NCBI RefSeq assembly: GCF_002939705.1
Contig: NZ_MDCB01000001.1
Location: 248,001-312,000, forward strand
Origin: Xanthomonas albilineans
Lineage (GTDB): Bacteria; Pseudomonadota; Gammaproteobacteria; Xanthomonadales; Xanthomonadaceae
Direction of reading: 5' to 3'
DNA length: 64,000 nt
Shown one piece after another: positions 1-64,000 of the stretch. How positions within the stretch are numbered: the first letter of the stretch is position 1; each line of letters begins with the position of its first letter. Below the pieces are notes generated by a model. That model did not search any database. It saw only the letters and a program-made list of their open reading frames with translations, and had not been told where the DNA came from. A program made the translations under genes and the position numbers.

Positions 1-200
1 AAAAATGCATCGGCCTGCACTTGGTCCTCTAGCCCGCCGACCAGGATCGCCATCCACTCGGTCTGGCGGTGGCGACCAGGCTGGACGTCGGCGACATCGG
101 TGACCCAGCGTGGGTTGAGATCCATGAATTCGAGCAGGCTGACAGTACGCTCGGCGCGTAAGGCGTCGTCATCGATCACCAGGATCCGCGATTCGCTCAT
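1..200 (-). CDS. fleQ: FleQ-type sigma-54 enhancer-binding regulator, N-terminal part (cut by window edge)
   Basis: Only the first 66 or so codons are inside the window. The translation begins MSESRILVIDDDALRAERTV, which reads like the receiver-like N-terminal domain of FleQ, the AAA+ activator that drives sigma-54 flagellar promoters and responds to c-di-GMP. The start ATG overlaps the stop of the next upstream gene by four bases (ATGA), so translation is probably coupled. The position beside rpoN and a flagellar cluster supports FleQ over a generic response regulator. The AAA+ and helix-turn-helix parts lie outside the window, so the identity rests on context and the short N-terminus. Confidence 0.72.
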   Translation of the reverse strand, partial: MSESRILVIDDDALRAERTVSLLEFMDLNPRWVTDVADVQPGRHRQTEWMAILVGGLEDQVQADAF

Positions 201-580
201 GTCGGTACTCCTTCGGTACGTAGCCCCTCCAGGATCGGCATCACTTCCTGGATATAGGACAGCTTGCTGACGAAGTTGTCGGCCCCGGCACGCATGGCGT
301 GCTCGCGGTGTTCGGCATCGTCGAAATGGCTGGCAATCACAATATAGGGTGCCTGGTCCTGTGTCTTGATCAGGCGGGTGGCCTGCAGTCCACCCATTTC
401 CGGCATCGCCAGATCCATCAGCACCACTTGCGGGCGTAGCGACTCGGAACGTTCGATGGCTTCCAGGCCATTGGCGGCGCTGCCGATCACGTCCATCCAT
501 TCGAGCTTGCGGAAGTGGCGCATCGCGGCGTTGATGAAGCCCTCGTGGTCGTCGACCAGAAGTACGGACAATTTGTTCAT
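197..580 (-). CDS. Receiver-only response regulator
   Basis: A 127-residue single CheY-like receiver domain with no output domain. The acidic pair D10/D11, the phosphoacceptor D56 (in VVLMDLAMPEMGG), and the conserved K106 (in FVSKLS) are all present, so it should be phosphorylatable. It lies between rpoN and fleQ with a four-base overlap into fleQ and 14 bp after rpoN, which points to one rpoN-regulator-fleQ transcript. A role in tuning flagellar gene expression is inferred from position. Single-domain regulators can also act as phosphate sinks or bind partners directly, and its cognate kinase is not identified here. Confidence 0.85.
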   Translation of the reverse strand: MNKLSVLLVDDHEGFINAAMRHFRKLEWMDVIGSAANGLEAIERSESLRPQVVLMDLAMPEMGGLQATRLIKTQDQAPYIVIASHFDDAEHREHAMRAGADNFVSKLSYIQEVMPILEGLRTEGVPT

Positions 581-594
581 GTGCGGTAGTTCCC

Positions 595-1995
595 TTAGCC
601 TGTGCGGGCCAATAGCGGCTTGCTGCCGCGGCGGCGCTCGCGTGCCGGAGCGATATCCAATTGTTCACGATACTTGGCCACGGTACGCCTGGCCACGTTT
701 ACCCCCTGACGCGACAGTAGCGCAGCGATCGCCTCGTCGGCTAGCGGTCGGCTGCTTGGCTCGGATTCGATCAGCCGTCGCACCATCGCGCGCACCGCCT
801 GACCGGACACCGCCGCGCCTTCCAGGCGCACGGCGAAGAAGTGCTTCAGCTCGAAGGTGCCGCGCGGCGTTTGTAGATATTTTCCGGTGGTGATCCGCGA
901 GACGGTGGACTCGTGCATGCCGATCGCATCGGCCACTTCTTTCAGGGTCAGTGGCGCCATGGCCTCTTCGCCCTTGTTCAGAAATGCGGCTTGACGTTCG
1001 ACGATGCTACGCGTGGTGCGAAGCAGGGTCTCGTAGCGCATCGACAGGCCGCGGGTCAGCCAGCGGGCCTCTTGCAGCATTTCGCGCAGCGGCTGCGCCG
1101 CCTCGCCGGCCTCGGCCAGGGCGCGCTCGTGCATGGGATTGATATTGACACGATGGGTGGTTGCCGGGTTCAGTGCCACACGCCAGCTGCCGTCGGCTTG
1201 CCAGGCGACCACGTCTGGGATCACATGGCCAAGATCCTGCGGTTGCAGGCTGTCACCGGGGCGCGGTTGCAGCGACAGGATGAGCCGGACCGCCGCGCGG
1301 ACATCTTCGGCTTCAGCGTCGAGCTTGCGTGCCAGCAGTGCGTAGTCGTGGCTGGCCAGCAGGTGCAGGTCGCCATCGAGGATGCGCGCGGCCAAATGGC
1401 GGCCGGGGACTGGACCCGGCAGATCGTGCAGTTGTACGTGCAAGCACTCGCGCAAATCGCAGGCGGCCAGTCCGGCGGGATCGCCGTGCAGCAGGCGCTG
1501 GCGCGCCGTTTCCACCTGCGCGGCGGACAGATCCAGGCGCGCGCATGCGAGTAGGGTCAGCGTGTCCAGCGCGTCGTCGAGGTAACCGGCATCGTCGCAG
1601 TGCTCCAGCCAGAACGCGGCTGCTTCAATCTCGCGCGGGGGCAATTCCAGCGCCAGCCGTTGCAGTACGCGCAGGTGCGGGTCGCTGGACTCGCCAGCAG
1701 CGATGTGTTGCAGGCGGTCGTCTTCGCCTTCGTTCCAGCCCGTGGCCGGGACATCCCACATCGAGGATTCCGGTAATTCGTCGAATGCCGCAGTTTGCAG
1801 GATCGCTTCGACCCCGGTCTCTGCTTCGGTCTCCGCTTCGGGTTCTTCCAGTTCCAGCAGCGGATTGTTTTCCAGCGCGCGTCGGATCTCCATTTCCAAT
1901 TGCAAACCATCGAGCTGCAGCAGTCGGATCGACTGCAAGAGTTGCGGTGTCAGATGCAGTTGTTGGCCCAATTGGGCGGAAACGGTCGGCTTCAT
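595..1995 (-). CDS. rpoN: RNA polymerase sigma-54 factor (flagellar paralogue, RpoN2 type)
   Basis: 466 residues from the chosen ATG (MKPTVSAQLGQQLHLTPQLL), which has an AGGAAG ribosome site about six bases upstream. An upstream in-frame start eight codons earlier lacks that site. The order is typical: a glutamine/leucine-rich region I that contacts the activator, an acidic linker near residues 50-110, the core-binding domain, and the C-terminal DNA-binding domain with the RpoN box ARRTVAKYRE near residue 445. It recognises GG-N10-GC promoters, two good examples of which lie upstream of flgB and flgA in this window. Location in the flagellar cluster suggests the motility paralogue, not the housekeeping copy beside lptB/hpf. 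Confidence 0.95.
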   Translation of the reverse strand: MKPTVSAQLGQQLHLTPQLLQSIRLLQLDGLQLEMEIRRALENNPLLELEEPEAETEAETGVEAILQTAAFDELPESSMWDVPATGWNEGEDDRLQHIAAGESSDPHLRVLQRLALELPPREIEAAAFWLEHCDDAGYLDDALDTLTLLACARLDLSAAQVETARQRLLHGDPAGLAACDLRECLHVQLHDLPGPVPGRHLAARILDGDLHLLASHDYALLARKLDAEAEDVRAAVRLILSLQPRPGDSLQPQDLGHVIPDVVAWQADGSWRVALNPATTHRVNINPMHERALAEAGEAAQPLREMLQEARWLTRGLSMRYETLLRTTRSIVERQAAFLNKGEEAMAPLTLKEVADAIGMHESTVSRITTGKYLQTPRGTFELKHFFAVRLEGAAVSGQAVRAMVRRLIESEPSSRPLADEAIAALLSRQGVNVARRTVAKYREQLDIAPARERRRGSKPLLARTG

Positions 1996-2039
1996 GCGAA
2001 CTTCCTCGGCTCGACGCAAAACCTTCAGCGCCTATGGAA

Positions 2040-2055
2040 TGCATAGTGCTTGCCA
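2040..2055 (-). promoter_or_regulatory. Possible sigma-54 promoter for rpoN
   Basis: Read on the minus strand, TGGCA and TGCA elements place GG and GC exactly 10 bp apart. The predicted start site would be about 35 bases before the rpoN ATG. The -12 element (ATGCA) departs from the TTGCA consensus, so this is weaker than the flgB and flgA sites. If real, rpoN would feed back on its own expression. Confidence 0.35.
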
Positions 2056-2123
2056 TCCGACGGTAACAGAATCAGGGGGTTTCTGAGCGAAGTGGTCAAA
2101 TTCCTGACGGCATGTAGGGGAAA

Positions 2124-2143
2124 TCCTGACAGACTTGTCAGGA
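2124..2143. repeat. Perfect 8-bp inverted repeat in rpoN upstream region
   Basis: TCCTGACA, four-base spacer GACT, then TGTCAGGA. A further half-site-like TTCCTGAC lies at 2101-2108. No T-run follows on either strand, so it looks more like a dyad operator than an intrinsic terminator. It sits between the 3' end of the LuxR-type regulator gene and rpoN. Its function is unknown. Confidence 0.6.
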
Positions 2144-2265
2144 ACGTCGGACTGTCGACGGTGTCAAGCCAGACGGGGCGGAGAGCCGACGGTGTGGTGC
2201 CGTCGTTCACCGGGTACAGGCAAACGTCATGCCAGCGCCAGGTGTCGGGATGACGTCACGACGGT

Positions 2266-2898
2266 TCAGATCAACTCGTTCTGGTGGCGCGCGGCCAGCA
2301 ACACCAGATCGTTGGCACGCCTGCAACCGAGCGATTCCATCATCCGCGCGCGATGGGTTTCCACGGTCTTGACGCTGATGCCCAGGTCCGATGCGATTTC
2401 TTTATTGCTTTGACCGCGACCGATCTGGCGCAGGATCTCGCGTTGCCGTGGCGAGAGTGCGGCAATGCCGACTGGGCGTTCGCGCCCGAGCATCGGCGCG
2501 ATCATTTTGGAGGAAATCTGCGGGCTCAAGAACATCTGGTTCGCATTGGCCGCGCGCAGCGCTAGTTCCAATTCCAATGGCGCGGCGTCCTTGACCACGA
2601 AGCCGGTGGCGCCGCGGTCCAGCGCATCACGCACGTGTACCGGGTCATCGTGCATGGACATCATCACCACACGGGTTTTAGGCGCGCTGTGCAGGACATC
2701 GGTGAGCGCATCCAAACCGCTGCGTCCGGGTAGGGAAAGATCCATCAGTACCAGATCGGGGCGATGTAGGACCGTGAGGTCCAGCGCCTGCTGGGCATTA
2801 CTGGCCTCGGCGACCACATCGACGTCCGCGAACGTCTGTAGCAGCCGGCTCAGGCCAGCACGTACCAGGGTGTGATCGTCGACTATGATGACTCGCAC
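2266..2898 (-). CDS. NarL/LuxR-family response regulator
   Basis: 210 residues. The N-terminal receiver has D7/D8 and phosphoacceptor D53 (LVLMDLSLPG). The C-terminal LuxR helix-turn-helix is LSPRQREILRQIGRGQSNKE followed by IASDLGISVKTVETHRARMM. The reading frame stays open far upstream, but homology to receivers begins at a GTG (VRVIIVDDH) that has AAGGA nine bases ahead, so I use that start. Its neighbours, a PilZ protein and the fli genes, suggest it regulates motility or surface functions. The partner kinase is not adjacent; the NarL-type kinase at 24.4-26.5 kb in this window is a possible but untested partner. Confidence 0.9.
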   Translation of the reverse strand: MRVIIVDDHTLVRAGLSRLLQTFADVDVVAEASNAQQALDLTVLHRPDLVLMDLSLPGRSGLDALTDVLHSAPKTRVVMMSMHDDPVHVRDALDRGATGFVVKDAAPLELELALRAANANQMFLSPQISSKMIAPMLGRERPVGIAALSPRQREILRQIGRGQSNKEIASDLGISVKTVETHRARMMESLGCRRANDLVLLAARHQNELI

Positions 2899-2989
2899 GG
2901 TGCAAGATCCTTCTTTCAGGAATCGCACATTAGCCCAGTCGGTGGCTGCCGCCAACCTTGCCGGGGTGCAGTGGGCAGGTGGCGCCTGC

Positions 2990-3568
2990 TCAGCGGGCAC
3001 GTTTGCTGTCGGCGATCTGTCGGCGGTGCAGGCGAAACAGATGACGTTCCATCGCTTCTTCCATGCTTGGCGGTTGTGTCTCGAATTGTAGCCAGAGATG
3101 GAAACGGCCCGAGTCAGTGGCTTCGTCCAGGACCTGTACCGGCAGTTCCAAGTGATCGGGCAGCCAGTCGGACGGTTGCAGCCGGAGCAGGCCTGCAGCC
3201 CCCGCGAGGGCGCCAGAGTGCTTCCCCAACTCCAGCCGGATACCGCGCCGCGACCAACGCAATGGGCGCAGCGGCAGTGTGTCTTCGTGTTGCCGGGCCA
3301 ACCGGCCAAGCAGTACCAGCATCAGGTCGAGCTTGGCGTCCATGCGCTGCAAGTGCAGGGAGGCTTCGCCGCGCTCGTCGCTACCGTCCTCTGCACGCAG
3401 ATCCTCGACCTGGGCGAGTCCTCTCAGTAGCGTTTCGGCTGCGCCCAAGCGGCCAATGCCGGGCCCGAGCAGAAAGTCGGCAGGTAATGTCAGTTCGCAG
3501 CTCAGGGTATCGTGGAACAGTTCGGTCTCGGCACGATGGTGCAAGGTGCCGTCGGACACGCCGTTCAT
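2990..3568 (-). CDS. PilZ-domain-like flagellar regulator
   Basis: 192 residues from an ATG that overlaps the upstream fliT-like stop by four bases (ATGA), which fixes the start. The segment RPLRWSRRGIRLEL followed by a beta-rich C-terminal half resembles the PilZ-type proteins that occupy this slot between fliS/fliT and rpoN in Xanthomonas. The N-terminal half (LPADFLLGPGIGRLGAAETL) is the conserved YcgR-like accessory region. The canonical RxxxR and D/NxSxxG c-di-GMP motifs are not clearly preserved, so ligand binding is uncertain. Expected role: linking second-messenger state to flagellar gene expression or function. Confidence 0.65.
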   Translation of the reverse strand: MNGVSDGTLHHRAETELFHDTLSCELTLPADFLLGPGIGRLGAAETLLRGLAQVEDLRAEDGSDERGEASLHLQRMDAKLDLMLVLLGRLARQHEDTLPLRPLRWSRRGIRLELGKHSGALAGAAGLLRLQPSDWLPDHLELPVQVLDEATDSGRFHLWLQFETQPPSMEEAMERHLFRLHRRQIADSKRAR

Positions 3569-3873
3569 CTCAGTAATCCAGCTTGCGAATATAAGCGGGT
3601 GGCATTGTTGAAATAGCGATTGGCGCGTAGCCAAGCGGCAGCCTCGTCGCGTAACTGAACCATCTGCGCGGTCACAGCTTGTTGCCGTTGCAGCAGTTTT
3701 TGCAATGTTTCACGCGAGATGTCCGCGCCGTCCTGTTGCAGATATTGCTGAAGTTGCTCCGCGTGATCGGTGACAATGCGCTCGGCAAGGGCATGTTCGT
3801 CGGTCTTCAGCACCTGCTGCAACTGGGTCAGTTGGGCATGCAACGAGGCGATGCTGATGGTTGGAGTACTCAT
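3565..3873 (-). CDS. FliT-like flagellar chaperone
   Basis: 102 residues, mostly helical and glutamine-rich (LHAQLTQLQQVLKTDEHALA), with no membrane or signal sequence. Size, composition and place directly after fliS match FliT-type type III export chaperones, which bind the FliD cap protein. The coding sequence overlaps fliS by four bases upstream and the PilZ gene by four bases downstream, so fliS, this gene and the PilZ gene are translationally coupled. Sequence similarity to enteric FliT is too low to see by eye, so the name rests on context. Confidence 0.65.
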   Translation of the reverse strand: MSTPTISIASLHAQLTQLQQVLKTDEHALAERIVTDHAEQLQQYLQQDGADISRETLQKLLQRQQAVTAQMVQLRDEAAAWLRANRYFNNATRLYSQAGLLR

Positions 3874-4289
3874 GCCACAGCGGCCTCAGTCAGTTCCCGC
3901 TGTTGCACCGGAATGGCGTTCCAGGCGCCGCTGATCTCGCTGAGCAATTCCAACGATTCGATCAGCGCGCTTTCGTCGTTATGCAGGTTGGCTTCGGTCA
4001 GTCGGCGCATCACGTAATCGTACAGAGCCGAGAGGTTGTTGGCGATCTCACCGCCAGCTTGATGATCGAGCGAGCCGTTGAGATGGCTGACGATGGCGCA
4101 GGCCTGGCCGATCGCCTTGCCTTTGCGCGCTTGGTCGCCTTGTGCCATGGATGCCTGTGCTTGGCGGATACGCTGGCAGACACCATCGAACAACATCGCC
4201 ACCAGCTTGTGCGGGTTCGCATCGGTAATGCTGGTGGAGATGCTCATCTTGCGATACTGCTCGGCACATTGGCGACTGGAACCATACAT
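3870..4289 (-). CDS. fliS: Flagellin export chaperone FliS
   Basis: 139 residues. The MYGSSRQCAEQYRKM start, the PHKLVAMLFDG motif, and the LSALYDYVMRRLTEANLHND block are the family hallmarks. FliS binds the C-terminal tail of flagellin in the cytoplasm and prevents premature polymerisation. The start is the ATG of MYGSS, preceded by GAGGGAG; an ATG five codons earlier is less well placed. It is separated from fliD by about 155 bp that holds its own sigma-28-like promoter. Confidence 0.95.
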   Translation of the reverse strand: MYGSSRQCAEQYRKMSISTSITDANPHKLVAMLFDGVCQRIRQAQASMAQGDQARKGKAIGQACAIVSHLNGSLDHQAGGEIANNLSALYDYVMRRLTEANLHNDESALIESLELLSEISGAWNAIPVQQRELTEAAVA

Positions 4290-4397
4290 ATGAAACTCCC
4301 TCAAGTGACCTATTGCATCGCATTGTCACCGTTGACGGCAAAGATGCCGCTGCGGTTGCATGCTGCCAGTCCGAAATGACTGTTGCTACTAAATAAT

Positions 4398-4426
4398 ATA
4401 TCGGCTGGAATGCATGTGGACTTGAG
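4398..4426 (-). promoter_or_regulatory. Sigma-28 (FliA) promoter for fliS
   Basis: On the minus strand CTCAAG is followed, after 15 bp, by GCCGATAT. The -10 matches GCCGATAA at seven of eight positions; the -35 is the TCAA variant also seen at fliD. The spacer is one base longer than at fliC and flgM. Position is about 110 bp before the fliS ATG. Confidence 0.6.
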
Positions 4427-4446
4427 CTTTTTTGACGCGATTTTCA

Positions 4447-5841
4447 TTATCCAAATTGTTGGGCAAGGCTGCTTTGAATGGATTGCATTTGTGCGACGAG
4501 TGTATTCATTGCGCTGAATCTGGCAGTGTACTGGTCGCTCAGCGTCGACATGCGTTTGTCCAGGTCGCTGAGTTGATCGGTCAGGTCGCTGATGTGCTTG
4601 TTGAGCGCGTTGGTGCGTTGTGTCAGTGTCCCGTTGGTCCCGTCCAGATTGCCGTTGAGCAGGGTGTTCATCCCTGAGGTGAAGCTGCCATTGGCGCCGA
4701 ACATGCTCTTGGCCGAAGCAGAGTTGCTGGCCATCGCGCTGTCGAACTTGCCGCTGTCGAAGCTCATCACGCCGTCCTTGTCGATGGTGACCCCTAGCGC
4801 GCCGAGGGCGGTGATGTTGTCGCTGACCTGCTTGCGTAATGATTGCTGCAGCCCACGCACCATCGCATCGCCGGTCAACGGGGAGGATGTCTTGGTGGTT
4901 GCATTGTAGTCGCTGGAGGAGTTCAGCACGGTATTGGTTGCGTTGTAAGCACTGACGAGGGCAGTCAAATTTCCCTTCAACGCGCTGTTGTCGTTGGCGA
5001 TGTTGAGTTTGAACGTGCTGCCCGGAATGGCCTTGGTCAGGTTCAGGACGACGCCAGGGGCTAGATCGGCGATGGAGTTGCTGCTGGAGGTGCGTGTAAA
5101 ACCGTCGACGCGCACGACCGCGTTGGTGGCGGCGGTATTCTGGGTCATGCCACTGGCGCTACTACTACTACTACTACTACTACTACTGCTACTACTGCTA
5201 CTACTGCTACTACTGCTACTGCTTGGATAGGTTAATGCGGCCAGACCGCCGTCGCCACCAGAAGCGGTGACGGTCAATGCGCCTGCCGTTCCGGTACTTA
5301 CCGCATTGAGGACCAGGTGGTTGCCATCGTCGGCGTTGACCACGCTGGCGCTCACACCTTTGCCCCCGGCGGCCTTGTTGATCGCCGCGGCGATATCGTT
5401 GAGTGTGCTGCCTGGGACGATGGTGACATTGAGCGAGTTAGTGCCATAGGCGATCGTCAATGTGCCGTTACCGACCGTCGCGGTGCTGGCATAAGCCGCC
5501 GAGGTTAGCTTTTGCGCTTGCGCCAAACTGACCACTTCAACGTTGTAATTGCCCGCAGTGGCGTTCGAGGTGACGCTGGCGGTATACCCGGCGCCATCGG
5601 CGACAGTGGCATTGAACGCGCCGGTATCGGCGCTGGTGGAGAGGGATTTGATCGCGGTCTGCAGATTGGACATCGCGCCCTTGATCGTCCCTAGTGCCGA
5701 GAGTTGTGCAGTCGATGCGGTGCCGTCTTTGTTGATCCGGTCTTGCTGGGGCGCGCGCTCTTGGGCGACCAGATTGGCGACGAAGGTGGGAATGTCCAGG
5801 CCAGAGCCGATGGACGACATGATTGAAGAAGTAGCAGCCAT
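4447..5841 (-). CDS. fliD: Flagellar filament cap protein FliD (HAP2)
   Basis: 464 residues. MSSIGSGLDIPTFVANLVAQ near the N-terminus and the coiled-coil C-terminus (ISDLTDQLSDLDKRMSTLSD) are the FliD ends that form the cap at the filament tip; the central D2/D3 region is variable. The ATG (MAATSS) has AAGGAAGG upstream. Unusual: residues around 206-228 contain 22 consecutive serines encoded by a nearly pure AGT/AGC repeat, in the exposed variable domain. It is preceded by a sigma-28 site, and the fliC terminator isolates it from fliC. Export is by the flagellar type III system with the FliT-like chaperone. Confidence 0.95.
   Translation of the reverse strand: MAATSSIMSSIGSGLDIPTFVANLVAQERAPQQDRINKDGTASTAQLSALGTIKGAMSNLQTAIKSLSTSADTGAFNATVADGAGYTASVTSNATAGNYNVEVVSLAQAQKLTSAAYASTATVGNGTLTIAYGTNSLNVTIVPGSTLNDIAAAINKAAGGKGVSASVVNADDGNHLVLNAVSTGTAGALTVTASGGDGGLAALTYPSSSSSSSSSSSSSSSSSSSSSSASGMTQNTAATNAVVRVDGFTRTSSSNSIADLAPGVVLNLTKAIPGSTFKLNIANDNSALKGNLTALVSAYNATNTVLNSSSDYNATTKTSSPLTGDAMVRGLQQSLRKQVSDNITALGALGVTIDKDGVMSFDSGKFDSAMASNSASAKSMFGANGSFTSGMNTLLNGNLDGTNGTLTQRTNALNKHISDLTDQLSDLDKRMSTLSDQYTARFSAMNTLVAQMQSIQSSLAQQFG
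5158..5223 (-). repeat. Trinucleotide (AGT/AGC) microsatellite inside fliD
   Basis: 22 serine codons in a row. On the plus strand this reads as nine consecutive ACT units flanked by ACT/GCT mixtures. Unit changes would lengthen or shorten the serine run without a frameshift. Confidence 0.95.
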
Positions 5842-5892
5842 GGTGGCCTTCCTTACGGTGACTGGCACAGGAATGGCCAGCGCTTGGGAGAA

Positions 5893-5919
5893 CTATCGGC
5901 AGGCGACGTCGATGCTTGA
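5893..5919 (-). promoter_or_regulatory. Sigma-28 (FliA) promoter for fliD
   Basis: Minus strand: TCAA, 15 bp, GCCGATAG. The -10 box matches the GCCGATAA consensus at seven of eight positions and the spacing equals that of fliC and flgM. The predicted start is about 45 bases before the fliD ATG. Confidence 0.75.
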
Positions 5920-5985
5920 GTGTCTTGTCTACAATTTGTGATTGTCGGGATGTGGAAGCAATTTTTGTGCCATCAATCCGCAGGT

Positions 5986-6013
5986 AAAAAAAAGCCCACC
6001 CTTGCGGGTGGGC
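5986..6013 (-). terminator. Rho-independent terminator of fliC
   Basis: GCCCACCC, loop, GGGTGGGC: a perfect 8-bp stem followed on the minus strand by eight Ts. It lies 26 bp past the fliC stop codon and should uncouple fliC from fliD. Confidence 0.95.
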
Positions 6014-6039
6014 CTGATGTGACTTGTATATCGCTTTGC

Positions 6040-7224
6040 TTAGCCTTGCAGCAAGCTCAGCACGCTCTGCGGAGCAGACTTGGCCTGTGCCAGCATCGCG
6101 GTACCGGCCTGCTGCAGAATCTGCTCGCGGGTCAGATCGGCGGTTGTCTTGGCGTAGTCGGTATCGATGATGCGGCTGCGCGATGCCGACAGGTTCTCCG
6201 AGGCCGAGCTCAGGTTGGCGATGGCGGAGGTAAAGCGGTTCTGGACCGCACCCATGTCGGCACGCGAGGAGTTCACCGCTTTCAACGCGTTGTCGACGAT
6301 GCTCAGCGCCTTCTGCGCACCGTCAAAGGTGCTGATGTCCAGATCCTTCACGTAGTTCGTACTGCCTGCCGCGGCGGTGGCAGCGGTAATGCCTGCATTG
6401 CTGAAGGTGATGCCGGTGGCGCCAGTGGCGGAGCCCGCGGTGAACGAGAAGTCCTGGCCACCCTTGATCGATTCCAGCTTCAGCGCGCCGGAGGTGCTGT
6501 CGACCGAGGCGTAGACGCCGGTCTGGTCCATCTTGTTGTTGATCGCGGCGGCGATCTTGGTGGACACATCGGAACCGACGTCGCCAGTGGCCACGCTGAC
6601 GCTATCGATGTTGATGCCGTTGACAACCATACCGGAGAAGCTGCCGCTGGCTGTCGCGGTGCCGGAGGCCAACGCGGCCGAACCGGTCTGGGTGGCGGCG
6701 AAGCCGGTCTTGCCCAGCACATTGATGTTGGCATCGACGATCGTGTTGATGCCGATGGTCTGGCCGGCGTTGGCGCCGACCTGGAACAGTGCGCCGGTGA
6801 ATGACCCGTTCAGCAACTTGGTGCCGTTGAAGTCGGTCTGGTTGGCGACGCGGTCGATTTCCGAGGTCAGCTGAGTGACTTCCGCGTTGAGCGCCTGACG
6901 GTCGTTGGTGGAGTTGGTGGCGTTGGCTGATTGCACCGCCAGCTCGCGGATGCGTTGCAAGTTGTTGCCGATTTCGACCATCGCGCCTTCGGCGGTCTGC
7001 GCCAGCGAGATGCCATCGTTGGCGTTGCGCCCAGCGACGTTCAGGCCGTTGATCTGGGTAGTGAAATTCTCGCCGATATTAATGGCGGCAGCGTCGTCCT
7101 TGGCGCTGTTCACTCTCTTACCTGTCGACAACTGTTGAATCGTCGTCGCCAGGTTGGCGCTGTTCAGATTGAGGTTGCGCTGAGCATTCAGCGACATAAT
7201 ATTGGTGTTAATTACTTGTGCCAT
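6040..7224 (-). CDS. fliC: Flagellin
   Basis: 394 residues. The conserved N-terminal D0/D1 ([19 protein letters not shown]) and C-terminal D1/D0 (ending [14 protein letters not shown]-like) flank a short variable centre. ATG is chosen because MAQVINTN is the universal flagellin start; the open frame upstream is not coding. A sigma-28 promoter and a strong terminator make it a single-gene unit. The flg22-equivalent stretch, residues 30-51, reads [12 protein letters not shown] then [10 protein letters not shown]; the glycine normally at flg22 position 18 is alanine (A47), and the following residues also differ. No cysteine is seen, as is usual for flagellins. Confidence 0.97.
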
Positions 7225-7320
7225 TTTGATATCTCCTCTAAGCGATTTATCCGGCAACCCATCGGTGCCTGGAGCCTCCGCAGGGGGGCCATCAATTGGC
7301 CTTTGCCGCTGCTGAGGTAA

Positions 7321-7347
7321 ATAACGGCGGCGTGATGGCAAGCTTTA
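7321..7347 (-). promoter_or_regulatory. Sigma-28 (FliA) promoter for fliC
   Basis: Minus strand: CTAAAG, then GCCGTTAT, with 15 bp between TAAA and GCCG. The same -10 octamer and spacing occur at flgM. Predicted start is near 7313, giving a leader of about 90 bases before the flagellin ATG. Confidence 0.85.
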
Positions 7348-7958
7348 GCGATTTGCTGCGGAAAACATGCTGATCCAAATGGAATAGGTAGTTCGGGCGT
7401 TTGGCGAAGAGCTTGTTTCGGCAGCAGTTCGACGAACTTTAGCGATCCATGCGGATTGTTTGTGACGCTGGTTGCAATGACGATCTTTGTATAACGGTTA
7501 CAGCATCTGGATACGTTACCGGGTTCCCATTTTTTCCATATACGAGTTGAAGTGCATTAAAGCGCGATCTTGAACCATGTATAAACATGTGGGTGGATGT
7601 CGGCCTGGATCGGGGCCGTACCAGCCTGGACACGCACAGTGAAAGAGTGGACATCGGGGCGAATCCGATTGGGCGCGGCAAGCAAGGCGACACACCACAT
7701 CGCCCGATGATTGCCCTTCACGACGATTCCCTGGGTGCTAGGTATTGCCGAAGTCAAACGGCATGACTCGGGAGAGTTCGCCAAACAGGTCGATGCACTG
7801 CCGCCTAGGGGCTTGGAAAAATGTGACGAATGCAGCGGTCGCGGGCTGGGCCGCACGGCGTCAGTCCGGCGATATCGAGCGCTGCCCCCATTCACTCAGG
7901 TAGCGCGGCGGAGGCATCCCACGCAACAACGCCCAGGGGGCGGCGCGATGATCGTGCC
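7348..7958. other. Intergenic region between fliC promoter and flgL, no supported gene
   Basis: About 610 bp. The part nearest fliC (roughly 7350-7600) is clearly richer in A+T than the surroundings. Short open frames occur on both strands, the longest on the minus strand being 112 codons (7557-7895), but none has a ribosome site, a recognisable domain or convincing codon bias. In some relatives this interval carries glycosylation genes; nothing of that kind is seen. Confidence 0.6.
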
Positions 7959-9164
7959 TCAGCGGATCATGTTGAACAGCGACATCGACTGCATCTGGGT
8001 GAAGATGGTCTGCGCCGCTTTCAACGCGGATTGTTCCAGTTGGTACTTGGAGATGGCATCGGCGTAGTCCAGGTCGCGTACCGAGGACAGTGAAGTTTTC
8101 AGCGAGACATCGTTGGCAGAGCGCAGATCGCTTGCATTGTCGATCGCCGCCAACTGCGCGCCGCCAGAAGCGCGTGCAGCGCTTATCTTCGAGGTTGCCT
8201 GACTGATGTCGCGCATTGACGATTGCAGCGCGTTCTGCAGCGCGGCCTTGCCGGTCGGTGTGACCGGATCGGTGTTCAGCACGTTGACCAAGTCATTGAT
8301 GGTGGAAAACACATCCTTGTTGGTCGAGGGGCCGATCTGGAAACTGTCGCCAGCGGCGGGGGCGCCGTCCAAGTGCATGTTCAGACCAGCAAAATTAAGG
8401 GTTTCACCAGCTGTGTAGGTGCCGGTATTGATCACGGTACCGCTGCTGTCTTTCACCTGGTAGGTGTTGGGGTCGCTGAACACCACGCTATAGCTGCTCC
8501 CGTTCCACCCCGGACTGCTGCCGTCGCGGCTGAAGTCCAGCAGTAGGCCGGTGCCGGTATTACTGCCACCTGCGTGCGCATCGACGCTGCCGTCGCCGGT
8601 GCGGACACGCATGAAGATCTCGCTGCCGGGCAGCGTGTCGCTGACCTTGGTATCCGGCGCGACCTCCACACTGCGCTGGGTCTGGTTGCCATTGTAGACG
8701 GCCTGGCCGCCCACGACGGTGAATGGCGGATTGCCGTCTGCCGTGCCACCGAACAGGTAGCGACCGGATCCGTCGGTGCTGTTGGACAGGCTGAGCAGGC
8801 TGTCATGCAGTGTCTTGAGTTCCGAGGCGATCGCTTGGCGGTTGGAGGTATTCAAAGCCCCGCTGTTGGCCTCCACGGTCAGATCATTAACGCGGGCCAT
8901 CAGGTTGCCGGCCTGGGATAGCGCATTCTCTTGGAGGTTGAGTCGGTTCTGCACGATGTTGGCGTTTTGGCCGAACTGGGCAAGCGCGGCGTCCGCGCGA
9001 TCCATGGTGACCGCGGTGCCAAAGGCGACCGGGTCGTCGGCGGCGGTGACCAGGCGCTGTCCGGTGGACAACTGCTGTTGCAGGTGTGCGATCCTGCCTT
9101 GCTTGTCCAGCATCGTGTTGAGGGACTGGTTGTATATCATTCCGCTAGAGATACGAGTACTCAT
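7959..9164 (-). CDS. flgL: Hook-filament junction protein FlgL (HAP3)
   Basis: 401 residues. The flagellin-like N-terminus (MSTRISSGMIYNQSLNTML) with QQQLSTGQRLVTAADDPVAF and the C-terminal YADAISKYQLEQSALKAAQ block are the FlgL signatures. FlgL sits between FlgK and the filament. The start overlaps the flgK stop by four bases, so it is the last gene of the flgB-to-flgL run. No obvious terminator hairpin with a T-run follows. Confidence 0.96.
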   Translation of the reverse strand: MSTRISSGMIYNQSLNTMLDKQGRIAHLQQQLSTGQRLVTAADDPVAFGTAVTMDRADAALAQFGQNANIVQNRLNLQENALSQAGNLMARVNDLTVEANSGALNTSNRQAIASELKTLHDSLLSLSNSTDGSGRYLFGGTADGNPPFTVVGGQAVYNGNQTQRSVEVAPDTKVSDTLPGSEIFMRVRTGDGSVDAHAGGSNTGTGLLLDFSRDGSSPGWNGSSYSVVFSDPNTYQVKDSSGTVINTGTYTAGETLNFAGLNMHLDGAPAAGDSFQIGPSTNKDVFSTINDLVNVLNTDPVTPTGKAALQNALQSSMRDISQATSKISAARASGGAQLAAIDNASDLRSANDVSLKTSLSSVRDLDYADAISKYQLEQSALKAAQTIFTQMQSMSLFNMIR

Positions 9165-11035
9165 CGGATCGCACTCAGAATGGATTGAAACATCGTGTCT
9201 GCGGTGGAAATGATATGCGAAGCCGCTTCATAGGCCTGTTGTAGCTGCAGCATGTTCGCCGCCTCCTCGTCGAGATTCACCCCGGAAAGCGAATCGCGTG
9301 CATCCTGAGCATTGCTCTGGATCACATTTTGTGCATCGGATGAATATTGCGCCTGACGCGCTGCCGAACCGATGGTGGTGCTCAGTCCGGAGACCGCGCC
9401 GTTGAGGGTGATGGTACCGCCGTTGAGCGCTTTGGCATCGTCCAAGTGAGAGAGCAGTTGGGCGTTGCCGTTGTCGCTGGAGCCGGGACCAGTCGGGCTG
9501 ACCGCGAAGCTGTCGCCGGAGGAGGGCTTGCCGTCCAGGGTCAAGCTCCAGCCGTTGGCGCTGATGGTTTGCCCGGCGGTGTAGGCAAATGGCCCGGTCC
9601 CATCGATGGTGTAATGGGTGGCATCGACGAACGCGATGTTGGACGGCGTCAACAGGTTGGCGTTCGTGGCATCCACCGCCTGCACTTTGCTGACGATGCC
9701 GGTTCCTTGGTTGCTCAGGCTGACCGTGGCCTTGATCGGTGTGGCCGCCGCGATGCGCGAGGGATCGGTGATGGCGACGGACAAGTTATTGATGGCATTG
9801 GCGGTGGGCTGCAGCAGGAATTTGTCTCCCGCTGCGGCGGTACCTGAAACTTGTAAGGACACGCCATTCACCACGAACGGATCGGCGCTGGTGCCGCTGC
9901 CGGTCATGGCCACGCTCGCCCCGGTATCGGCGCGGCTGGCGCTCCACGTGCTGCCGTTGTAACTGAGCAGTAGATTCTGCCCGTCGAGCTTGCTCACATC
10001 ACTGACGTTGGCGGTGAACGCCGCATTGCCGGTATTGGCGCTGTTGCCGTCCACGGTCGGTGGGGGCAGGTTGAAGAAATTGCCGCCCATCTGGCCGTAC
10101 AGGTCCATGCCGGCTTTGTGCTGCTGGTTGTAGCTGCTGGCCAGACCGGTGGCGATGCGGCCCAACTCGGCCGTGGTCGGATCCAACACCGAACTGCGGA
10201 ATTCCAGGTAGCCGCCGATCTTTCCGCCAAGCGCCTGGCTGCTCAGCGGGGTCGAGCCACCAGGGGTCTTCAGCGCGATCTGCAGCCGCTGCGGTTGGTA
10301 GGGATCCTGTGTCGTCACCAGGACCGACGCGGTGGTGCCGACCACCATCGCCTGGCCGCCAGCGGTGTAGACGTTCATCATCCCGCCGTCTTGCTGGACC
10401 ACGCTGCCGCCGGTATAGCTGACCAGTTGGCTGATCAGCTGATCGCGGTGATCCAGCAAATCCGGCGAGGCATCGGTGGCGTTGCTGCCGATCTGGCCGT
10501 TGATCTTGGCGATCTCGGTGGCCAGGTCGTTGGCCTCGGTGGTGCCCGACACCAATCCACCGTTAACTTCGTTGTTGAGCGAATCGATCTGGCCGTTGAG
10601 TTGCTTGAATCGGGTAACCAGCGCATTGCCACTGTCGAGCAAGTTCTGTCGGTTAGCGGTGGTGGGGGCGCTGGAGGACAAACTGCTGGTGGCGTCGAAG
10701 AAGTTCGACCACGGCCCGGCGATGCCGGTGGCCTTGTCGGAAAAAACGCTATCGACGCGGCTGGACATGTCCGATAACTGCTTCAGTCGTGCCGCTTCGC
10801 CGGTGCTATCGAACAGGCGCGAGATCGCCAACTGGTCGGCAACGCGGGAGATATCGCTGATGTGGGTGCCATTGCCGACGTAGTAGTTGCCGAACTGATT
10901 CGGCACGTTAGTGGCGAAACTGGCGCGCTGCCGGCTGTAGCCATTGGTATTGGCGTTGGCGACGTTGTGACTGACGGTTTGCAGTGCGCGCTGGAAAGCG
11001 AGCAGTGCGCCGGTACCGGTGGACATGACGGACAT
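9161..11035 (-). CDS. flgK: Hook-associated protein FlgK (HAP1)
   Basis: 624 residues. The N-terminus (FQRALQTVSHNVANANTNGY then SRQRA) is the rod/hook/HAP family motif, and the C-terminus (LDEEAANMLQLQQAYEAASH) is the matching coiled-coil half. Central domains are larger than in enteric FlgK. The protein joins hook and filament. A GAGG site lies nine bases before the ATG used; a second ATG three codons in is possible. It follows flgJ by 11 bp. Confidence 0.97.
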   Translation of the reverse strand: MSVMSTGTGALLAFQRALQTVSHNVANANTNGYSRQRASFATNVPNQFGNYYVGNGTHISDISRVADQLAISRLFDSTGEAARLKQLSDMSSRVDSVFSDKATGIAGPWSNFFDATSSLSSSAPTTANRQNLLDSGNALVTRFKQLNGQIDSLNNEVNGGLVSGTTEANDLATEIAKINGQIGSNATDASPDLLDHRDQLISQLVSYTGGSVVQQDGGMMNVYTAGGQAMVVGTTASVLVTTQDPYQPQRLQIALKTPGGSTPLSSQALGGKIGGYLEFRSSVLDPTTAELGRIATGLASSYNQQHKAGMDLYGQMGGNFFNLPPPTVDGNSANTGNAAFTANVSDVSKLDGQNLLLSYNGSTWSASRADTGASVAMTGSGTSADPFVVNGVSLQVSGTAAAGDKFLLQPTANAINNLSVAITDPSRIAAATPIKATVSLSNQGTGIVSKVQAVDATNANLLTPSNIAFVDATHYTIDGTGPFAYTAGQTISANGWSLTLDGKPSSGDSFAVSPTGPGSSDNGNAQLLSHLDDAKALNGGTITLNGAVSGLSTTIGSAARQAQYSSDAQNVIQSNAQDARDSLSGVNLDEEAANMLQLQQAYEAASHIISTADTMFQSILSAIR

Positions 11036-11046
11036 GGATGGCTACC

Positions 11047-12249
11047 TCAGCGTCGCATGATGCTGGAGGGATCGACGCTGCTGGCGATCATGCCAATGCC
11101 GCTGGCAGCCGCGTTGCCGATTGCCGCCACAGCACGGCCGACGATCGGTCCCGCCGCGATGGCGGCGATCTTGGACGCGTAGGACGGATCGGTGGCATAA
11201 CCCGCTCGCTGCAGGCCCTGCGCGAAGCCGCGTATGTCGGTGCCGGCCTTCAACGCCTGTTGGTAGCGCGGGTTGGTTTTCAGCAGGCGCACGTAGTCGT
11301 CAAAGCTGTCCGCTGGCGAAGCGTAGGCACGGAAGTCCGCAGTCTGCGATTGCTTGACCCCGTCCACATATTCGTGGGTGTTGGCGGTGATGCGGTCTCC
11401 GTTCCAGCCGGTGGCTTTGATCCCGAACATGTTGTTCGAACTGGGGCTGTTGTTGTGGGCCATGCCATGGCGACCCCAACCGGTTTCCAGTGCAGCCTGC
11501 GCGACCAGTGCCCGCGCATCCACTCCCAGCTCGTGCGCGGCTTTTTGCGCATGGTTCCAGATCCTGGCGACGAAACCTTCCGGTGTGCGTTCGCCTAGGC
11601 TTGCAGCCGCTGCGTTGGCCGCGGCGGCGGCGCTTGGATCGATCGCTGTGGCGCTATCGGCAGGTTTCTGGACGTTCGACCAGCGATCATCTGTGCTGTC
11701 CCAGGACAGGCCGGCACTGCCGTCGACCGGGTTGCCGCCGAACGACTGACGCTGGGCGTTGCTGTCGCGACCGGCGATCATGTCCAGCACCTGTTCGACC
11801 GGATGCTGTGGCGTCCCGGCCACGCTCATGCCGCTCAACGGACCGCTTTCGGTCCCGTCTGCCGCGGCGGTGGCGCCGTCTTGCAGGGGAATGGCGCGGC
11901 TGCCCCGGTCTGATACCAGCGAATAAGCCTTGGCTGCTTTGGCCGCGCCGATCGCGGTATTGGTGGCTGGCGCTGCGCTAGGTTGGCCGCCACCGAGTTG
12001 CTTGGCGATCAGTGCCGACAGGCCCAGACCCTTACCGTCGGTCAAGCCTTTAGCCAACTGTTTGTCGTACATGTCGCGAAAGGTCTGGTTCTCGCCCGGG
12101 AACAGGGAGTCGCCGAAACTGGCGTCGCGCATGCTCTTGACCAGCATGTTCGCGAACTGTCCTTCGAGCTGGCGCGACACCTTGTCGATCTTGGCGGGAT
12201 CGTTCTGGGTGCTGGCGTGCAGGTCGAGGGGCGAGGACGAGATGCGCAT
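11047..12249 (-). CDS. flgJ: Flagellar rod-assembly protein and peptidoglycan hydrolase FlgJ
   Basis: 400 residues. The N-terminal rod-capping domain spans about 1-110 (KIDKVSRQLEGQFANMLVKS). A long alanine-rich linker leads to a C-terminal muramidase domain containing VAQAALETGWGRHG with the catalytic glutamate, so this is the dual-domain type that both caps the rod and cuts a hole in the cell wall. The linker makes it longer than the enteric protein (about 313 residues). It begins one base after the flgI stop region. Confidence 0.95.
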   Translation of the reverse strand: MRISSSPLDLHASTQNDPAKIDKVSRQLEGQFANMLVKSMRDASFGDSLFPGENQTFRDMYDKQLAKGLTDGKGLGLSALIAKQLGGGQPSAAPATNTAIGAAKAAKAYSLVSDRGSRAIPLQDGATAAADGTESGPLSGMSVAGTPQHPVEQVLDMIAGRDSNAQRQSFGGNPVDGSAGLSWDSTDDRWSNVQKPADSATAIDPSAAAAANAAAASLGERTPEGFVARIWNHAQKAAHELGVDARALVAQAALETGWGRHGMAHNNSPSSNNMFGIKATGWNGDRITANTHEYVDGVKQSQTADFRAYASPADSFDDYVRLLKTNPRYQQALKAGTDIRGFAQGLQRAGYATDPSYASKIAAIAAGPIVGRAVAAIGNAAASGIGMIASSVDPSSIMRR

Positions 12250-12250
12250 G

Positions 12251-13369
12251 TCAGATCACCTCTAGCTCCGCGCTCAGGGCACCGGCCTGCTTGAGCGCTT
12301 CCAAAATCGCAATCAGATCGCCGGGCGCGGCACCGACTTCGTTGACTGCACGCACGATTTGATCCAGCGAGGTGCCGCCTTCGAACTTGAACATGCGGCT
12401 ACCTTCGTTGGTTGCGGTGATGGTCGATTTCGGCGTCGCCACGGTCTGGCCATTGCTCAGCGCGTTCGGTTGGCTGACATCGGTGCCTTCGCTGATGGTG
12501 ACGGTCAGCGAGCCGTGCGAGATCGCCGCCGGGCTGACCCGCACCTGCGCGCCGATTACCACGGTGCCTGTACGAGCGTTGACCACGACCTTGGCCGGCG
12601 CCGCGCCGGGCGATAATTCCACGTTTTCGATCCGCGCCAGCAGGCCGATGCGTGCGCTCTGGTCGCTTGGCGAGCGTACCGCCACGGTGGAGCCGTCCAC
12701 GGCATGTGCACTGCCGGGGCCGAAGGTATTTTCCAGCGCCGCGACCATCCGCGAGACGGTGGTGAAATCGGCCTGGTGCAAGTTAAGGGTGATCTCGCTG
12801 CTGCTGCCGAACACGTCCGGCAATGCGCGCTCCACGGTTGCACCATTCGGGATAAGGCCGACGCTGGGCACGTTGACCGAGATGCGCGAACCGTCCTTGC
12901 CCTGTGCGCCGAAGCCGCCGACTACCAAGTTACCCTGAGCAATCGCATAGACCTGACCATCGGCGCCCTTCAGCGGTGTCATCAGCAAAGAGCCGCCACG
13001 CAGCGAGATGGCATTGCCGATCGAGGATACGGTGACGTCGATCGGCTGGCCCGGCTTGGCAAATGGCGGCAGTTGCGCACTGATCGCCACCGCAGCGACG
13101 TTTTTCAACTGAGGGTTGACGTTCGCCGGCACGTTGACGCCCAACTCGCCGAGCATGTTCTTCAGGCTCTGCACGGTGAATGGCGCTTGGCTGGTGCGGT
13201 CGCCGCTGCCGTCCAGGCCGACCACCAGGCCATAGCCGACCAGCGCATTGCCGCGCACGCCGCCGACCTGGGCAAGATCTTTGATGCGTTCGGCCGCGGC
13301 CGGGGCGACCAGGCTTGTGCACAGCGCAAACGCGGCGAGCAGGCGGCAGGGCAGGGACAGGAGGGTCAT
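12251..13369 (-). CDS. flgI: Flagellar P-ring protein FlgI
   Basis: 372 residues with a cleavable signal peptide ([17 protein letters not shown], cleavage near residue 26). The mature start [20 protein letters not shown] then [11 protein letters not shown] is the invariant FlgI opening. It forms the periplasmic ring around the rod in the peptidoglycan layer, with FlgA as its assembly chaperone. The start lies eight bases after flgH stops. Confidence 0.97.
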
Positions 13370-13377
13370 GGTAGGTC

Positions 13378-14076
13378 TCAGTAAGGCGAAATGCGTGAAT
13401 TGAAAAAACGGCTCAGCCAGCCCATGGCATTGGACTGCGCCACCGCGCCGCGACCGCCGTAGGCGATGCGCGCGTCGGCGACCTTGCTGGAGGGAATGGT
13501 GTTGTCCGGGGCGATGTCGGCGGCGCGGACGATGCCTTGCACCTGCACCAGTTCGTCGCCCTGGTTCAGACGCAGATTTTTGTCGCCCTGAATCACCAAA
13601 TTGCCGTTAGGCAAGCGCTGCATCACGGTCACGGTCAGGCTTCCCTGCATGGTGTTGCTTTGCGCGGTGTTGCCCTTGCCGGCGAAGCTGCGATCGCCGC
13701 TGGTGGAGTTATTGAGCACGTCGGTGCCGTTGATCGTGAACGGGGTGCCGAGCAGGGTCGGCGTGGCCATTTTCACGCTGTCCTTTTTGCTGATACTGGT
13801 GCCAGCGGTGCTGCTGGCATTGGTACTTTCCACCAACGTGATGGTCAGCAAGTCGCCGACATCGCGGGCACGACGGTCCGAATACAGCGACAGGCCAGGG
13901 CCGGCGGCGTAGATCGCGCCGGCGCTGGGCTGTGCCTGCGGTGCGACCACTGGGACGATCGGTGCCATCGGCGAATACGGGCGCATGTCGCCGGCAGCGA
14001 CGCCCAAATTGGCGCAGCCGCCGAGCAGGACCGACAACAGCGCGGCGGAGAAGCAGAGAGAGGACAGGTGTGACAT
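13378..14076 (-). CDS. flgH: Flagellar L-ring lipoprotein FlgH
   Basis: 232 residues. The lipobox LLGGCANLG gives a lipidated cysteine at residue 21. Conserved blocks [20 protein letters not shown] and [19 protein letters not shown] identify FlgH, the outer-membrane bushing of the flagellar rod. It lies 23 bp after flgG and is followed closely by flgI. Confidence 0.97.
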
Positions 14077-14099
14077 GGCGGATTCCGGAAACGGCGGGA

Positions 14100-14885
14100 T
14101 CAGGCGTTGTTGTTCAAGTAGCCGAGCATCGCGTCCGTGGTGGAGATCGCCTTGGCGTTCATTTCGTAGGCCCGCTGGGTTTCGATCATGCTCACCAGCT
14201 CTTCCACCACATTAACGTTGCTGCCTTCCAAGGCGCCCTGCACGGTGGTGCCGAGGCCATTGAGGCCGGGCGTACCGCTTTGTGCCGGACCTGAGGCGGC
14301 GGTCTCCACGTACAGGTTCTGGCCGGTGGCTTGCAGTCCCGAGGGATTGATGAAGTCGGTCAGGGTCAGCGAGCCGACTTGCAGCGCGGCGGCGGAGCCT
14401 GGGACCTGCACGCTGACCGTGCCGTCGTTGCCAATGGTCAGCGACTGCGCACCTTCCGGAATCTGGATGCCTGGCTGTATGGCGTAACCGCTGTTGGTCA
14501 CCAGTTGGCCCTGCGCGTTGACCTGCAAGCTGCCATCGCGGGTATAGGCGGAGGTGCCGTCGGGCATCTGCACTTCAAGGAAGCCGCGACCGTTGACCAT
14601 CACATCCAATGCCCGCCCCGTCTGCTGTTGGCTGCCTTGCTCGAAATCCTTGGAGGTGGCGACTACACGCACGCCAGTTCCTAACTGCAGGCCGGAGGGC
14701 AACTGCGTCTGCGACGAACTGGCACCGCCGGGTTGACGCCGCTGTTGGTACAGCAGGTCTTCGAAGCTGGCGCGATCGCGTTTGAAGCCGGTGGTGCTGG
14801 TGTTGGCCAGGTTGTTGGAGACGACCGACATACGTGTCTGCTGCGCATCCATGCCGGTCTTGGCGACCCACAAAGCCTGATTCAT
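14100..14885 (-). CDS. flgG: Distal rod protein FlgG
   Basis: 261 residues from [20 protein letters not shown]. The N-terminal [20 protein letters not shown] motif and the C-terminal [20 protein letters not shown] motif define FlgG. An earlier in-frame ATG would add 26 residues of non-homologous sequence and is rejected. It forms the distal rod that passes the P and L rings. A small GC-rich hairpin (CCCCG and CGGGG arms, 14911-14928) lies between flgF and flgG but has no T-run. Confidence 0.97.
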
Positions 14886-14979
14886 GACCCGAGTTCCTCT
14901 GAAGAATGGTCCCCGAGCTGTGCCGGGGTGCATGAAGACTGATGCATGCGCCGTGCCAAACACCGCGCCGGCGGTGGCC

Positions 14980-15735
14980 TCAGCCGCTCAGGCGCAGCAG
15001 GGTGTTGGCCGACTGCGCGTTTTCGTCGCCGTTTTTGATCACTTTCACTTGCATTTCGAACTGGCGTTGCAACTGGATCATCTGCACCAGCGCACCAGCG
15101 GCATCCACATTGCTGCCTTCCAGTGCGCCTGTGTGCAGTGCGGTGCCGGTGGCAAGTGGAAAGGCTTTGGTCGGATCTTCGCTGATATTGCGCATCAGTC
15201 CGTCGGGGCGGCGGGTGAGCTGATCCGCCGGTGCAGTCACCACTTTCAGCGTGCCGATCGCGCTCATCGCCTGTGGTCCTTCGCCCAATGGCACGATCGA
15301 GACGGTGCCATCGTTGCCGATCTCCAGTGACTGATGCGGTGGGATCGACATCGGGTTGCCCTCGGTATCGAGTACCGCACGGCCACTGGCGGTGACCAGT
15401 TGTCCGTTCGCGGTCAGTGCCAATTCACCGCCACGGGTATACGCCTCCTTGCCGTCGCTCGCCTGTACCGCCAGCCAATTATTGGCAACTAGCGAGACAT
15501 CCAGCGGATTGCCGGTGACCTGCTGGGCGCCGACATCGCGGTCGAAGCCCTGGTCGATATGCAGCGCGTCGATGCGTGACGGGTAGCCGCTACCCTGAAT
15601 GCGGAATGCCTCGGTATTGGCGAGCTGCGCCTTGAAACCGGCGGTCTCGACGTTGGCCAGGTTGTGCGACACCGTGCCCTGCGCCTGCAGCGAAGCGCGG
15701 GCGCCGGTCATGGCGACGTAGAGTGCTTTGTCCAT
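14980..15735 (-). CDS. flgF: Proximal rod protein FlgF
   Basis: 251 residues. [20 protein letters not shown] and [17 protein letters not shown] are the rod-protein N-terminus; [20 protein letters not shown] is the C-terminal partner helix. FlgF is part of the proximal rod. About 175 bp separates it from flgE, the widest gap in the flg run, but no sigma-54 or sigma-28 site could be found there, so read-through from flgB is likely. Confidence 0.96.
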
Positions 15736-15910
15736 GGGAAATCCTCGAAAGCCTGGATTCGGGTCTCTGGGCTGGGGACCCGGAAAGGCGCGAAGTGGAA
15801 GTACTTAAACGATCAGGAGAAGGACGCAGCGCGACGTATCGATCCGCGTCCCCTACAGCGTTTGATTTAGCGAATTTCAGGCCCCGAGTTCCCAATCTCG
15901 GCTTCAGCCG

Positions 15911-17134
15911 TCAACGGATATTGATGACGGTCTGGGTGACCTGATCCTGGGTGGAGATCATCTGCGAGTTGGCCTGGAAGTTGCGCTGGGCCACGATCAT
16001 GTTGACCAGCTGCTCGGTCAGGTCGACGGTGGAGGACTCAAGCGCACCGGATTGCACGCTGCCGAAGTCCGACGAGCCTGCTACTCCGGTACGAGGAGCA
16101 CCCGATCCCGAGCTTTCCGCCCAGGCGTTATCGCCCAACGACGTCAAGCCTTGCGGATTGACGAAGTTGCTCATCGCGACCTGTCCCAATGCCTTGTCGG
16201 CATTGTTGGAGTAGCGCGCGAAGACGACGCCAGTGGAATCGATGCTGATCGAGTTGAGCTTGCCGCTGGCGTAGCCGTCCTGGGAGGCACCGCGCAAGGC
16301 GAAGGTTTCGCCGTACTGCGTTGAACCAGTGACGTTCAATGTGAGGTTGAGGGGGCCTGCGCCGGTGCTAGGGGTGAAGCTGCCCAGCGTGATTTTGCCG
16401 TCGGCGGGGCTGGTGAGCATGCCACTGCCGGAAAATTGCAGTGTGCTTGCACCGCCTGCGGCGACACCATCTATGTAGTTATAGACCTGCCACTGGTTGG
16501 GGGTGGCGGTCTTGACGAAATACGAGGTCTGGATGTGGCTCACGCCCAGTGAGTCGTAGACGGTGGTGCCGCCGGTGGAGCTGTTGTAACTGTTGGCGTT
16601 GTTCGGGTCGAACGTGGTGACCGTCGGCGGTTGGGCGTTGCCGGGCAGGGTGAACATCAGGTTGACCGTGCTGGTCGGATTTGGTGGGCTGTCGGTGGTT
16701 TGCAACTGCAGGTCGCTCAGGGTGCCGACTGCGAAGCCATTGCCGTTGGCTGTGGGCGGAAACACCTGCAATCTGGCGCCCTGCGGGTTGACCACGTAGC
16801 CATTGGCATCGGTCTGGAAATTGCCGGCGCGCGAATAGACCCGGGCGCCGTTGTTGGATAGGGTAAAGAAACCCGAACCGGAAATGGCCAGGTCCAGGTT
16901 GCGTCCGGTCGGATCTATGTTGCCCTGCGAGAATTGCTGGGCCACGTTGCTGACCCGCACGCCGGAGCCGACGGCATTGCGCGCCAGGCCGTAGCCGCTG
17001 ACCGTGAACTGGTCGGCAAACTCGGCACGCGAACTCTTGAAGCCGGTGGTATTGACGTTGGCGATGTTGTTGGCGGTGACGTTGAGGTCGGTATTGGCGG
17101 CTTTGATGCCTGACAATGAAGTGTTGAAACCCAT
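15911..17134 (-). CDS. flgE: Flagellar hook protein FlgE
   Basis: 407 residues. MGFNTSLSGIKAANTDLNVT then ANNIANVNTTGFKSSRAEFA is the hook-protein start, and LVNMIVAQRNFQANSQMIST is the C-terminal half. The central part holds the exposed hook domains. It polymerises into the universal joint between rod and filament with FlgD as cap. It starts 25 bp after flgD. Confidence 0.97.
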   Translation of the reverse strand: MGFNTSLSGIKAANTDLNVTANNIANVNTTGFKSSRAEFADQFTVSGYGLARNAVGSGVRVSNVAQQFSQGNIDPTGRNLDLAISGSGFFTLSNNGARVYSRAGNFQTDANGYVVNPQGARLQVFPPTANGNGFAVGTLSDLQLQTTDSPPNPTSTVNLMFTLPGNAQPPTVTTFDPNNANSYNSSTGGTTVYDSLGVSHIQTSYFVKTATPNQWQVYNYIDGVAAGGASTLQFSGSGMLTSPADGKITLGSFTPSTGAGPLNLTLNVTGSTQYGETFALRGASQDGYASGKLNSISIDSTGVVFARYSNNADKALGQVAMSNFVNPQGLTSLGDNAWAESSGSGAPRTGVAGSSDFGSVQSGALESSTVDLTEQLVNMIVAQRNFQANSQMISTQDQVTQTVINIR

Positions 17135-17159
17135 GGTGGACTCCTGTGGATTGGCTGGC

Positions 17160-17840
17160 TCAGCTGACGCGGATGACGTTCGACAGCGGCGTAGTGCCCA
17201 GCCCGGTCAGATCGAGATAGATGCCGTCCGAACCGATGATGGCGCTTTCGACCGGCGCTTGAACGTAGGTGGACAGTGTGGTGGTGGCGCCTGTGGTGTC
17301 GTTCTGCGTGGCGGTGACGCTGTAGGTGCCTGCGGGCATCCGTGTGCCGTTGGCGTCGGTGCCATCCCAGTTGAAGGGGATCTGACCGGCCTTGTCGGCC
17401 GCCACGCTGATCTGCTTGATCGCCTTGCCGTTGGCGTCACTGACGGTAAGGTTGACTACGCCGGCACTGGTGGCCGCGACCATCCCGCCGGCAGCGCCAT
17501 CGCTCCCTAGCGGCAGGCTCGCCGACGGGACCAGCACCTTGTGCCCGATCAGATTGGCGCCGCGCAGAACTTGATCGGTACTCATCGATGCCGATAGCGC
17601 CGTGACGGTCTTGTTGAGGTCGCCAATCCCCTGCACGGTGGACAGTTGCGCCATCTGCGACACCATCTGGCTGTTGTCCATCGGCTTGAGCGGGTCTTGA
17701 TGTTGCAGTTGCTCGGTCATCAGCTTCAGAAAGTCGGCTTGTTTGAGTGCCGGGCTACTGCTGGCGGTGGTGCTGGTGTTGCTCGCGGCGCTCAGCCCCA
17801 GGCTCGAATACGTATCGGTGGAGGAAGCAACGTTGGTCAT
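17160..17840 (-). CDS. flgD: Hook-capping protein FlgD
   Basis: 226 residues from MTNVASSTDTYSSLGLS. The frame stays open upstream through flgC and flgB but only this segment is homologous. KQADFLKLMTEQLQHQDPLK and MDNSQMVSQMAQLSTVQGI are the conserved N-terminal motif; the C-terminal part is the FlgD Ig-like/Tudor region (FNWDGTDANGTRMPAGTYSV). It caps the growing hook and is absent from the finished flagellum. Confidence 0.96.
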   Translation of the reverse strand: MTNVASSTDTYSSLGLSAASNTSTTASSSPALKQADFLKLMTEQLQHQDPLKPMDNSQMVSQMAQLSTVQGIGDLNKTVTALSASMSTDQVLRGANLIGHKVLVPSASLPLGSDGAAGGMVAATSAGVVNLTVSDANGKAIKQISVAADKAGQIPFNWDGTDANGTRMPAGTYSVTATQNDTTGATTTLSTYVQAPVESAIIGSDGIYLDLTGLGTTPLSNVIRVS

Positions 17841-17881
17841 ATGGAATTCCCGGGAGAATGAGGCGACGGAATGAGGACGGT

Positions 17882-18289
17882 TCAGCGGCCGATGGTCAAG
17901 GTGGATAGCGCCAGTTCTTTGGCGGTGTTGAGGACTTCCACGCCGGCCTGGTAATTGCGCGAGGCGGAGATCAGGTTGACCATCTGCGAGACCGGATCGA
18001 TGTCCGGCGAATAGATGTAGCCGTCTGCATCGGCGAGCGGATGGCCGGGTTCGTAACGCTTGATCGGCGGATCCTTGCTTTGGCTGATTTCCTTGACGTT
18101 GACACCGGTCAGCGCGCTGTCGTGCGGGTCGCGCACCGCCTGGAAGATCGGTTCTATCGGTTTGTAGGCCGCTTCGGCCGAGCCGGCCACCGAATCGGCG
18201 TTGGCCAAGTTGCTGGCGATAGTGCTCATTCGCACCGACTGTGCTTGCAGCGCGGAGCCGGCGACGTCGAAGATCGGCAGATTGCTCAT
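17882..18289 (-). CDS. flgC: Proximal rod protein FlgC
   Basis: 135 residues. FDVAGSALQAQSVRMSTIAS with NLANAD at the N-terminus and VNLISASRNYQAGVEVLNTA at the C-terminus are typical. It is a component of the proximal rod. It starts three bases after flgB stops and is followed by flgD after about 40 bp. Confidence 0.97.
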   Translation of the reverse strand: MSNLPIFDVAGSALQAQSVRMSTIASNLANADSVAGSAEAAYKPIEPIFQAVRDPHDSALTGVNVKEISQSKDPPIKRYEPGHPLADADGYIYSPDIDPVSQMVNLISASRNYQAGVEVLNTAKELALSTLTIGR

Positions 18290-18292
18290 GGC

Positions 18293-18691
18293 TTATTGGC
18301 CCGTGATCGCGGTGAGCATAGTGCGCACCTTGGAATCGATGAAACTTAGCGAGGCGCGATATTCCAGCGCGGCACGGCCGTAGGCGGCGCGTTCGGCGTC
18401 CGGGTCCACGGTGTTGCCGTCCAAATTGGGCTGGCTGGACTCGCGGGTGATCTGGAACGGGTTCAGGCCATCGCCCCCGACCGCGATGTGGCGGCTGTCG
18501 GTGACCTCGAGTTGGGTCCCTTCGCGTTGACCCTGTGCGGCGCGCATCGCCGCGTCGAAATCCAGGTCCTGTGCCTTGTAGCCGGGGGTATCGACGTTGC
18601 TGATGTTGCTGGCAATCAGCTTCATCCGTTGCTCGCGCAGCGGCAGGGCGTCGCCGTGGACGCCAAAATAGGATGAAATCGGATTGGACAT
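18293..18691 (-). CDS. flgB: Proximal rod protein FlgB
   Basis: 132 residues. REQRMKLIASNISNVDTPGY then KAQDLDFDAAMR is the FlgB motif. It is the first gene of the flgB-to-flgL run and is directly preceded by a sigma-54 promoter whose predicted start lies about 25 bases before the ATG. Confidence 0.96.
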   Translation of the reverse strand: MSNPISSYFGVHGDALPLREQRMKLIASNISNVDTPGYKAQDLDFDAAMRAAQGQREGTQLEVTDSRHIAVGGDGLNPFQITRESSQPNLDGNTVDPDAERAAYGRAALEYRASLSFIDSKVRTMLTAITGQ

Positions 18692-18726
18692 GGCACGCGG
18701 TCCCGCGGTTCGTTGCTGAAACCACA

Positions 18727-18744
18727 GGCAAGTCGTGTGCCAAA
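18727..18744 (-). promoter_or_regulatory. Sigma-54 promoter of the flgB operon
   Basis: Minus strand: TTGGCACACGACTTGCC. GG and GC are separated by exactly 10 bp, and both the TTGGCAC (-24) and TTGC (-12) elements match the consensus. This puts the rod/hook operon under sigma-54 and FleQ-type activation. Confidence 0.92.
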
Positions 18745-18836
18745 CTGAGCATCCGCCTTTAGCGGAGCAGACCTATCGGGTCAATTGTTCGCGGCCGGAT
18801 GTACCGTCGGCGCCGGCATGCCGTCAGCGCCTAGGA

Positions 18837-19790
18837 TTAAGCGGCCCGAGCCTCGGCGACGACCCGCAGTCGCGCCAGTACGTAGTCGGCCAATTCGTTG
18901 GCGCTGTACTTGGCGACGAAGGAATTGGCCCCAACGCGCTCGACCATCGCGTTGTTGAACACCCCAGAGAGCGAGGTGTGCAACAGCACGTATAGCCCAG
19001 ACAGACCTGGGTGACGGCGGATTTCCGTCGTCAGCGTGTAGCCGTCCATCGCTGGCATCTCGATGTCGGAGATCACCATGGCGTAGCGATCCGCTGGATT
19101 CTCGCCGCTGGCGTGGATCTGCAAGAGGTGGTCCAGTGCCTGGCGACCGTCCGACAGCAGGGTCGCACCCACGTCGAGCTGGTCGAGTACGCTACGGATC
19201 TGCTGTCGGGCCACGCGCGAGTCGTCTACCACCAAGACCTGCAATTGCCGGCCGGTGAGTGCCAACGACGGGTCGATCTGCGCTTCCGTACGCGTCTGGG
19301 CAATGTCGGCCAAGACGCTTTCCACGTCGATCACCTGAATCAGTTCGCCCTGGAAGCGTGTCACTGCGGTCAGATAGCTGGACTCTGCTCCCAGCTCCGG
19401 TGGCGGATGGATATCCTCCACCGCGATGTTGACGATGCGCTCCACGCCGCTGACAAGAAAGCCCTGTACCGAGCGATTGAACTCGGTGACGACAATGTAG
19501 CGTGGCCCTGCGTCCGTGTTGGGTTCGCGCTCCGGGTGGCCGATGGCGAGACCTAGGTCGAGCACGGGCACCGAGCGGCCGCGTACATCGGCGACACCGG
19601 AAAATTGCAGTGGCAGCCCCGGTACCTGGAATAGCTCCGGCCGGCGCAAGACTTCCTGCACTTTGAAGACGTTCACGCCAAAAAGCTGACGACCGCCCAG
19701 CCTGAACAACAGCAAGGCAAGCCGATTGTGGCCCGCCAAGCGGGTGCGCTGGTCGATTCGGTTGAGCAGATCGTGCGACATGGCGTTCAT
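18837..19790 (-). CDS. cheV: Chemotaxis coupling/regulatory protein CheV
   Basis: 317 residues: an N-terminal CheW-like domain (NRLALLLFRLGGRQLFGVNV and VPVLDLGLAIG) and a C-terminal receiver with VLVVDDSRVARQQI, the phosphoacceptor in VISDIEMPAMDGY, and the conserved lysine in FVAKYS. CheV couples receptors to CheA and dampens signalling when phosphorylated. Homology begins at MNAMSHDLLNRIDQRTRLAG; the long open frame upstream is on the strand opposite flgA and is not coding. Start could also be three codons later. It lies divergent from flgA, as in related genomes. Confidence 0.95.
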   Translation of the reverse strand: MNAMSHDLLNRIDQRTRLAGHNRLALLLFRLGGRQLFGVNVFKVQEVLRRPELFQVPGLPLQFSGVADVRGRSVPVLDLGLAIGHPEREPNTDAGPRYIVVTEFNRSVQGFLVSGVERIVNIAVEDIHPPPELGAESSYLTAVTRFQGELIQVIDVESVLADIAQTRTEAQIDPSLALTGRQLQVLVVDDSRVARQQIRSVLDQLDVGATLLSDGRQALDHLLQIHASGENPADRYAMVISDIEMPAMDGYTLTTEIRRHPGLSGLYVLLHTSLSGVFNNAMVERVGANSFVAKYSANELADYVLARLRVVAEARAA

Positions 19791-19846
19791 ATCGGCGCCA
19801 GCGCAGTGGAACTTGAGGCTGTGTCGGGTATTGATCGCACCGAATC

Positions 19847-19864
19847 GCGGCACACTGTTTGCAC
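19847..19864 (+). promoter_or_regulatory. Sigma-54 promoter of flgA
   Basis: GCGGCACACTGTTTGCAC: GG and GC 10 bp apart, GGCAC -24 and TTGCA -12 elements. The predicted start is about 30 bases before the flgA ATG. It lies within the divergent cheV-flgA spacer. Confidence 0.85.
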
Positions 19865-19902
19865 TGAGGAGGCGACACTTAATCACGAGAAGAGATACGG
19901 CG

Positions 19903-20547
19903 ATGCGTCCGATCCTGTTGCTGATGCTGCTTGCGGCCACGCCCGCCTGGGCCGATGAATTCCAGCCGGTGGAAACGATCCGCGCGGCAGCACTGTCGAC
20001 CCTAGGTCCAGGGGCTGAAGCTGAGGCGACGCTGGACCCGGCGGTTCGGGTGCCGCTGTGTCCGGTGCCGCTGCAAGCCCTGCCGACCGGTACCACGACG
20101 GTAGAAGTGAGTTGTCCGCGCGATGCTGGCTGGCGGCTGTTTGTGCCGGTCAAGGTTCGGCGCATGCAGCAGGTATTGGTGTTGGCGCGCGGTCTGACCG
20201 CTGGAGAGACCATCGGTGCTGCCGATATCGTCCCTGAGAAGCGCGATGCTGCGCGGATCGTCGGGGCCGTGATGACCGACCCGGCAGTGGCGGTGGGCAA
20301 GCTGGTCCGGCGGACCTTGCCTGCCGGCACCTTGCTATCGCTCGGCGATTTGGTCTCGCCGCGGTTGGTCCGACGCGGCGATAATGTGGCACTGGTGGCA
20401 CGCAAGGGGGGGCTGGAAGTACGTATGGCCGGCCGAGCTATGAGCGATGCGGGGGAAAACGAGCGGGTGACCGTCGAAAACTTGTCGTCTCGCCGCATTG
20501 TTCAGGGAACTGTGTCACAAAATGGAGACGTTTTGGTGACGCGATGA
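19903..20547 (+). CDS. flgA: Flagellar P-ring assembly chaperone FlgA
   Basis: 214 residues with a signal peptide (MRPILLLMLLAATPAWA). The mature part ends in the SAF-like region (GETIGAADIVPEK, then VGKLVRRTLPAGTLLSLGDL) and the C-terminal NLSSRRIVQGTVSQNGDVLV motif of FlgA. It acts in the periplasm to promote FlgI polymerisation. The start is the ATG before the signal peptide, with GAGAAGAGA upstream; the frame is open further up but overlaps cheV. A good sigma-54 promoter precedes it, and flgM with its own sigma-28 promoter follows. Confidence 0.95.
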   Translation: MRPILLLMLLAATPAWADEFQPVETIRAAALSTLGPGAEAEATLDPAVRVPLCPVPLQALPTGTTTVEVSCPRDAGWRLFVPVKVRRMQQVLVLARGLTAGETIGAADIVPEKRDAARIVGAVMTDPAVAVGKLVRRTLPAGTLLSLGDLVSPRLVRRGDNVALVARKGGLEVRMAGRAMSDAGENERVTVENLSSRRIVQGTVSQNGDVLVTR

Positions 20548-20556
20548 CAAATCCCC

Positions 20557-20583
20557 TAAAGTTCTGGATCGTAACGCCGTTAT
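20557..20583 (+). promoter_or_regulatory. Sigma-28 (FliA) promoter of flgM
   Basis: TAAAGTTC, then GCCGTTAT, with 15 bp between TAAA and GCCG. The -35 matches TAAAGTTT at seven of eight positions. It lies just after the flgA stop and about 30 bp before the flgM ATG, so flgM-flgN can be transcribed independently of flgA. Confidence 0.88.
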
Positions 20584-20613
20584 CACATTCGAACCCGTAG
20601 CAGGATCAGCGTG

Positions 20614-20931
20614 ATGAGCCAGAAAATTGAAGGTACTTTATCGACCTCGGCCACACACCGCACGTCGTCTGTCAGAACCAAGAGCGCCTCTGGCGCATCC
20701 GAGGAAGGGCAGAGCCGTGAGGTTGGTGCAACAGCCGCCACCGATAGCCTACGCCTGACCGGCGAAGCCTCCGGACTACAGAACATACAACGCGAACTGG
20801 CGGCCGCCCCGGCGGTTGACAAGCAGCGCGTCGAAGCAGTCCGCACCGCGTTGCAGAACGGTAGCTACACGATCAACCCGGAGGCCATTGCCAGCCGGAT
20901 GATCGATATGGATAGGCAACTCCGCGCATGA
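20614..20931 (+). CDS. flgM: Anti-sigma-28 factor FlgM
   Basis: 105 residues. The disordered serine/alanine-rich N-terminal half and C-terminal sigma-binding helices (DKQRVEAVRTALQNGSYTIN then PEAIASRMIDMD) are characteristic. FlgM holds sigma-28 inactive until it is exported through the finished hook. The ATG has AGGA eight bases upstream; the preceding GTG codon is a less likely start. It overlaps flgN by four bases. Having a sigma-28 promoter makes it part of a negative feedback loop. Confidence 0.95.
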   Translation: MSQKIEGTLSTSATHRTSSVRTKSASGASEEGQSREVGATAATDSLRLTGEASGLQNIQRELAAAPAVDKQRVEAVRTALQNGSYTINPEAIASRMIDMDRQLRA

Positions 20932-21272
20932 ACACATCTGTGACCACTCCCTTGCAGGAACTTAGCGACGCGCTCGTCGGTGAACGGCAAGCGTTGTTGG
21001 ATCACAATGTGGAAGGTCTGATGCAGGCGACCAGCGCCAAATTGGCCGCATTGCGCGCACTGGAAGCGGACGTGCCGGCTGGCGCCGAGGTGGAATTGCG
21101 TCTACGCGAGCTGGCCGACGCCAATCGTGCCAATGGCGCGCTACTGGCGCGACGTCGGCGTGAAGTCAATTGGGCACTGCGTCACTTGGGCCGCAGCGAG
21201 AGTGCTTCGGCCTATGACGCCAAAGGCCAATCGAGCACGCCGCTCGCGCAGCGTCATCTGGCTATCGCCTGA
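20928..21272 (+). CDS. flgN: Flagellar export chaperone FlgN
   Basis: 114 residues, helical, starting by a four-base overlap with flgM. LQELSDALVGERQALLDHNV and the C-terminal NRANGALLARRRREVNWALR match the FlgN family, which delivers FlgK and FlgL to the export gate. A GC-rich hairpin follows the stop. Confidence 0.9.
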   Translation: MNTSVTTPLQELSDALVGERQALLDHNVEGLMQATSAKLAALRALEADVPAGAEVELRLRELADANRANGALLARRRREVNWALRHLGRSESASAYDAKGQSSTPLAQRHLAIA

Positions 21273-21279
21273 TATCCCC

Positions 21280-21300
21280 GCGCCCCTTCGTCGGGGGCGC
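21280..21300 (+). terminator. GC-rich hairpin after flgN
   Basis: GCGCCCC and GGGGCGC arms around a TTCGTCG-type loop, directly after the flgN stop. No T-run follows, so it may be only a weak or Rho-assisted terminator. Confidence 0.5.
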
Positions 21301-21362
21301 GCGCACGTAGCGGCGGCAACGGCGTATATTGAACGTCCGTCGACCACCCGCCGCCCATTGTC

Positions 21363-22589
21363 GTGAATTTCGTCGATATCGATTCCGCTGCCCCGGTTGT
21401 CCTGCCGCCTAGGGAGCAACTGTTTGCGCTAAGCGAACTGTTGTACGAAGGCGTGGTGCTGTTCCGCGCCGATGGTCAATTGGTGTTCGCCAACAGGGCC
21501 GCTCGCGGTTATCTATCCGGCGTGGATGCCGGCACGCTGAGCGCGCATCTGGGGCAATGGCTGCCTGGCGATGCGCTGTCGCAGGCGCGTAACAGTGGCC
21601 GTTGGAGTGGAAGCTTACCGACCGAGCAGCGCGTGGTGCTGGCGCATCTGTATTTTCAGGTCGGCTTCGGTGTCGATGATGGCCATTACCTGATGCTGAT
21701 CCAGGGCATCGAAGGGCAGCAGGATTACGAGCAGGAATTGCAGCGCCGCCACGACGAATTACGTCAAGCGTATTTGCGTCTGAACGGCGCGCAGGAAAAG
21801 CTGCTGCAGTCGGAGAAAATGGCCTCTATTGGCCAACTTGCCGCTGGCGTCGCCCACGAGATCAACAATCCCATCGGTTATGTCCATTCCAATCTGGGCA
21901 GCCTGCAAGAGTATCTACGCAGCCTGTTCACCCTGATCGAAGCATACGAGCGCGCGTTGCGCGCGCCGGAACCGAAGGCGTTGATTCCGGAGATCGACGA
22001 CATCCGCAACCGCTTCGACATCGACTTCATCAGCCGCGATCTGCCGCAACTGATGGCCGAGTCGCGCGAGGGTATCGAGCGGGTGACAAGCATCGTTCGC
22101 GATCTCAAGGATTTTTCGTATTCCGGTCGCGAGGACTCATGGAAGCTGGTGGATCTGCATTCGGGTCTTGAATCCACGATCAACATCATCTGGAACGAGC
22201 TCAAGTACAAGGTTATCCTGGAGCGCCACTACGGCAATTTGCCGCTGGTTGAGTGCCTGCCATCGGAGCTCAATCAGGTGTACATGAACCTGTTGCTCAA
22301 CGCTGGCCAGGCGATCGGGGAGCGTGGCACCATCGTCGTCAGTACCGGTCAGGATGGCGATCAGGTCTGGATCGAGTTCAAGGACTCCGGCGCTGGTATT
22401 CCGGCCGATCTATTGCAACGCATCTTCGATCCTTTCTTCACCACCAAGCCGGTCGGCAGTGGTACCGGGCTGGGCCTGTCGATCTCCTACGGCATCGTCA
22501 ACAAGCATCATGGCCGTATTGACGTGTCCAGCAGTGTCGGTGAAGGTTCGACCTTCAGAATCGTGATTCCGGTGCGTCAGCCCAAGTGA
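21363..22589 (+). CDS. PAS-domain sensor histidine kinase (cytoplasmic)
   Basis: 408 residues with no membrane segment. A PAS-like domain spans about 20-115, then a coiled coil, then the HisKA H-box MASIGQLAAGVAHEINNPIG with H165, and an HATPase domain with N-box (NLLLNAGQAIG), G1 (DSGAGIP), F-box (DPFFTTKP) and G2 (SGTGLGLSISYG). All phosphotransfer residues are intact. The start is a GTG with no strong ribosome site. There is no adjacent response regulator on the same strand; the divergently placed receiver protein at 22.7 kb faces it and is a possible partner. The ligand is unknown. Confidence 0.9.
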   Translation: MNFVDIDSAAPVVLPPREQLFALSELLYEGVVLFRADGQLVFANRAARGYLSGVDAGTLSAHLGQWLPGDALSQARNSGRWSGSLPTEQRVVLAHLYFQVGFGVDDGHYLMLIQGIEGQQDYEQELQRRHDELRQAYLRLNGAQEKLLQSEKMASIGQLAAGVAHEINNPIGYVHSNLGSLQEYLRSLFTLIEAYERALRAPEPKALIPEIDDIRNRFDIDFISRDLPQLMAESREGIERVTSIVRDLKDFSYSGREDSWKLVDLHSGLESTINIIWNELKYKVILERHYGNLPLVECLPSELNQVYMNLLLNAGQAIGERGTIVVSTGQDGDQVWIEFKDSGAGIPADLLQRIFDPFFTTKPVGSGTGLGLSISYGIVNKHHGRIDVSSSVGEGSTFRIVIPVRQPK

Positions 22590-22690
22590 TGTCGCTGGGC
22601 TCGTCACCTGCGACGTCGATAGCAAGGGCGACATGTACACATGGCGACCGATACTTTCCCTGGGTTTTGCACACCAGTGCCGTCGCTACC

Positions 22691-24415
22691 TCATAGTTGT
22701 CCATCCCTGCGTTGATCGTCGTGTGTGCGGAACGCCTGGCGGATGTGCTCGCGCAGTTCGTCGTCGTTCCAGGGTTTGGTCAGGAAGCGGTAGATCGCTC
22801 CTCGGTTGATCGCATCGGTCACGGTAGCGAGGTCGGTGTAGCCGGACAACACCAGGCGGATGGTATCGGGGTAGAGCATCTTGACCCGGCCGAGGAACTC
22901 GGTGCCGCTCATGTCGGACATGCGCTGGTCGGACAAGATCACCTGCACGTCGTTGGTGGCAAGCAGATCGAAGGCATCGCGGACGTTACCGGCGGCAAGG
23001 ATCCGGTAGCCGTCGCGGCGGAACAGCCGGACCAGCGAGCGCAGTACGTTTTCCTCGTCGTCCAGCAACAGCAGTGTGCGGTCTGGTCGAGTTTCGGCGA
23101 AGGACTCCGGGCGCAGGTAACGGCGCCGCAACGCCATGCCCGCCGCTTCGGCCGACATCGGTTCACCGAACAGGTAGCCTTGGAAGATGTCGCAGTCGTT
23201 GCGCCGCAGGAAACCCAGTTGCGCCTGCGATTCAACGCCGTTTGCGATCACCACCATGCCTAACTGGTGCCCCATGGCGATAATCGCGCGGGCGATCGCC
23301 GCCTCGCGGTTGCCGGCAGGTGCGCTCTTGATGAAGCTGCGGTCGATCTTGAGCTTGTCCACCGGATAGCGCACCAGCGCGCTGAGACTGGAATCGCCGG
23401 TGCCGAAGTTGTCCAGGCTCAGGCTGATGCCTTCGTGGCACAGGTTGGCCAGGGTCTCGTAGACGAAATTGACGTTGTTGGTCAGCGCGCTTTCGTTGAT
23501 CTCCAATACCACCATTTGCGGCGGCACGCCGGCGGCTTGCAGCGCCGACATGACTTCGTTGAAGAAGGTCGGCCGCAGCAGTTGCAAAGTGGACACATTG
23601 ACCGCGATGGTGAAGTCGTCGAAACCCTGGTCGCGCCACAGCCGCGCCTGGCGCAATGCGCCTTCCATCACCCAGGTGCCGATCTGCACGATCACCCCCA
23701 GGCGCTCGGCGGTGCGCATGAAGCGCTCGGGGACGAGGATTCCCAGTGTCGGTGACTGCCAGCGCAGCAGCGACTCCATGCCGACCACGCGACCGTCGCG
23801 CGCGCTGACCATCGGTTGGTAGCGCAGGCGCAGCTCGCCGTTGGGAATGGCGTCGATGATCTGCCGCGAGATGATGCTTTCGCTGTGCGCGCTGGGCTGG
23901 CCATCGGCGGCATAGAGGCGAACCAGGTTGCCGCCTTCGCGTGCGGCTTGATAGACCGCGTCCTCGGCATAGTCGAGCAGAGTGGACAGACGGGTCGAAT
24001 GTTCCGGGCACAGGCTCACGCCGATTTTGCCGGTCATGAAGAGTGTGTAGGGCAGCACCGAAAGCGGCAGTTCGATCTGTTGGCGAATTTCCTCGGCGAA
24101 TGTTTCCGCTGCCGGTACGTCAGCGGTACGCGGCACCGCCATGACCAGTTCGTCGCTGCCGTGGCGCCATAGCAAGCCACGGCCACGCAGGTGGGCCTGT
24201 AGCCGGTGCGTCAGCAGGGCCAAAGCCTGATCGCCGACCTCCGGATTCATGTTCTCGTTGATCGAGGCGAAGTGGTCGATGTCGATGTGAAGCAGCATCA
24301 CCCCCGGTCCGCCTGCCAGCGCTTCGGCGATCATTCCGGTCAGCGCCGGGTGTCCGGCACCCAGGCGCGAGGGCAGTTCGTCGTCCGCAGTGTTGGCGGC
24401 AGCGGGATTCCACAT
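22691..24415 (-). CDS. GGDEF-EAL-receiver protein with degenerate catalytic motifs
   Basis: 574 residues. Domain order: GGDEF-like (about 30-170), EAL-like (about 180-425), C-terminal receiver (about 440-570). The cyclase signature reads RHGSDE where GGDEF is expected. In the EAL domain the opening is MESLLRW where EALLRW is usual, the loop-6 DDFGTG is DNFGTG, and AEGVE is ANGVE. These changes hit metal- and catalysis-linked residues, so both enzyme activities are probably lost, leaving a c-di-GMP binder or scaffold. The receiver has LLLLDDEENV and VILSDQRMSD with the phosphoacceptor, and FLTKPW with the lysine, resembling RpfG-type receivers. An alternative TTG start five codons upstream would overlap the kinase gene before it. 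Confidence 0.85.
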   Translation of the reverse strand: MWNPAAANTADDELPSRLGAGHPALTGMIAEALAGGPGVMLLHIDIDHFASINENMNPEVGDQALALLTHRLQAHLRGRGLLWRHGSDELVMAVPRTADVPAAETFAEEIRQQIELPLSVLPYTLFMTGKIGVSLCPEHSTRLSTLLDYAEDAVYQAAREGGNLVRLYAADGQPSAHSESIISRQIIDAIPNGELRLRYQPMVSARDGRVVGMESLLRWQSPTLGILVPERFMRTAERLGVIVQIGTWVMEGALRQARLWRDQGFDDFTIAVNVSTLQLLRPTFFNEVMSALQAAGVPPQMVVLEINESALTNNVNFVYETLANLCHEGISLSLDNFGTGDSSLSALVRYPVDKLKIDRSFIKSAPAGNREAAIARAIIAMGHQLGMVVIANGVESQAQLGFLRRNDCDIFQGYLFGEPMSAEAAGMALRRRYLRPESFAETRPDRTLLLLDDEENVLRSLVRLFRRDGYRILAAGNVRDAFDLLATNDVQVILSDQRMSDMSGTEFLGRVKMLYPDTIRLVLSGYTDLATVTDAINRGAIYRFLTKPWNDDELREHIRQAFRTHDDQRRDGQL

Positions 24416-24419
24416 CGAG

Positions 24420-26519
24420 TCAAGATCCAAGTGAGGGGGGCGTCGTCGCGGTGGTGTAGGGCAGATACAGTGTCACCCGGGTGCCGGTGCCGGGGGCGGT
24501 ATCGATTTGCAGGGTACCGCCGGCGCTCTGCGCCCGCTCGCGCATCACGATCAGGCCTAAACCACGCGGTCCGGTCGGATCGAAGCCATCGCCATCATCG
24601 ACCACCTCTAGGTGCAGCTGACAGTGTTGCTCGTCGCTCAGCGTCATCCGCACCTCACCGGCGCTGGCATGACGCAGTACGTTGGTCAGGCTCTCCTGAG
24701 CGATGCGGAAGCAGGCTTGCTCGACCTCACTGCTAGGGCGCTCGGGCAGCATCGCGATCTCCAGATGCAGGCGCACCGCTGAAGCGCGAAACAGCATGCC
24801 TGCTTGCCAGCGCAATGCCGCTTCCAGGCCTAGCGCGTCCAGTTGCGGAGGGCGCAGCAGGGTAGACAGGTTGCGCAGTTTGGTGATGCTGCTGTCGGCC
24901 AATTGCACGATCTCGGCGAGATCCTCGCGGCGTCGTGCGGCATCGGTTTCGTCCAGTGCGGCATGCGCGGACAGCTTCATGGCGGTAATCGCCTGGCCGA
25001 TGTCGTCGTGCAGGTCGCGCGAAATCGCGCGGCGCTCATCTTCCTGCAACGAAAAAAGACGCCGTGCCATCGCCTGCAGTTCGCGGTTGCTCTGCGCCAG
25101 CGCATCGCGGATGCGCTCGGGCTCACTGAGATCGCGCACAATCAGCAGTTTGCAATCGCGACCGCTGTAGCGGACGTTACCGAACGATAACCCAGCGTGG
25201 AACAATGAGTTATCGCGGCGGCGCATGCGCGCAGCGACGCCGGGCTCGCCCTTGGCCCCGACAGTGCCCATCTGCTCGCGTACCTGCGCCAGGCTGGCGC
25301 TGTCCACCAGGCTCTGCAATGGTTCCCCTAGTAGGTTCTCGCCATCGTAACCGAACTGCACGGCACAGGCGGCATTGGCGTACATCACATGTTCCTGGTG
25401 CAGGATGACCACACCGTCCGGCAGCACCCGCACCAGTTCGCGAAACTGCTCCTCGCGCTCGTGCAGCAGACGCCTGGAGCGTTCGTGTTCGGTTACGTCC
25501 TGCAGGGTGCCGCGTACGCAGGCGGCGCTGTGCTCGTCGTTGGCCGACTCGGCACGCAGATGCAACATGCGCGCCTGACCATCGGCTGCCAGCACTGGCA
25601 GTAGCATGTCCAGTTGCAGTGGCTTGGTGCCGCACAGATCTTCGATTACGCGCTGGAGGCGCGCCTGCGAGGCGACATCGGTGGGGATCAGTAACTCATC
25701 CAGACGATGCTGCCGTACATGCTCCGGTACACCCCGTCCCAGCATGCGGTAGACTTGGTCGGAGTAAGTGCCAAGGCCGCTGGCCCGGTCAAGTTGCCAC
25801 GACCCAAGGCGCGCGATGGCTTGCGCCTCTTGCAGGTGTTGCAAGGCTTGATCGCGGCGCTGCTGCGCATCGTATTCGGCGCTACGGTCGCTGATGACCA
25901 CTAGGCGTGCCTGGTGTCCCTGGTAGTCCAGGCTGCTGCTGCGGGCCTCGGCCATGCGCTGGCTGCCGTCGCGCATGCACAACGGTTCGGCGACCACGCT
26001 GGTCTTGGACGGCGACTGCCGGATTGTCTCGATCACCTCCGCCATGCGCGCGCTGACGCTGGGCGGCCATAACTTCGCTAGTTCCAGCCCGACAAACTCA
26101 TCGTGGGACCAGCCGAAGAAGGTCAACGCGGCGGGGTTGGCGTCAATGACCCGCAGGCTTTCCAGGTTGTAGACAAGCATGGGGCTGGAATTGGTCTGGA
26201 ACATCTGCCGGTAACCGGCTTCGGACAGTGCCAAGCGCGCATGTGACTGCATCGCGCCACGGACCAGCGGATGTAGCAAGCGGTATAGGGCAATCGCGGT
26301 CAGCGCCAGGAACAGAGCTTCGTTCAGCAACTGTAAGGCAACCAGAGTTGCGGAGTCTTTCACGAAATAGGCGAGTAGCAACTCGCTGGCGATCGACCAG
26401 AGCAGGCCCAGCGCAAGGTACAACAGGACGGTGCGCCAGATGCCGCGATCCAACCGTTTTGCCAGGCGTATGCCGGATGGTGCCTGGGCAGGTGGAGAGC
26501 TCTCGTGTGGTGATTGCAT
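24420..26519 (-). CDS. Membrane-anchored PAS sensor histidine kinase, NarL-partner (HisKA_3) type
   Basis: 699 residues. Two N-terminal membrane helices (about 28-90, TVLLYLALGLLWSIASELLL and LFLALTAIALYRLLHPL) have almost no periplasmic loop. Three PAS-like domains follow (about 105-490). The phosphoacceptor region is DERRAISRDLHDDIGQAITA, a HisKA_3 dimerisation domain, then an HATPase with DGDGFDPTGPRGLGLIVMRE. HisKA_3 kinases normally phosphorylate NarL/LuxR-type regulators; the closest in the window is the one at 2.3-2.9 kb. The gene ends five bases before the degenerate GGDEF-EAL-receiver gene, so the two are likely co-transcribed. Confidence 0.9.
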   Translation of the reverse strand: MQSPHESSPPAQAPSGIRLAKRLDRGIWRTVLLYLALGLLWSIASELLLAYFVKDSATLVALQLLNEALFLALTAIALYRLLHPLVRGAMQSHARLALSEAGYRQMFQTNSSPMLVYNLESLRVIDANPAALTFFGWSHDEFVGLELAKLWPPSVSARMAEVIETIRQSPSKTSVVAEPLCMRDGSQRMAEARSSSLDYQGHQARLVVISDRSAEYDAQQRRDQALQHLQEAQAIARLGSWQLDRASGLGTYSDQVYRMLGRGVPEHVRQHRLDELLIPTDVASQARLQRVIEDLCGTKPLQLDMLLPVLAADGQARMLHLRAESANDEHSAACVRGTLQDVTEHERSRRLLHEREEQFRELVRVLPDGVVILHQEHVMYANAACAVQFGYDGENLLGEPLQSLVDSASLAQVREQMGTVGAKGEPGVAARMRRRDNSLFHAGLSFGNVRYSGRDCKLLIVRDLSEPERIRDALAQSNRELQAMARRLFSLQEDERRAISRDLHDDIGQAITAMKLSAHAALDETDAARRREDLAEIVQLADSSITKLRNLSTLLRPPQLDALGLEAALRWQAGMLFRASAVRLHLEIAMLPERPSSEVEQACFRIAQESLTNVLRHASAGEVRMTLSDEQHCQLHLEVVDDGDGFDPTGPRGLGLIVMRERAQSAGGTLQIDTAPGTGTRVTLYLPYTTATTPPSLGS

Positions 26520-26637
26520 GCTCCGGCAGCCCGTTGCAGTGATTCGTCTCTGGCGAACATCTTAGCCGTTGATGGACGCTGCGGCCCATCGCCGGCTTCC
26601 AGCGCTCAATTAATACTGCTAGGTGCCGCTATCCCCC

Positions 26638-29469
26638 ATGTCCACAGCTATTCTGCGTGGCGAAACGGAGCATCTGGGCGTGGATCAAGGCCTCATTGCA
26701 AGCTTGCTGCAGCATCCGCTTACCTCGGCACTTGTCCTGCTGGACGCCGAAGGTAGGCCCCTGGCTGCCAACCAATCAGCGCAGATGCTGGGGTTGCCGC
26801 GCACCGTGGAGGCCTATGCCCAGCTCATGCGTGACGTGCGCGAGCGACTGGTCGATGGTGAGAACATGCTGGCCTGCACGCTGCCGGGTACCGCTGGGCG
26901 GCGACTGGACGGTTGGTTGCGCTGCGTACGCGACGAGAGCGGCGCCCTGCTTGCTTACACCTTGAGCGTTCCCGAGCCGGTCGGTAGCGATGGCGCCACG
27001 CGCTGGGAGATTGCTCTGGACAGTGCTGACCACGGCCTATGGGACTGGGACATTCCCAGCGACAAGATCTTCCGTTCCGAGCGCTGGAAGCAGATGCTTG
27101 GTTACGCTGGCGACGCCCCGGTCCACGGTTTCAACAGCTTGCTGCCGCTCGTACATGGCCAGGACAAGGAACGCCTGCAACAGGCGATCCGTGCCCATTT
27201 CGAGGGTCGTACCGCGACCTATATGTGCGAGTTCCGCCTACGCGGGCAGGACGGGCAGTGGCACTGGATCCTGGACCGTGGCCGGATCGTAGCGCGGACC
27301 GCCGACGGTCGTCCGCTGCGTATGGTTGGCACGCATACGGATATCCACGAACAGAAGCTTTTGGAGCAGCGTCTGCTTGACCAACAGACCTTGCTGCGTG
27401 AGGCACAGCGCATGACTGGCATGGGAAGTTGGTCCTGGGACCCGCGACATGACCAGTTCTGGTGCTCGCACGAGTTCCAACGTGTCACTGGCTTGAACGA
27501 ACAGCAGGTGCCGAACAGCCGCGGTTGGCTGCGTCTGCTCAGTCGTGATTCGTCGGCGCAATTGGTCTCGATCTGGCGCCGCATGTTGAGCGATAAAAAA
27601 CCTGTCAATTTCGATGTGGAACTGCCGCTTGGCAGTCAAGCGCCGTTGCATCTGCGGGTCTGGGCACAGCCGCAATTGGAGGGCGACGGCACCATTCAAC
27701 GCGTTTTAGGCCAGGTCCAGAACATCACCGAGCAGCGCCAGACCGATGCGCTGATTCGCTGGCGTACCGAACTACTCAACCGTGTCTCGGCGCTAGGCAA
27801 GATCGGTGGCTGCGAGATCGAAGTGTCCACCCGGCGGATGCAGTGGACCGAGGAGTGCTATCGCATCCACGGCTTGCGCAAGGAAACCATCGAGCTTGAC
27901 CAGGCGCTTTCGCTATACACACAAGACTCGCGCGATGCGTTCGAGGCTGCGTTAGCGCGGATCGTCGAAGGTAGTCTTCCGGAGCAGTTGGACCTGTGTT
28001 TCCATCGTCCGTCGGGCCAGCGTATCTGGGTGCAGGTCCTGATCGAGCTGGACGAACGCGATGGTCTACCGCCTCGCTTCGTGGTGCTGTTTCGCGACAT
28101 CACTCACGAACGCGAGGCCAACGAACGCATCGAACTGCTGGCGCACTACGATCTGTTGACCGGACTGCCGAACCGACAATTATTGCGCGAACAGTCCGAA
28201 AAGGCAATGCACGATGCGATAGAACGAGGCAGCACGTTGGCGATGCTGTTCGTCAATTTGGATGGTTTCAAAAGTATCAATGATTCTTTCGGTCATGCCG
28301 CTGGCGATGCCTTGTTGAAGTTGGCCGCATCGCGGATGCACCAGCAACTGCGTACCAGCGACCTGTTGGCTCGCTTAAGCGGTGACGAGTTCGTTCTGGT
28401 ATTGCGCGATCTGGCCGAACCCGGCGACGCTGGACACGTCGCCCGCAAGCTAATCACGGCGCTGGCCGAGCCGTTGCCCAATGGCGAGAACGTCATCAAA
28501 ATCGGTGCCAGCATCGGCATCGCGCTGATGGAAGAGGGACGTCAGGATTTCGATAGTCTGCTGCGCGCAGCCGACGCGGCGATGTATGCGGCCAAGGAAT
28601 CCGGCCGCAATACCTGTCACTACTACAGCCAGGACGTGTTGCTACGCGCGCAGCGGCGTCTGGAGATCGAGCACGCGCTGCATGGAGCGCTGGACCGCGA
28701 GGAATTCTCGCTGGTGTACCAGCCGCTGGTGCATACGGTAGAGGGGCATCCGCCGGCGATCGAAGCGCTCCTGCGTTGGTACCGTCCTGGCCATGGCCAT
28801 TGCAATCCGGCCGAATTCATCCCGATCGCGGAAGAGTGCGGGGAGATCGTGCGCCTGGGCGACTGGGTGATCAGCGAGGCCTGCCGCCAGGCAGCAGCCT
28901 GGCATGAGGCCGGGCTGAGTTTCGACCGGATCTCGGTCAACGTCTCGGCGATGCAGTTACGTGACCGTGGCTTCGCCGAGCGGGTGATCGAGCTATGCCA
29001 GCGCAACGGTTGGTCTCCGAAGCGACTGGAACTGGAACTGACTGAGTCCGCCTTGATCCGCGACAGTGAATCGTTACGGCGCTGCTTCGAACTGTTCGAG
29101 CAGGAAGGCATACTGTTGGCGGTGGACGATTTCGGTACCGGATTTTCCAATTTGCACTACCTCAATCGTTTCCCAGTGCAACGGCTCAAGATCGACCGCA
29201 GCTTCGTGCAGGACATGTTGCACGACAGCGGTACCGCCAAGGTCACCCAGGCGATCGTGCAACTGGGTCACGCATTGGGGATGCAGGTGGTGGCAGAGGG
29301 GGTTGAAACAGTGCAGGAGGATGAGCTGCTGCGCGAACAGGGCTGCGACGAAATCCAGGGCTATCTGCACTCGCGGCCGCTACCGCCGCGTGAACTGGCC
29401 GCATGGTTGCGTGCGCGCCAGCATGCCGTATCGGCATCTCAACCGTGCCTGGAGCTGGCGACGCCGTGA
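26638..29469 (+). CDS. Multi-PAS diguanylate cyclase/phosphodiesterase (GGDEF-EAL)
   Basis: 943 residues from ATG (MSTAILRGETEHLG); a GTG five codons earlier is an alternative. Three to four PAS/PAC units (about 25-500) with DIHEQKL and QNITEQRQ PAC ends are followed by GGDEF (LARLSGDEFVLVL, an SGDEF variant compatible with activity) and EAL (IEALLRW, NVSAMQL, LELTESAL, VDDFGTGFSN, LKIDRSF, VVAEGVET), all intact. It is therefore likely an active c-di-GMP enzyme, cytoplasmic, with sensory control by PAS domains. It is divergent from the kinase gene and contrasts with the degenerate protein two genes away. Confidence 0.92.
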   Translation: MSTAILRGETEHLGVDQGLIASLLQHPLTSALVLLDAEGRPLAANQSAQMLGLPRTVEAYAQLMRDVRERLVDGENMLACTLPGTAGRRLDGWLRCVRDESGALLAYTLSVPEPVGSDGATRWEIALDSADHGLWDWDIPSDKIFRSERWKQMLGYAGDAPVHGFNSLLPLVHGQDKERLQQAIRAHFEGRTATYMCEFRLRGQDGQWHWILDRGRIVARTADGRPLRMVGTHTDIHEQKLLEQRLLDQQTLLREAQRMTGMGSWSWDPRHDQFWCSHEFQRVTGLNEQQVPNSRGWLRLLSRDSSAQLVSIWRRMLSDKKPVNFDVELPLGSQAPLHLRVWAQPQLEGDGTIQRVLGQVQNITEQRQTDALIRWRTELLNRVSALGKIGGCEIEVSTRRMQWTEECYRIHGLRKETIELDQALSLYTQDSRDAFEAALARIVEGSLPEQLDLCFHRPSGQRIWVQVLIELDERDGLPPRFVVLFRDITHEREANERIELLAHYDLLTGLPNRQLLREQSEKAMHDAIERGSTLAMLFVNLDGFKSINDSFGHAAGDALLKLAASRMHQQLRTSDLLARLSGDEFVLVLRDLAEPGDAGHVARKLITALAEPLPNGENVIKIGASIGIALMEEGRQDFDSLLRAADAAMYAAKESGRNTCHYYSQDVLLRAQRRLEIEHALHGALDREEFSLVYQPLVHTVEGHPPAIEALLRWYRPGHGHCNPAEFIPIAEECGEIVRLGDWVISEACRQAAAWHEAGLSFDRISVNVSAMQLRDRGFAERVIELCQRNGWSPKRLELELTESALIRDSESLRRCFELFEQEGILLAVDDFGTGFSNLHYLNRFPVQRLKIDRSFVQDMLHDSGTAKVTQAIVQLGHALGMQVVAEGVETVQEDELLREQGCDEIQGYLHSRPLPPRELAAWLRARQHAVSASQPCLELATP

Positions 29470-30048
29470 ATGTACGCCAGCCCTGATCACGGGCTGGACT
29501 TGCGGTAGCTGATGGGCTGGCTATACTGCGCCCCCATCGTTCCCGGCCAGAGGCCACTCACCTTGGACAGTCATCCTAGACCGAAGCTGCTGCAGCTGCC
29601 GAGCTGACAGGATTGCCATGGTCTGGGTTGTCCCAGATGGGTCCCGTCCGCTCAGGACGGGATCATTCGCTAGCCTCGTTGCGATGCTGGCGCGATTTCC
29701 GCAAGACGCAAGCTCGATCCGCGAAGACTCCAAGCGTTGGCCTATGGCATTTCCGCATCCGGAGCCGTCCATGTGCCTGTCATCGCGATTGCTATTGCCC
29801 GCTACCACGAGGACGGCTAGTCCGTCTCCACACCTGCGCTGGCGTGCGCTGCGGCGCGCCTCAGCCCAGCGATACAGGCGCGTGCGCGCTGCCGCATGCC
29901 GGTCGTCCGTTATCGCGTAGGGACTCGCCGAAAGGGGTTGACCCGCAGCGTACATTTTTCCCGCTCAGACTGAGCGTTCGGCTGCGCGATCGCGCCAGCG
30001 TATTTTTCAATTGCCGCGGCTTGTTGCCGCCTTTGCCGGATCTTCCAT
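29470..30048. other. Long intergenic region upstream of ABC transporter genes
   Basis: 579 bp without a supported gene. It holds one clear hairpin (29642-29662). Open frames on both strands reach about 145 codons but have arginine/serine-rich compositions typical of out-of-frame high-GC DNA, and no domain is recognisable. The last 120 bases are richer in A+T and probably contain the promoter of the permease gene. No known riboswitch pattern was recognised. Confidence 0.5.
29642..29662 (+). terminator. Hairpin downstream of the GGDEF-EAL gene
   Basis: TCCCGTCC, loop GCTCA, GGACGGGA: perfect 8-bp stem, 170 bp past the stop codon. No T-run follows, so termination is uncertain; it may instead be a leader element of the downstream operon. 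Confidence 0.4.
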
Positions 30049-31803
30049 ATGGTTCCATTCGTTCGTGACCGTTCCGCGCCCGGACAGAGCGAGATACGTC
30101 CCGGTGTGTTGCCCAACCTGCACGATCTGATGGTGTTCGCATTGCTGCTGGGGTTGGGTGTGCTGTTGCTGCACGGTGCTGCCGACATGCGCGCGCCGCT
30201 GCCGCCGCCCGGCACAACCTCGGTGTCGCTAGACCTGTGGCAACTACCTGAGTATGGCCTGCGCACGACCTTGCGTATGTTTGCGGCAATGGCGGCCTCG
30301 TTGTTGTTCACCTTCGTGGTGGCGACTCTGGCAGCCAAGAGCCGACGCGCCGAGCGGGTGATCGTGCCAGCCCTGGACATCCTGCAGTCGGTGCCGGTGC
30401 TGGGCTTCCTTACCTTCACCGTGACTTTCTTCCTTGGCCTGTTCCCAGGGCGGCAGATCGGCGCCGAGTTGGCCTCGATCTTCGCCATTTTCACCAGCCA
30501 AGCTTGGAATATGGCGTTCTCGTTCTACCAGTCCCTGCGCAATGTGCCGCGCGATCTGGACGAGGTGGCCCGAGGTTTCGGCATGAGCGCCTGGCAGCGG
30601 TTCTGGCGGCTGGAAGCGCCCTATGCGACTCCGTCGCTGATCTGGAACATGATGATGTCGATGTCCGGCGGTTGGTTTTTCGTCGTCGCTTCGGAGGCCA
30701 TCACCGTTGGCGATCACACCCTTGAGCTGCCTGGCATCGGCGCCTATCTGGCACTGGCGATCGGCCAGCGCAACTTCGGCGCGGTCGCTTGGGCGGTCCT
30801 GGCGATGGCGGTGCTGATCGCACTGTACGACCAATTGCTGTTCCGCCCCATCGTTGCCTGGTCGGACAAGTTCCGTGCCGAGTTGACCGCCTCGCAGAAC
30901 AAGCCGCAGTCCTGGTTGTACGACTTGCTTCGGCGCACACGCCTGGTCAAGCGCCTGGCCGCGCCATTGTCCTGGGCCTGGCAGCGCACTTTGCTGCTGC
31001 GATGGGCGCCGCGACGAGCGTCGGTGAGCACAGCGGAGGCGTCCCGGGGGCGCGGCGCGATCTGGGGTGATCGCTTCTGGAGTGTCTCGCTGGCTGCCGC
31101 GGGATTGACTGCGGCCTGGTTCGCCTTCGACTACGGCCGCCGCCATCTAAGTCTGCACGATCTGGGCGATGCGTTCTGCGGCGGCCTGGCCACGTTGCTG
31201 CGGGTGGTGGTACTGATTGCGCTGGCCAGCCTGGTATGGGTGCCGATTGGGGTCTGGATCGGTCTACGTCCGAAGGTGGCGCAGCGGGTGCAGCCGTTGG
31301 CGCAGTTCCTGGCCGCGTTCCCCGCCAACGTCCTATTCCCGTTTGCGGTTTTGGCGATCGTCGCCACTGGCGCCAATCCGAACATCTGGCTGTCGCCACT
31401 GATGATATTGGGGACGCAGTGGTACATCCTGTTCAATGTGATTGCCGGCGCCAGTGCTTTTCCCACCGACCTGCGCGAGGCCGCCACCATCTACCGGCTG
31501 CGCTCGTGGACATGGTGGCGGCGGGTGATTCTGCCGGGCATTTTCCCGTATTACGTGACTGGCGCGCTGACGGCCTCTGGCGGCTCCTGGAATGCCAGCA
31601 TCGTGGCCGAACTTGCCAGTTGGGGAGATCGCCATGTGCAGGCCTACGGCCTGGGCTCCTATATCGCTCGTGCCACCGCTGCTGGCGACGGCGCACGGGT
31701 TCTGCTCGGCGTGGCGGTGATGTCGCTGTTCGTGAGTATCTTCAATCGTGCGGTGTGGCGGCGGCTATATGTCTTCGCCGAACGCCGCCTGCGTTTCGAC
31801 TGA
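30049..31803 (+). CDS. ABC transporter permease with two fused BPD-type membrane domains
   Basis: 584 residues with about 12 membrane helices in two related halves. Each half carries the inner-membrane permease EAA-like loop: EVARGFGMSAWQRFWRLEAP in the first, EAATIYRLRSWTWWRRVILP in the second. The halves resemble SsuC/TauC/NrtB permeases, so this single chain probably replaces a permease dimer. The ATPase gene follows after 16 bp. No substrate-binding protein gene is adjacent. The substrate cannot be deduced; nitrate, sulfonate and bicarbonate transporters use this fold, but some relatives serve other substrates. Confidence 0.88.
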   Translation: MVPFVRDRSAPGQSEIRPGVLPNLHDLMVFALLLGLGVLLLHGAADMRAPLPPPGTTSVSLDLWQLPEYGLRTTLRMFAAMAASLLFTFVVATLAAKSRRAERVIVPALDILQSVPVLGFLTFTVTFFLGLFPGRQIGAELASIFAIFTSQAWNMAFSFYQSLRNVPRDLDEVARGFGMSAWQRFWRLEAPYATPSLIWNMMMSMSGGWFFVVASEAITVGDHTLELPGIGAYLALAIGQRNFGAVAWAVLAMAVLIALYDQLLFRPIVAWSDKFRAELTASQNKPQSWLYDLLRRTRLVKRLAAPLSWAWQRTLLLRWAPRRASVSTAEASRGRGAIWGDRFWSVSLAAAGLTAAWFAFDYGRRHLSLHDLGDAFCGGLATLLRVVVLIALASLVWVPIGVWIGLRPKVAQRVQPLAQFLAAFPANVLFPFAVLAIVATGANPNIWLSPLMILGTQWYILFNVIAGASAFPTDLREAATIYRLRSWTWWRRVILPGIFPYYVTGALTASGGSWNASIVAELASWGDRHVQAYGLGSYIARATAAGDGARVLLGVAVMSLFVSIFNRAVWRRLYVFAERRLRFD

Positions 31804-31819
31804 CCCAGGGAGACCGATC

Positions 31820-33139
31820 ATGAGCTTTTCCGCAAGCGCTCCCGAGCGCGCCCCGCTGGTCCGCGTACAGGGTGTGCGCAAGAGCTACGACAAGGGCGGG
31901 GCAACCCCGTTGGTGGTGCTGGAGGACGTCGACCTGACCCTGAACTCTGGGCAGATCGTCGGTCTACTCGGCCGTTCCGGTTCGGGCAAGTCGACCTTAC
32001 TGCGTGCCATCGCCGGCTTGCTACAGCCCAGCGCCGGCAGCATTGCCTTCCGCGACGCTGCGCCGGATCAAGCGCCGGACGACATTGCGATGGTATTCCA
32101 GAGTTTCGCGTTGTTCCCTTGGTTGACCGTACTGCAGAACGTGGAAGTGGGACTGGAGGCGCGTGGGGTGGCGGTCGACGAAAGGCGCCGCCGCTCCTTG
32201 GCAGCGATCGACCTGATCGGCCTGGATGGCTACGAAGGCGCTTACCCGAAGGAGTTGTCCGGAGGCATGCGCCAGCGCGTGGGTCTGGCGCGGGCGCTGG
32301 TGGTGCGCCCCAAGCTGCTGCTGATGGACGAGCCCTTCTCTGCGCTGGACGTGCTGACAGCCGAAACCTTGCGCACCGACCTGCTGGATCTGTGGTCGGA
32401 AGGTCGCATGCCGATCGAATCGATCCTGATGGTGACCCACAACATCGAGGAAGCGGTGTTGATGTGCGACCGTATCGTGATCTTCGGTGCCAATCCGGGG
32501 CGAGTGATTGGCGAGATCCAGGTCACGCTGCCACAGCCGCGCAATCGCCTGGCGCCAGCGTTCCGCGCGCTGGTCGACGACATCTACGCGCGCATGACGT
32601 CCAGCCCGCAGCGGCCGCATGCGCGCGAGGGCGTGTTCCCCGGTAGCGGCATCGCCATGGTGCTGCCGCGGGTGTCGAGTAATCTTCTGGCTGGCCTGAT
32701 CGAGGCGGTTGCAGCTGAGCCTTACCATGGCCGCGCCGACTTGCCGCCACTGGCGGCCAGCCTGCAATTGGAAGTCGATGAGCTTTTCCCGATTGCCGAG
32801 ACCCTGCAATTGTTGCGTTTTGCCGTCTTCGAACAGGGCGATCTGCAGTTGACCCCTGCGGGGCAGCGCTTCGCCGAACTCGGCACCGATGCGCGCAAGC
32901 AACTGTTTGCCCAGCACCTAGCGACCTATGTGCCGCTGGCCGCGCACATCCGTCGCGTGCTCGACGAGCGCCCAGCGCACCATGCGCCGGCACGCCGCTT
33001 CCGCGACGAACTGGAGGATCACATGTCAGAGGACTACGCGATGGAAACCGTGCAGGCGGTGACCAGCTGGGCGCGCTACGCCGAATATTTCGCCTACGAC
33101 AAGCAGGCGGACTTGTTCTCGTTGGAAAATCCGACTTGA
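31820..33139 (+). CDS. ABC transporter ATPase with C-terminal AAA-associated domain
   Basis: 439 residues. The ATPase part (about 10-270) has Walker A GRSGSGKSTLL, signature LSGGMRQRVGLARAL, Walker B LLLMDEPFSALD and the switch histidine in MVTHNIEEAV. Residues 290-435 form an extra C-terminal region (LIEAVAAEPYHGRADLPPLA, LQLTPAGQRFAELGTDARKQ) that matches my recollection of the AAA-associated C-terminal domain found on some NrtD/SsuB-like ATPases. It probably has a regulatory or winged-helix role. Start ATG is 16 bp after the permease stop with AGGGAGA ahead. Confidence 0.88.
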   Translation: MSFSASAPERAPLVRVQGVRKSYDKGGATPLVVLEDVDLTLNSGQIVGLLGRSGSGKSTLLRAIAGLLQPSAGSIAFRDAAPDQAPDDIAMVFQSFALFPWLTVLQNVEVGLEARGVAVDERRRRSLAAIDLIGLDGYEGAYPKELSGGMRQRVGLARALVVRPKLLLMDEPFSALDVLTAETLRTDLLDLWSEGRMPIESILMVTHNIEEAVLMCDRIVIFGANPGRVIGEIQVTLPQPRNRLAPAFRALVDDIYARMTSSPQRPHAREGVFPGSGIAMVLPRVSSNLLAGLIEAVAAEPYHGRADLPPLAASLQLEVDELFPIAETLQLLRFAVFEQGDLQLTPAGQRFAELGTDARKQLFAQHLATYVPLAAHIRRVLDERPAHHAPARRFRDELEDHMSEDYAMETVQAVTSWARYAEYFAYDKQADLFSLENPT

Positions 33140-33185
33140 AGGGGACGCGAATCAGCGACGTCAACGTGACAGCGGCGAGAATCGC

Positions 33186-33488
33186 TTAGTCGATGTCGTG
33201 CAAGACAAAATCGACGATCGGAGCCGGTGTGCCGGCAGCGTCGATGGCGGTTCCGTTCAGTCCCATGTCCCAGGCCAGACTGGCCCATACGCTGTCGGCA
33301 ATGCAGGCGCCCTGCGGCATGGAGGGGCGTGCTATGCGCATCTGGTACAGCTCGGCCTGGGCCAGTGTTTCCAATCTGCGCAGTATGCTGCCCGTCTGCT
33401 GACGCAGTGCCACTGCTGGAGCAACTGCGTCCGGTACCGGTGCGTCCGGTGCCGGGTCGCGCGGATCGCTGCGCTCATCGCAGGACAT
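33186..33488 (-). CDS. Small hypothetical protein
   Basis: 100 residues from MSCDERSDPRDPAPDAPVPD; the ATG has AGAGGT six bases upstream. The N-terminal third is proline/aspartate-rich, then a helix (QTGSILRRLETLAQAELYQM) and a hydrophobic C-terminus without a true membrane span. I do not recognise a family. It lies between convergent ABC ATPase and the co-oriented chemoreceptor gene. It could be a small accessory protein; the good ribosome site is the main argument that it is real. Confidence 0.5.
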   Translation of the reverse strand: MSCDERSDPRDPAPDAPVPDAVAPAVALRQQTGSILRRLETLAQAELYQMRIARPSMPQGACIADSVWASLAWDMGLNGTAIDAAGTPAPIVDFVLHDID

Positions 33489-33611
33489 GACCGCACCTCT
33501 GGATAGGGACTGGAAATACATCGGCTAGGCCAAGCGGGTAGGGCATAGACGACACGCCCCGGTAGAGCCGGGGACGTGTCGGTTCATAGCGCGGAAATGG
33601 TCACGGCAGGC

Positions 33612-34802
33612 TCAGAACAATTCCACCGTGCCTGCGCCCATGCTCTGCTGTGCCACCGGCTTGTGCGGTGGGCGCTCCCATTCCGTACGCATATCGCGCA
33701 GACGCTTACCGACCCGCTGCAGCGCATCGATCAGTTCGCTGTCGAATACTCCGCCGTTGCGGTGCAACAGTTCCTGGAGGGCCACTGCTTCGCGGTTGAT
33801 CGCGGCCAGTCGGTCCATGTGGGTATGCACGCCGCCAAGCGCCTGGGTCGCGATGTCCTCGAACTGCAGGGCGCGCACGGCTTCGGCGACACTGCTGTCG
33901 ATGGCGCGACCGCATTCGGAGATCTCGCGCATGCTGTCGCCGAGGGAGTGATTGATCGCGGCCACGTTATCCAACATCGCCGCTGCCTCGGCACGGGCCT
34001 CGCGGGAGCGGTCCATGTCGCGGGAGGCCATGTGCGAGACCGTCTCGCGCACCTTGGCGATCGCATCCTTGGAGCTGTGCGCCAGCTTGCGGATCTGCTC
34101 GTTGAAGGTGGTGGAACGCTCGGACAGATTGCGTACCTCGTCGGCCACCACCGCGAAGCCGCGGCCCGCTTCGCCGGCGCGCGCCGCTTCGATGGCCGCG
34201 TTCAACGCCAACAGGTTGGTCTGGTCGGCGATCGACTTGACATCCTCCAGCAGGGCGAAGATGCCGTCCAGGTGCTGCGACATGTCGTCGATGTAGTGCA
34301 CCGTGGTGGTGCTCTGGCCGCTGACTTGTTCCAGCGCTTCCACCAACTGTTCCATGCGCTGGCTGGCATGTTGGGCGAAGCGGGCCACGTCCACCCCTGT
34401 ACCGCCATCTTCGCCAGTGCGATCCACGATCCGTGCCAGCGCCACGCTCTGCTGACGGGATTTGCGATTCATCGCTTCGAAGCTGTTTCCCAGGCCGCTG
34501 ACCGCCTGGCGGATCAGTTCGCGGGCACGTTCGATATCGCTGCGTGACCCATCGATCTCATTGCCCACGAAGCTCCGCAGCTCGTTCAGCAACTGATCCT
34601 GTTCACGCATGATTTTGGCCTGCTCCGGCGAGCGCCGGCTTTGGCTGTATGCGGTCCAGGCGGCGAAGCCCAACCAACTCAACGTCATCGTGGTGAGAAT
34701 GGCCCAGCGGACCGGGGCTGGCCAATCCAAGCCGGCAGCAATGGGGAACAGCAGCGTCAGGGCAAGCGGAGCGGCCAGACGGATCAGTAGGCGTGAATAC
34801 AT
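33612..34802 (-). CDS. Methyl-accepting chemotaxis protein without a periplasmic sensor domain
   Basis: 396 residues. Two helices near the N-terminus (about 3-24 and 34-53) form a hairpin with almost no periplasmic loop, followed directly by a long helical signalling domain. The hairpin tip [20 protein letters not shown] then [17 protein letters not shown] is the CheA/CheW contact region and is intact. No C-terminal CheR-docking pentapeptide is present (ends VELF). A sigma-28 promoter upstream has a predicted start at about 34824, which excludes the GTG at 34823 and favours the ATG used, with GAGAA eight bases ahead. Probably senses an internal or membrane signal. Confidence 0.9.
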
Positions 34803-34830
34803 GGACGTTCTCGGCAAAGTCACGATTGCA

Positions 34831-34857
34831 GTATCGGCCGCCCCGTCGCGCTCTTTA
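34831..34857 (-). promoter_or_regulatory. Sigma-28 (FliA) promoter of the chemoreceptor gene
   Basis: Minus strand: CTAAAG, then GCCGATAC, with 15 bp between TAAA and GCCG. Spacing and boxes equal those of fliC and flgM. Predicted start lies about 20 bases before the chosen ATG. Confidence 0.88.
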
Positions 34858-34940
34858 GGTGCGGCCTCGCGCTGATCGTCGCGCGGTTGTCGGATACGTA
34901 ACCTAATACGGCCAGCCTGTGGTGGCGTCAGCGTTGACGT

Positions 34941-35555
34941 TCAGCGCAGTGCCAGGTCCACGGCTTCGCGCATGCGCCGCTTGGCAAGCAGGAAATCCCA
35001 CAGACTACCGCCCAGCTGTCGCCATAGTACCGCAGAGCGCACTGCGGCCAACAGCAGGGCACGGATCTCCGCGACCACCCCCGCCTGACCCAGATAGTGT
35101 GGATTCCCTTGCACCATCACCCGAGGACGTAAGTGACTGATAGTTCCAGCATAGAGCTGGCCCAGTGCTTCGATCACCTCAGGATGTGTGCTGTCGCCAT
35201 GCTGTTTCAGCAGCAAGGCGGTCCGGGCGATGCCGACGCTGATTTTGGCGTCGGTTTCGGTGTCGCTGACGAGACGGCGCTCCAATTGGATTACCGCCAT
35301 CGCCAGCCGTGGCAGGACCTCGTCCTGACCCTGGTTGCGAAAGTACTGGTGCAATAAGCGCATGCCAGGCACCAAGTCGCTGCGGTGGCCGTAAACCGCC
35401 TCCGCGCTCGGTGCATCGATCCGAAACACGCTGTCGAGCAGAGTGCGCACCAGCGATGCCTCCGAATGGCCGGTTTCGGCGATGCGGCGTACCTGTTGCA
35501 GGGCCTGGGCCATGCCTGCCAGCGCCAGCATACGCGTGTCCATGGTGTCGATCAT
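34941..35555 (-). CDS. hflD: HflD-family protein (DUF489)
   Basis: 204 residues. [20 protein letters not shown], the [19 protein letters not shown] segment and [20 protein letters not shown] are the conserved HflD blocks. In E. coli HflD lies next to mnmA and interacts with phage lambda CII; its normal role is unclear. The start overlaps the mnmA stop by four bases, the same mnmA-hflD arrangement as in other gammaproteobacteria, which supports the name. Confidence 0.9.
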
Positions 35556-36745
35556 CGGTTGGTGTCCTCGTGTGTTGCAGGCGTCCGCTGCGCCAGGCGG
35601 CGCTCCAGCGGGGCATCGGTGGTGGCGATCACGGCTCCGCCCAGGCACTCCTCGCCCTGGTACAGCACCAGAGATTGCCCCGGAGTCACGGCCCGTTGCG
35701 GACGCGTGAACTGTACCGTCAGAGTGCCATCATCGCGGATCTCGACCATGCACGGTTCGTCGGCTTGCCGGTAGCGGGTTTGCGCACGACATGCGAAGTG
35801 CCGCGCTGGCGGTGCGCCGGCAATCCAATGGGCGCTTTCCGAGCGCAGTTGTGTGGCCATCAGATGGGGGCTGTCGCGGTCCTGGTCGACGTACAGCACA
35901 TTGCGCGCCACATCCTTGCCGATCACGTACCACGGCGCTGCGGCGCGGCCACGTACGCCACCGATGTTTAGGCCTTCGCGCTGGCCCAGGGTGAAATAGA
36001 ACACGCCGGGGTGCTCGGCCACGATCTGCTCGTGCGGGTCGCGGATCTCGCCGCGCCGGGCCGGCAGGTAGCGGCTGAGGAATGTGCGGAAGTCGCGTTC
36101 GCCGATGAAGCAGATGCCAGTGGAGTCCTTCTTGGCGTGGGTCGGCAAACCCGCCTGGCGGGCGATGCGTCGCACCTGTTCCTTGGGCAGCTCGCCCACG
36201 GGAAACAGGGTCGCAGCGAGTTGTGCCTGGCCCAACTGGTGCAGGAAATAGCTTTGGTCCTTGTTGCGATCCAGCCCGCGCAGCAGCCGCCAACGGCGAT
36301 CGACGAATGCCACCCGCGCGTAGTGGCCGGTCGCGATCCGCTCGGCGCCAAGGTCGCGTGCCGCGTCTAGGAAATGCTTGAACTTGACCTCGCGATTGCA
36401 TAGTACGTCCGGGTTGGGAGTGCGCCCAGCGGCGTATTCGGCGAGGAAGTGTGCGAATACGCCTTGCCAGTATTCTTTGGAGAAGTCGCGAAAATGGAAT
36501 GGAATGCCGAGCATTCCGCAGACCGCCACCGCATCGCGTCGGTCTGCTTCGGCGCGGCATGTGGTCGCTTTTGGTTTTCTGTCTTCAGCGATGCTCGCGC
36601 TGTCGTGCACATCGCCGTTGCCGTCGTCTGCCCAGTTCTGCATGAACAGCCCAGAAACCGTGTGCCCCTGTTGCACCAGTTGCCAAGCCGCTACCGACGA
36701 ATCCACCCCCCCGGAGACGCCGACCATGATGCGTGTTGTGCTCAT
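35552..36745 (-). CDS. mnmA: tRNA 2-thiouridylase MnmA (with an extra segment)
   Basis: 397 residues. The PP-loop [20 protein letters not shown] binds ATP; the catalytic cysteines are in [11 protein letters not shown] and [12 protein letters not shown]. MnmA adds sulfur at C2 of U34 in tRNA Glu, Gln and Lys. The start overlaps the nudix gene by four bases. Residues 46-62 ([17 protein letters not shown]) lie between GNGD and [14 protein letters not shown], where E. coli and, as I recall, other Xanthomonas enzymes have no extra residues. The frame and downstream domains are intact, so the protein may tolerate this insertion. Confidence 0.93.
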
Positions 36746-37200
36746 GCCAACTGTCGCACCAAATCTAACGGATAGCGTTGCCCGGCTAGGAAATCGGCCA
36801 CGGTCTGCCACACCAGCGGGCTGCGCCAGCGCGATCTGGCGCGCTGTAACTCGGCCGGGGTCATCCACAACGCGCGCACGATGCCGGTATCCAGCGGCCG
36901 CTGTGGGTTGTGTGCCAGCGGCTCGGCAGCAAAAGCGAAGCGCAGGTAATGGCGGCCATTATCAGCCTTCCATTGGTAGGCGCCGATGAACGCGGTTGGG
37001 CGCACCTGCCAGCCGGTTTCTTCCAGTGTCTCGCGCACTGCGGCCTCCACCAAGCTTTCGTCTGGCTCCAGATGACCAGCAGGCTGGTTCAGTACCAACG
37101 CGCCGCCAATGGCCTCTTCCACCTGCAGCAGGCGGCCATCGTGCGCCACGATGGTGGCCACGGTCACATCGGGCTGCCAGTGTGACATTGCCAGTGTCAT
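36742..37200 (-). CDS. Nudix hydrolase (NudJ-like)
   Basis: 152 residues. The Nudix box is complete: [20 protein letters not shown] then TGWQV, within a NudJ-like frame ([24 protein letters not shown]). NudJ-type enzymes hydrolyse nucleoside diphosphates and HMP-PP and commonly sit beside mnmA. The start MTLAMSHWQ has AAGGA nine bases ahead; a second ATG four codons in is possible. It overlaps mnmA by four bases and is the first gene of nudix-mnmA-hflD. Confidence 0.92.
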
Positions 37201-37332
37201 CAGAGCGCGTCCTTGCCGTCGTTGAGTTCGGTATCCATCGCAATCGTCGGATGCATGCGAAACGCTATCGGAGGGAAGAGAATTGTGCGGGCAGTGCTTG
37301 CGGTCGTCCAATCCCGCTGGACAGGGGGCGTA

Positions 37333-37338
37333 TATAAT
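37333..37338 (+). promoter_or_regulatory. TATAAT -10 element immediately before clpS
   Basis: A perfect TATAAT ends seven bases before the clpS ATG, so transcription would begin at or within a base of the start codon. No ribosome site is found between it and the ATG. The -35 region is poor. Confidence 0.5.
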
Positions 37339-37344
37339 TGCGCG

Positions 37345-37665
37345 ATGCCCCGTAAGAATTCCCCTGAGCACGACCATGGCGTGATGGTGGAGGCCGGCAA
37401 GCCGGAGACCGCCCGCCCGCCGATGTACCAAGTGCTGCTGCTGAACGACGATTACACCCCGATGGAGTTCGTGGTGACCGTGTTACAGCAGTTTTTTGCC
37501 TTGGATCTGGAGCGGGCCACCCAGGTGATGCTGCATGTGCATACGCGCGGTCGCGGAGTGTGCGGCGTTTACACCCGAGAGGTGGCTGAATCCAAGGTGG
37601 CTCAGGTGAACGAGTTCTCGCGGATGAACCAGCACCCCCTGTTGTGTACGATGGAAAAAACCTGA
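37345..37665 (+). CDS. clpS: ClpA adaptor protein ClpS
   Basis: 106 residues. [40 protein letters not shown] and the C-terminal HPLLCTMEK are the ClpS landmarks. It delivers N-degron substrates, and the ND of [11 protein letters not shown] plus the conserved histidine bind the destabilising N-terminal residue. clpA follows after 127 bp. A Shine-Dalgarno site is missing at the usual distance, which with the TATAAT so close suggests a leaderless message. Confidence 0.96.
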
Positions 37666-37792
37666 TAGTGCTAGGCGTCGGTCATCGGCCTGCTAGGACA
37701 CACTAACGCGGTCTGAACACACTGATCCGATACGGTTGTGGTAATTCGCAACTCAAGCCAAATATTGTCGGCAATAGACGTCGGAGTGAATC

Positions 37793-40078
37793 ATGTTCAG
37801 CAAAGATCTAGAGCAGACCATCGGCCAGTGTTACAAGCGCGCCAGGGAAGCCCGTCACGAATTCATGACGGTCGAACACCTGCTATTGGCTCTGCTCGAT
37901 AATCCGTCTGCGCAAGCCGTGCTCAAGGCATGTGGAGCAGATGTCGATCGCCTGCGCAACGATCTGGAACAGGCCATCGACGCCTCGGTGGCGCGGTTGG
38001 CCGAAGATGACGGTCGCGATACCCAGCCGACGCTGGGGTTTCAGCGGGTTTTGCAGCGTGCGGTCTATCACGTGCAGTCCTCCGGCAAGAAAGAAGTGAC
38101 TGGCGCCAACGTGTTGGTCGCGATCTTCGGCGAGAAGGACTCGCATGCGGTGTATTTCCTGAACCAGCAGGACATCACCCGGCTGGATATCGTCAATTAC
38201 CTTTCGCACGGCATCGCCAAAATGGGCGAGGAAGGCGAACATGCCTCACCATCCGTCGACGGAGAAGCCAGGAGCGAGGTGGGCGAGGGCGAGCCCAAAG
38301 GAGATGCGTTGGCTGAGTTCGCCACGAATCTGAACGAACAGGCGCGCAACGGCCGGATCGATCCCCTCGTCGGTCGTGCCGACGAGATCGAACGCACCAT
38401 CCAGGTGCTATGCCGCCGTCGCAAGAACAACCCGCTGTACGTGGGTGAGGCTGGCGTGGGCAAGACCGCTATCGCCGAGGGTTTGGCCAAGCGCATCGTC
38501 GAAGGCAGCGTGCCCGAGGTGCTGGCCGATGCGGTGATCTTTTCGCTGGACCTGGGCGCACTGGTCGCCGGTACCAAGTACCGCGGCGATTTCGAAAAAC
38601 GCCTCAAGGGCGTGCTGAGTGCGTTGAAGAAGGTTCCCAATGCGGTGCTGTTCATCGACGAGATCCACACCATCATCGGTGCCGGCTCGGCATCCGGCGG
38701 CACCATGGATGCCTCCAACCTGATCAAGCCAGCGCTGTCCTCGGGCGAGTTGCGCTGCATCGGCTCGACCACCTTCCAGGAGTACCGCGGTATCTTCGAG
38801 AAGGACCGTGCGTTGGCTCGACGCTTCCAAAAGATCGACATCGTCGAGCCGACGGTGGGCGAAACCTTCGAGATTTTGCAGGGACTCAAGCCCAAATATG
38901 AGGCGCATCATGGTGTGATTTACGCCGATGAAGCGCTGCAGGCTGCCGTCGACCTGTCTGTCAAGCACATTGGCGACCGCCTGCTGCCGGACAAGGCGAT
39001 CGACGTGATCGATGAGGCCGGGGCGCGGCAGCGGCTGCTGCCGGAAGGCCAGCGCAAGGAATTGATCGACATTGAGGAGATCGAAACCATCGTCGCCAAG
39101 ATGGCGCGGATTCCGACCAAGCAGGTCAGCGCCACCGACAAGGACGTGCTGCAGCACCTGGAGCGCAACCTCAAGATGGTGATCTTCGGTCAAGATACGG
39201 CGATCGAGACCCTGGCGTCGTCGATCAAGCTGGCACGTTCGGGCCTGAGTAATCCGGAGAAGCCGATCGGCAATTTCCTGTTTGCTGGTCCCACTGGCGT
39301 CGGCAAGACCGAGGTGACCAAGCAACTGGCGCTGCAGTTGGGGATCGAACTGGTACGCTTCGACATGTCCGAGTACATGGAGCCGCATTCGATCAGCCGG
39401 CTGATCGGCGCGCCTCCAGGCTATGTTGGTTTCGACCAAGGGGGCCTGCTGACCGAGAAAATCGTCAAGACCCCGCATTGCGTGCTGTTGCTGGACGAGG
39501 TGGAGAAGGCGCATCCGGATATCTTCAACATCCTGCTGCAGGTCATGGACCGCGGCATGTTGACCGATACCAACGGACGCGAGGCCAACTTCAAGAACGT
39601 GATTCTGGTGATGACCACCAATGCCGGGGCGACCCAGGCCTCGCGGCGCTCGATCGGTTTCACTCAGCAGGATCACTCCACCGACGCGATGGAGGTCATC
39701 CGCCGCAGTTTCACGCCGGAATTCCGCAATCGTCTGGACGCCGTTGTGCAGTTCGAAGCGTTGGCCTTCAACCATATCCTGCGCGTCGTCGATAAGTTCG
39801 TGATCGAGCTGGAGATGCTGTTGCAGGAAAAGCATGTCTCGTTGTCGGCCACGCCAACCGCGCGCGATTGGCTGGCTCAGCACGGCTTCGACCCTTTGAT
39901 GGGCGCGCGCCCGATGGCACGACTGATTCAGGACAAGGTCAAGCGTCCATTGGCCGACGAGTTGCTGTTCGGCAAGCTGGTCAATGGCGGCCGCGTCACC
40001 ATCGATGTCCGCGATGGCGAACTGGTGGTGGATACCCAGGCCGAACCGGAGCGTCTGCTGCCTGCGACAGTGGATTAA
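37793..40078 (+). CDS. clpA: ClpAP protease ATPase subunit ClpA
   Basis: 761 residues. N-terminal repeat domain (about 1-145) that binds ClpS, then two AAA+ modules: D1 with Walker A GEAGVGKTAIAEGLAK and LFIDEIHTIIGAG, D2 with GPTGVGKTEVTKQLA and LLLDEVEKAHPD. Arginine-finger and sensor motifs are present, and the IGF-like loop for ClpP contact (SRRSIGFTQQDH) is seen. It unfolds substrates for ClpP. A bidirectional terminator separates it from infA. Confidence 0.98.
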   Translation: MFSKDLEQTIGQCYKRAREARHEFMTVEHLLLALLDNPSAQAVLKACGADVDRLRNDLEQAIDASVARLAEDDGRDTQPTLGFQRVLQRAVYHVQSSGKKEVTGANVLVAIFGEKDSHAVYFLNQQDITRLDIVNYLSHGIAKMGEEGEHASPSVDGEARSEVGEGEPKGDALAEFATNLNEQARNGRIDPLVGRADEIERTIQVLCRRRKNNPLYVGEAGVGKTAIAEGLAKRIVEGSVPEVLADAVIFSLDLGALVAGTKYRGDFEKRLKGVLSALKKVPNAVLFIDEIHTIIGAGSASGGTMDASNLIKPALSSGELRCIGSTTFQEYRGIFEKDRALARRFQKIDIVEPTVGETFEILQGLKPKYEAHHGVIYADEALQAAVDLSVKHIGDRLLPDKAIDVIDEAGARQRLLPEGQRKELIDIEEIETIVAKMARIPTKQVSATDKDVLQHLERNLKMVIFGQDTAIETLASSIKLARSGLSNPEKPIGNFLFAGPTGVGKTEVTKQLALQLGIELVRFDMSEYMEPHSISRLIGAPPGYVGFDQGGLLTEKIVKTPHCVLLLDEVEKAHPDIFNILLQVMDRGMLTDTNGREANFKNVILVMTTNAGATQASRRSIGFTQQDHSTDAMEVIRRSFTPEFRNRLDAVVQFEALAFNHILRVVDKFVIELEMLLQEKHVSLSATPTARDWLAQHGFDPLMGARPMARLIQDKVKRPLADELLFGKLVNGGRVTIDVRDGELVVDTQAEPERLLPATVD

Positions 40079-40173
40079 GGCCGGGCACACGCCAGCGACG
40101 ACGACGCAGCGGTGGTAACAGGAAACCCGTTGTCGCCTTGGTGTCTATCCGGTTTGCTTGATGTCGCAGACGT

Positions 40174-40200
40174 GAAAAGGCGGCCGCAGGCCGCCTTTTC
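40174..40200. terminator. Bidirectional terminator between clpA and infA
   Basis: GAAAAGGCGGCC and GGCCGCCTTTTC are perfect 12-base arms around GCA. Four Ts on either strand follow the stem, so it can serve convergent clpA and infA. Confidence 0.93.
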
Positions 40201-40219
40201 GCTATCCGCGCCGCAGGGA

Positions 40220-40438
40220 TTACTTCATGCGGTAGGTGATCCGCCCCTTGGTCAGGTCGTATGGCGTCATCTCGACCTTCACCCGGTCGCCGGTGAGGAT
40301 GCGGATGTAATTCTTGCGCATGCGTCCGGAGATGTGGGCGATGATTTCGTGCCCGTTCTCCAGCTTGACCCGGAAGGTGGTATTGGGCAACGTCTCGCTG
40401 ACGGTGCCTTCGAATTCGATGGAGTCGTCTTTCGACAT
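40220..40438 (-). CDS. infA: Translation initiation factor IF-1
   Basis: 72 residues, the usual length. [20 protein letters not shown] and [20 protein letters not shown] give the S1-like OB fold. IF-1 binds the A site during initiation. It lies after aat and before the terminator shared with clpA. Confidence 0.97.
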
Positions 40439-40531
40439 GTAATCCTGTGCGATTCGTGTGCGGCCAATGGCCTTAAGAGCGGGAATTCTACTCGCCCTGC
40501 CCGGGTCATGCAAAGTTTGCGTTAATCCTGC

Positions 40532-41269
40532 TCAAGCGCGGGCGATGTCCATGACTGCCAGATCGCCGAACCGCTGGGTCCACGATATAGTTTCGGCGGA
40601 TGCCGCGACGAGCGGTGCGATCTCGGCGAGGAATCGCGCACGCGGCCAGCACTCGGCACCCAGGCTGAGCAGGTGTGGATTTTCCACTTGCGCATCGATC
40701 AGCGGCCAGCCCCATTCGTGCAGACGCATCGCCAGTGCCGCCAGTGCGACCTTGGAGCCACCGCTGCGCGCGCTGAACATGCTCTCGCCGAAGAACATTC
40801 GCCCGCGCGCCACGCCATAGAGACCACCGACCAGTGCCGTGCCATCGAACACTTCCACCGAGTGGGCATGTCCGGCGCGGTGCAGGGTCACGTAGGCGTC
40901 GCGCATCTGCGCGGTGATCCAGGTGCCAGCCTGACCGGCTCGGGGCGTCTGCGCGCAGGCGTCGATCACCTGCGCGAAGGCGGTGTCGGCACGGGCGATC
41001 CAGGACGAATGCCGTAGTCCGCGCCGCAAGCGCGAGGACAGCCGCACCCCGTCGCTGCGGAACACCGTGCGCGGATCCGGGCTCCACCACAGGATGGGTT
41101 GGCCGTCGGAGTACCAGGGGAAGATGCCGTTCGCATAAGCGGCGAGCAGACGTGTCGGGGTCAGATCGCCACCGAGGGCGAGCAATCCGTCCGGATCGCG
41201 CAAGGCCCGTTCCGGCGGCGGGAACGGAGCGGTGGGGTCTGCTTCCAGCAGGACGGGAAGACGGCGCAT
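40532..41269 (-). CDS. aat: Leucyl/phenylalanyl-tRNA-protein transferase
   Basis: 245 residues. GLLALGGDLTPTRLLAAYAN, GIFPWYSDGQPILWWSPDPR and the C-terminal GGLYGVARGRMFFGESMFS motif are diagnostic. It adds Leu or Phe to N-terminal Lys/Arg and so creates substrates for ClpS-ClpAP; clpS, clpA and aat are within 4 kb here. The start is the ATG of MRRLPVLL, about 20 bp after the acyltransferase gene ends. Confidence 0.97.
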   Translation of the reverse strand: MRRLPVLLEADPTAPFPPPERALRDPDGLLALGGDLTPTRLLAAYANGIFPWYSDGQPILWWSPDPRTVFRSDGVRLSSRLRRGLRHSSWIARADTAFAQVIDACAQTPRAGQAGTWITAQMRDAYVTLHRAGHAHSVEVFDGTALVGGLYGVARGRMFFGESMFSARSGGSKVALAALAMRLHEWGWPLIDAQVENPHLLSLGAECWPRARFLAEIAPLVAASAETISWTQRFGDLAVMDIARA

Positions 41270-41287
41270 CGTCAGTCAGCTGGCCGA

Positions 41288-42418
41288 TCAGCTCAGCGGG
41301 TCGTGGCGAAACGGCGAGGAGCGCTGCAGAGCCTGCGCCTGTTCGCGTACCGCTGCGCGTTCCTGCGCGCACCAGTCCGCCAGGGGGGCGCGGAACCCCG
41401 GATCGGCGATCCAGTGGCGGCTGCGGACCAGGCGCGGCAGAAAGCCGCGGGCGATCTTGTGCTGTCCTTGTGCGCCGGGCTCGAAGCGGGTTAGTCCCTC
41501 GCGCAAGCAGTAGTCGATGCCTTGGTAATAGCAGGTCTCGAAGTGCAAGCCAGGCAGAGGCGCGCCCCCCCAATAACGGCCGTACAAGGTGTCGCCGCCA
41601 CGCAGGCAAATAGCTCCGGCCACCGGAATTTCTTCATAAATTGCTAGAAATATCAGAAAATTACGAGGAATTTCTCGTGCAAGATGTGAGAAAAAGTCGA
41701 GTGTCAGTGCCGGGGAGTTGCCGTAGTCTTCGAAGGTGCGTAGATAGAATCCATGCATGGCCTGCAGATCGGCGGTCGTGGCCTCGTCGCCATGCACGAC
41801 GCGGAACTCGATCCCGGCCCGCTGCACCTTGGCCCGCTCCTGGCGGATATTTTTACGGTGTTTGTGGTCCATCGCGCCCAGGTAGTCGTCGAATCCAGTC
41901 CAGCCGGCGTCGTTGTGCCATTGATACTGCACGTCGTGGCGCGCCAGCCAGTCCTCGCCGAACGCAGGGTCTTCCTCGGCGCAATGAAAGTTCACGTGCG
42001 CCGAGGACAGGTCGCTGCTTTCGGTCAGTGCCTGCATCGTCTCCAGCAGTTCCTGCCGCGTTAGTGCGTCGTGCGCCAGTAGCCGCGGCCCGGTGACCGG
42101 TGAGTAAGGCACAGCGCACAGCCATTTCGGAAAATAGTCCTGGCCGTAGCGCGCGTAGGCGTGTGCCCAGGCATGGTCGAACACGAATTCGCCGTGCGAG
42201 TTGCTCTTCAGATAACCGGGCGCGGCGGCGACCAGGGTGTCGCCGTCCCACAGGGTGAGATGCAGCGGGCTCCAGCCCCAGTCTGGACGCAGGCAACCGT
42301 ACCGTTCCAGTCCTTGAAGGAACGCATGCGTGACGAACGGGTTGCGACCGTCGTGCAGGGCGTCCCAGGCGGCCGCAGGCAGCGCGTCGAGCTGGCGTAA
42401 CCAGCGCACCCGGCTCAT
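41288..42418 (-). CDS. FemAB-like/GNAT acyltransferase (DUF482 family)
   Basis: 376 residues, soluble. NPFVTHAFLQGLERYGCLRP, AHAYARYGQDYFPKWLCAVP, YSPVTGPRLL and the C-terminal ARGFLPRLVRSRHWIADPGF are typical of the DUF482 (PF04339-type) proteins found beside aat in many proteobacteria. They adopt a GNAT-like fold; substrates are not established, and peptidoglycan-related activity is only inferred from similarity to FemAB. It ends about 18 bp before aat. Confidence 0.88.
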   Translation of the reverse strand: MSRVRWLRQLDALPAAAWDALHDGRNPFVTHAFLQGLERYGCLRPDWGWSPLHLTLWDGDTLVAAAPGYLKSNSHGEFVFDHAWAHAYARYGQDYFPKWLCAVPYSPVTGPRLLAHDALTRQELLETMQALTESSDLSSAHVNFHCAEEDPAFGEDWLARHDVQYQWHNDAGWTGFDDYLGAMDHKHRKNIRQERAKVQRAGIEFRVVHGDEATTADLQAMHGFYLRTFEDYGNSPALTLDFFSHLAREIPRNFLIFLAIYEEIPVAGAICLRGGDTLYGRYWGGAPLPGLHFETCYYQGIDYCLREGLTRFEPGAQGQHKIARGFLPRLVRSRHWIADPGFRAPLADWCAQERAAVREQAQALQRSSPFRHDPLS

Positions 42419-42523
42419 GGCGATGGCCCTTGCGGTGGCTCTCTTCGTCGCAAGGGCAATGAGATGCGGGCGCGCAGCAGTGCGGCCGCATCCTGCCGCA
42501 CTCGGCCAGCGCGCAGCGCCGAC

Positions 42524-43585
<1,062 letters not shown>

Positions 43586-43781
43586 TCAAGCTGCGCTGTG
43601 GAAACGCTGCGGCATGGAACGTCATGGCGCCGGCGCTTGCGGTCGCGTGCGTGTTCCCCGATCTCCAACGGTTACATCGCGCTCGGTAGGGAAGGGCGGC
43701 TCAGAAGAGCGCTGCTGAAATTCTGGGTAGAGTCGTTTACTATCAAATACTAACGGTATATTTCTAAGGTCTGGTTATAGC

Positions 43782-46139
43782 GTGGCAAAGCAGGTTCCGG
43801 AACGCGGTAAATCCCAGGGCGGCAATGCGGCGGCACGCAAGCAGGCCGCCGCGCCCAACCCGCGTCGGCAGAAGCTATGGCGCGATCTGGCACTGATCGC
43901 AATCGCGCCATTGTTGCTGTATCTGTTGGCCAGCTTGGCGACATATTCAGTCGCCGATCCGGGGTGGTCGCACACCGGCAGCGTGGTCGCGCCGGTCCAT
44001 AACATGGGCGGTAAGTTTGGCGCCTGGATCGCCGACATGTTGTTGCAACTGTTCGGCTATGTGGCATTCCTGTTGCCTGTGGTGATCGGTGCGATTTCCT
44101 GGATCGCGCTGTTCGGCATGGACCACGATGGCGATGGCGAGGCCGACCTGGGTCCTGCGTTACGCTTGGTGGGCATCGTCGGGTTGATGATCGCCGCGAC
44201 CGGGCTGCTGCACCTGCGCTTGTTCGCGGGCGACGTCGGCGTGGCTGGTGGCATCCTTGGCAAGCTGGTTGGCAATTCGCTGGCGGCGGGTTTCGGTGCG
44301 CTCGGCGCCAACCTGTTCGTGCTGGTTCTGCTGTTGGTCTCGATCACCCTGGCCACCGGCCTGTCTTGGTTCGCCCTGATGGAGCGTATCGGCAAAGCGG
44401 TGATGACGCTGCCGGCGCTGGCTCGGCGTGGCACCCAGCAGGCCAACGAATGGCAGCAGACCCGCGCCTTGCGCGAGGAGCGCGAGGAGGTCCGCAAGGT
44501 CGATGCGGTGCAGCGCGCCAAGCGCGAGCCGGTCAAGATCGAGCCGCCACCGACACCAGTGGTGGAGAAAAGCGATCGCGCCAAGCGCGAGCAGCAGATT
44601 CCCCTGTTCTATGGGACCGGCGGCGATGCCTCGGGCCTGCCGCCGCTGGCCTTGCTGGACGATCCAAAACCCCAGGCCAAGGGCTATTCCGAGGAGACTC
44701 TGGAAACCCTGTCACGGCAAATCGAGTTCAAGCTCAAGGACTTCCGTATCGATGCACAGGTGGTCGGCGCCTATCCAGGGCCGGTGATTACCCGCTTCGA
44801 GATCGAACCGGCGGCAGGGATCAAGGTTAGCCAGATCAGTTCCCTGGATAAGGACATTGCCCGTGGTCTGTCGGTGAAGTCGGTCCGCGTGGTCGACGTG
44901 ATTCCGGGCAAGTCGGTGATCGGCCTGGAAATTCCCAACGTCAGCCGCGAGATGATCTACCTCAGCGAATTGTTGCGCTCCAAGGAGTACGACAAGTCGA
45001 CCAGTCCGCTGACTCTGGCGTTGGGCAAGGACATCGCGGGGCGCCCGACGGTGGCGGACCTGGCGCGCATGCCGCACCTGCTGGTCGCCGGTACTACCGG
45101 CTCGGGCAAGTCGGTGGCGGTGAATGCGATGGTGCTGAGCCTGCTGTACAAGGCATCGGCCAAGGAACTGCGGATGCTGATGATCGACCCCAAGATGCTC
45201 GAACTGAGCGTCTACCAGGGCATTCCGCACCTGCTGGCACCGGTGGTGACCGATATGAAGGAGGCCGCCAACGGCCTGCGCTGGTGCGTGGCGGAGATGG
45301 AGCGCCGCTACAAGCTGATGAGCGCGGTCGGGGTACGCAACCTGGCCGGCTTCAACAAGAAGGTCAAGGATGCCGAGGACGCCGGGCAGCCGTTGATGGA
45401 TCCGCTGTTCAAACCCAATCCGGATCTGGCCGAGGCGCCGCGTCCGCTGGAGACGCTGCCGTTCATCGTCATCTTCATCGACGAATTTGCCGACATGATG
45501 ATGATCGTCGGCAAGAAGGTCGAGGAGTTGATCGCGCGCCTGGCGCAGAAGGCGCGTGCGGCCGGCATCCATCTGATCCTGGCCACTCAGCGTCCATCGG
45601 TGGATGTGATTACCGGCCTGATCAAGGCCAATATCCCGACCCGGATCGCCTTCCAGGTCAGTTCCAAGATCGACTCGCGCACCATCCTCGACCAGTCTGG
45701 CGCCGAAACCCTGCTCGGCCACGGCGACATGTTGTACCTGCCGCCGGGCACGGCGATGCCGGACCGAGTGCATGGCGCCTTCGTCAGCGACGAGGAGGTG
45801 CACCGGGTGGTCGAGCACCTCAAGGCCAGTGGCCCGGTCGACTACATCGAAGGTGTGCTCGACGAAGTCCAGACCATGGGCGACGGCACCGTGGTCGGCG
45901 CGACCGGCTTGCCCGAAAGCAGCGCAAGCGGCGGCGACGAATCCGACCCGTTGTACGACGAAGCGCTGCGCATCGTCACCGAAACCCGGCGCGCTTCGAT
46001 CTCCGGCGTGCAGCGGCGGCTGAAGATCGGCTACAACCGCGCCGCGCGGCTGATCGAGGCGATGGAAGCGGCCGGCGTGGTCAGCCCGCCCGAACATAAC
46101 GGCGATCGTAGTGTGTTGGCGCCGCCACCGCCGAAGTGA
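43782..46139 (+). CDS. ftsK: DNA translocase FtsK
   Basis: 785 residues from a GTG. The N-terminal 200 residues contain four membrane helices that anchor it at the septum. After a charged, proline-poor linker (about 215-290), the motor has Walker [18 protein letters not shown] and Walker [18 protein letters not shown]. The C-terminal gamma winged helix ([20 protein letters not shown]) recognises KOPS. It segregates chromosome ends and activates XerCD. The linker is short relative to E. coli FtsK, as is usual in Xanthomonas. A short gene follows within a base or two. Confidence 0.97.
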
Positions 46140-46216
46140 ACCGCGCGACGTTGATTGTGTCGGGCCCTGGCAAGGGAGCGTGGCAGACCCCTGGTGTCCC
46201 TATCGGCCGACGCACG

Positions 46217-46537
46217 ATGTTCGTGCAGCTCAACGAGCAAAACCGCAAGCGCATCGAGGAGTCGATCATTGCCTTCTCCGCTTTCAATGGTAGTGGCGAA
46301 CTGGAATTGCAGGGCACGCCGCAAGACCTGAGTCGGCCATCCGGAGATGTCTACCGCTTTCTGCACAGCGAGACCTATTGGCTGACCTTTCCGGACAGTG
46401 TGCCGATCATCGCGATTCCGACCGACATTCGGTTCCGTAACGCCGCTGGTGAATACACCGCGAACTGGGTTCGCGAGGGGCAGACCGTGATCGCCACGCA
46501 ATGCAGACCGAACATTGAGCGACACGACGCCGTCTGA
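46217..46537 (+). CDS. Small conserved-looking hypothetical protein between ftsK and lolA
   Basis: 106 residues from ATG (MFVQLNEQNRKRIEESIIAF). A GTG at 46136 overlapping the ftsK stop (GTGA) would add 27 residues and may be the true coupled start. No signal peptide or membrane segment is visible. Codon use fits the neighbours and the sequence looks globular (VYRFLHSETYWLTFPDSVPI). I do not recognise the family. The position between ftsK and lolA suggests an operon ftsK-this gene-lolA. Confidence 0.55.
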   Translation: MFVQLNEQNRKRIEESIIAFSAFNGSGELELQGTPQDLSRPSGDVYRFLHSETYWLTFPDSVPIIAIPTDIRFRNAAGEYTANWVREGQTVIATQCRPNIERHDAV

Positions 46538-46595
46538 TCGCCGATTCAGCACGCGTGCGTCACACTTCGCATTCTCCGTCCGGAAATCCATCCGT

Positions 46596-47222
46596 ATGCT
46601 TCGCACACTCCGCTATACCGTCCTCGTCACCGCCTTGTTGGCCAGCACCGCCTACGCTGGTGCACGCGAGGATCTAACGGCTTTCACCCACGGGCTCAAA
46701 GGCTTGGATGGCCAATTTGCACAGAAGGTCTACGATGGCAAAGGCACGCTGAAGGAGAGTTCCAGTGGCCGCGTCGCCCTGTCGGCACCGCGTCTGTTCC
46801 GTTGGGAGTACCGCAAGCCGTATAGCCAATTGATCGTGGCCGATGGCAGCAAGGTGTGGGTCTACGATCCGGACTTGAAGCAAGCCACGGTGCGCACCCA
46901 GGGGGCCGAGGAGCAAAATAGCCCGCTGACTGCGCTGATCGACCCGGGCAAGCTCGATCGCCAGTACGACGTCAGCGAGGAGGCGGTGGCGCGCGATGGC
47001 CTACAGTGGTTGACCATGACCCCGAAGGTTGGCACCGAGGCCAACTTCCAGTTGGCCAAGCTCGGTTTCGACGGCAAAGGCCTGGCCCGGATGGAGGTGG
47101 TCGACCCGGTCGGCCAGCGCACCGAGATCAGCTTCAGTGGCTGGGAGCGCAACCCGCGCTTTACCGCCGGCACCTTTCGCTACGTCCCGGAAAAGGACGT
47201 GGACGTGGTTGGTGACCGCTGA
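46596..47222 (+). CDS. lolA: Outer-membrane lipoprotein carrier LolA
   Basis: 208 residues with a signal peptide (MLRTLRYTVLVTALLASTAYA). The mature region has LKGLDGQFAQKVYDGKGTLK, RLFRWEYRKPYSQLIVADGS and VWVYDPDLKQATVR, the LolA beta-barrel. It carries lipoproteins across the periplasm to LolB. The ATG used is that of the signal peptide; the frame is open upstream through the end of the preceding gene. It stands between ftsK and rarA in a familiar order, with the CDF gene inserted on the opposite strand. Confidence 0.95.
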   Translation: MLRTLRYTVLVTALLASTAYAGAREDLTAFTHGLKGLDGQFAQKVYDGKGTLKESSSGRVALSAPRLFRWEYRKPYSQLIVADGSKVWVYDPDLKQATVRTQGAEEQNSPLTALIDPGKLDRQYDVSEEAVARDGLQWLTMTPKVGTEANFQLAKLGFDGKGLARMEVVDPVGQRTEISFSGWERNPRFTAGTFRYVPEKDVDVVGDR

Positions 47223-47256
47223 GGCGTGTCGCGCCCCGTGACTGGCATGCGGGGCG

Positions 47257-47418
47257 TTTGTTAGCCACTCTTAGAGTACCTAACAAAACGACTGCGTCGC
47301 TGTCGGACGGGGGCAGGCAGTGCTCGGAATCCTCATGTGCCGCTTGTACGCTGCGGTTCCTGCGCGCTGTCCGCGCTCACCCGACGGCGATTTGTGAGGT
47401 TTTGCTAGCCACTTTTAG
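47257..47418. repeat. Pair of 18-bp direct repeats with an imperfect palindrome
   Basis: TTTGTTAGCCACTCTTAG at 47257-47274 and TTTGCTAGCCACTTTTAG at 47401-47418 differ at two positions. The first copy also forms an extended palindrome to 47287 (TTTGTTAG and CTAACAAA arms, with an inner ACTC/GAGT pair). The second copy covers the last bases of the CDF gene. The ends look like degraded transposon termini, but no transposase or target duplication is visible. Confidence 0.6.
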
Positions 47419-48437
47419 TCGCAACATGTCTGTACTTCGATGCTGACGTGTCCCAACGTCGCCATGTCGTGCAGGCGCGCGTGATAGAACGCGACCGGCC
47501 GTGGCCGATGCGTCACCAACGACACGATCGCCGCGTGTTGCCCAGGGCCGATCCGCCACACGTGCAGGTCGGCGATGCGTTCGTCGTCCTGTTCCAGGCG
47601 TTCGCGGATCTGCGCTTGCAGCGCGTTCGGCGCCGACGCGTCCAACAGTACGGCGCTGGTATCGCGCAGTAGTCCCAGCGACCAGCGCGCGATGACGATG
47701 GCGCCGACGATGCCCATCAGCGCGTCAGTCCACTGCCAGCCCAGGTACTTGGCCAACAATAGGGCGATGATCGCCATCACCGAGGTCAGCGCATCGGCCA
47801 GCACATGCACGTAGGCCGAGCGCAGATTGTGGTCGGCATGCGCGTGCGTGCCATGGCCTGTGGCGCCGTGCGCTGCAGCGTGATGCGCGTGGTCGTGATG
47901 GCGATCGTCGTGCCCGTCGTGGGAATGCCGTTGATCGTGATGACCATGATGATGGCCATGCGCATGATCGTGGTGGTGATCGGCGCCCAGCATCCAGGCG
48001 CTGAGCAGGTTCACCAGCAGGCCCAGCGCGGCGATCCACAGGGCTTCGTCGTAAGCGATCTGCACCGGCTGCGCCAAGCGCAGCGCCGACTCCACGCCGA
48101 TGCCGAGCGCGATCAATGCCAGGATCAGTGCGCTGGAAAACCCGGCCAGATCGCCGACCTTGCCGGTGCCGAAGGTAAAGCGCGGATTGTTACGGTGCCG
48201 GAGCGCGAACCAGTAGGCGAAGCCCGCCAGCGACAGTGCACCGGCGTGGGTGGCCATGTGCAGGCCGTCGGCCAATAGCGCCATCGAGCCGGTCCACCAG
48301 CCGGCCAAGATTTCCACACACATCATCGCGGCGGTCAGCGCCACCACCGCCCAGGTGCGGCGCGCATTGCGCTCGTGGCGCGCGCCGAGGAAATTGTGCG
48401 AATGCGTGAATGCATCCAGGGTGCGGTGGTGGCTCAT
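47415..48437 (-). CDS. CDF-family metal exporter with histidine-rich loop (DmeF-like)
   Basis: 340 residues. The frame is open much further upstream, but homology starts at MSHHRTLDAFTHSHNF. Six membrane helices include the metal site helices (LLADGLHMATHAGALSLAGF and LADALTSVMAIIALLLAKYL). Between helices 4 and 5 a cytoplasmic loop is packed with His and Asp (starting HHHDHAHGHHHGHHD). Cation efflux transporters export zinc, cobalt or nickel by proton exchange; the His-rich loop and sequence recall DmeF. No adjacent metal-responsive regulator gene was seen. Confidence 0.9.
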   Translation of the reverse strand: MSHHRTLDAFTHSHNFLGARHERNARRTWAVVALTAAMMCVEILAGWWTGSMALLADGLHMATHAGALSLAGFAYWFALRHRNNPRFTFGTGKVGDLAGFSSALILALIALGIGVESALRLAQPVQIAYDEALWIAALGLLVNLLSAWMLGADHHHDHAHGHHHGHHDQRHSHDGHDDRHHDHAHHAAAHGATGHGTHAHADHNLRSAYVHVLADALTSVMAIIALLLAKYLGWQWTDALMGIVGAIVIARWSLGLLRDTSAVLLDASAPNALQAQIRERLEQDDERIADLHVWRIGPGQHAAIVSLVTHRPRPVAFYHARLHDMATLGHVSIEVQTCCD

Positions 48438-48519
48438 GGCGGGACTCGCTAGGCAGTGTGACCTGGGCGATTGTAGCCGCATGCCGTCGCTGCAGCGGTC
48501 GCGGCGATAGAATGCCCAC

Positions 48520-49893
48520 GTGACCAAGCGCAAACGTCTCGCCTCCGATATTCCTGATCTGCTGCGCGTCGATCGTGAAGCGATGCGACCGCTGGCCGAG
48601 CGCATGCGCCCGCAGACGCTCGAGGAGATGGTCGGACAGAAGCGTCTGTTGACGCCATCCAGCGCGCTGCGTCGCGCGGTTACCGCCGGGCGTGTGCACT
48701 CGATGATCCTGTGGGGGCCGCCCGGTTGCGGCAAGACCACGTTGGCTTTGTTGCTGGCACAGTATGCCGATGCCGAATTCAAGGCGATTTCGGCGGTACT
48801 CTCCGGCTTGCCGGACGTGCGGCTGGTGCTGGCCGAGGCCGCACAGCGTTTCGCCGATGGGCGGCGCACAGTGCTGTTTGTCGATGAGGTGCACCGTTTC
48901 AACAAGGCGCAGCAGGACGCGTTTTTGCCTCACATCGAGCGCGGCACCATCCTGTTCGTCGGCGCCACGACAGAGAATCCCTCGTTCGAGCTGAATTCGG
49001 CGCTGTTGTCGCGCTGCCGCGTGCATGTGCTGGACGCGGTGTCGCCTCAGGACATCGTCGAGGCCTTACAGCGTGCATTGCACGATGCTGAACGTGGATT
49101 GGGGGCCGAGCAGATCCAGGTGTCCGATGCGGCCTTGTTGGAGATCGCCAGTGCCGCCGACGGCGACGTGCGGCGCGCATTGACGCTTCTGGAAATCGCC
49201 GCCGAGCTGGCTCAGGACGAGGGTGGCGAAATCACGGCGCAGACCTTGCAACAGGTGTTGGCCGATCGCACCCGCCGCTTCGACAAGGGCGGCGAACAGT
49301 TCTACGACCAGATTTCGGCGTTGCACAAATCGGTGCGCAGTTCCAACCCGGATGCGGCGCTGTACTGGTTGACGCGCATGCTCGATGGCGGTTGCGATCC
49401 TGCCTATCTGGCGCGGCGGCTCACGCGCATGGCGATCGAGGACATCGGTCTGGCCGACCCGCGCGCGCAGTCGATGGCGCTGGAAGCCTGGGATATTTAT
49501 GAGCGTTTGGGGAGCCCGGAAGGCGAACTGGCGTTCGCGCAACTGGTGCTGTATCTGGCCAGCACCGCAAAGTCCAATGCGGGCTACGCCGCGTTCAATC
49601 AGGCCAAGGCGGAAGTGCACGAGAGCGGGACGCAGGAGGTGCCGTTGCACCTGCGCAACGCGCCGACCAAGTTGATGAAACACTTGGGCTACGGTGCGGA
49701 CTATCAATACGACCACGACGCCGAAGGCGGCATCGCCCTGGACCAGACCGGGTTTCCCGACGCGATGGGCGAGCGCGTGTACTACCGGCCGGTGCCGCGC
49801 GGGCTGGAGATCAAGCTCAAGGACAAGCTCGACCGGCTGCGCGCCGCGCGCGAACAAGCGCGTGCGGAGAAGACCAAGCCACCACGCAGTTGA
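48520..49893 (+). CDS. rarA: Replication-associated recombination protein RarA (MgsA)
   Basis: 457 residues from a GTG. AAA+ ATPase: LAERMRPQTLEEMVGQKRLL, Walker A GPPGCGKTTLALLLA, Walker B TVLFVDEVHRFNKAQQDAFL, and sensor 1 FVGATTENPSFELNSALLSR. The C-terminal half (LYWLTRMLDGGCDPAYLARR) is the RarA tetramerisation region. It acts at stalled replication forks. It follows lolA in most related genomes, here with the CDF gene between them on the other strand. Confidence 0.96.
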   Translation: MTKRKRLASDIPDLLRVDREAMRPLAERMRPQTLEEMVGQKRLLTPSSALRRAVTAGRVHSMILWGPPGCGKTTLALLLAQYADAEFKAISAVLSGLPDVRLVLAEAAQRFADGRRTVLFVDEVHRFNKAQQDAFLPHIERGTILFVGATTENPSFELNSALLSRCRVHVLDAVSPQDIVEALQRALHDAERGLGAEQIQVSDAALLEIASAADGDVRRALTLLEIAAELAQDEGGEITAQTLQQVLADRTRRFDKGGEQFYDQISALHKSVRSSNPDAALYWLTRMLDGGCDPAYLARRLTRMAIEDIGLADPRAQSMALEAWDIYERLGSPEGELAFAQLVLYLASTAKSNAGYAAFNQAKAEVHESGTQEVPLHLRNAPTKLMKHLGYGADYQYDHDAEGGIALDQTGFPDAMGERVYYRPVPRGLEIKLKDKLDRLRAAREQARAEKTKPPRS

Positions 49894-50002
49894 CCCAAGC
49901 TGTGCGCTGGTTACTCTGGTGCCGCTTGCATCGGTAGAGGGTGCATGATCTTGCGTGGCTGCGGCTGGACACGCGACCGGCCGTCTTCCATACTGCGCCG
50001 CA

Positions 50003-50058
50003 GGAGATGGCGTTCCTCCTTTAACCACCGTGCGATCCGCATGGTTGATGACGCCTAC
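50003..50058 (+). ncRNA. Fluoride riboswitch (crcB motif) aptamer
   Basis: The sequence carries the signature GGAGATGGCGTTCCTCC, followed by AACC, a small hairpin loop, then GGTTGATGACGCCTAC. This matches the crcB consensus of GGnGATGGnGTTCnnCC and nTGATGnCnCCTAC as I know it from the fluoride aptamer family. The aptamer overlaps a hairpin (50052-50088) that shares its CGCCTAC 3' end, the usual expression-platform arrangement. It lies 86 bp ahead of a CLC-F-type transporter gene, and CLC-F genes are known targets of this riboswitch. Confidence 0.94.
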
Positions 50059-50088
50059 AGCCGCCCGATCAGGTCGGGGCTGTAGGCG
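50052..50088 (+). promoter_or_regulatory. Riboswitch expression-platform hairpin
   Basis: CGCCTACAGCC and GGCTGTAGGCG are perfect 11-base arms around a 15-base loop. The left arm overlaps the 3' end of the fluoride aptamer, so ligand binding should prevent this stem. No T-run follows, so control may be through a Rho-dependent or translational route, not through a standard terminator. Confidence 0.85.
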
Positions 50089-50144
50089 TGCGCGTCCACA
50101 TCCCTCGCTTCGGTTGGTCCGATCCATTCGTGCGGAGACCACCG

Positions 50145-51488
50145 ATGCCTCTATTCCAACGTCCCGAACAGTTCGATGTCATGCCTCATCTGGGCAAATG
50201 GTTGTTCATCTCCAGTGTTGTGGGGATGATGGCAGGCAGCGCCTCGGCCTTCTTCCTGTTTTCCCTCGACCACGCCACAGCCTGGCGCGAAGCGCACCAT
50301 TGGGCCATCTGGCTGTTGCCAGTGGCCGGATTCGGCGTCGGTTTGGTCTATCAGCTGTTGGGCAAGCCGGTCGATGGCGGCAACAACCTGATCATCGAGG
50401 AAATCCATGACCCGAAGCAGGTCGTGCCGTTGCGCATGGCGCCACTGGTGCTGGGCGGTACCGTGGTCTCGCACCTGTTCGGCGCCTCGGTGGGGCGCGA
50501 GGGGACGGCGGTGCAGATGGGCGCAGCATTGGCCGACCAACTCACCCACGTATTGCGCATGCGGCGTCAGGACCGGCGCATCCTGTTGATGGCGGGTATC
50601 AGCGCTGGTTTCGCATCGGTATTCGGGACGCCGTTGGCTGGCGCGGTGTTCGGCCTGGAAGTGCTGGCGATCGGGCGCATGCGCTACGACGCGCTGTTCC
50701 CCTGCATCCTCGCCGCACTCATCGCCGATCAGACATGCTTGGCCTGGGGCGTGCATCACACGCCATACGCGATAGGTCAGAGCGTGCCGGTGAGTGTCGG
50801 CAGCGTCATATCCGTGGTCGCTGCAGGCATCGTGTTCGGCCTGATTGGCATGCTGTTTGCCACTGCCACGCATCGGTTTGGCGCTGTGGTCAAACGCGCG
50901 ATCGGATACGCGCCGTTGCGGCCGGCCATCGGCGGCATCGTGATCGCCACGGCGGTCTGGATATTGGACGCCTACCACTATGTCGGCCTTGGCATTCCTG
51001 ACATCGTGCGCTCTTTTCAGCAACCGATACCGCGGTGGGATTTCTTCGGCAAATTCGTATTCACGGTGATGTCGTTGGGGACCGGGTTCAAGGGCGGGGA
51101 GGTTACGCCGTTGTTCTATATCGGTGCGACGCTCGGCAACGCGCTGGCGCCGCTGTTGCATCTGCCATTTTCGCTGTTGGCCGGCATCGGCTTCGTTGCG
51201 GTCTTTTCCGGAGCTGCTAATACGCCGATCGCCACCACGCTCATGGCGATGGAGTTGTTCGGCGCCGACATCGGTCCATTGGCTGCCATCGGCTGCGTCA
51301 CCGCCTATCTGTTTTCCGGCCACACCGGCATCTACCATTCCCAACGCGTGGGACATGGCAAATATCGACGCGGTGAGCAGGTTGTGAAGATCGCCGGCCT
51401 GACTTCCCGACTGCGTCGCATTGTGCAGTGGCAGGAAACGCCGCCATCGTCGCAGACGCAGGAGAGCAACGATGAGCGCATGCAATGA
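50145..51488 (+). CDS. CLC-F-type fluoride/proton antiporter
   Basis: 447 residues, CLC fold with about 10-12 helices. The anion-site motif that is GSGIP in chloride CLCs is here GGNNLIIEEIHDP, and the gating-glutamate segment is VGREGTAVQMGAALADQL with its glutamate intact. The helix-N region is GTGFKGGEVTPLFYIGATLG. These features fit the CLC-F subfamily, which exports fluoride. The fluoride riboswitch upstream supports this strongly. The start ATG (MPLFQRPEQ) has a GGAGA site. It is therefore likely a fluoride-detoxification gene, not a housekeeping chloride channel. Confidence 0.93.
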   Translation: MPLFQRPEQFDVMPHLGKWLFISSVVGMMAGSASAFFLFSLDHATAWREAHHWAIWLLPVAGFGVGLVYQLLGKPVDGGNNLIIEEIHDPKQVVPLRMAPLVLGGTVVSHLFGASVGREGTAVQMGAALADQLTHVLRMRRQDRRILLMAGISAGFASVFGTPLAGAVFGLEVLAIGRMRYDALFPCILAALIADQTCLAWGVHHTPYAIGQSVPVSVGSVISVVAAGIVFGLIGMLFATATHRFGAVVKRAIGYAPLRPAIGGIVIATAVWILDAYHYVGLGIPDIVRSFQQPIPRWDFFGKFVFTVMSLGTGFKGGEVTPLFYIGATLGNALAPLLHLPFSLLAGIGFVAVFSGAANTPIATTLMAMELFGADIGPLAAIGCVTAYLFSGHTGIYHSQRVGHGKYRRGEQVVKIAGLTSRLRRIVQWQETPPSSQTQESNDERMQ

Positions 51489-51631
51489 GCGTTGCAGTGC
51501 GACGGCACAGCGTCTGCCGCATCTTCATCGGGAGATGACCGGCATGCGCCTATCCATAAGTTGTGGATGGCGATCTGTTCAAGGCAGTTCTCAGTGCCGA
51601 CTCACGCGCGGTAGTGAGTCGCCTGGCACGC

Positions 51632-52285
51632 TCACTGATTGAGCGTGCGGGGCGGGAGTGCTGTCGTGCTGGCCCGCGCCTCGGCGATGGTGATCTTCTG
51701 CGCCACTGCCGCACGCAATGGCGTAGCGTCCGGCAGCAGACGTTGTAGTTGGCGCCAGTAAGCTGCGGCTTGCGCGTAGTGTTGTTGCTGAAATTCGGCG
51801 ATGCCCAGCATCCATAGTGCGCGCTGGTTGTCCGGTTGCAGTGCCAGGACCCGTTCGAGCCTGTCGCGTGCCGCCGTGACGATAGCGAAATCAGGGCGTT
51901 GTGCCATGTCCGCTTCGACCCAGCCGAGCAAGGCCTCGATGTTGTCCGGGGCGAGCTGCAAGGCCTGCGCATAGGCCTGTTCTGCGTCGGCGTGGCGTTG
52001 CGCCTGTTGTGCGTCCCAACCTTGTTGCAGCAGGATTGGCAGCGCCTTCCCAATAGGCTCGGTCAGGGCGGGCGCTGCAGGTTGCAGCGGTATGCCAGCC
52101 AGTGCGGCGGGATCGCCGACATGCCAGTACACAATGGTGCCAAGCATGGGCAAGGCGATGACCAGCAAGGCGGCGATCGCATAGTGCGGACGCATGCCCT
52201 CGCGACGGGCCAGCAACGGACGCAATACGGCGAGCATGGCAATCCCGAGCATTGCGGCCACCGTCAGCACGAAACTCGCGATCAC
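51632..52285 (-). CDS. ccmI: Cytochrome c biogenesis protein CcmI (TPR type)
   Basis: 217 residues. Two membrane helices (about 3-22 and 36-56) are followed by periplasmic TPR repeats (QRHADAEQAYAQALQLAPDN then IEALLGW). CcmI binds apocytochrome c for heme ligation by CcmF/CcmH. It overlaps ccmH by four bases and is the last gene of the ccm run; downstream is the convergent CLC-F gene. Confidence 0.92.
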   Translation of the reverse strand: MIASFVLTVAAMLGIAMLAVLRPLLARREGMRPHYAIAALLVIALPMLGTIVYWHVGDPAALAGIPLQPAAPALTEPIGKALPILLQQGWDAQQAQRHADAEQAYAQALQLAPDNIEALLGWVEADMAQRPDFAIVTAARDRLERVLALQPDNQRALWMLGIAEFQQQHYAQAAAYWRQLQRLLPDATPLRAAVAQKITIAEARASTTALPPRTLNQ

Positions 52286-52752
52286 CAGCCATCCTCCGCT
52301 TCCGGCTCCGCCGCCATGGCATCAGGGCCACGGCCACGCTGTCGCAGTGTCGCCACGACCAGGCCGCCGCCTCCAATCAACAAAAGTGCCGGCCCGAACC
52401 ACAGCAGCCAAGTCGTTGGTGCCAGCGGCGGGTCGTACAACACGAAGGCGGAATAACGCGCCACCATGTACTGTTTGATCTGCGCATCGCTACGCCCCGC
52501 TTGCAATTGTGCGAACACTTGATGGCGCAGGTCGCGTGCCAGGGGCGCGTCGGAGTCGGCCAGGTTTTCGTTCTGGCAGACCAGACAGCGCAGTTGCGTG
52601 GTCAGCCGCTGAAAGCGTTGTTCCTGCGCGTGATTCTTGAATGGCAACGGATCCACCGCCTGAGCGATGGCCGGCAGACTGCAGACGAGCCACAGCAGCA
52701 GCATCAGGTGCCAGCGGATGCGATGAAGCTTGCGGATAGGAAAGATGCTCAT
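52282..52752 (-). CDS. ccmH: Cytochrome c biogenesis protein CcmH
   Basis: 156 residues with a signal peptide (about 15-32), the redox motif LRCLVCQN, conserved LADSDAPLARDLRHQVFAQL, and a C-terminal helix (WLLWFGPALLLIGGGGLVVA). It reduces apocytochrome thiols for heme attachment. It overlaps ccmG and ccmI by four bases each. Confidence 0.96.
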   Translation of the reverse strand: MSIFPIRKLHRIRWHLMLLLWLVCSLPAIAQAVDPLPFKNHAQEQRFQRLTTQLRCLVCQNENLADSDAPLARDLRHQVFAQLQAGRSDAQIKQYMVARYSAFVLYDPPLAPTTWLLWFGPALLLIGGGGLVVATLRQRGRGPDAMAAEPEAEDGW

Positions 52753-53291
52753 CGCCGCCCGTTGGTCAGCGCCGCGATCGCCGGGCGCAGTTCTTCGGCG
52801 AGCACCGTCTGCGTCAGGATGCCGACATGCTTGTAGCGGACCACGCCATGGGCGTCGATCAGGAAGGTCTCTGGTGCGCCGTAGACGCCGAGGTCGATCG
52901 CGCGCTGACCATCCTCGTCCACCAGCACCAGCGCATACGGGTTACCGCGTTGCGCAAGCCAGGCCGCTGTGTCGCGTGGATCGTCCTTGTAGGCGTATCC
53001 GATCAGGGGCACGCCCAGGGTGGGTGCCTGCGCCATCAGCAGCGGATGCTCTTCGCTGCAGGCTATGCACCAACTGCCGAAGACGTTGAGCAGATATGGA
53101 CGGCCGCGTAACGCAGCGCTGCCGCTTTTTTCAGTTGGATGGTCCAGGCGCGGCAGCGAAAACGTCGGCACTGGCTTGCCGAGCAATGGCGATGGTAGTT
53201 CGCGTGGATCGTGGGTGCGGCTCCACCACAACCCGACCCCGAACAGCACCGCCAACAGTAGGAAGCCGAGCAACGGCAACACACGGCTCAT
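52749..53291 (-). CDS. ccmG: Thiol:disulfide interchange protein CcmG/DsbE
   Basis: 180 residues: one N-terminal membrane anchor (LLGFLLLAVLFGVGLWW) then a thioredoxin-like domain with NVFGSWCIACSEEHP (CxxC) and YGAPETFLIDAHGVV with the cis-proline region. It keeps the heme-ligating cysteines of apocytochromes reduced. Overlaps ccmF and ccmH by four bases each. Confidence 0.96.
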   Translation of the reverse strand: MSRVLPLLGFLLLAVLFGVGLWWSRTHDPRELPSPLLGKPVPTFSLPRLDHPTEKSGSAALRGRPYLLNVFGSWCIACSEEHPLLMAQAPTLGVPLIGYAYKDDPRDTAAWLAQRGNPYALVLVDEDGQRAIDLGVYGAPETFLIDAHGVVRYKHVGILTQTVLAEELRPAIAALTNGRR

Positions 53292-55270
53292 GGTGTCGCT
53301 CCCATCGCATGTGCTGTGTCGGTCGCGCTGGGTGGCGCGGCGGCTTCATCAGGCCGTGCACGCAGCCGGCGCGCGCTGGCGCTGACGAAGCCACCGAGCA
53401 TCATCAGCAAGCCGCCGGCCCAGATCCAGCGGATGCAGGGCTTGTCGTACAGACGCACGGTCCAGCCGTATTCGATGTGTTGGTCGTCCAGCGGTTCGCC
53501 CAGGGCGACATAGAGATCGCGCAGGATGCCGGCGTCGATGGCCGCCTCGGTCTGGATCCGTTCGCTGCTGTACAAGCGCTTTTGCGGATGCAGCACCGCC
53601 ACCGTGGCGCCATCGTGCAGCACGGTCAGCGTGCCTTGTTCGGCTTTCCAGTTGGGGCCGTCGAGCAGATGCACGCCATCGAAGCGGAAATCGTAGGCGC
53701 CGATGCGGGTGCTTTGTCCTGGATCCAGGCGCACGTCGCGCTCTACCGATAGACTTTCCGACAGCAACACGCCAGCGACGAATACCGCCACACCGACATG
53801 GGCCAGCAGCATGCCGGCCATCTCTGCCGGAAAGCGGCGGCCGCGCGGTGCATCGCGCCAGCGGGTGTAGGCATACAGTGCGGTCCCCACGCCGACCCAT
53901 GCCGCCGCTGCGACGCCTGCGACCGCACGCAAGGTGCCGGCCGTCAGCAGCCAGGCCAGCAGTGCGCAGCCCAGGGCAGCCAGGCCGGCGCGTGCGGCGA
54001 CCGCGCGCAGCGCGCCGGGTTCGGTGCGGCCCCAGCGCAGATAAGGACCGAATGGCAGTAGCAGGATCACTGGTAGCATCAGCAGCGGGAACAGCAGGCC
54101 GAAGTAGGGCGGACCCACCGAGATCTTGCCCAGCCGCAGCACCTCGCCGAGCAGCGGAAACAAGGTGCCGAGCAAGACCATCGCCGCGGCCACGCTCAAC
54201 ATCAGATTGCCGACCAGAATCGCGGTTTCCCGCGATAGCGCGGTAAACGGTTTGCCTGCCGCCAGTCGCGGCGCGCGCAGGGCGTACAGCAGCAGCGATC
54301 CGCCGACCGCCAACACCAGGAAACCGAGAATGTACAGGCCGCGACGTGGATCTGCGGCGAAGGCGTGGACCGAGGTCAGCACGCCGGAGCGGACCAGAAA
54401 GGTGCCCAGCAGCGACAACGAGAATGCCAGGATCGACAGCAGCAAGGTCCAGGCACCGAGCGCACCGCGCTTTTCGGTCACCGCCTGGGTATGGATCAGC
54501 GCCGCGCCGACCAGCCATGGCATGAAACTGGCGTTTTCCACCGGGTCCCAGAACCACCAGCCGCCCCAGCCGAGTTCGGCATAGGCCCACCAACTGCCGG
54601 CGACGATGCCGGCGGTGAGGAAGCCCCAGGCGACGTTGGTCCAAGGACGCGCCCAGCGCACCCATGCTTGCTGCTGTTCGCCGCCCAGTAGCGCGGCGAT
54701 GGCGAAGGCAAAGGCGACCGAGAAACCGACGTAGCCGGTGTAGAGCACTGGTGGGTGAAACACCATGCCGGGGTCTTGCAGCACCGGATTGAGCTCGCTG
54801 CCATCGCGTGGCATCGGCGAGAGTCGCGCGAAGGGGTTGGAGGTGAACAGGACGAAGGCCAGGAAGCCGCTGGAGACCAGCCCCAACACGCCGAGCACGC
54901 GCGCGGCGAAGGCTTCCGGCAGGTGTCGCCCGCTCCATGCCAGCGCCACCGTCCACAGGTTGAGGATGGCGATCCACAGCAACAGCGAACCCTCGTGCGC
55001 ACCCCACACCGCCGCTAGGCGGTAGTACCAGGGCTGCGCCAGATTGGCGTTGGCGGCGACGTAGCGCACCGAGAAATCGAGGCTTAGCAGCGCATACGCG
55101 AGCAGCGCGAAGGCCAGCCAAGCGAACCCGGCCTGGGCATAGGCCGCTGGCCGCGCCACTGCCATCCAGGCGCGCTCGCCGCGCCAGGCGCCGAGCAGTG
55201 GCAGCACGCTTTGCGCAAGCGCCAACAGCAATGCCAGGATCAACGCGCACTGGCCCAGTTCGGCACTCAT
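53288..55270 (-). CDS. ccmF: Cytochrome c heme lyase subunit CcmF
   Basis: 660 residues, about 15 membrane helices. The tryptophan-rich WWD heme-handling loop reads LGWGGWWFWDPVENASFMPW. Conserved histidines are seen in the flanking VFHPPVLYTGY and the RSGVLTSVHAFAADP segments. It takes heme from CcmE and attaches it to apocytochrome c. Start is the ATG of MSAELGQCALIL, 49 bp after ccmE ends. It overlaps ccmG by four bases. Confidence 0.97.
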   Translation of the reverse strand: MSAELGQCALILALLLALAQSVLPLLGAWRGERAWMAVARPAAYAQAGFAWLAFALLAYALLSLDFSVRYVAANANLAQPWYYRLAAVWGAHEGSLLLWIAILNLWTVALAWSGRHLPEAFAARVLGVLGLVSSGFLAFVLFTSNPFARLSPMPRDGSELNPVLQDPGMVFHPPVLYTGYVGFSVAFAFAIAALLGGEQQQAWVRWARPWTNVAWGFLTAGIVAGSWWAYAELGWGGWWFWDPVENASFMPWLVGAALIHTQAVTEKRGALGAWTLLLSILAFSLSLLGTFLVRSGVLTSVHAFAADPRRGLYILGFLVLAVGGSLLLYALRAPRLAAGKPFTALSRETAILVGNLMLSVAAAMVLLGTLFPLLGEVLRLGKISVGPPYFGLLFPLLMLPVILLLPFGPYLRWGRTEPGALRAVAARAGLAALGCALLAWLLTAGTLRAVAGVAAAAWVGVGTALYAYTRWRDAPRGRRFPAEMAGMLLAHVGVAVFVAGVLLSESLSVERDVRLDPGQSTRIGAYDFRFDGVHLLDGPNWKAEQGTLTVLHDGATVAVLHPQKRLYSSERIQTEAAIDAGILRDLYVALGEPLDDQHIEYGWTVRLYDKPCIRWIWAGGLLMMLGGFVSASARRLRARPDEAAAPPSATDTAHAMGATP

Positions 55271-55319
55271 CGCGGCACCGTTGTCTTGCTGTAGACGCTG
55301 TGCACGGCCATGTTCAGGC

Positions 55320-55787
55320 TCATGGGTGCGTGGGCGCCACGCTGGCGCCCATGTGCGAGCGGGTGGCGTGTGCCTGGGCCATGGCGTCTTTCAGTTCTTG
55401 AGGCATGTAGGTCTCGTCGTGCTTGGCCAGCACTTCGGTCGCAACGAAACGCGCGCCTTGCATCGAACCGGTGGCGATCACGGCTTGGTTATCGCGGAAC
55501 AGGTCTGGCAGGATGCCGGTATAGGCAACGGCGGTGGCGCCGGCTTTGTCGATGACAGTGAAGTCCACGCGCAGGGAATCGGCGCTGCGTCGGATCGAGC
55601 CGGCCTTGACCATGCCGCCGAGACGGAACACACGATAGCCCTTCGCTGCACCGTTCTGTACCTGGCTGGGGGTGAACAGGTAGCTGATATTGTGCTGAAG
55701 GGCCAGCACGAACAGTCCGGTTGCCAGGGTCGTCGCACCGAGCAATAACAGGACCAGCAGCAAGCGGCGTTTACGGGTTGGATTCAT
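55320..55787 (-). CDS. ccmE: Heme chaperone CcmE
   Basis: 155 residues. One membrane anchor ([20 protein letters not shown]), then the OB-fold domain. The heme-binding histidine H123 is in [10 protein letters not shown] with the conserved Y127. It carries heme to CcmF. Its ATG lies inside ccmD (17 bases of out-of-frame overlap). Confidence 0.97.
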
Positions 55788-55986
55788 CGTGTTGCCAGGT
55801 GCCGGTGGAGACGCCACGTGCGCGGCGTGCGTGTTCGCGTATGACGTGCGTGCGGGCGGCGGCGAGCAAGCGCCGTTGCCGCCAGCGCGGCAGCACATAG
55901 TCCACCAGTAGCACTAGCAGTGCCAGTGCGTAGGCGGTCCACACATAAACGGCGTAGCCGCCCATGGCCCAAAAGCCGCTGTTCAT
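55771..55986 (-). CDS. ccmD: Small membrane protein CcmD
   Basis: 71 residues: [20 protein letters not shown] then [18 protein letters not shown] is the CcmD pattern of one helix followed by a basic tail. It connects CcmC with CcmE in heme release. The start overlaps ccmC by four bases and the end overlaps ccmE by 17 bases. Confidence 0.93.
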
Positions 55987-56798
55987 CGCGCATGCTCCAC
56001 CGGCATCGAAATGGACCCCTGCGCATTGGCCGGGAGCCGTGACGACGGTTGTGCGGCCATGGCGATCGTGCGGACCCAGGCTTTCCCGCACTCCAGCGCC
56101 AATAGATCGGTACGCATGCGTTCGAGCAGGCTCGCCAGGTAGTAGCACTTGCTGGCCAGTACTGCGGTCAACAGTGGCCAGAGCATGGACAAGGGCATCG
56201 TTGAGGGACCGAGGACGCGCACCGTGGAGCCTTGGTGCAACGTGTTCCACCACACCACGGAGAAATGCACGATCGGCAGATTGAGTAGCCCGACCAGCGC
56301 CAGCAGCGCCGCAGCGCGCGCGCCTTGACGCGGGTCGTCGATGGCGCGGTGCAGGCCGATCACGCCGAGATACAAGAACAGCAGCACCAGTTCAGAGGTC
56401 AGCCGCGCATCCCAGGTCCACCATGTGCCCCACATGGGTTTGCCCCACAGCGAGCCGGTGCACAGGGTGACGAGGGTGAATGCTGCGCCAATCGGGGCCG
56501 AGGCCATACACGCCACTTCCGCCAACTTGATCCGCCACACCAGCGCGATGAATCCGCTCACGCCCATCGCGGCGTAGATGAACAGGCTCATCCAGGCGCA
56601 AGGCACATGTACGAAAATGATGCGATAGGCGTCGTGCTGTTGATAATCCGGCGGGGCAAGCACCAGGCCGCCGTAGAACGCAACCGCGCCAAGCACGACG
56701 GCCGTGCCGAGGCTCCAAGGTCGCAAGCGACCGGCCACGCGGAAGAAGGTAGGAGGCGAAGCCAACCGGTGCAACCATATTGGAATCCACGAGGTCAT
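55983..56798 (-). CDS. ccmC: Heme exporter/handling protein CcmC
   Basis: 271 residues with six membrane helices and the WWD signature GTWWTWDARLTSELVLLFLY. RIIFVHVPCAWMSLFIYAAM has the conserved histidine. It loads heme on CcmE. In most gammaproteobacteria ccmA and ccmB precede this gene; here a protease gene lies 10 bp upstream instead. Confidence 0.96.
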   Translation of the reverse strand: MTSWIPIWLHRLASPPTFFRVAGRLRPWSLGTAVVLGAVAFYGGLVLAPPDYQQHDAYRIIFVHVPCAWMSLFIYAAMGVSGFIALVWRIKLAEVACMASAPIGAAFTLVTLCTGSLWGKPMWGTWWTWDARLTSELVLLFLYLGVIGLHRAIDDPRQGARAAALLALVGLLNLPIVHFSVVWWNTLHQGSTVRVLGPSTMPLSMLWPLLTAVLASKCYYLASLLERMRTDLLALECGKAWVRTIAMAAQPSSRLPANAQGSISMPVEHAR

Positions 56799-56808
56799 GG
56801 CGCAGCAC

Positions 56809-58176
56809 TCACTGAGTGGTGTGACGGATGCCGGGCAGGGCCTGCACCGCCGCCGCCGCGTTTATTTGCAGCATGCCATCGCGTTGCTGGCTGGTACGCA
56901 GTAGTAAGTCATGCACGTTGTATGCGTTCAGATGCGGCGATAGCGCCAGCAGCAACGCGACCACGCCACTGACGTGCGCGGTGGCCATCGACGATCCGGA
57001 GGTGAAGTCGTAGCCGCCGTCGGGTTGGGTGGTGAGGATGTCCTGCCCGGGTGCGCTCAGCACCCCAGCTGGTGCAGGCGTTGCCGTACTGCTGCGGACC
57101 ACGATGACTCCCGGCGTGTTGTCGGGAAAGCCGTTCATGCGTCCGTCCGGCGGCATCGCCGCGACCACGATGCGGCCCTGTCGGAGCAGTTGTTCCAGCA
57201 GTTTGCGCAGCAGTGGGTCGGCGGGTCCGCCGAGGCTCAGGTTGACGATGCGTGCGGGGGTGTCGCCGATTGCCACCAGCGCTTTGGCCAGAGTGAAGGA
57301 GTTGCAGCCAGCACCGGCGCCGGGGTGTTGCGGATACCAGCAGGCCTTGTACACGTCCAGCATTGCTTTGGGCGCGATGCCGACGATGCCCAGATGGTTG
57401 TTGCTTCCGGCACCGATGATGCCGGCCACCTCGGTGCCATGGGGGTCGCGGTCGAACGCAGTGGGGTCGGCGGCCACCAGGTCGCGCACGATGCGCAAGC
57501 GTCCACGCAGGTCTGGATGGGCGGTGTCCGCGCCAGTGTCGACGATCGCCACCTCCACGTCCTGGCCCTGACTCCATACCTGCGCGGCGGCGGCGTTGGT
57601 GGCGACGAAGCCGCGTTGCATGTCCACGTAGGGATCGTTGTAGTGCAGCGCCTGCACCGAGGAGGCGGGCCTTGGTGCAGGCGTCGACGTAGTCGCAGGT
57701 GCCTCTGCGCTGGGATCTGCATAGGTACCGAATTCCTGCAGTGGCTGCGACAGCGCGACGCGCTCGTCCTTGGCCAGTTGTGCGAGCAGTGACGCACGGT
57801 CGCTGCCGGGTGCAGGCTCCAGCACCACGCAGTAAAGCCCCAGCGTCTTGATCGGCCAGCCGGCGACCTGACGCAGGCCGTAACGGCGATTCAACGCCTC
57901 CAACGTGGCGACCGCCTGGGTGCCGGCGCCGTAGTAGCGCGCGGAAGCGTAGCCGAGCAGATCCGAGCCAGCATGGCGGCTCGGCGCGGCCATCGGGTTG
58001 GCCACGGCAAGGACGATCTGGCGCTGGCTGTCCAATGTCGGTGACGGGTCCTGATACGGCAGTCTGGCACTGCTGGCGTCGCCCGTGGTGGCGAGCGCGT
58101 CGGGTGATCTGTGGGCGCAAGCGCCGAGAATCAGGCAGGCGGTAAGCAGGCTGACGAGACGTATGCCGATGATCAT
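56809..58176 (-). CDS. Subtilisin-like (S8) serine protease, lipoprotein
   Basis: 455 residues. The lipobox LILGACAH gives a lipidated C20. A pro-region-like segment (about 50-150) precedes the catalytic domain. The triad is present in order: AIVDTGAD (Asp), DPHGTEVAGI (His) and SGSSMATAHVSG (Ser), with the SLGG substrate strand. Its start overlaps the anti-sigma gene by four bases, and ccmC follows after 10 bp. It may act in the periplasm, perhaps on the membrane-bound anti-sigma factor or on cytochrome-linked proteins; that role is inferred only from gene order. Confidence 0.92.
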   Translation of the reverse strand: MIIGIRLVSLLTACLILGACAHRSPDALATTGDASSARLPYQDPSPTLDSQRQIVLAVANPMAAPSRHAGSDLLGYASARYYGAGTQAVATLEALNRRYGLRQVAGWPIKTLGLYCVVLEPAPGSDRASLLAQLAKDERVALSQPLQEFGTYADPSAEAPATTSTPAPRPASSVQALHYNDPYVDMQRGFVATNAAAAQVWSQGQDVEVAIVDTGADTAHPDLRGRLRIVRDLVAADPTAFDRDPHGTEVAGIIGAGSNNHLGIVGIAPKAMLDVYKACWYPQHPGAGAGCNSFTLAKALVAIGDTPARIVNLSLGGPADPLLRKLLEQLLRQGRIVVAAMPPDGRMNGFPDNTPGVIVVRSSTATPAPAGVLSAPGQDILTTQPDGGYDFTSGSSMATAHVSGVVALLLALSPHLNAYNVHDLLLRTSQQRDGMLQINAAAAVQALPGIRHTTQ

Positions 58177-58814
58177 GGCGTGGAAATCGGCTCCGCTAAA
58201 CGGATGCGGTTGCTGGCCCGCAATTGCTGCACATTACGCTGCGTCTGTGCCGCAGGGCCTGCCTGCACGGGTACCACCGTGTAGCCACCGGCGCCATTGG
58301 GGCCGGCGACCACATGCAACTGTAGCTTGTGCAGCAGGGCGTCCCAGTCGGCCATGGTCATGCGTGCGTCCGGCACCACCCGGATCGCACCCGTGGCCGG
58401 TGGCGGCGCGGTATCGCTGAGGGTACGGTAGACGGTGCCGCGGTCGTGATCGGCCGACAATCTGAAGCCAAGCACACCCAGACCGACAGCCTGCAGTAGC
58501 GCCGCCGCGACCAGTGCCCGTGTGGTCCAGCTGGAGCGCGGGCGCAGTGGACCCTGTTGGGGGAAGGGTGCATCCAACTGTTGGAGCAGTCGCTGCAGTC
58601 CGGCTTCGGCATCCACTGGTACATTGCTGGGCAGCGACATCGCCATGCGCAAGCGGCTCTGCTGCGCGAACTCGGTGCTGCAAAAACGGCACTTCGCCAA
58701 GTGTGCCACCAACCATTCGTTCTGTTCTTCCGTGGCACTGCCCTGCAGCACCCACGGCATGAGATCCCAGGCATGTGCGCATTCGTTACCTGGCTCGTTG
58801 AAGCCTGTTTTCAT
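58173..58814 (-). CDS. Membrane-anchored zinc-type anti-sigma factor
   Basis: 213 residues. Cytoplasmic ZAS motif HLAKCRFC (H38, C42, C45), with an upstream conserved block ECAHAWDLMPWVLQGSATEE. One membrane helix (about 99-117, TRALVAAALLQAVGLGVLGF) leads to a periplasmic C-terminal domain of about 95 residues. It overlaps the sigma factor gene by four bases and the protease by four, so the trio is one coupled unit. ATG has GGGGAG upstream. Expected to sequester the adjacent ECF sigma. Confidence 0.9.
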   Translation of the reverse strand: MKTGFNEPGNECAHAWDLMPWVLQGSATEEQNEWLVAHLAKCRFCSTEFAQQSRLRMAMSLPSNVPVDAEAGLQRLLQQLDAPFPQQGPLRPRSSWTTRALVAAALLQAVGLGVLGFRLSADHDRGTVYRTLSDTAPPPATGAIRVVPDARMTMADWDALLHKLQLHVVAGPNGAGGYTVVPVQAGPAAQTQRNVQQLRASNRIRLAEPISTP

Positions 58815-59395
58815 GATGCGCTCCCCGTTAGCGCTGACGTGTCGCCGGCCAATCCTGGCAACACATTGCGAAGCTTGACCCGGGCATGGAAGAGCCGGGC
58901 CTTGATGGTGCCCACCGGGCACTGCATGATCGTCGCGACTTCTTCCAGCTTGTGGCCCAGGCCGTACACCAGTTCCACCACCAGGCGCTGATCGGTCGAT
59001 AGACGTTCCAGCCCTTTGCCTAGCCAGTCGCGTAGTTCGCGGTCTTCGTCCGGATCCGCCGCGGTGACGTGGTCCTCGGCGTTGGCGTCGTCGTCAATGG
59101 CGTCATCACTGTGGTGGCGGATCGCCTTGAGTCCGCAGCGGTAGGCGATGCCCATGATCCAGGTCGAGACCTGCGAGTCGCCGCGAAAATCGCGGGCTTT
59201 TTGCCACACGATCCAGAAGCAATCGTTGATGGCTTCTTCGATGATGTCCGGGCGCCGGGTCAACCGCGATAGGAACCGACACAGGCGCCCATGGTAGGCG
59301 CGATATAGACGAGCCAGCGCATCGCGGTCGCTGGCCACCATGCGCTGGAGCAGCATACGGTCAGTGACATCGCCGAGTAGATCGTTGTCGTTCAT
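58811..59395 (-). CDS. ECF-family RNA polymerase sigma factor
   Basis: 194 residues. Region 2 is LYRAYHGRLCRFLSRLTRRP then DIIEEAINDCFWIVWQKARD, region 4 is LSTDQRLVVELVYGLGHKLE then EVATIMQCPVGTIKARLFHA. Between them lies a short acidic linker. The start is uncertain: the ATG used has no good ribosome site and a GTG eight codons earlier is possible. Directly coupled to its anti-sigma factor. Candidate targets are its own operon and the cytochrome genes around it, but the promoter motif could not be defined by eye. Confidence 0.92.
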   Translation of the reverse strand: MNDNDLLGDVTDRMLLQRMVASDRDALARLYRAYHGRLCRFLSRLTRRPDIIEEAINDCFWIVWQKARDFRGDSQVSTWIMGIAYRCGLKAIRHHSDDAIDDDANAEDHVTAADPDEDRELRDWLGKGLERLSTDQRLVVELVYGLGHKLEEVATIMQCPVGTIKARLFHARVKLRNVLPGLAGDTSALTGSAS

Positions 59396-59458
59396 GGGGG
59401 AGGACTTGGCAACGGGCACGCGTATGTGCCGGAGTGGGAGGGAAAGGTTGCACCGGAA

Positions 59459-60220
59459 TCAGAAACTGCGGGACACGCTGGCCACCCAGGGCCATATGCC
59501 CCGGCCAGGGTAGCCGGTACGGGAGTTGCTGAACACGCGCTCCAGTTCCACGTTCCAGTGGCCGGTGGTGTAGATCAGCCCGGCGTGTCCGTAGTGGTAG
59601 TGTGACGCGTATTCCAGTCCATACATGGCCGGTGGAGCCTGGCTGATGCCGATCCCTGCCGACAACGATAGCGCCCCGATCAATGGCTGATGTGCGGTGA
59701 GGTCGGTTGCGCCGTACCAGCGCGGGCGCAGGCCACTGTCGGGCATCTGGAATGCGGCCAGGGAAATACTGAGGCGGTCGCGGTAGTTCCAGCCGAGGCT
59801 GGCCTCGTTGCGGTTGAACAGCCGGTTGATGAGATCGGTGGGATAGCTGTAGCGCAGAACCTCCGCCTGCATCTGCCAATTATCGGACAGGGTCCAGCTG
59901 CGTGACAGGCTAGCGGCGACCATCAAGACCTTGCCTGGTGCGTTCAACGCGGAACTGGCCGAGACGTTTACCGACCAGCCTGGAGAGGGCAGCCAGAACA
60001 GCGTGCCTTGGAGCACCGGGGTGTCGCGGGTCAGCGCAATGCCGCGATCGACCAGTTGCGAACTGAGCCCAGCGGCACCGCCGAAATCGCTTGCAGTGGC
60101 CACGTCCGATATCGATGTGGCCGCGACGCTCAGCGCCAGTAGAGGTCCAGCGGTCCTAAGGGGCCTTGCCGGCCAGCGTCCCACGAGCGGGGTGACCACC
60201 CGCAAGAGCCTGTTCAGCAT
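59459..60220 (-). CDS. Predicted outer-membrane beta-barrel protein
   Basis: 253 residues with a signal-peptide-like N-terminus (LRTAGPLLALSVAATSISDV) and alternating hydrophobic beta strands that end in a C-terminal phenylalanine (WVASVSRSF), the outer-membrane insertion signal. DFGGAAGLSSQLVDRGIALT recalls the TIGR02001/Gcw_chp-type barrel proteins of unknown function. It lies between a cytochrome c gene and the sigma-factor gene on the same strand. No catalytic motif is seen. Confidence 0.7.
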   Translation of the reverse strand: MLNRLLRVVTPLVGRWPARPLRTAGPLLALSVAATSISDVATASDFGGAAGLSSQLVDRGIALTRDTPVLQGTLFWLPSPGWSVNVSASSALNAPGKVLMVAASLSRSWTLSDNWQMQAEVLRYSYPTDLINRLFNRNEASLGWNYRDRLSISLAAFQMPDSGLRPRWYGATDLTAHQPLIGALSLSAGIGISQAPPAMYGLEYASHYHYGHAGLIYTTGHWNVELERVFSNSRTGYPGRGIWPWVASVSRSF

Positions 60221-60400
60221 GCGTGAGCAGGCCTACGGCGATGTGGGATGAGGACGACGGTCGAGGTAAAAACGTTAACGGAAACAGGACAGGGGTGCAC
60301 GGGGTGGGGGGCTCGATGCTCGCAGGTCAGGGCTCCCGCCTGGCATGGCACGATGGCCGGCCAAGCCGGCCCCCGAATATGACCTGATCGCGCAGCGACT

Positions 60401-60799
60401 TCAATGCAGGCTGTGGAGATAGGTGATCAACTCTTGCAATTGTTTGTCGTCGTCGAGTCCGTCGTACTTCATCTTGGTCCCGGGCATTGCCTTGGACGCC
60501 GGCTGTGACAAGTAGCTGTGCAGCTTCTCGTCGCTCCAGGTCCACTGGCTCTGCTTCATGGCGTCTGAGTAGTTGAAGTCCGGCACGCTGCCGGCACGGC
60601 GTCCGGCGACTCCGAACAGGCTGGGGCCTTTCTTGTTCTTGCCTGCCGTGGCGCTGTGGCATTCGGCGCACTCGCTGGCGAACACGCCTTTACCGGGCAG
60701 GTCGCCGGCGGCATGTGCGGCGGGTACAAGGGCAAGGCTCAGCGGCAACAGACCGACGATCAGGGTGCGCCACAGCGAGAAGGTGTTGACGGGTTTCAT
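60401..60799 (-). CDS. Periplasmic monoheme cytochrome c (class I)
   Basis: 132 residues. Signal peptide MKPVNTFSLWRTLIVGLLPL then SLALVPAAHA. The heme-binding motif is CAECH and the distal methionine is in PASKAMPGTKM. It would be soluble in the periplasm and could pass electrons between the inner membrane and an outer-membrane partner. An ATG seven codons upstream is an alternative start; neither has a clear ribosome site. It follows the Cyc2-like gene after 9-30 bp. Confidence 0.9.
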   Translation of the reverse strand: MKPVNTFSLWRTLIVGLLPLSLALVPAAHAAGDLPGKGVFASECAECHSATAGKNKKGPSLFGVAGRRAGSVPDFNYSDAMKQSQWTWSDEKLHSYLSQPASKAMPGTKMKYDGLDDDKQLQELITYLHSLH

Positions 60800-60828
60800 G
60801 ATGGATGAGGTTCTGGGCATGGGGGAAA

Positions 60829-62190
60829 TCAGAAGGCAAGGCTCAGCGACACGGAGAACTGGTTGAGGTCACCCGGGCGGGTGGGTGGCAGCGCCCCGAA
60901 AATATTACCGGTGGTGCCGTTGAACTTGCTGAAACGGAACCAGCTTGCCGACAGGCGCAGGTTGGAGATCGAAGAGAACGAATCGTCCTTACCGAACGGC
61001 GCCCAATACGCAACGATCAGGTTGCTGGTGGTGTCCGGCGCACCATACGGGCGATAGCGGAACGGATCGTTCGAGCCGGTGTTGATGAAGTGCGCCAGCA
61101 GCACGCCGTAGGTTTGCCGGTAGGCGTAACTGAGGCTGATCGATTGGTCATGGATGCTGGCGCGGCGCGCGCTGGTCAGGCCGGGTGTGGTCGGGTCGAT
61201 CAGCGTACTGCCGTAGCGGCGGCGCTCGTAGATGTCGAGATAGCCGAGTTTGAGGACGTGTTCGCGGGTACCCAGGAACTGGTAGTTCAGGTCGTAGCCC
61301 AGGTCGGTGAAGTCGTCGCGTGGGCCGGTGCTGCGCGGCAATTGGCGCTGAGTGGTGAGGGCGACGACGCCAGCGGAGAAAAACTGTTTCTTCAAATCCT
61401 TCATGTAGCTCAGACGCAGGTAGCCGGTATCGCTGAGCTTGCCTGGATCCCCTCCGATGCCGTAGCCCAGGTCGTCCTGGGTAGACACGGGCAGGGCGGT
61501 GTAGGTGCCGACCTCGCCGTACCAATTGTTATCGTAGAGGCCGTAGACACTGGTGCCGATCACGCGGTGCGACAAGGAAGACTGGTTGAGCAGGCTAGTC
61601 GAACTGGCGTATGTGGATGCCGGGCCGAGACCGGAGGCATTGGGAAGCATGCCGATCGGATCCTGGGCGCCGGGATTGTTGTTGACGGTCACGCCCAGCA
61701 CCGCGTCCTTGCCGCCGACCTGGAAGCGCTTGGCGATGGCGCGCAAATCCAGGTTGTCCAGCCTGGTGGTGTACTTGTTATTGCCGTTGTTGGTGGTGGT
61801 GACCTTGGCGTAGCCGCCGATGTTGTCGGTGATGCGGCCGGCCAGATACAGGTTGGCTGTGCTGAAGCGCGCAGGGCTTGGGCCGTGCTTGGGCACGCTT
61901 TGGGTGGCGGTGAGTTCCGCCGAGACCGGGATCTTGGTGCCGTTGCCGTCGGTGTCGGTGTAGCCGCTCATCTTGAAGCGAATGCCGTATGGCGTCAGTG
62001 CCGGACCATAGGAGCCGATGTGGCAGTCCGCGCACGACGAGCCTGTCTGCCGCGCGAAGGCGGGGACCGCTGCCGCACGCGGGCTGAGCATCAGTAACAG
62101 CGAGCCGAGCGCCGACCACAGCAATATCTGCTCGGCGCCGCGTGTCCTGTCGTGACGGGAGAAGGAAAAGACGGACGGGACGTAAGGCAT
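60829..62190 (-). CDS. Cyc2-like outer-membrane monoheme cytochrome-porin fusion
   Basis: 453 residues. A signal peptide (about 21-41) is followed by VPAFARQTGSSCADCH, a single heme motif CADCH at residues 53-57, then YGPALTPYGIRFKMSGYT. The remaining 370 residues are repeated amphipathic strands ending in a C-terminal phenylalanine (SVSLSLAF), a transmembrane barrel. This N-terminal cytochrome plus barrel layout and the xPAFARQTG...CxxCH...PALTPxGxxFKxxGY pattern are those I know from Cyc2, the iron-oxidising outer-membrane cytochrome. The ATG has AAGGA eight bases upstream. Electron flow across the outer membrane is an inference, and the substrate is unknown. Confidence 0.85.
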   Translation of the reverse strand: MPYVPSVFSFSRHDRTRGAEQILLWSALGSLLLMLSPRAAAVPAFARQTGSSCADCHIGSYGPALTPYGIRFKMSGYTDTDGNGTKIPVSAELTATQSVPKHGPSPARFSTANLYLAGRITDNIGGYAKVTTTNNGNNKYTTRLDNLDLRAIAKRFQVGGKDAVLGVTVNNNPGAQDPIGMLPNASGLGPASTYASSTSLLNQSSLSHRVIGTSVYGLYDNNWYGEVGTYTALPVSTQDDLGYGIGGDPGKLSDTGYLRLSYMKDLKKQFFSAGVVALTTQRQLPRSTGPRDDFTDLGYDLNYQFLGTREHVLKLGYLDIYERRRYGSTLIDPTTPGLTSARRASIHDQSISLSYAYRQTYGVLLAHFINTGSNDPFRYRPYGAPDTTSNLIVAYWAPFGKDDSFSSISNLRLSASWFRFSKFNGTTGNIFGALPPTRPGDLNQFSVSLSLAF

Positions 62191-62255
62191 GCGATAGGTC
62201 CTTGGGCTGGTCGGTTCGGTGACGGGCTAGGGAAGAGAGCAGGAAAATACGGAAT

Positions 62256-62852
62256 TCAATGTCGGCGCAGGAACGGCAACATGCGTCTTAGTACCTCGTC
62301 GCGGCGGACGAAGTGGTGCCACAGCGCCGCGCCGATATGCAGCACGATCAGCCCCAGCAACCCCCAGGCAGCATATAAGTGCCATGCGCCCAAGGTATCG
62401 GCCAAATCAGGATCCGCTGCGACAAATGTGGGCAGCGTCGCACCGAATATGTGTACCGGCTTGTCCAGCGCTTGGCTCAGACCAATACCCAGCACCGGCA
62501 GAGCCATCAACAGCGCGTACAGGGCGATATGCGTCAGTGTCGCCAAGGCGCGTATCAGCGCCGAGCCGACCGCGAAATCGTGCCTGCGGCCGAGCCGCAG
62601 GCGCACTGCCACGCGCAGGCAGAACAGTCCGAGGACGAACAGGCCGAAGTGGCGGTGACCTTCCAATAGCCATTGGCGCAGTGTTCGCCCATCGACCTCT
62701 TCGCGCAGCAGGATCAGGCCAGCCGCCAACACCAGGCACAGCACGGTGAGCCAGTGCAGCCATACCATCGGGCGCGGCAAGGCGGCGGAGGGCGCAAGCG
62801 CTGGGCGAGCGTGGGAAGCCGTTTCGGCATCGGCCTGCGTGGGGGAGGTCAT
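62256..62852 (-). CDS. Cytochrome b561-type inner-membrane protein
   Basis: 198 residues, four membrane helices. Histidines sit at the expected places: WLHWLTVLC in helix 1, EGHRHFGLF before helix 2, LTHIALYALL in helix 3 and VLHIGAALWHHF in helix 4. Such proteins hold two b hemes and move electrons between quinol and periplasmic carriers. It is the first gene of the redox block; the Cyc2-like gene follows after 65 bp. Confidence 0.93.
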   Translation of the reverse strand: MTSPTQADAETASHARPALAPSAALPRPMVWLHWLTVLCLVLAAGLILLREEVDGRTLRQWLLEGHRHFGLFVLGLFCLRVAVRLRLGRRHDFAVGSALIRALATLTHIALYALLMALPVLGIGLSQALDKPVHIFGATLPTFVAADPDLADTLGAWHLYAAWGLLGLIVLHIGAALWHHFVRRDEVLRRMLPFLRRH

Positions 62853-63026
62853 GGCCTTTCGCTTTGGTCCTAGTGAGGCGATGCGTGGGGCAGTGGCATG
62901 AAGCGGGGCGCCGCTGCAGCGGTTGTCCTGTATGAGTGTCGGGGGGGCGGCAAAAGGTTGTCTGGTCGCGATGAGATTTCCGCAATTGTCTTGTCGGCAA
63001 CCTTTCCGTAGGCCTGTGGCACTTAA

Positions 63027-63180
63027 GGAAGGTCTGAACAAGTCTGCTCAAATGTAGGACACTGTCGATCCGCCACCAAGCAGTCCCCGCGATGACGCAG
63101 CTGACCTTCTCTGATGTCGAGTATGCGGGCGGGCAAGCGCAAGCAGACGCGGCGCGAGGTGTTTCTGGCACAAATGGAAC
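63027..63180 (+). mobile_element. Truncated IS5-family element (left end and broken transposase start)
   Basis: GGAAGGTCTGAACAAG at the left is the familiar Xanthomonas IS5-group terminus. The transposase start at 63092 reads MTQLTFSDVEYAG, and the rest of the N-terminus (KRKQTRREVFLAQMER) continues in another frame because of a GGGC tandem duplication at 63127-63134. The coding sequence then stops abruptly at an IS3-family element near 63181. Confidence 0.75.
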
Positions 63181-63260
63181 GTGCCCCCCCCGGAAAACCG
63201 GGCCAACGTAAAGTAGAGACTTCGCCGGCATGGGCCCCCGTCATCACGAGGAGTCAAGCG

Positions 63261-63527
63261 ATGAAGAAGTCACGGTTTACCGAGGAGCAAATTGCCTATG
63301 TGCTCAAGCAGGCCGAGTTGGGGATGGCGGTCGGTGAGATCTGTCGGAAGATGGGAATTGCCGAGGCCACGTTTTACGTATGGCGGAAGAAGTACGGTGG
63401 TCTGGGGCCGTCTGAGCTCAAGCGCTTGCGACTGCTGGAGGAGGAACACCGCAAGCTTAAACAGCTGGTGGCCGACCTGAGCCTAGATAAGGCGATGCTG
63501 CAGGAGGTCGTCACAAAAAAGCTCTAA
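63261..63527 (+). CDS. IS3-family transposase OrfA
   Basis: 88 residues from ATG: MKKSRFTEEQIAYVLKQAEL, then GEICRKMGIAEATFYVWRKK, the helix-turn-helix that binds the IS ends, then a leucine-zipper-like region (LKRLRLLEEEHRKLKQLVAD). It ends just after the slippery heptamer. Intact on its own, but a functional OrfAB fusion would need the broken orfB. Confidence 0.93.
   Translation: MKKSRFTEEQIAYVLKQAELGMAVGEICRKMGIAEATFYVWRKKYGGLGPSELKRLRLLEEEHRKLKQLVADLSLDKAMLQEVVTKKL
63515..63521 (+). other. -1 programmed ribosomal frameshift site (AAAAAAG)
   Basis: A six-adenine run followed by G, near the end of orfA. A -1 slip enters the orfB frame (ALRPAQRRTW...), as in IS3-family elements. Confidence 0.85.
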
Positions 63528-64000
63528 GGCCTGCCCAACGACGCACCTGGGTAGGCCAGCTACGTGAGCACTTCGGGGTAAGCGAGCGGCATGCGCTGCG
63601 GATCATGGCGATGTCGCGCTCGGCGTTTTCCTACAAGGCTAAAGCACGCGATTGCAGCGCCATCCGTCTGAGGATGCGCGAGATCACCCAGACGCGTGTG
63701 CACTAAGGGTGTGAGCGCGTGTTCGTTGTGCTGCGTCGTGAAGGATAGCGGGACAATCACAAGCGCGTACACCGCATTTACAAGGAGGAAGGCCTATCAT
63801 TGAGGCATTGCAGGCCCCGACGCAGTCGCAGCGCACGGCGACGTCAACCGAGACGGGTCGCCACCGCACCGAATGCACGATGGGGCATGGACTTCGTCAG
63901 TGATGCACTGTTCGATGGTCGCCGTTTCCGGTCGCTGACGGTGGTGGATCACTTCACTCATGAGTGCCTGGATATCGTTGTTGACCAGTCGTTGAAAGGC
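63521..64000 (+). pseudogene. IS3-family transposase OrfB, broken by two stop codons
   Basis: In the -1 frame the product begins ALRPAQRRTWVGQLREHFGV. It is interrupted by TAA at 63704 (after TQTRVH, where Tyr is usual) and TAG at 63746 (after LRREG, where Trp is usual). The remaining frame stays open to the edge with RWGMDFVSDALFDG, containing the first catalytic Asp of the DDE domain. Both codons are one base change from the expected residue. Confidence 0.88.

What the first reader, a model, noticed from the sequence alone, without database searches (positions are those of the whole stretch)
60401..62852. Cyc2-like outer-membrane cytochrome with its own inner-membrane and periplasmic partners
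The gene at 60829-62190 encodes a signal peptide, one CADCH heme motif and a large beta barrel ending in Phe, with the PAFARQTG...CxxCH...PALTPxGxxFKxxGY pattern known from Cyc2 iron oxidases. Cytochrome b561 lies upstream and a periplasmic cytochrome c downstream on the same strand. Together they could link the quinone pool, the periplasm and the cell surface. Such a route is not a recognised feature of plant-associated Xanthomonas. The direction of electron flow and the donor or acceptor are unknown.
Basis: partly seen in the sequence, partly recalled or inferred. Interest (0 to 1): 0.82.

Follow-up and report, generated by a model that had tools for sequence, protein, structure and literature searches.

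The report
Sigma-controlled surface cytochrome system in Xanthomonas
Plant-associated Xanthomonas and related soil bacteria carry a compact gene set that looks like a switchable electrical lead from the inner membrane to the cell surface, built around a relative of a known iron-oxidising protein; what it really does has not been tested.

Summary
The gene at 60829-62190 encodes a Cyc2-family cytochrome-porin: Cyc2 motif, one heme site, helical heme domain, 16 predicted beta strands. A b561 and a class I cytochrome c flank it. The co-directional block runs from 62852 to 51632: b561, Cyc2-like, cytochrome c, small barrel, ECF sigma, anti-sigma, subtilase, then ccmCDEFGHI, a second cytochrome c maturation set. 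Gene order is the same in 31 of 31 loci examined from Xanthomonas, Dyella, Luteibacter and Rhodanobacter (ccm only in Xanthomonas). A promoter motif (RCAACCTT-N15-CACNYA) occurs four times in each of 17 same-genus genomes with the gene, never in the 3 without. The core b561-cyc2-cytc reaches Burkholderiales and lies in one supported Cyc2 clade, apart from the Cyc2 of a rusticyanin operon. Two clade members have a NapC/NirT gene and no b561. I read it as an inducible, quinone-linked electron conduit to the surface, more likely outward than iron-oxidising; direction is unproven. Xanthomonas Cyc2 homologues were already known to the field; I did not find the module, promoter or private ccm set in print. 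New variant of a known kind.

The parts
62256..62852 (-). cytochrome b561-type inner-membrane protein (198 aa), presumed quinone-linked end of the conduit
   Evidence: PF01292 79.2 bits, over cut-off; His33, 66, 158, 172, 179, 180 in 43 of 43 aligned rows
60829..62190 (-). Cyc2-family cytochrome-porin (453 aa): helical heme domain (about 41-76) and 16-strand barrel (89-452)
   Evidence: motif and single CxxCH; AF2 pLDDT 83.5, pTM 0.81, 16 strands; Foldseek best matches are porins; tree
60401..60820 (-). class I cytochrome c with signal-like N-terminus, CxxCH and Met ligand (139 aa)
   Evidence: PF00034 over cut-off; C51, C54, H55, M117 in 49 of 49 rows
59459..60220 (-). small outer-membrane barrel-like protein (253 aa), TorF-family-like
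   Evidence: TIGR02001 39.9 bits, below its cut-off 47.15; no Pfam match; 42-81% identical in 19 Xanthomonas loci apart from one at 39%
58811..59419 (-). ECF sigma factor; the real start is probably the internal ATG near 59395, just after the promoter
   Evidence: PF08281, PF04542 and TIGR02937 over cut-off; most conserved protein of the block
58173..58814 (-). anti-sigma factor: cytoplasmic helical domain, one membrane helix, periplasmic beta-alpha-beta-beta-alpha-beta domain resembling a subtilase prodomain
   Evidence: zf-HC2 only below cut-off, NF052375 below cut-off; AF2 model; Foldseek
56809..58176 (-). subtilase (S8 peptidase) with lipoprotein-like N-terminus
   Evidence: PF00082 107.7 bits; N-terminal segment aligns weakly to the anti-sigma C-terminal domain
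55983..56798 (-). ccmC, second copy
   Evidence: TIGR01191 243 bits, over cut-off; second ccmC of the genome
55771..55986 (-). ccmD, second set
   Evidence: TIGR03141 over cut-off
55320..55787 (-). ccmE, second set
   Evidence: NF009637 over cut-off
53288..55270 (-). ccmF, second set
   Evidence: TIGR00353 over cut-off
52749..53291 (-). ccmG/dsbE, second set
   Evidence: TIGR00385 over cut-off
52282..52752 (-). ccmH-like (LRCLVCQ motif)
   Evidence: ORF, named by eye; 49% identical to a gene in the same place of the other ccm cluster
51632..52285 (-). ccmI-like (TPR-type)
   Evidence: ORF, named by eye and position; 37% match in the other ccm cluster
62933..62961 (-). P1, promoter motif before b561
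   Evidence: G000:C1:310933-310961 minus 248000
59423..59451 (-). P2, promoter motif before the ECF gene
   Evidence: G000:C1:307423-307451
62997..63025 (+). P3, divergent promoter motif; here it faces an IS3 element, in relatives a polysaccharide cluster

Best explanation
The locus is a self-contained, inducible electron-transfer module that connects the quinone pool to the cell surface. b561 takes electrons from quinol in the inner membrane, the small class I cytochrome c carries them across the periplasm, and the Cyc2-type protein passes them through its single heme at the mouth of a 16-strand barrel to something outside. A private ccmCDEFGHI set loads the hemes. An ECF sigma factor held by a membrane anti-sigma switches on its own operon, the conduit and (in most relatives) a divergent surface-polysaccharide cluster; the subtilase beside it probably acts on the anti-sigma's prodomain-like periplasmic domain. 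Shown by computation: family membership, fold prediction, conserved order, the shared promoter motif, the second ccm set, joint decay of the cytochrome part. Inferred: that the motif is this sigma factor's, that b561 is the quinone link, that electrons flow outward, and what the acceptor is.
For: Cyc2 motif, one CxxCH, 16 strands. Order b561-cyc2-cytc-torF-ecf-antisig-S8 is the same in 31 of 31 loci as far as each contig goes, from 30 genomes since L032 and L043 are one genome. b561 plus cytc beside cyc2 in 41 of 80 named loci, with the b561-linked rows in one clade: SH-aLRT 98 of a 141-row tree, 99/98 in a 55-row tree. Two b561-less members carry a NapC/NirT gene after cytc, L064 (PF03264 108 bits, cut by the contig end; 4.0 kb upstream held) and L169 (188 bits, four CxxCH; 1.4 kb upstream held): another quinol-linked cytochrome in the same company. 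Promoter motif: 4 sites in each of 17 genomes with the gene, 0 in each of 3 without; reversed-pattern control 9 sites over all 20 genomes; site upstream in 17 of 20 named ECF+ loci and 0 of 60 ECF- loci. Two ccmC in G000, G012, G035, one in G001 and G008 which lack the module. In G819 and G820 cyc2, cytc, b561 and ccmC/E/F/G are broken, partial or gone while ECF, anti-sigma, subtilase and torF are nearly full length.
Against: No redox, expression or localisation data. Characterised Cyc2 proteins oxidise Fe(II), that is, they take electrons in (PMC8406198, passages). Six members of the clade with at least 3 kb held upstream of cyc2 (L082, L085, L087, L088, L089, L095) show no b561, and two of these (L085, L095) no matching cytc either, so the b561 is not obligatory (L088 holds only 236 bases downstream). 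ECF, anti-sigma and subtilase persist after loss of the conduit in G819 and G820, so they have another use. Three of 20 named ECF+ loci have no strict motif upstream of cyc2 (L052, L055, L058; L058 has it with one extra spacer base). The co-regulated polysaccharide cluster is not obviously redox-related.
Confidence: 0.55

Rival explanations
1. Inward flow: a facultative oxidase of Fe(II) or another extracellular donor. Cyc2 takes electrons from outside, the c-type cytochrome passes them to a terminal oxidase, and b561 feeds a minor branch into the quinone pool.
For: Three characterised Cyc2 proteins from the three clusters oxidise iron (PMC8406198, passages). The window protein is much closer to a Cyc2 in an operon with a rusticyanin-like gene (L162, E 1e-90 with the A2 profile) than to the presumed Zetaproteobacterial type (E about 1e-21). 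A c-type cytochrome lies directly beside the Cyc2-like gene in 6 of 7 plasmid loci viewed and within 2.2 kb in the seventh; one also has a HiPIP gene nearby.
Against: The hallmark of this clade is a quinone-type b cytochrome, and in two loci a NapC/NirT, whose known relatives oxidise quinol (established knowledge). No rusticyanin-like match in the window's genome. The rus-operon Cyc2 lies outside the b561 clade.
Confidence: 0.3
2. Redox-stress or detoxification device: b561 acts like E. coli CybB (superoxide oxidase; recalled), and the cytochromes remove reactive oxygen, copper or oxidised phenolics at the surface rather than respire.
For: The best NCBIfam match of the b561 is the CybB model. 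ECF control and a co-regulated surface-polysaccharide cluster suit an envelope-stress response.
Against: The CybB match is 74.6 bits against a cut-off of 170. Two other b561 homologues are present elsewhere in the genome, so this one is specialised. A private ccm set is a heavy investment for a minor scavenger.
Confidence: 0.12
3. The barrel is a transport porin whose heme is structural, and the operon mainly remodels the envelope together with the polysaccharide cluster.
For: Foldseek matches are ordinary porins; torF, sigma, anti-sigma and subtilase survive without the cytochromes in G819 and G820.
Against: Cyc2-like gene, cytochrome c and ccm genes are broken together there; heme-domain residues are the most invariant part of the 81-row alignment.
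Confidence: 0.03

Closest known systems
Cyc2 of acidophilic iron oxidisers (rus operon)
   Same: Heme motif, single heme, 16-strand barrel, full-length sequence similarity; the relative in a rusticyanin-like operon (L162) is found by the A2 profile at E 1e-90.
   Different: Different clade; partners here are b561, class I cytochrome c, ECF sigma and ccm, not cup, cox subunits and rusticyanin. Gene names of the L162 operon other than the rusticyanin-like one (137 bits, cut-off 146.7) were read by eye.
Cyc2PV-1 of Mariprofundus (cluster 1)
   Same: Architecture as described in PMC8406198 (passages and sections 5 and 13).
   Different: Similarity confined to about the first 140-160 residues for the presumed Zetaproteobacterial sequences (their identity is inferred from an unnamed family, f217); long branch in the trees.
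Bradyrhizobium Cyc2 cluster with HiPIP and periplasmic cytochromes (described in PMC5566968, passages)
   Same: Cyc2 with its own periplasmic carriers.
   Different: No b561, sigma factor or ccm set mentioned in the passages seen.
MtrCAB/MtoAB with CymA
   Same: Quinone-linked inner-membrane cytochrome, periplasmic carrier, outer-membrane conduit.
   Different: Those use decaheme cytochromes and a separate barrel; here one heme fused to a 16-strand barrel.
E. coli CybB (cytochrome b561)
   Same: Same Pfam family, best NCBIfam match.
   Different: Below that model's cut-off.

Membership tests
Cyc2 family (definition of PMC8406198) | AXPXFAR[Q/K][T/Y] motif just upstream of the heme site | tested here: met
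   AVPAFARQT, residues 41-49, then GSS and CADCH
Cyc2 family (definition of PMC8406198) | single CXXCH | tested here: met
   one CADCH, residues 53-57
Cyc2 family (definition of PMC8406198) | PXL motif 4 residues after CXXCH | tested here: inconclusive
   P63-x-L65 is invariant in the 81-row alignment but five residues separate it from His57; some relatives have a gap of two residues there
Cyc2 family (definition of PMC8406198) | at least 365 residues | tested here: met
   453 residues
Cyc2 family (definition of PMC8406198) | 16-strand beta barrel fused after the cytochrome domain | tested here: met
   16 strands in the AF2 model; porin matches with modest TM 0.36-0.48 by query in the rows shown
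Cyc2 family (definition of PMC8406198) | signal peptide | tested here: inconclusive
   hydrophobic helix 19-34 followed by AAA-VP; SignalP was not available
Cyc2 family (definition of PMC8406198) | assignment to cluster 1, 2 or 3 by the FeGenie HMMs | not testable with these tools
   those HMMs are not held; own trees place it in a separate b561-linked clade
Iron oxidase (function) | Fe(II) oxidation activity | not testable with these tools
   needs biochemistry
CybB cytochrome b561 (NF008566) | score over the curated cut-off | tested here: not met
   74.6 bits, cut-off 170
Prokaryotic cytochrome b561 (PF01292) | score over the gathering cut-off | tested here: met
   79.2 bits, cut-off 30.1
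Cytochrome c-550 CycA (NF043008) | score over the curated cut-off | tested here: not met
   86.9 bits, cut-off 240
TorF family (TIGR02001) | score over the curated cut-off | tested here: not met
   39.9 bits, cut-off 47.15
ECF sigma factor with own regulon | shared promoter motif before its own gene and its targets | tested here: met
   three of the genome's four motif sites lie in this locus, one before the ECF gene; binding itself not tested

The most novel reading that the evidence does not exclude
A whole branch of the Cyc2 family is not an iron-oxidation system but an inducible single-heme route that lets quinol-driven respiration discharge electrons at the cell surface, with its own sigma factor, own cytochrome maturation set and co-regulated surface polysaccharide; in xanthomonads and their soil relatives it would be the first Cyc2 conduit that works outward, and the first in genetically tractable hosts. 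Its switch would be a new type in which an anti-sigma factor carries a decoy of the prodomain of the protease encoded beside it.
Probability: 0.3. Interest if true: 0.86.

Novelty: new variant of a known kind. Interest (0 to 1): 0.66.

Why it matters
Cyc2 is used as a marker gene for iron oxidation (FeGenie, PMC7005843, passages), yet here it is nearly universal in a heterotrophic, plant-associated genus (17 of 20 genomes of the window's genus, and 32 of 35 of a sister genus with a long match). If this clade is quinol-linked and outward, the marker misleads for such organisms. Keffer et al. note that genetic tests of Cyc2 have been hard in iron oxidisers (PMC8406198 section 13); several bacteria of the b561 clade are cultured, harmless and probably easier to modify, so the function of the family becomes directly testable. 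The promoter and the private ccm set give a ready handle for when the system is made.

Tried and rejected
Rejected: that the three genes are chance neighbours. Rejected: that this is a recent acquisition by the window's strain (tree shows it sister to other Xanthomonas). Rejected as a sole explanation: that the neighbouring ccm genes are the ordinary ones (searches show another ccmB-ccmC pair elsewhere).

Led nowhere: viral-contig search gave no relative (7 pattern matches, none confirmed). Sequence search of solved structures gave one weak chain, 6qvm at E 0.0069 over 35 positions. A first alignment of b561 upstream regions used stop-to-stop frames and did not line up; it was redone by anchoring. 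First two scripts to collect the relatives failed or picked the wrong cytochrome. The tree labels used a strict distance rule that missed b561 in several loci where one search finds it (for example L044, L046, L060, L063), so one search is the one to use for counts; fifteen near-duplicate Xanthomonas rows and several short or duplicate loci were dropped before the tree. One search used 55 of those rows, chosen by me, so its clade support is not an independent test. Literature: searches found no description of the b561-Cyc2 module, its sigma factor or its second ccm set in Xanthomonas; of the 8 papers only PMC8406198 and PMC4643136 were opened. PMC10782981 (passages) reports that cytochrome c maturation genes and two rpoE-type genes were up in a Xanthomonas perforans tssM mutant; whether they are these genes I could not check.

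Considered and left open: the anti-sigma C-terminal domain as a prodomain mimic. hhalign E 0.0011 with probability only 20% on the cut region and 3.9% on the full proteins; Foldseek had no match at E <= 0.001, but among the 50 rows shown the highest target-normalised TM-scores are subtilase or furin prodomains (0.66-0.71; next 0.60); Pfam finds nothing in either segment.
Full report
What is there. The 453-residue protein carries AVPAFARQT-GSS-CADCH-IGSYG-PAL-TPYG and has no Pfam or NCBIfam match. Its neighbours are a PF01292 b561 and a PF00034 cytochrome c, both over cut-off. Below them on the same strand follow a 253-residue barrel-like protein (weak TIGR02001), an ECF sigma factor, a membrane anti-sigma factor, a subtilase, and ccmC, D, E, F, G plus two genes that look like ccmH and ccmI. 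Sigma, anti-sigma and subtilase genes overlap by a few bases, and ccmC starts 10 bases after the subtilase.

Fold and family. An AlphaFold2 model from 81 sequences (A2: the window plus the 80 loci) has mean pLDDT 83.5 and pTM 0.81, three short helices around the heme site (43-49, 53-56, 67-74) and then 16 strands between 89 and 452; residues 3-39 and 182-198 are low-confidence. Foldseek against the PDB gives 216 matches at E <= 0.001; the 50 shown are outer-membrane barrels such as OmpT, OmpF, AlgE and Omp38, with TM-scores by query of 0.36-0.48. No solved relative was found by sequence beyond one weak chain. These match the Cyc2 definition in Keffer et al. 2021 (PMC8406198; passages and sections 5 and 13 seen): AXPXFAR[Q/K][T/Y], one CXXCH, PXL, at least 365 residues, 16-strand porin. 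The PXL is two residues further from the heme site than stated there. The invariant residues of the 81-row alignment cluster in the heme domain: A41, P43, Q48, T49, C53, C56, H57, G62, P63, L65, T66, G69, F72, K73.

Distribution. The gene is present without internal stops in 17 of 20 genomes of the window's genus and with a long match in 32 of 35 of a sister genus; one more there has only a C-terminal piece and two have none. In wider draws with profiles, 70 of 369 genomes of the class and 89 of 398 of the phylum have some match, many of them only to the heme region. Among the best 80 named loci b561 and cytochrome c both lie beside it in 41, cytochrome c alone in 8, neither in 31. In 31 of 31 loci from Xanthomonas, Rhodanobacter, Dyella, Luteibacter and two metagenome bins the order b561-cyc2-cytc-torF-ecf-antisigma-subtilase is kept as far as the contig goes; ccmC follows in 19 of 19 Xanthomonas loci and in none of 12 others. 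L032 and L043 are the same genome.

Phylogeny. In a 141-row tree all rows with a b561 beside them fall in one 62-row clade (SH-aLRT 98), and the Cyc2 of an operon with a rusticyanin-like gene (L162) falls in another. A 55-row careful tree, built from rows picked after the first, gives the clade 99/98. Some members of the clade have no b561 although at least 3 kb upstream is held. Two of the b561-less members, L064 and L169, carry a NapC/NirT-type gene after the cytochrome c (PF03264, 108 and 188 bits). Since NapC/NirT proteins are quinol dehydrogenases (established knowledge), this supports a quinone-linked role for the b561 position.

Ligands. Aligned b561 rows keep His33, 66, 158, 172, 179 and 180 in 43 of 43 and His108 in 41; cytochrome c rows keep both Cys, the His and Met117 in 49 of 49. 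So both can be working cytochromes.

Regulation. Upstream of b561 a half-motif [AG]CAACCT occurs in 29 of 31 loci with the ECF gene and 1 of 19 without. The full motif RCAACCTT-N15-CACNYA occurs upstream of cyc2 in 17 of 20 named ECF+ loci and 0 of 60 ECF- loci, 21 of which have a b561. In the window's whole genome it occurs four times: before b561, before the ECF gene, divergently from the b561 site, and once on another contig. In the genus it occurs four times in each of the 17 genomes with the gene and not at all in the 3 without; the reversed pattern gives 9 sites in all 20. In 15 of the 17 the fourth site is 16-19 kb from the b561 site, at the far end of a divergent cluster; G000 and G016 differ. 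That cluster, judged from relatives, holds FdtA, NeuD-type, DegT/DnrJ and Wzx-like genes, and the gene after the fourth site is HprK-like, below cut-off. In the window's genome this cluster is not there; an IS3 element and a region with type III secretion apparatus genes follow.

A second cytochrome maturation set. ccmB occurs once over cut-off in each of six genomes tested, and ccmC twice in G000, G012 and G035 but once in G001 and G008, which lack the module. The module's ccmC, F, G and H are 49-60% identical to those of the other cluster of the same genome. In G819 and G820 the anti-sigma, sigma, subtilase and torF genes are nearly full length while cyc2, cytc and ccmC, E, F, G are partial or in pieces and no close b561 is found; ccmH and ccmI remain. 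Cytochrome genes and most of the ccm set have thus decayed together, which suggests that they serve each other; the sigma part has another use too.

Signal transduction. The anti-sigma model has a helical N-terminal domain, a membrane helix (96-121) and a beta-alpha-beta-beta-alpha-beta domain (144-209). This is the fold of subtilase prodomains; among the Foldseek rows shown these have the highest TM by target (0.66-0.71), but no match reaches E 0.001 and the fold is common. Profile comparison with the subtilase N-terminus is weak. I propose, as inference, that the subtilase recognises this domain.

How it most likely works. Quinol, b561, cytochrome c, Cyc2 heme, outside acceptor, made when the sigma factor is released. 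The outward direction rests on the quinone-linked partner and its exchange with NapC/NirT; against it stands that every characterised Cyc2 takes electrons from iron. I put outward at a little over one half. The acceptor is unknown.

What is known. Keffer et al. mention removing Xanthomonas sequences from their Cyc2 data set, so the homologue is not new; ten literature searches turned up no account of the b561 module, its sigma factor, promoter or ccm set. The library holds open-licence papers only and supplements were not available, so this is not proof of absence.

Noticed in passing
window 58173-58176..58394 (anti-sigma periplasmic domain) and 56809-58176 (subtilase): The anti-sigma C-terminal domain is predicted as a beta-alpha-beta-beta-alpha-beta fold like subtilase prodomains, and a subtilase is encoded directly after it; possibly a sigma/anti-sigma/protease switch of a new type.
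   Followed up: partly
window 51632-56798: A second ccmCDEFGHI set without ccmAB; the other set lies near ccmB about 200 kb away on the same contig.
   Followed up: yes
window 63104-64000 and L201: An IS3-type element sits just upstream of b561, facing the divergent promoter motif; beyond it lies a low-GC3 region with IagB-, OrgA- and OrgB-like type III secretion genes (scores under the curated cut-offs) in place of the relatives' polysaccharide cluster.
   Followed up: partly
L211 (G819) and L212 (G820): Cytochrome and ccm genes of the module are broken or partial while sigma, anti-sigma, subtilase and small barrel are kept.
   Followed up: partly
L026 and L028: An Acidithiobacillus ferrooxidans plasmid and Acidiphilium cryptum pACRY03 carry the same Cyc2-like plus cytochrome c pair at the same locus coordinates, suggesting exchange between acidophiles.
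   Followed up: no
L090: Uliginosibacterium gangwonense has two Cyc2-like genes about 2 kb apart, the first with b561 and cytochrome c.
   Followed up: no
L064 5830-6159, L169 539-1174: NapC/NirT-type genes follow the cytochrome c in two loci where no b561 was found.
   Followed up: yes
PMC10782981 (passages only): Cytochrome c maturation genes and two rpoE-type genes are reported up in a Xanthomonas perforans tssM mutant; could be this module.
   Followed up: no
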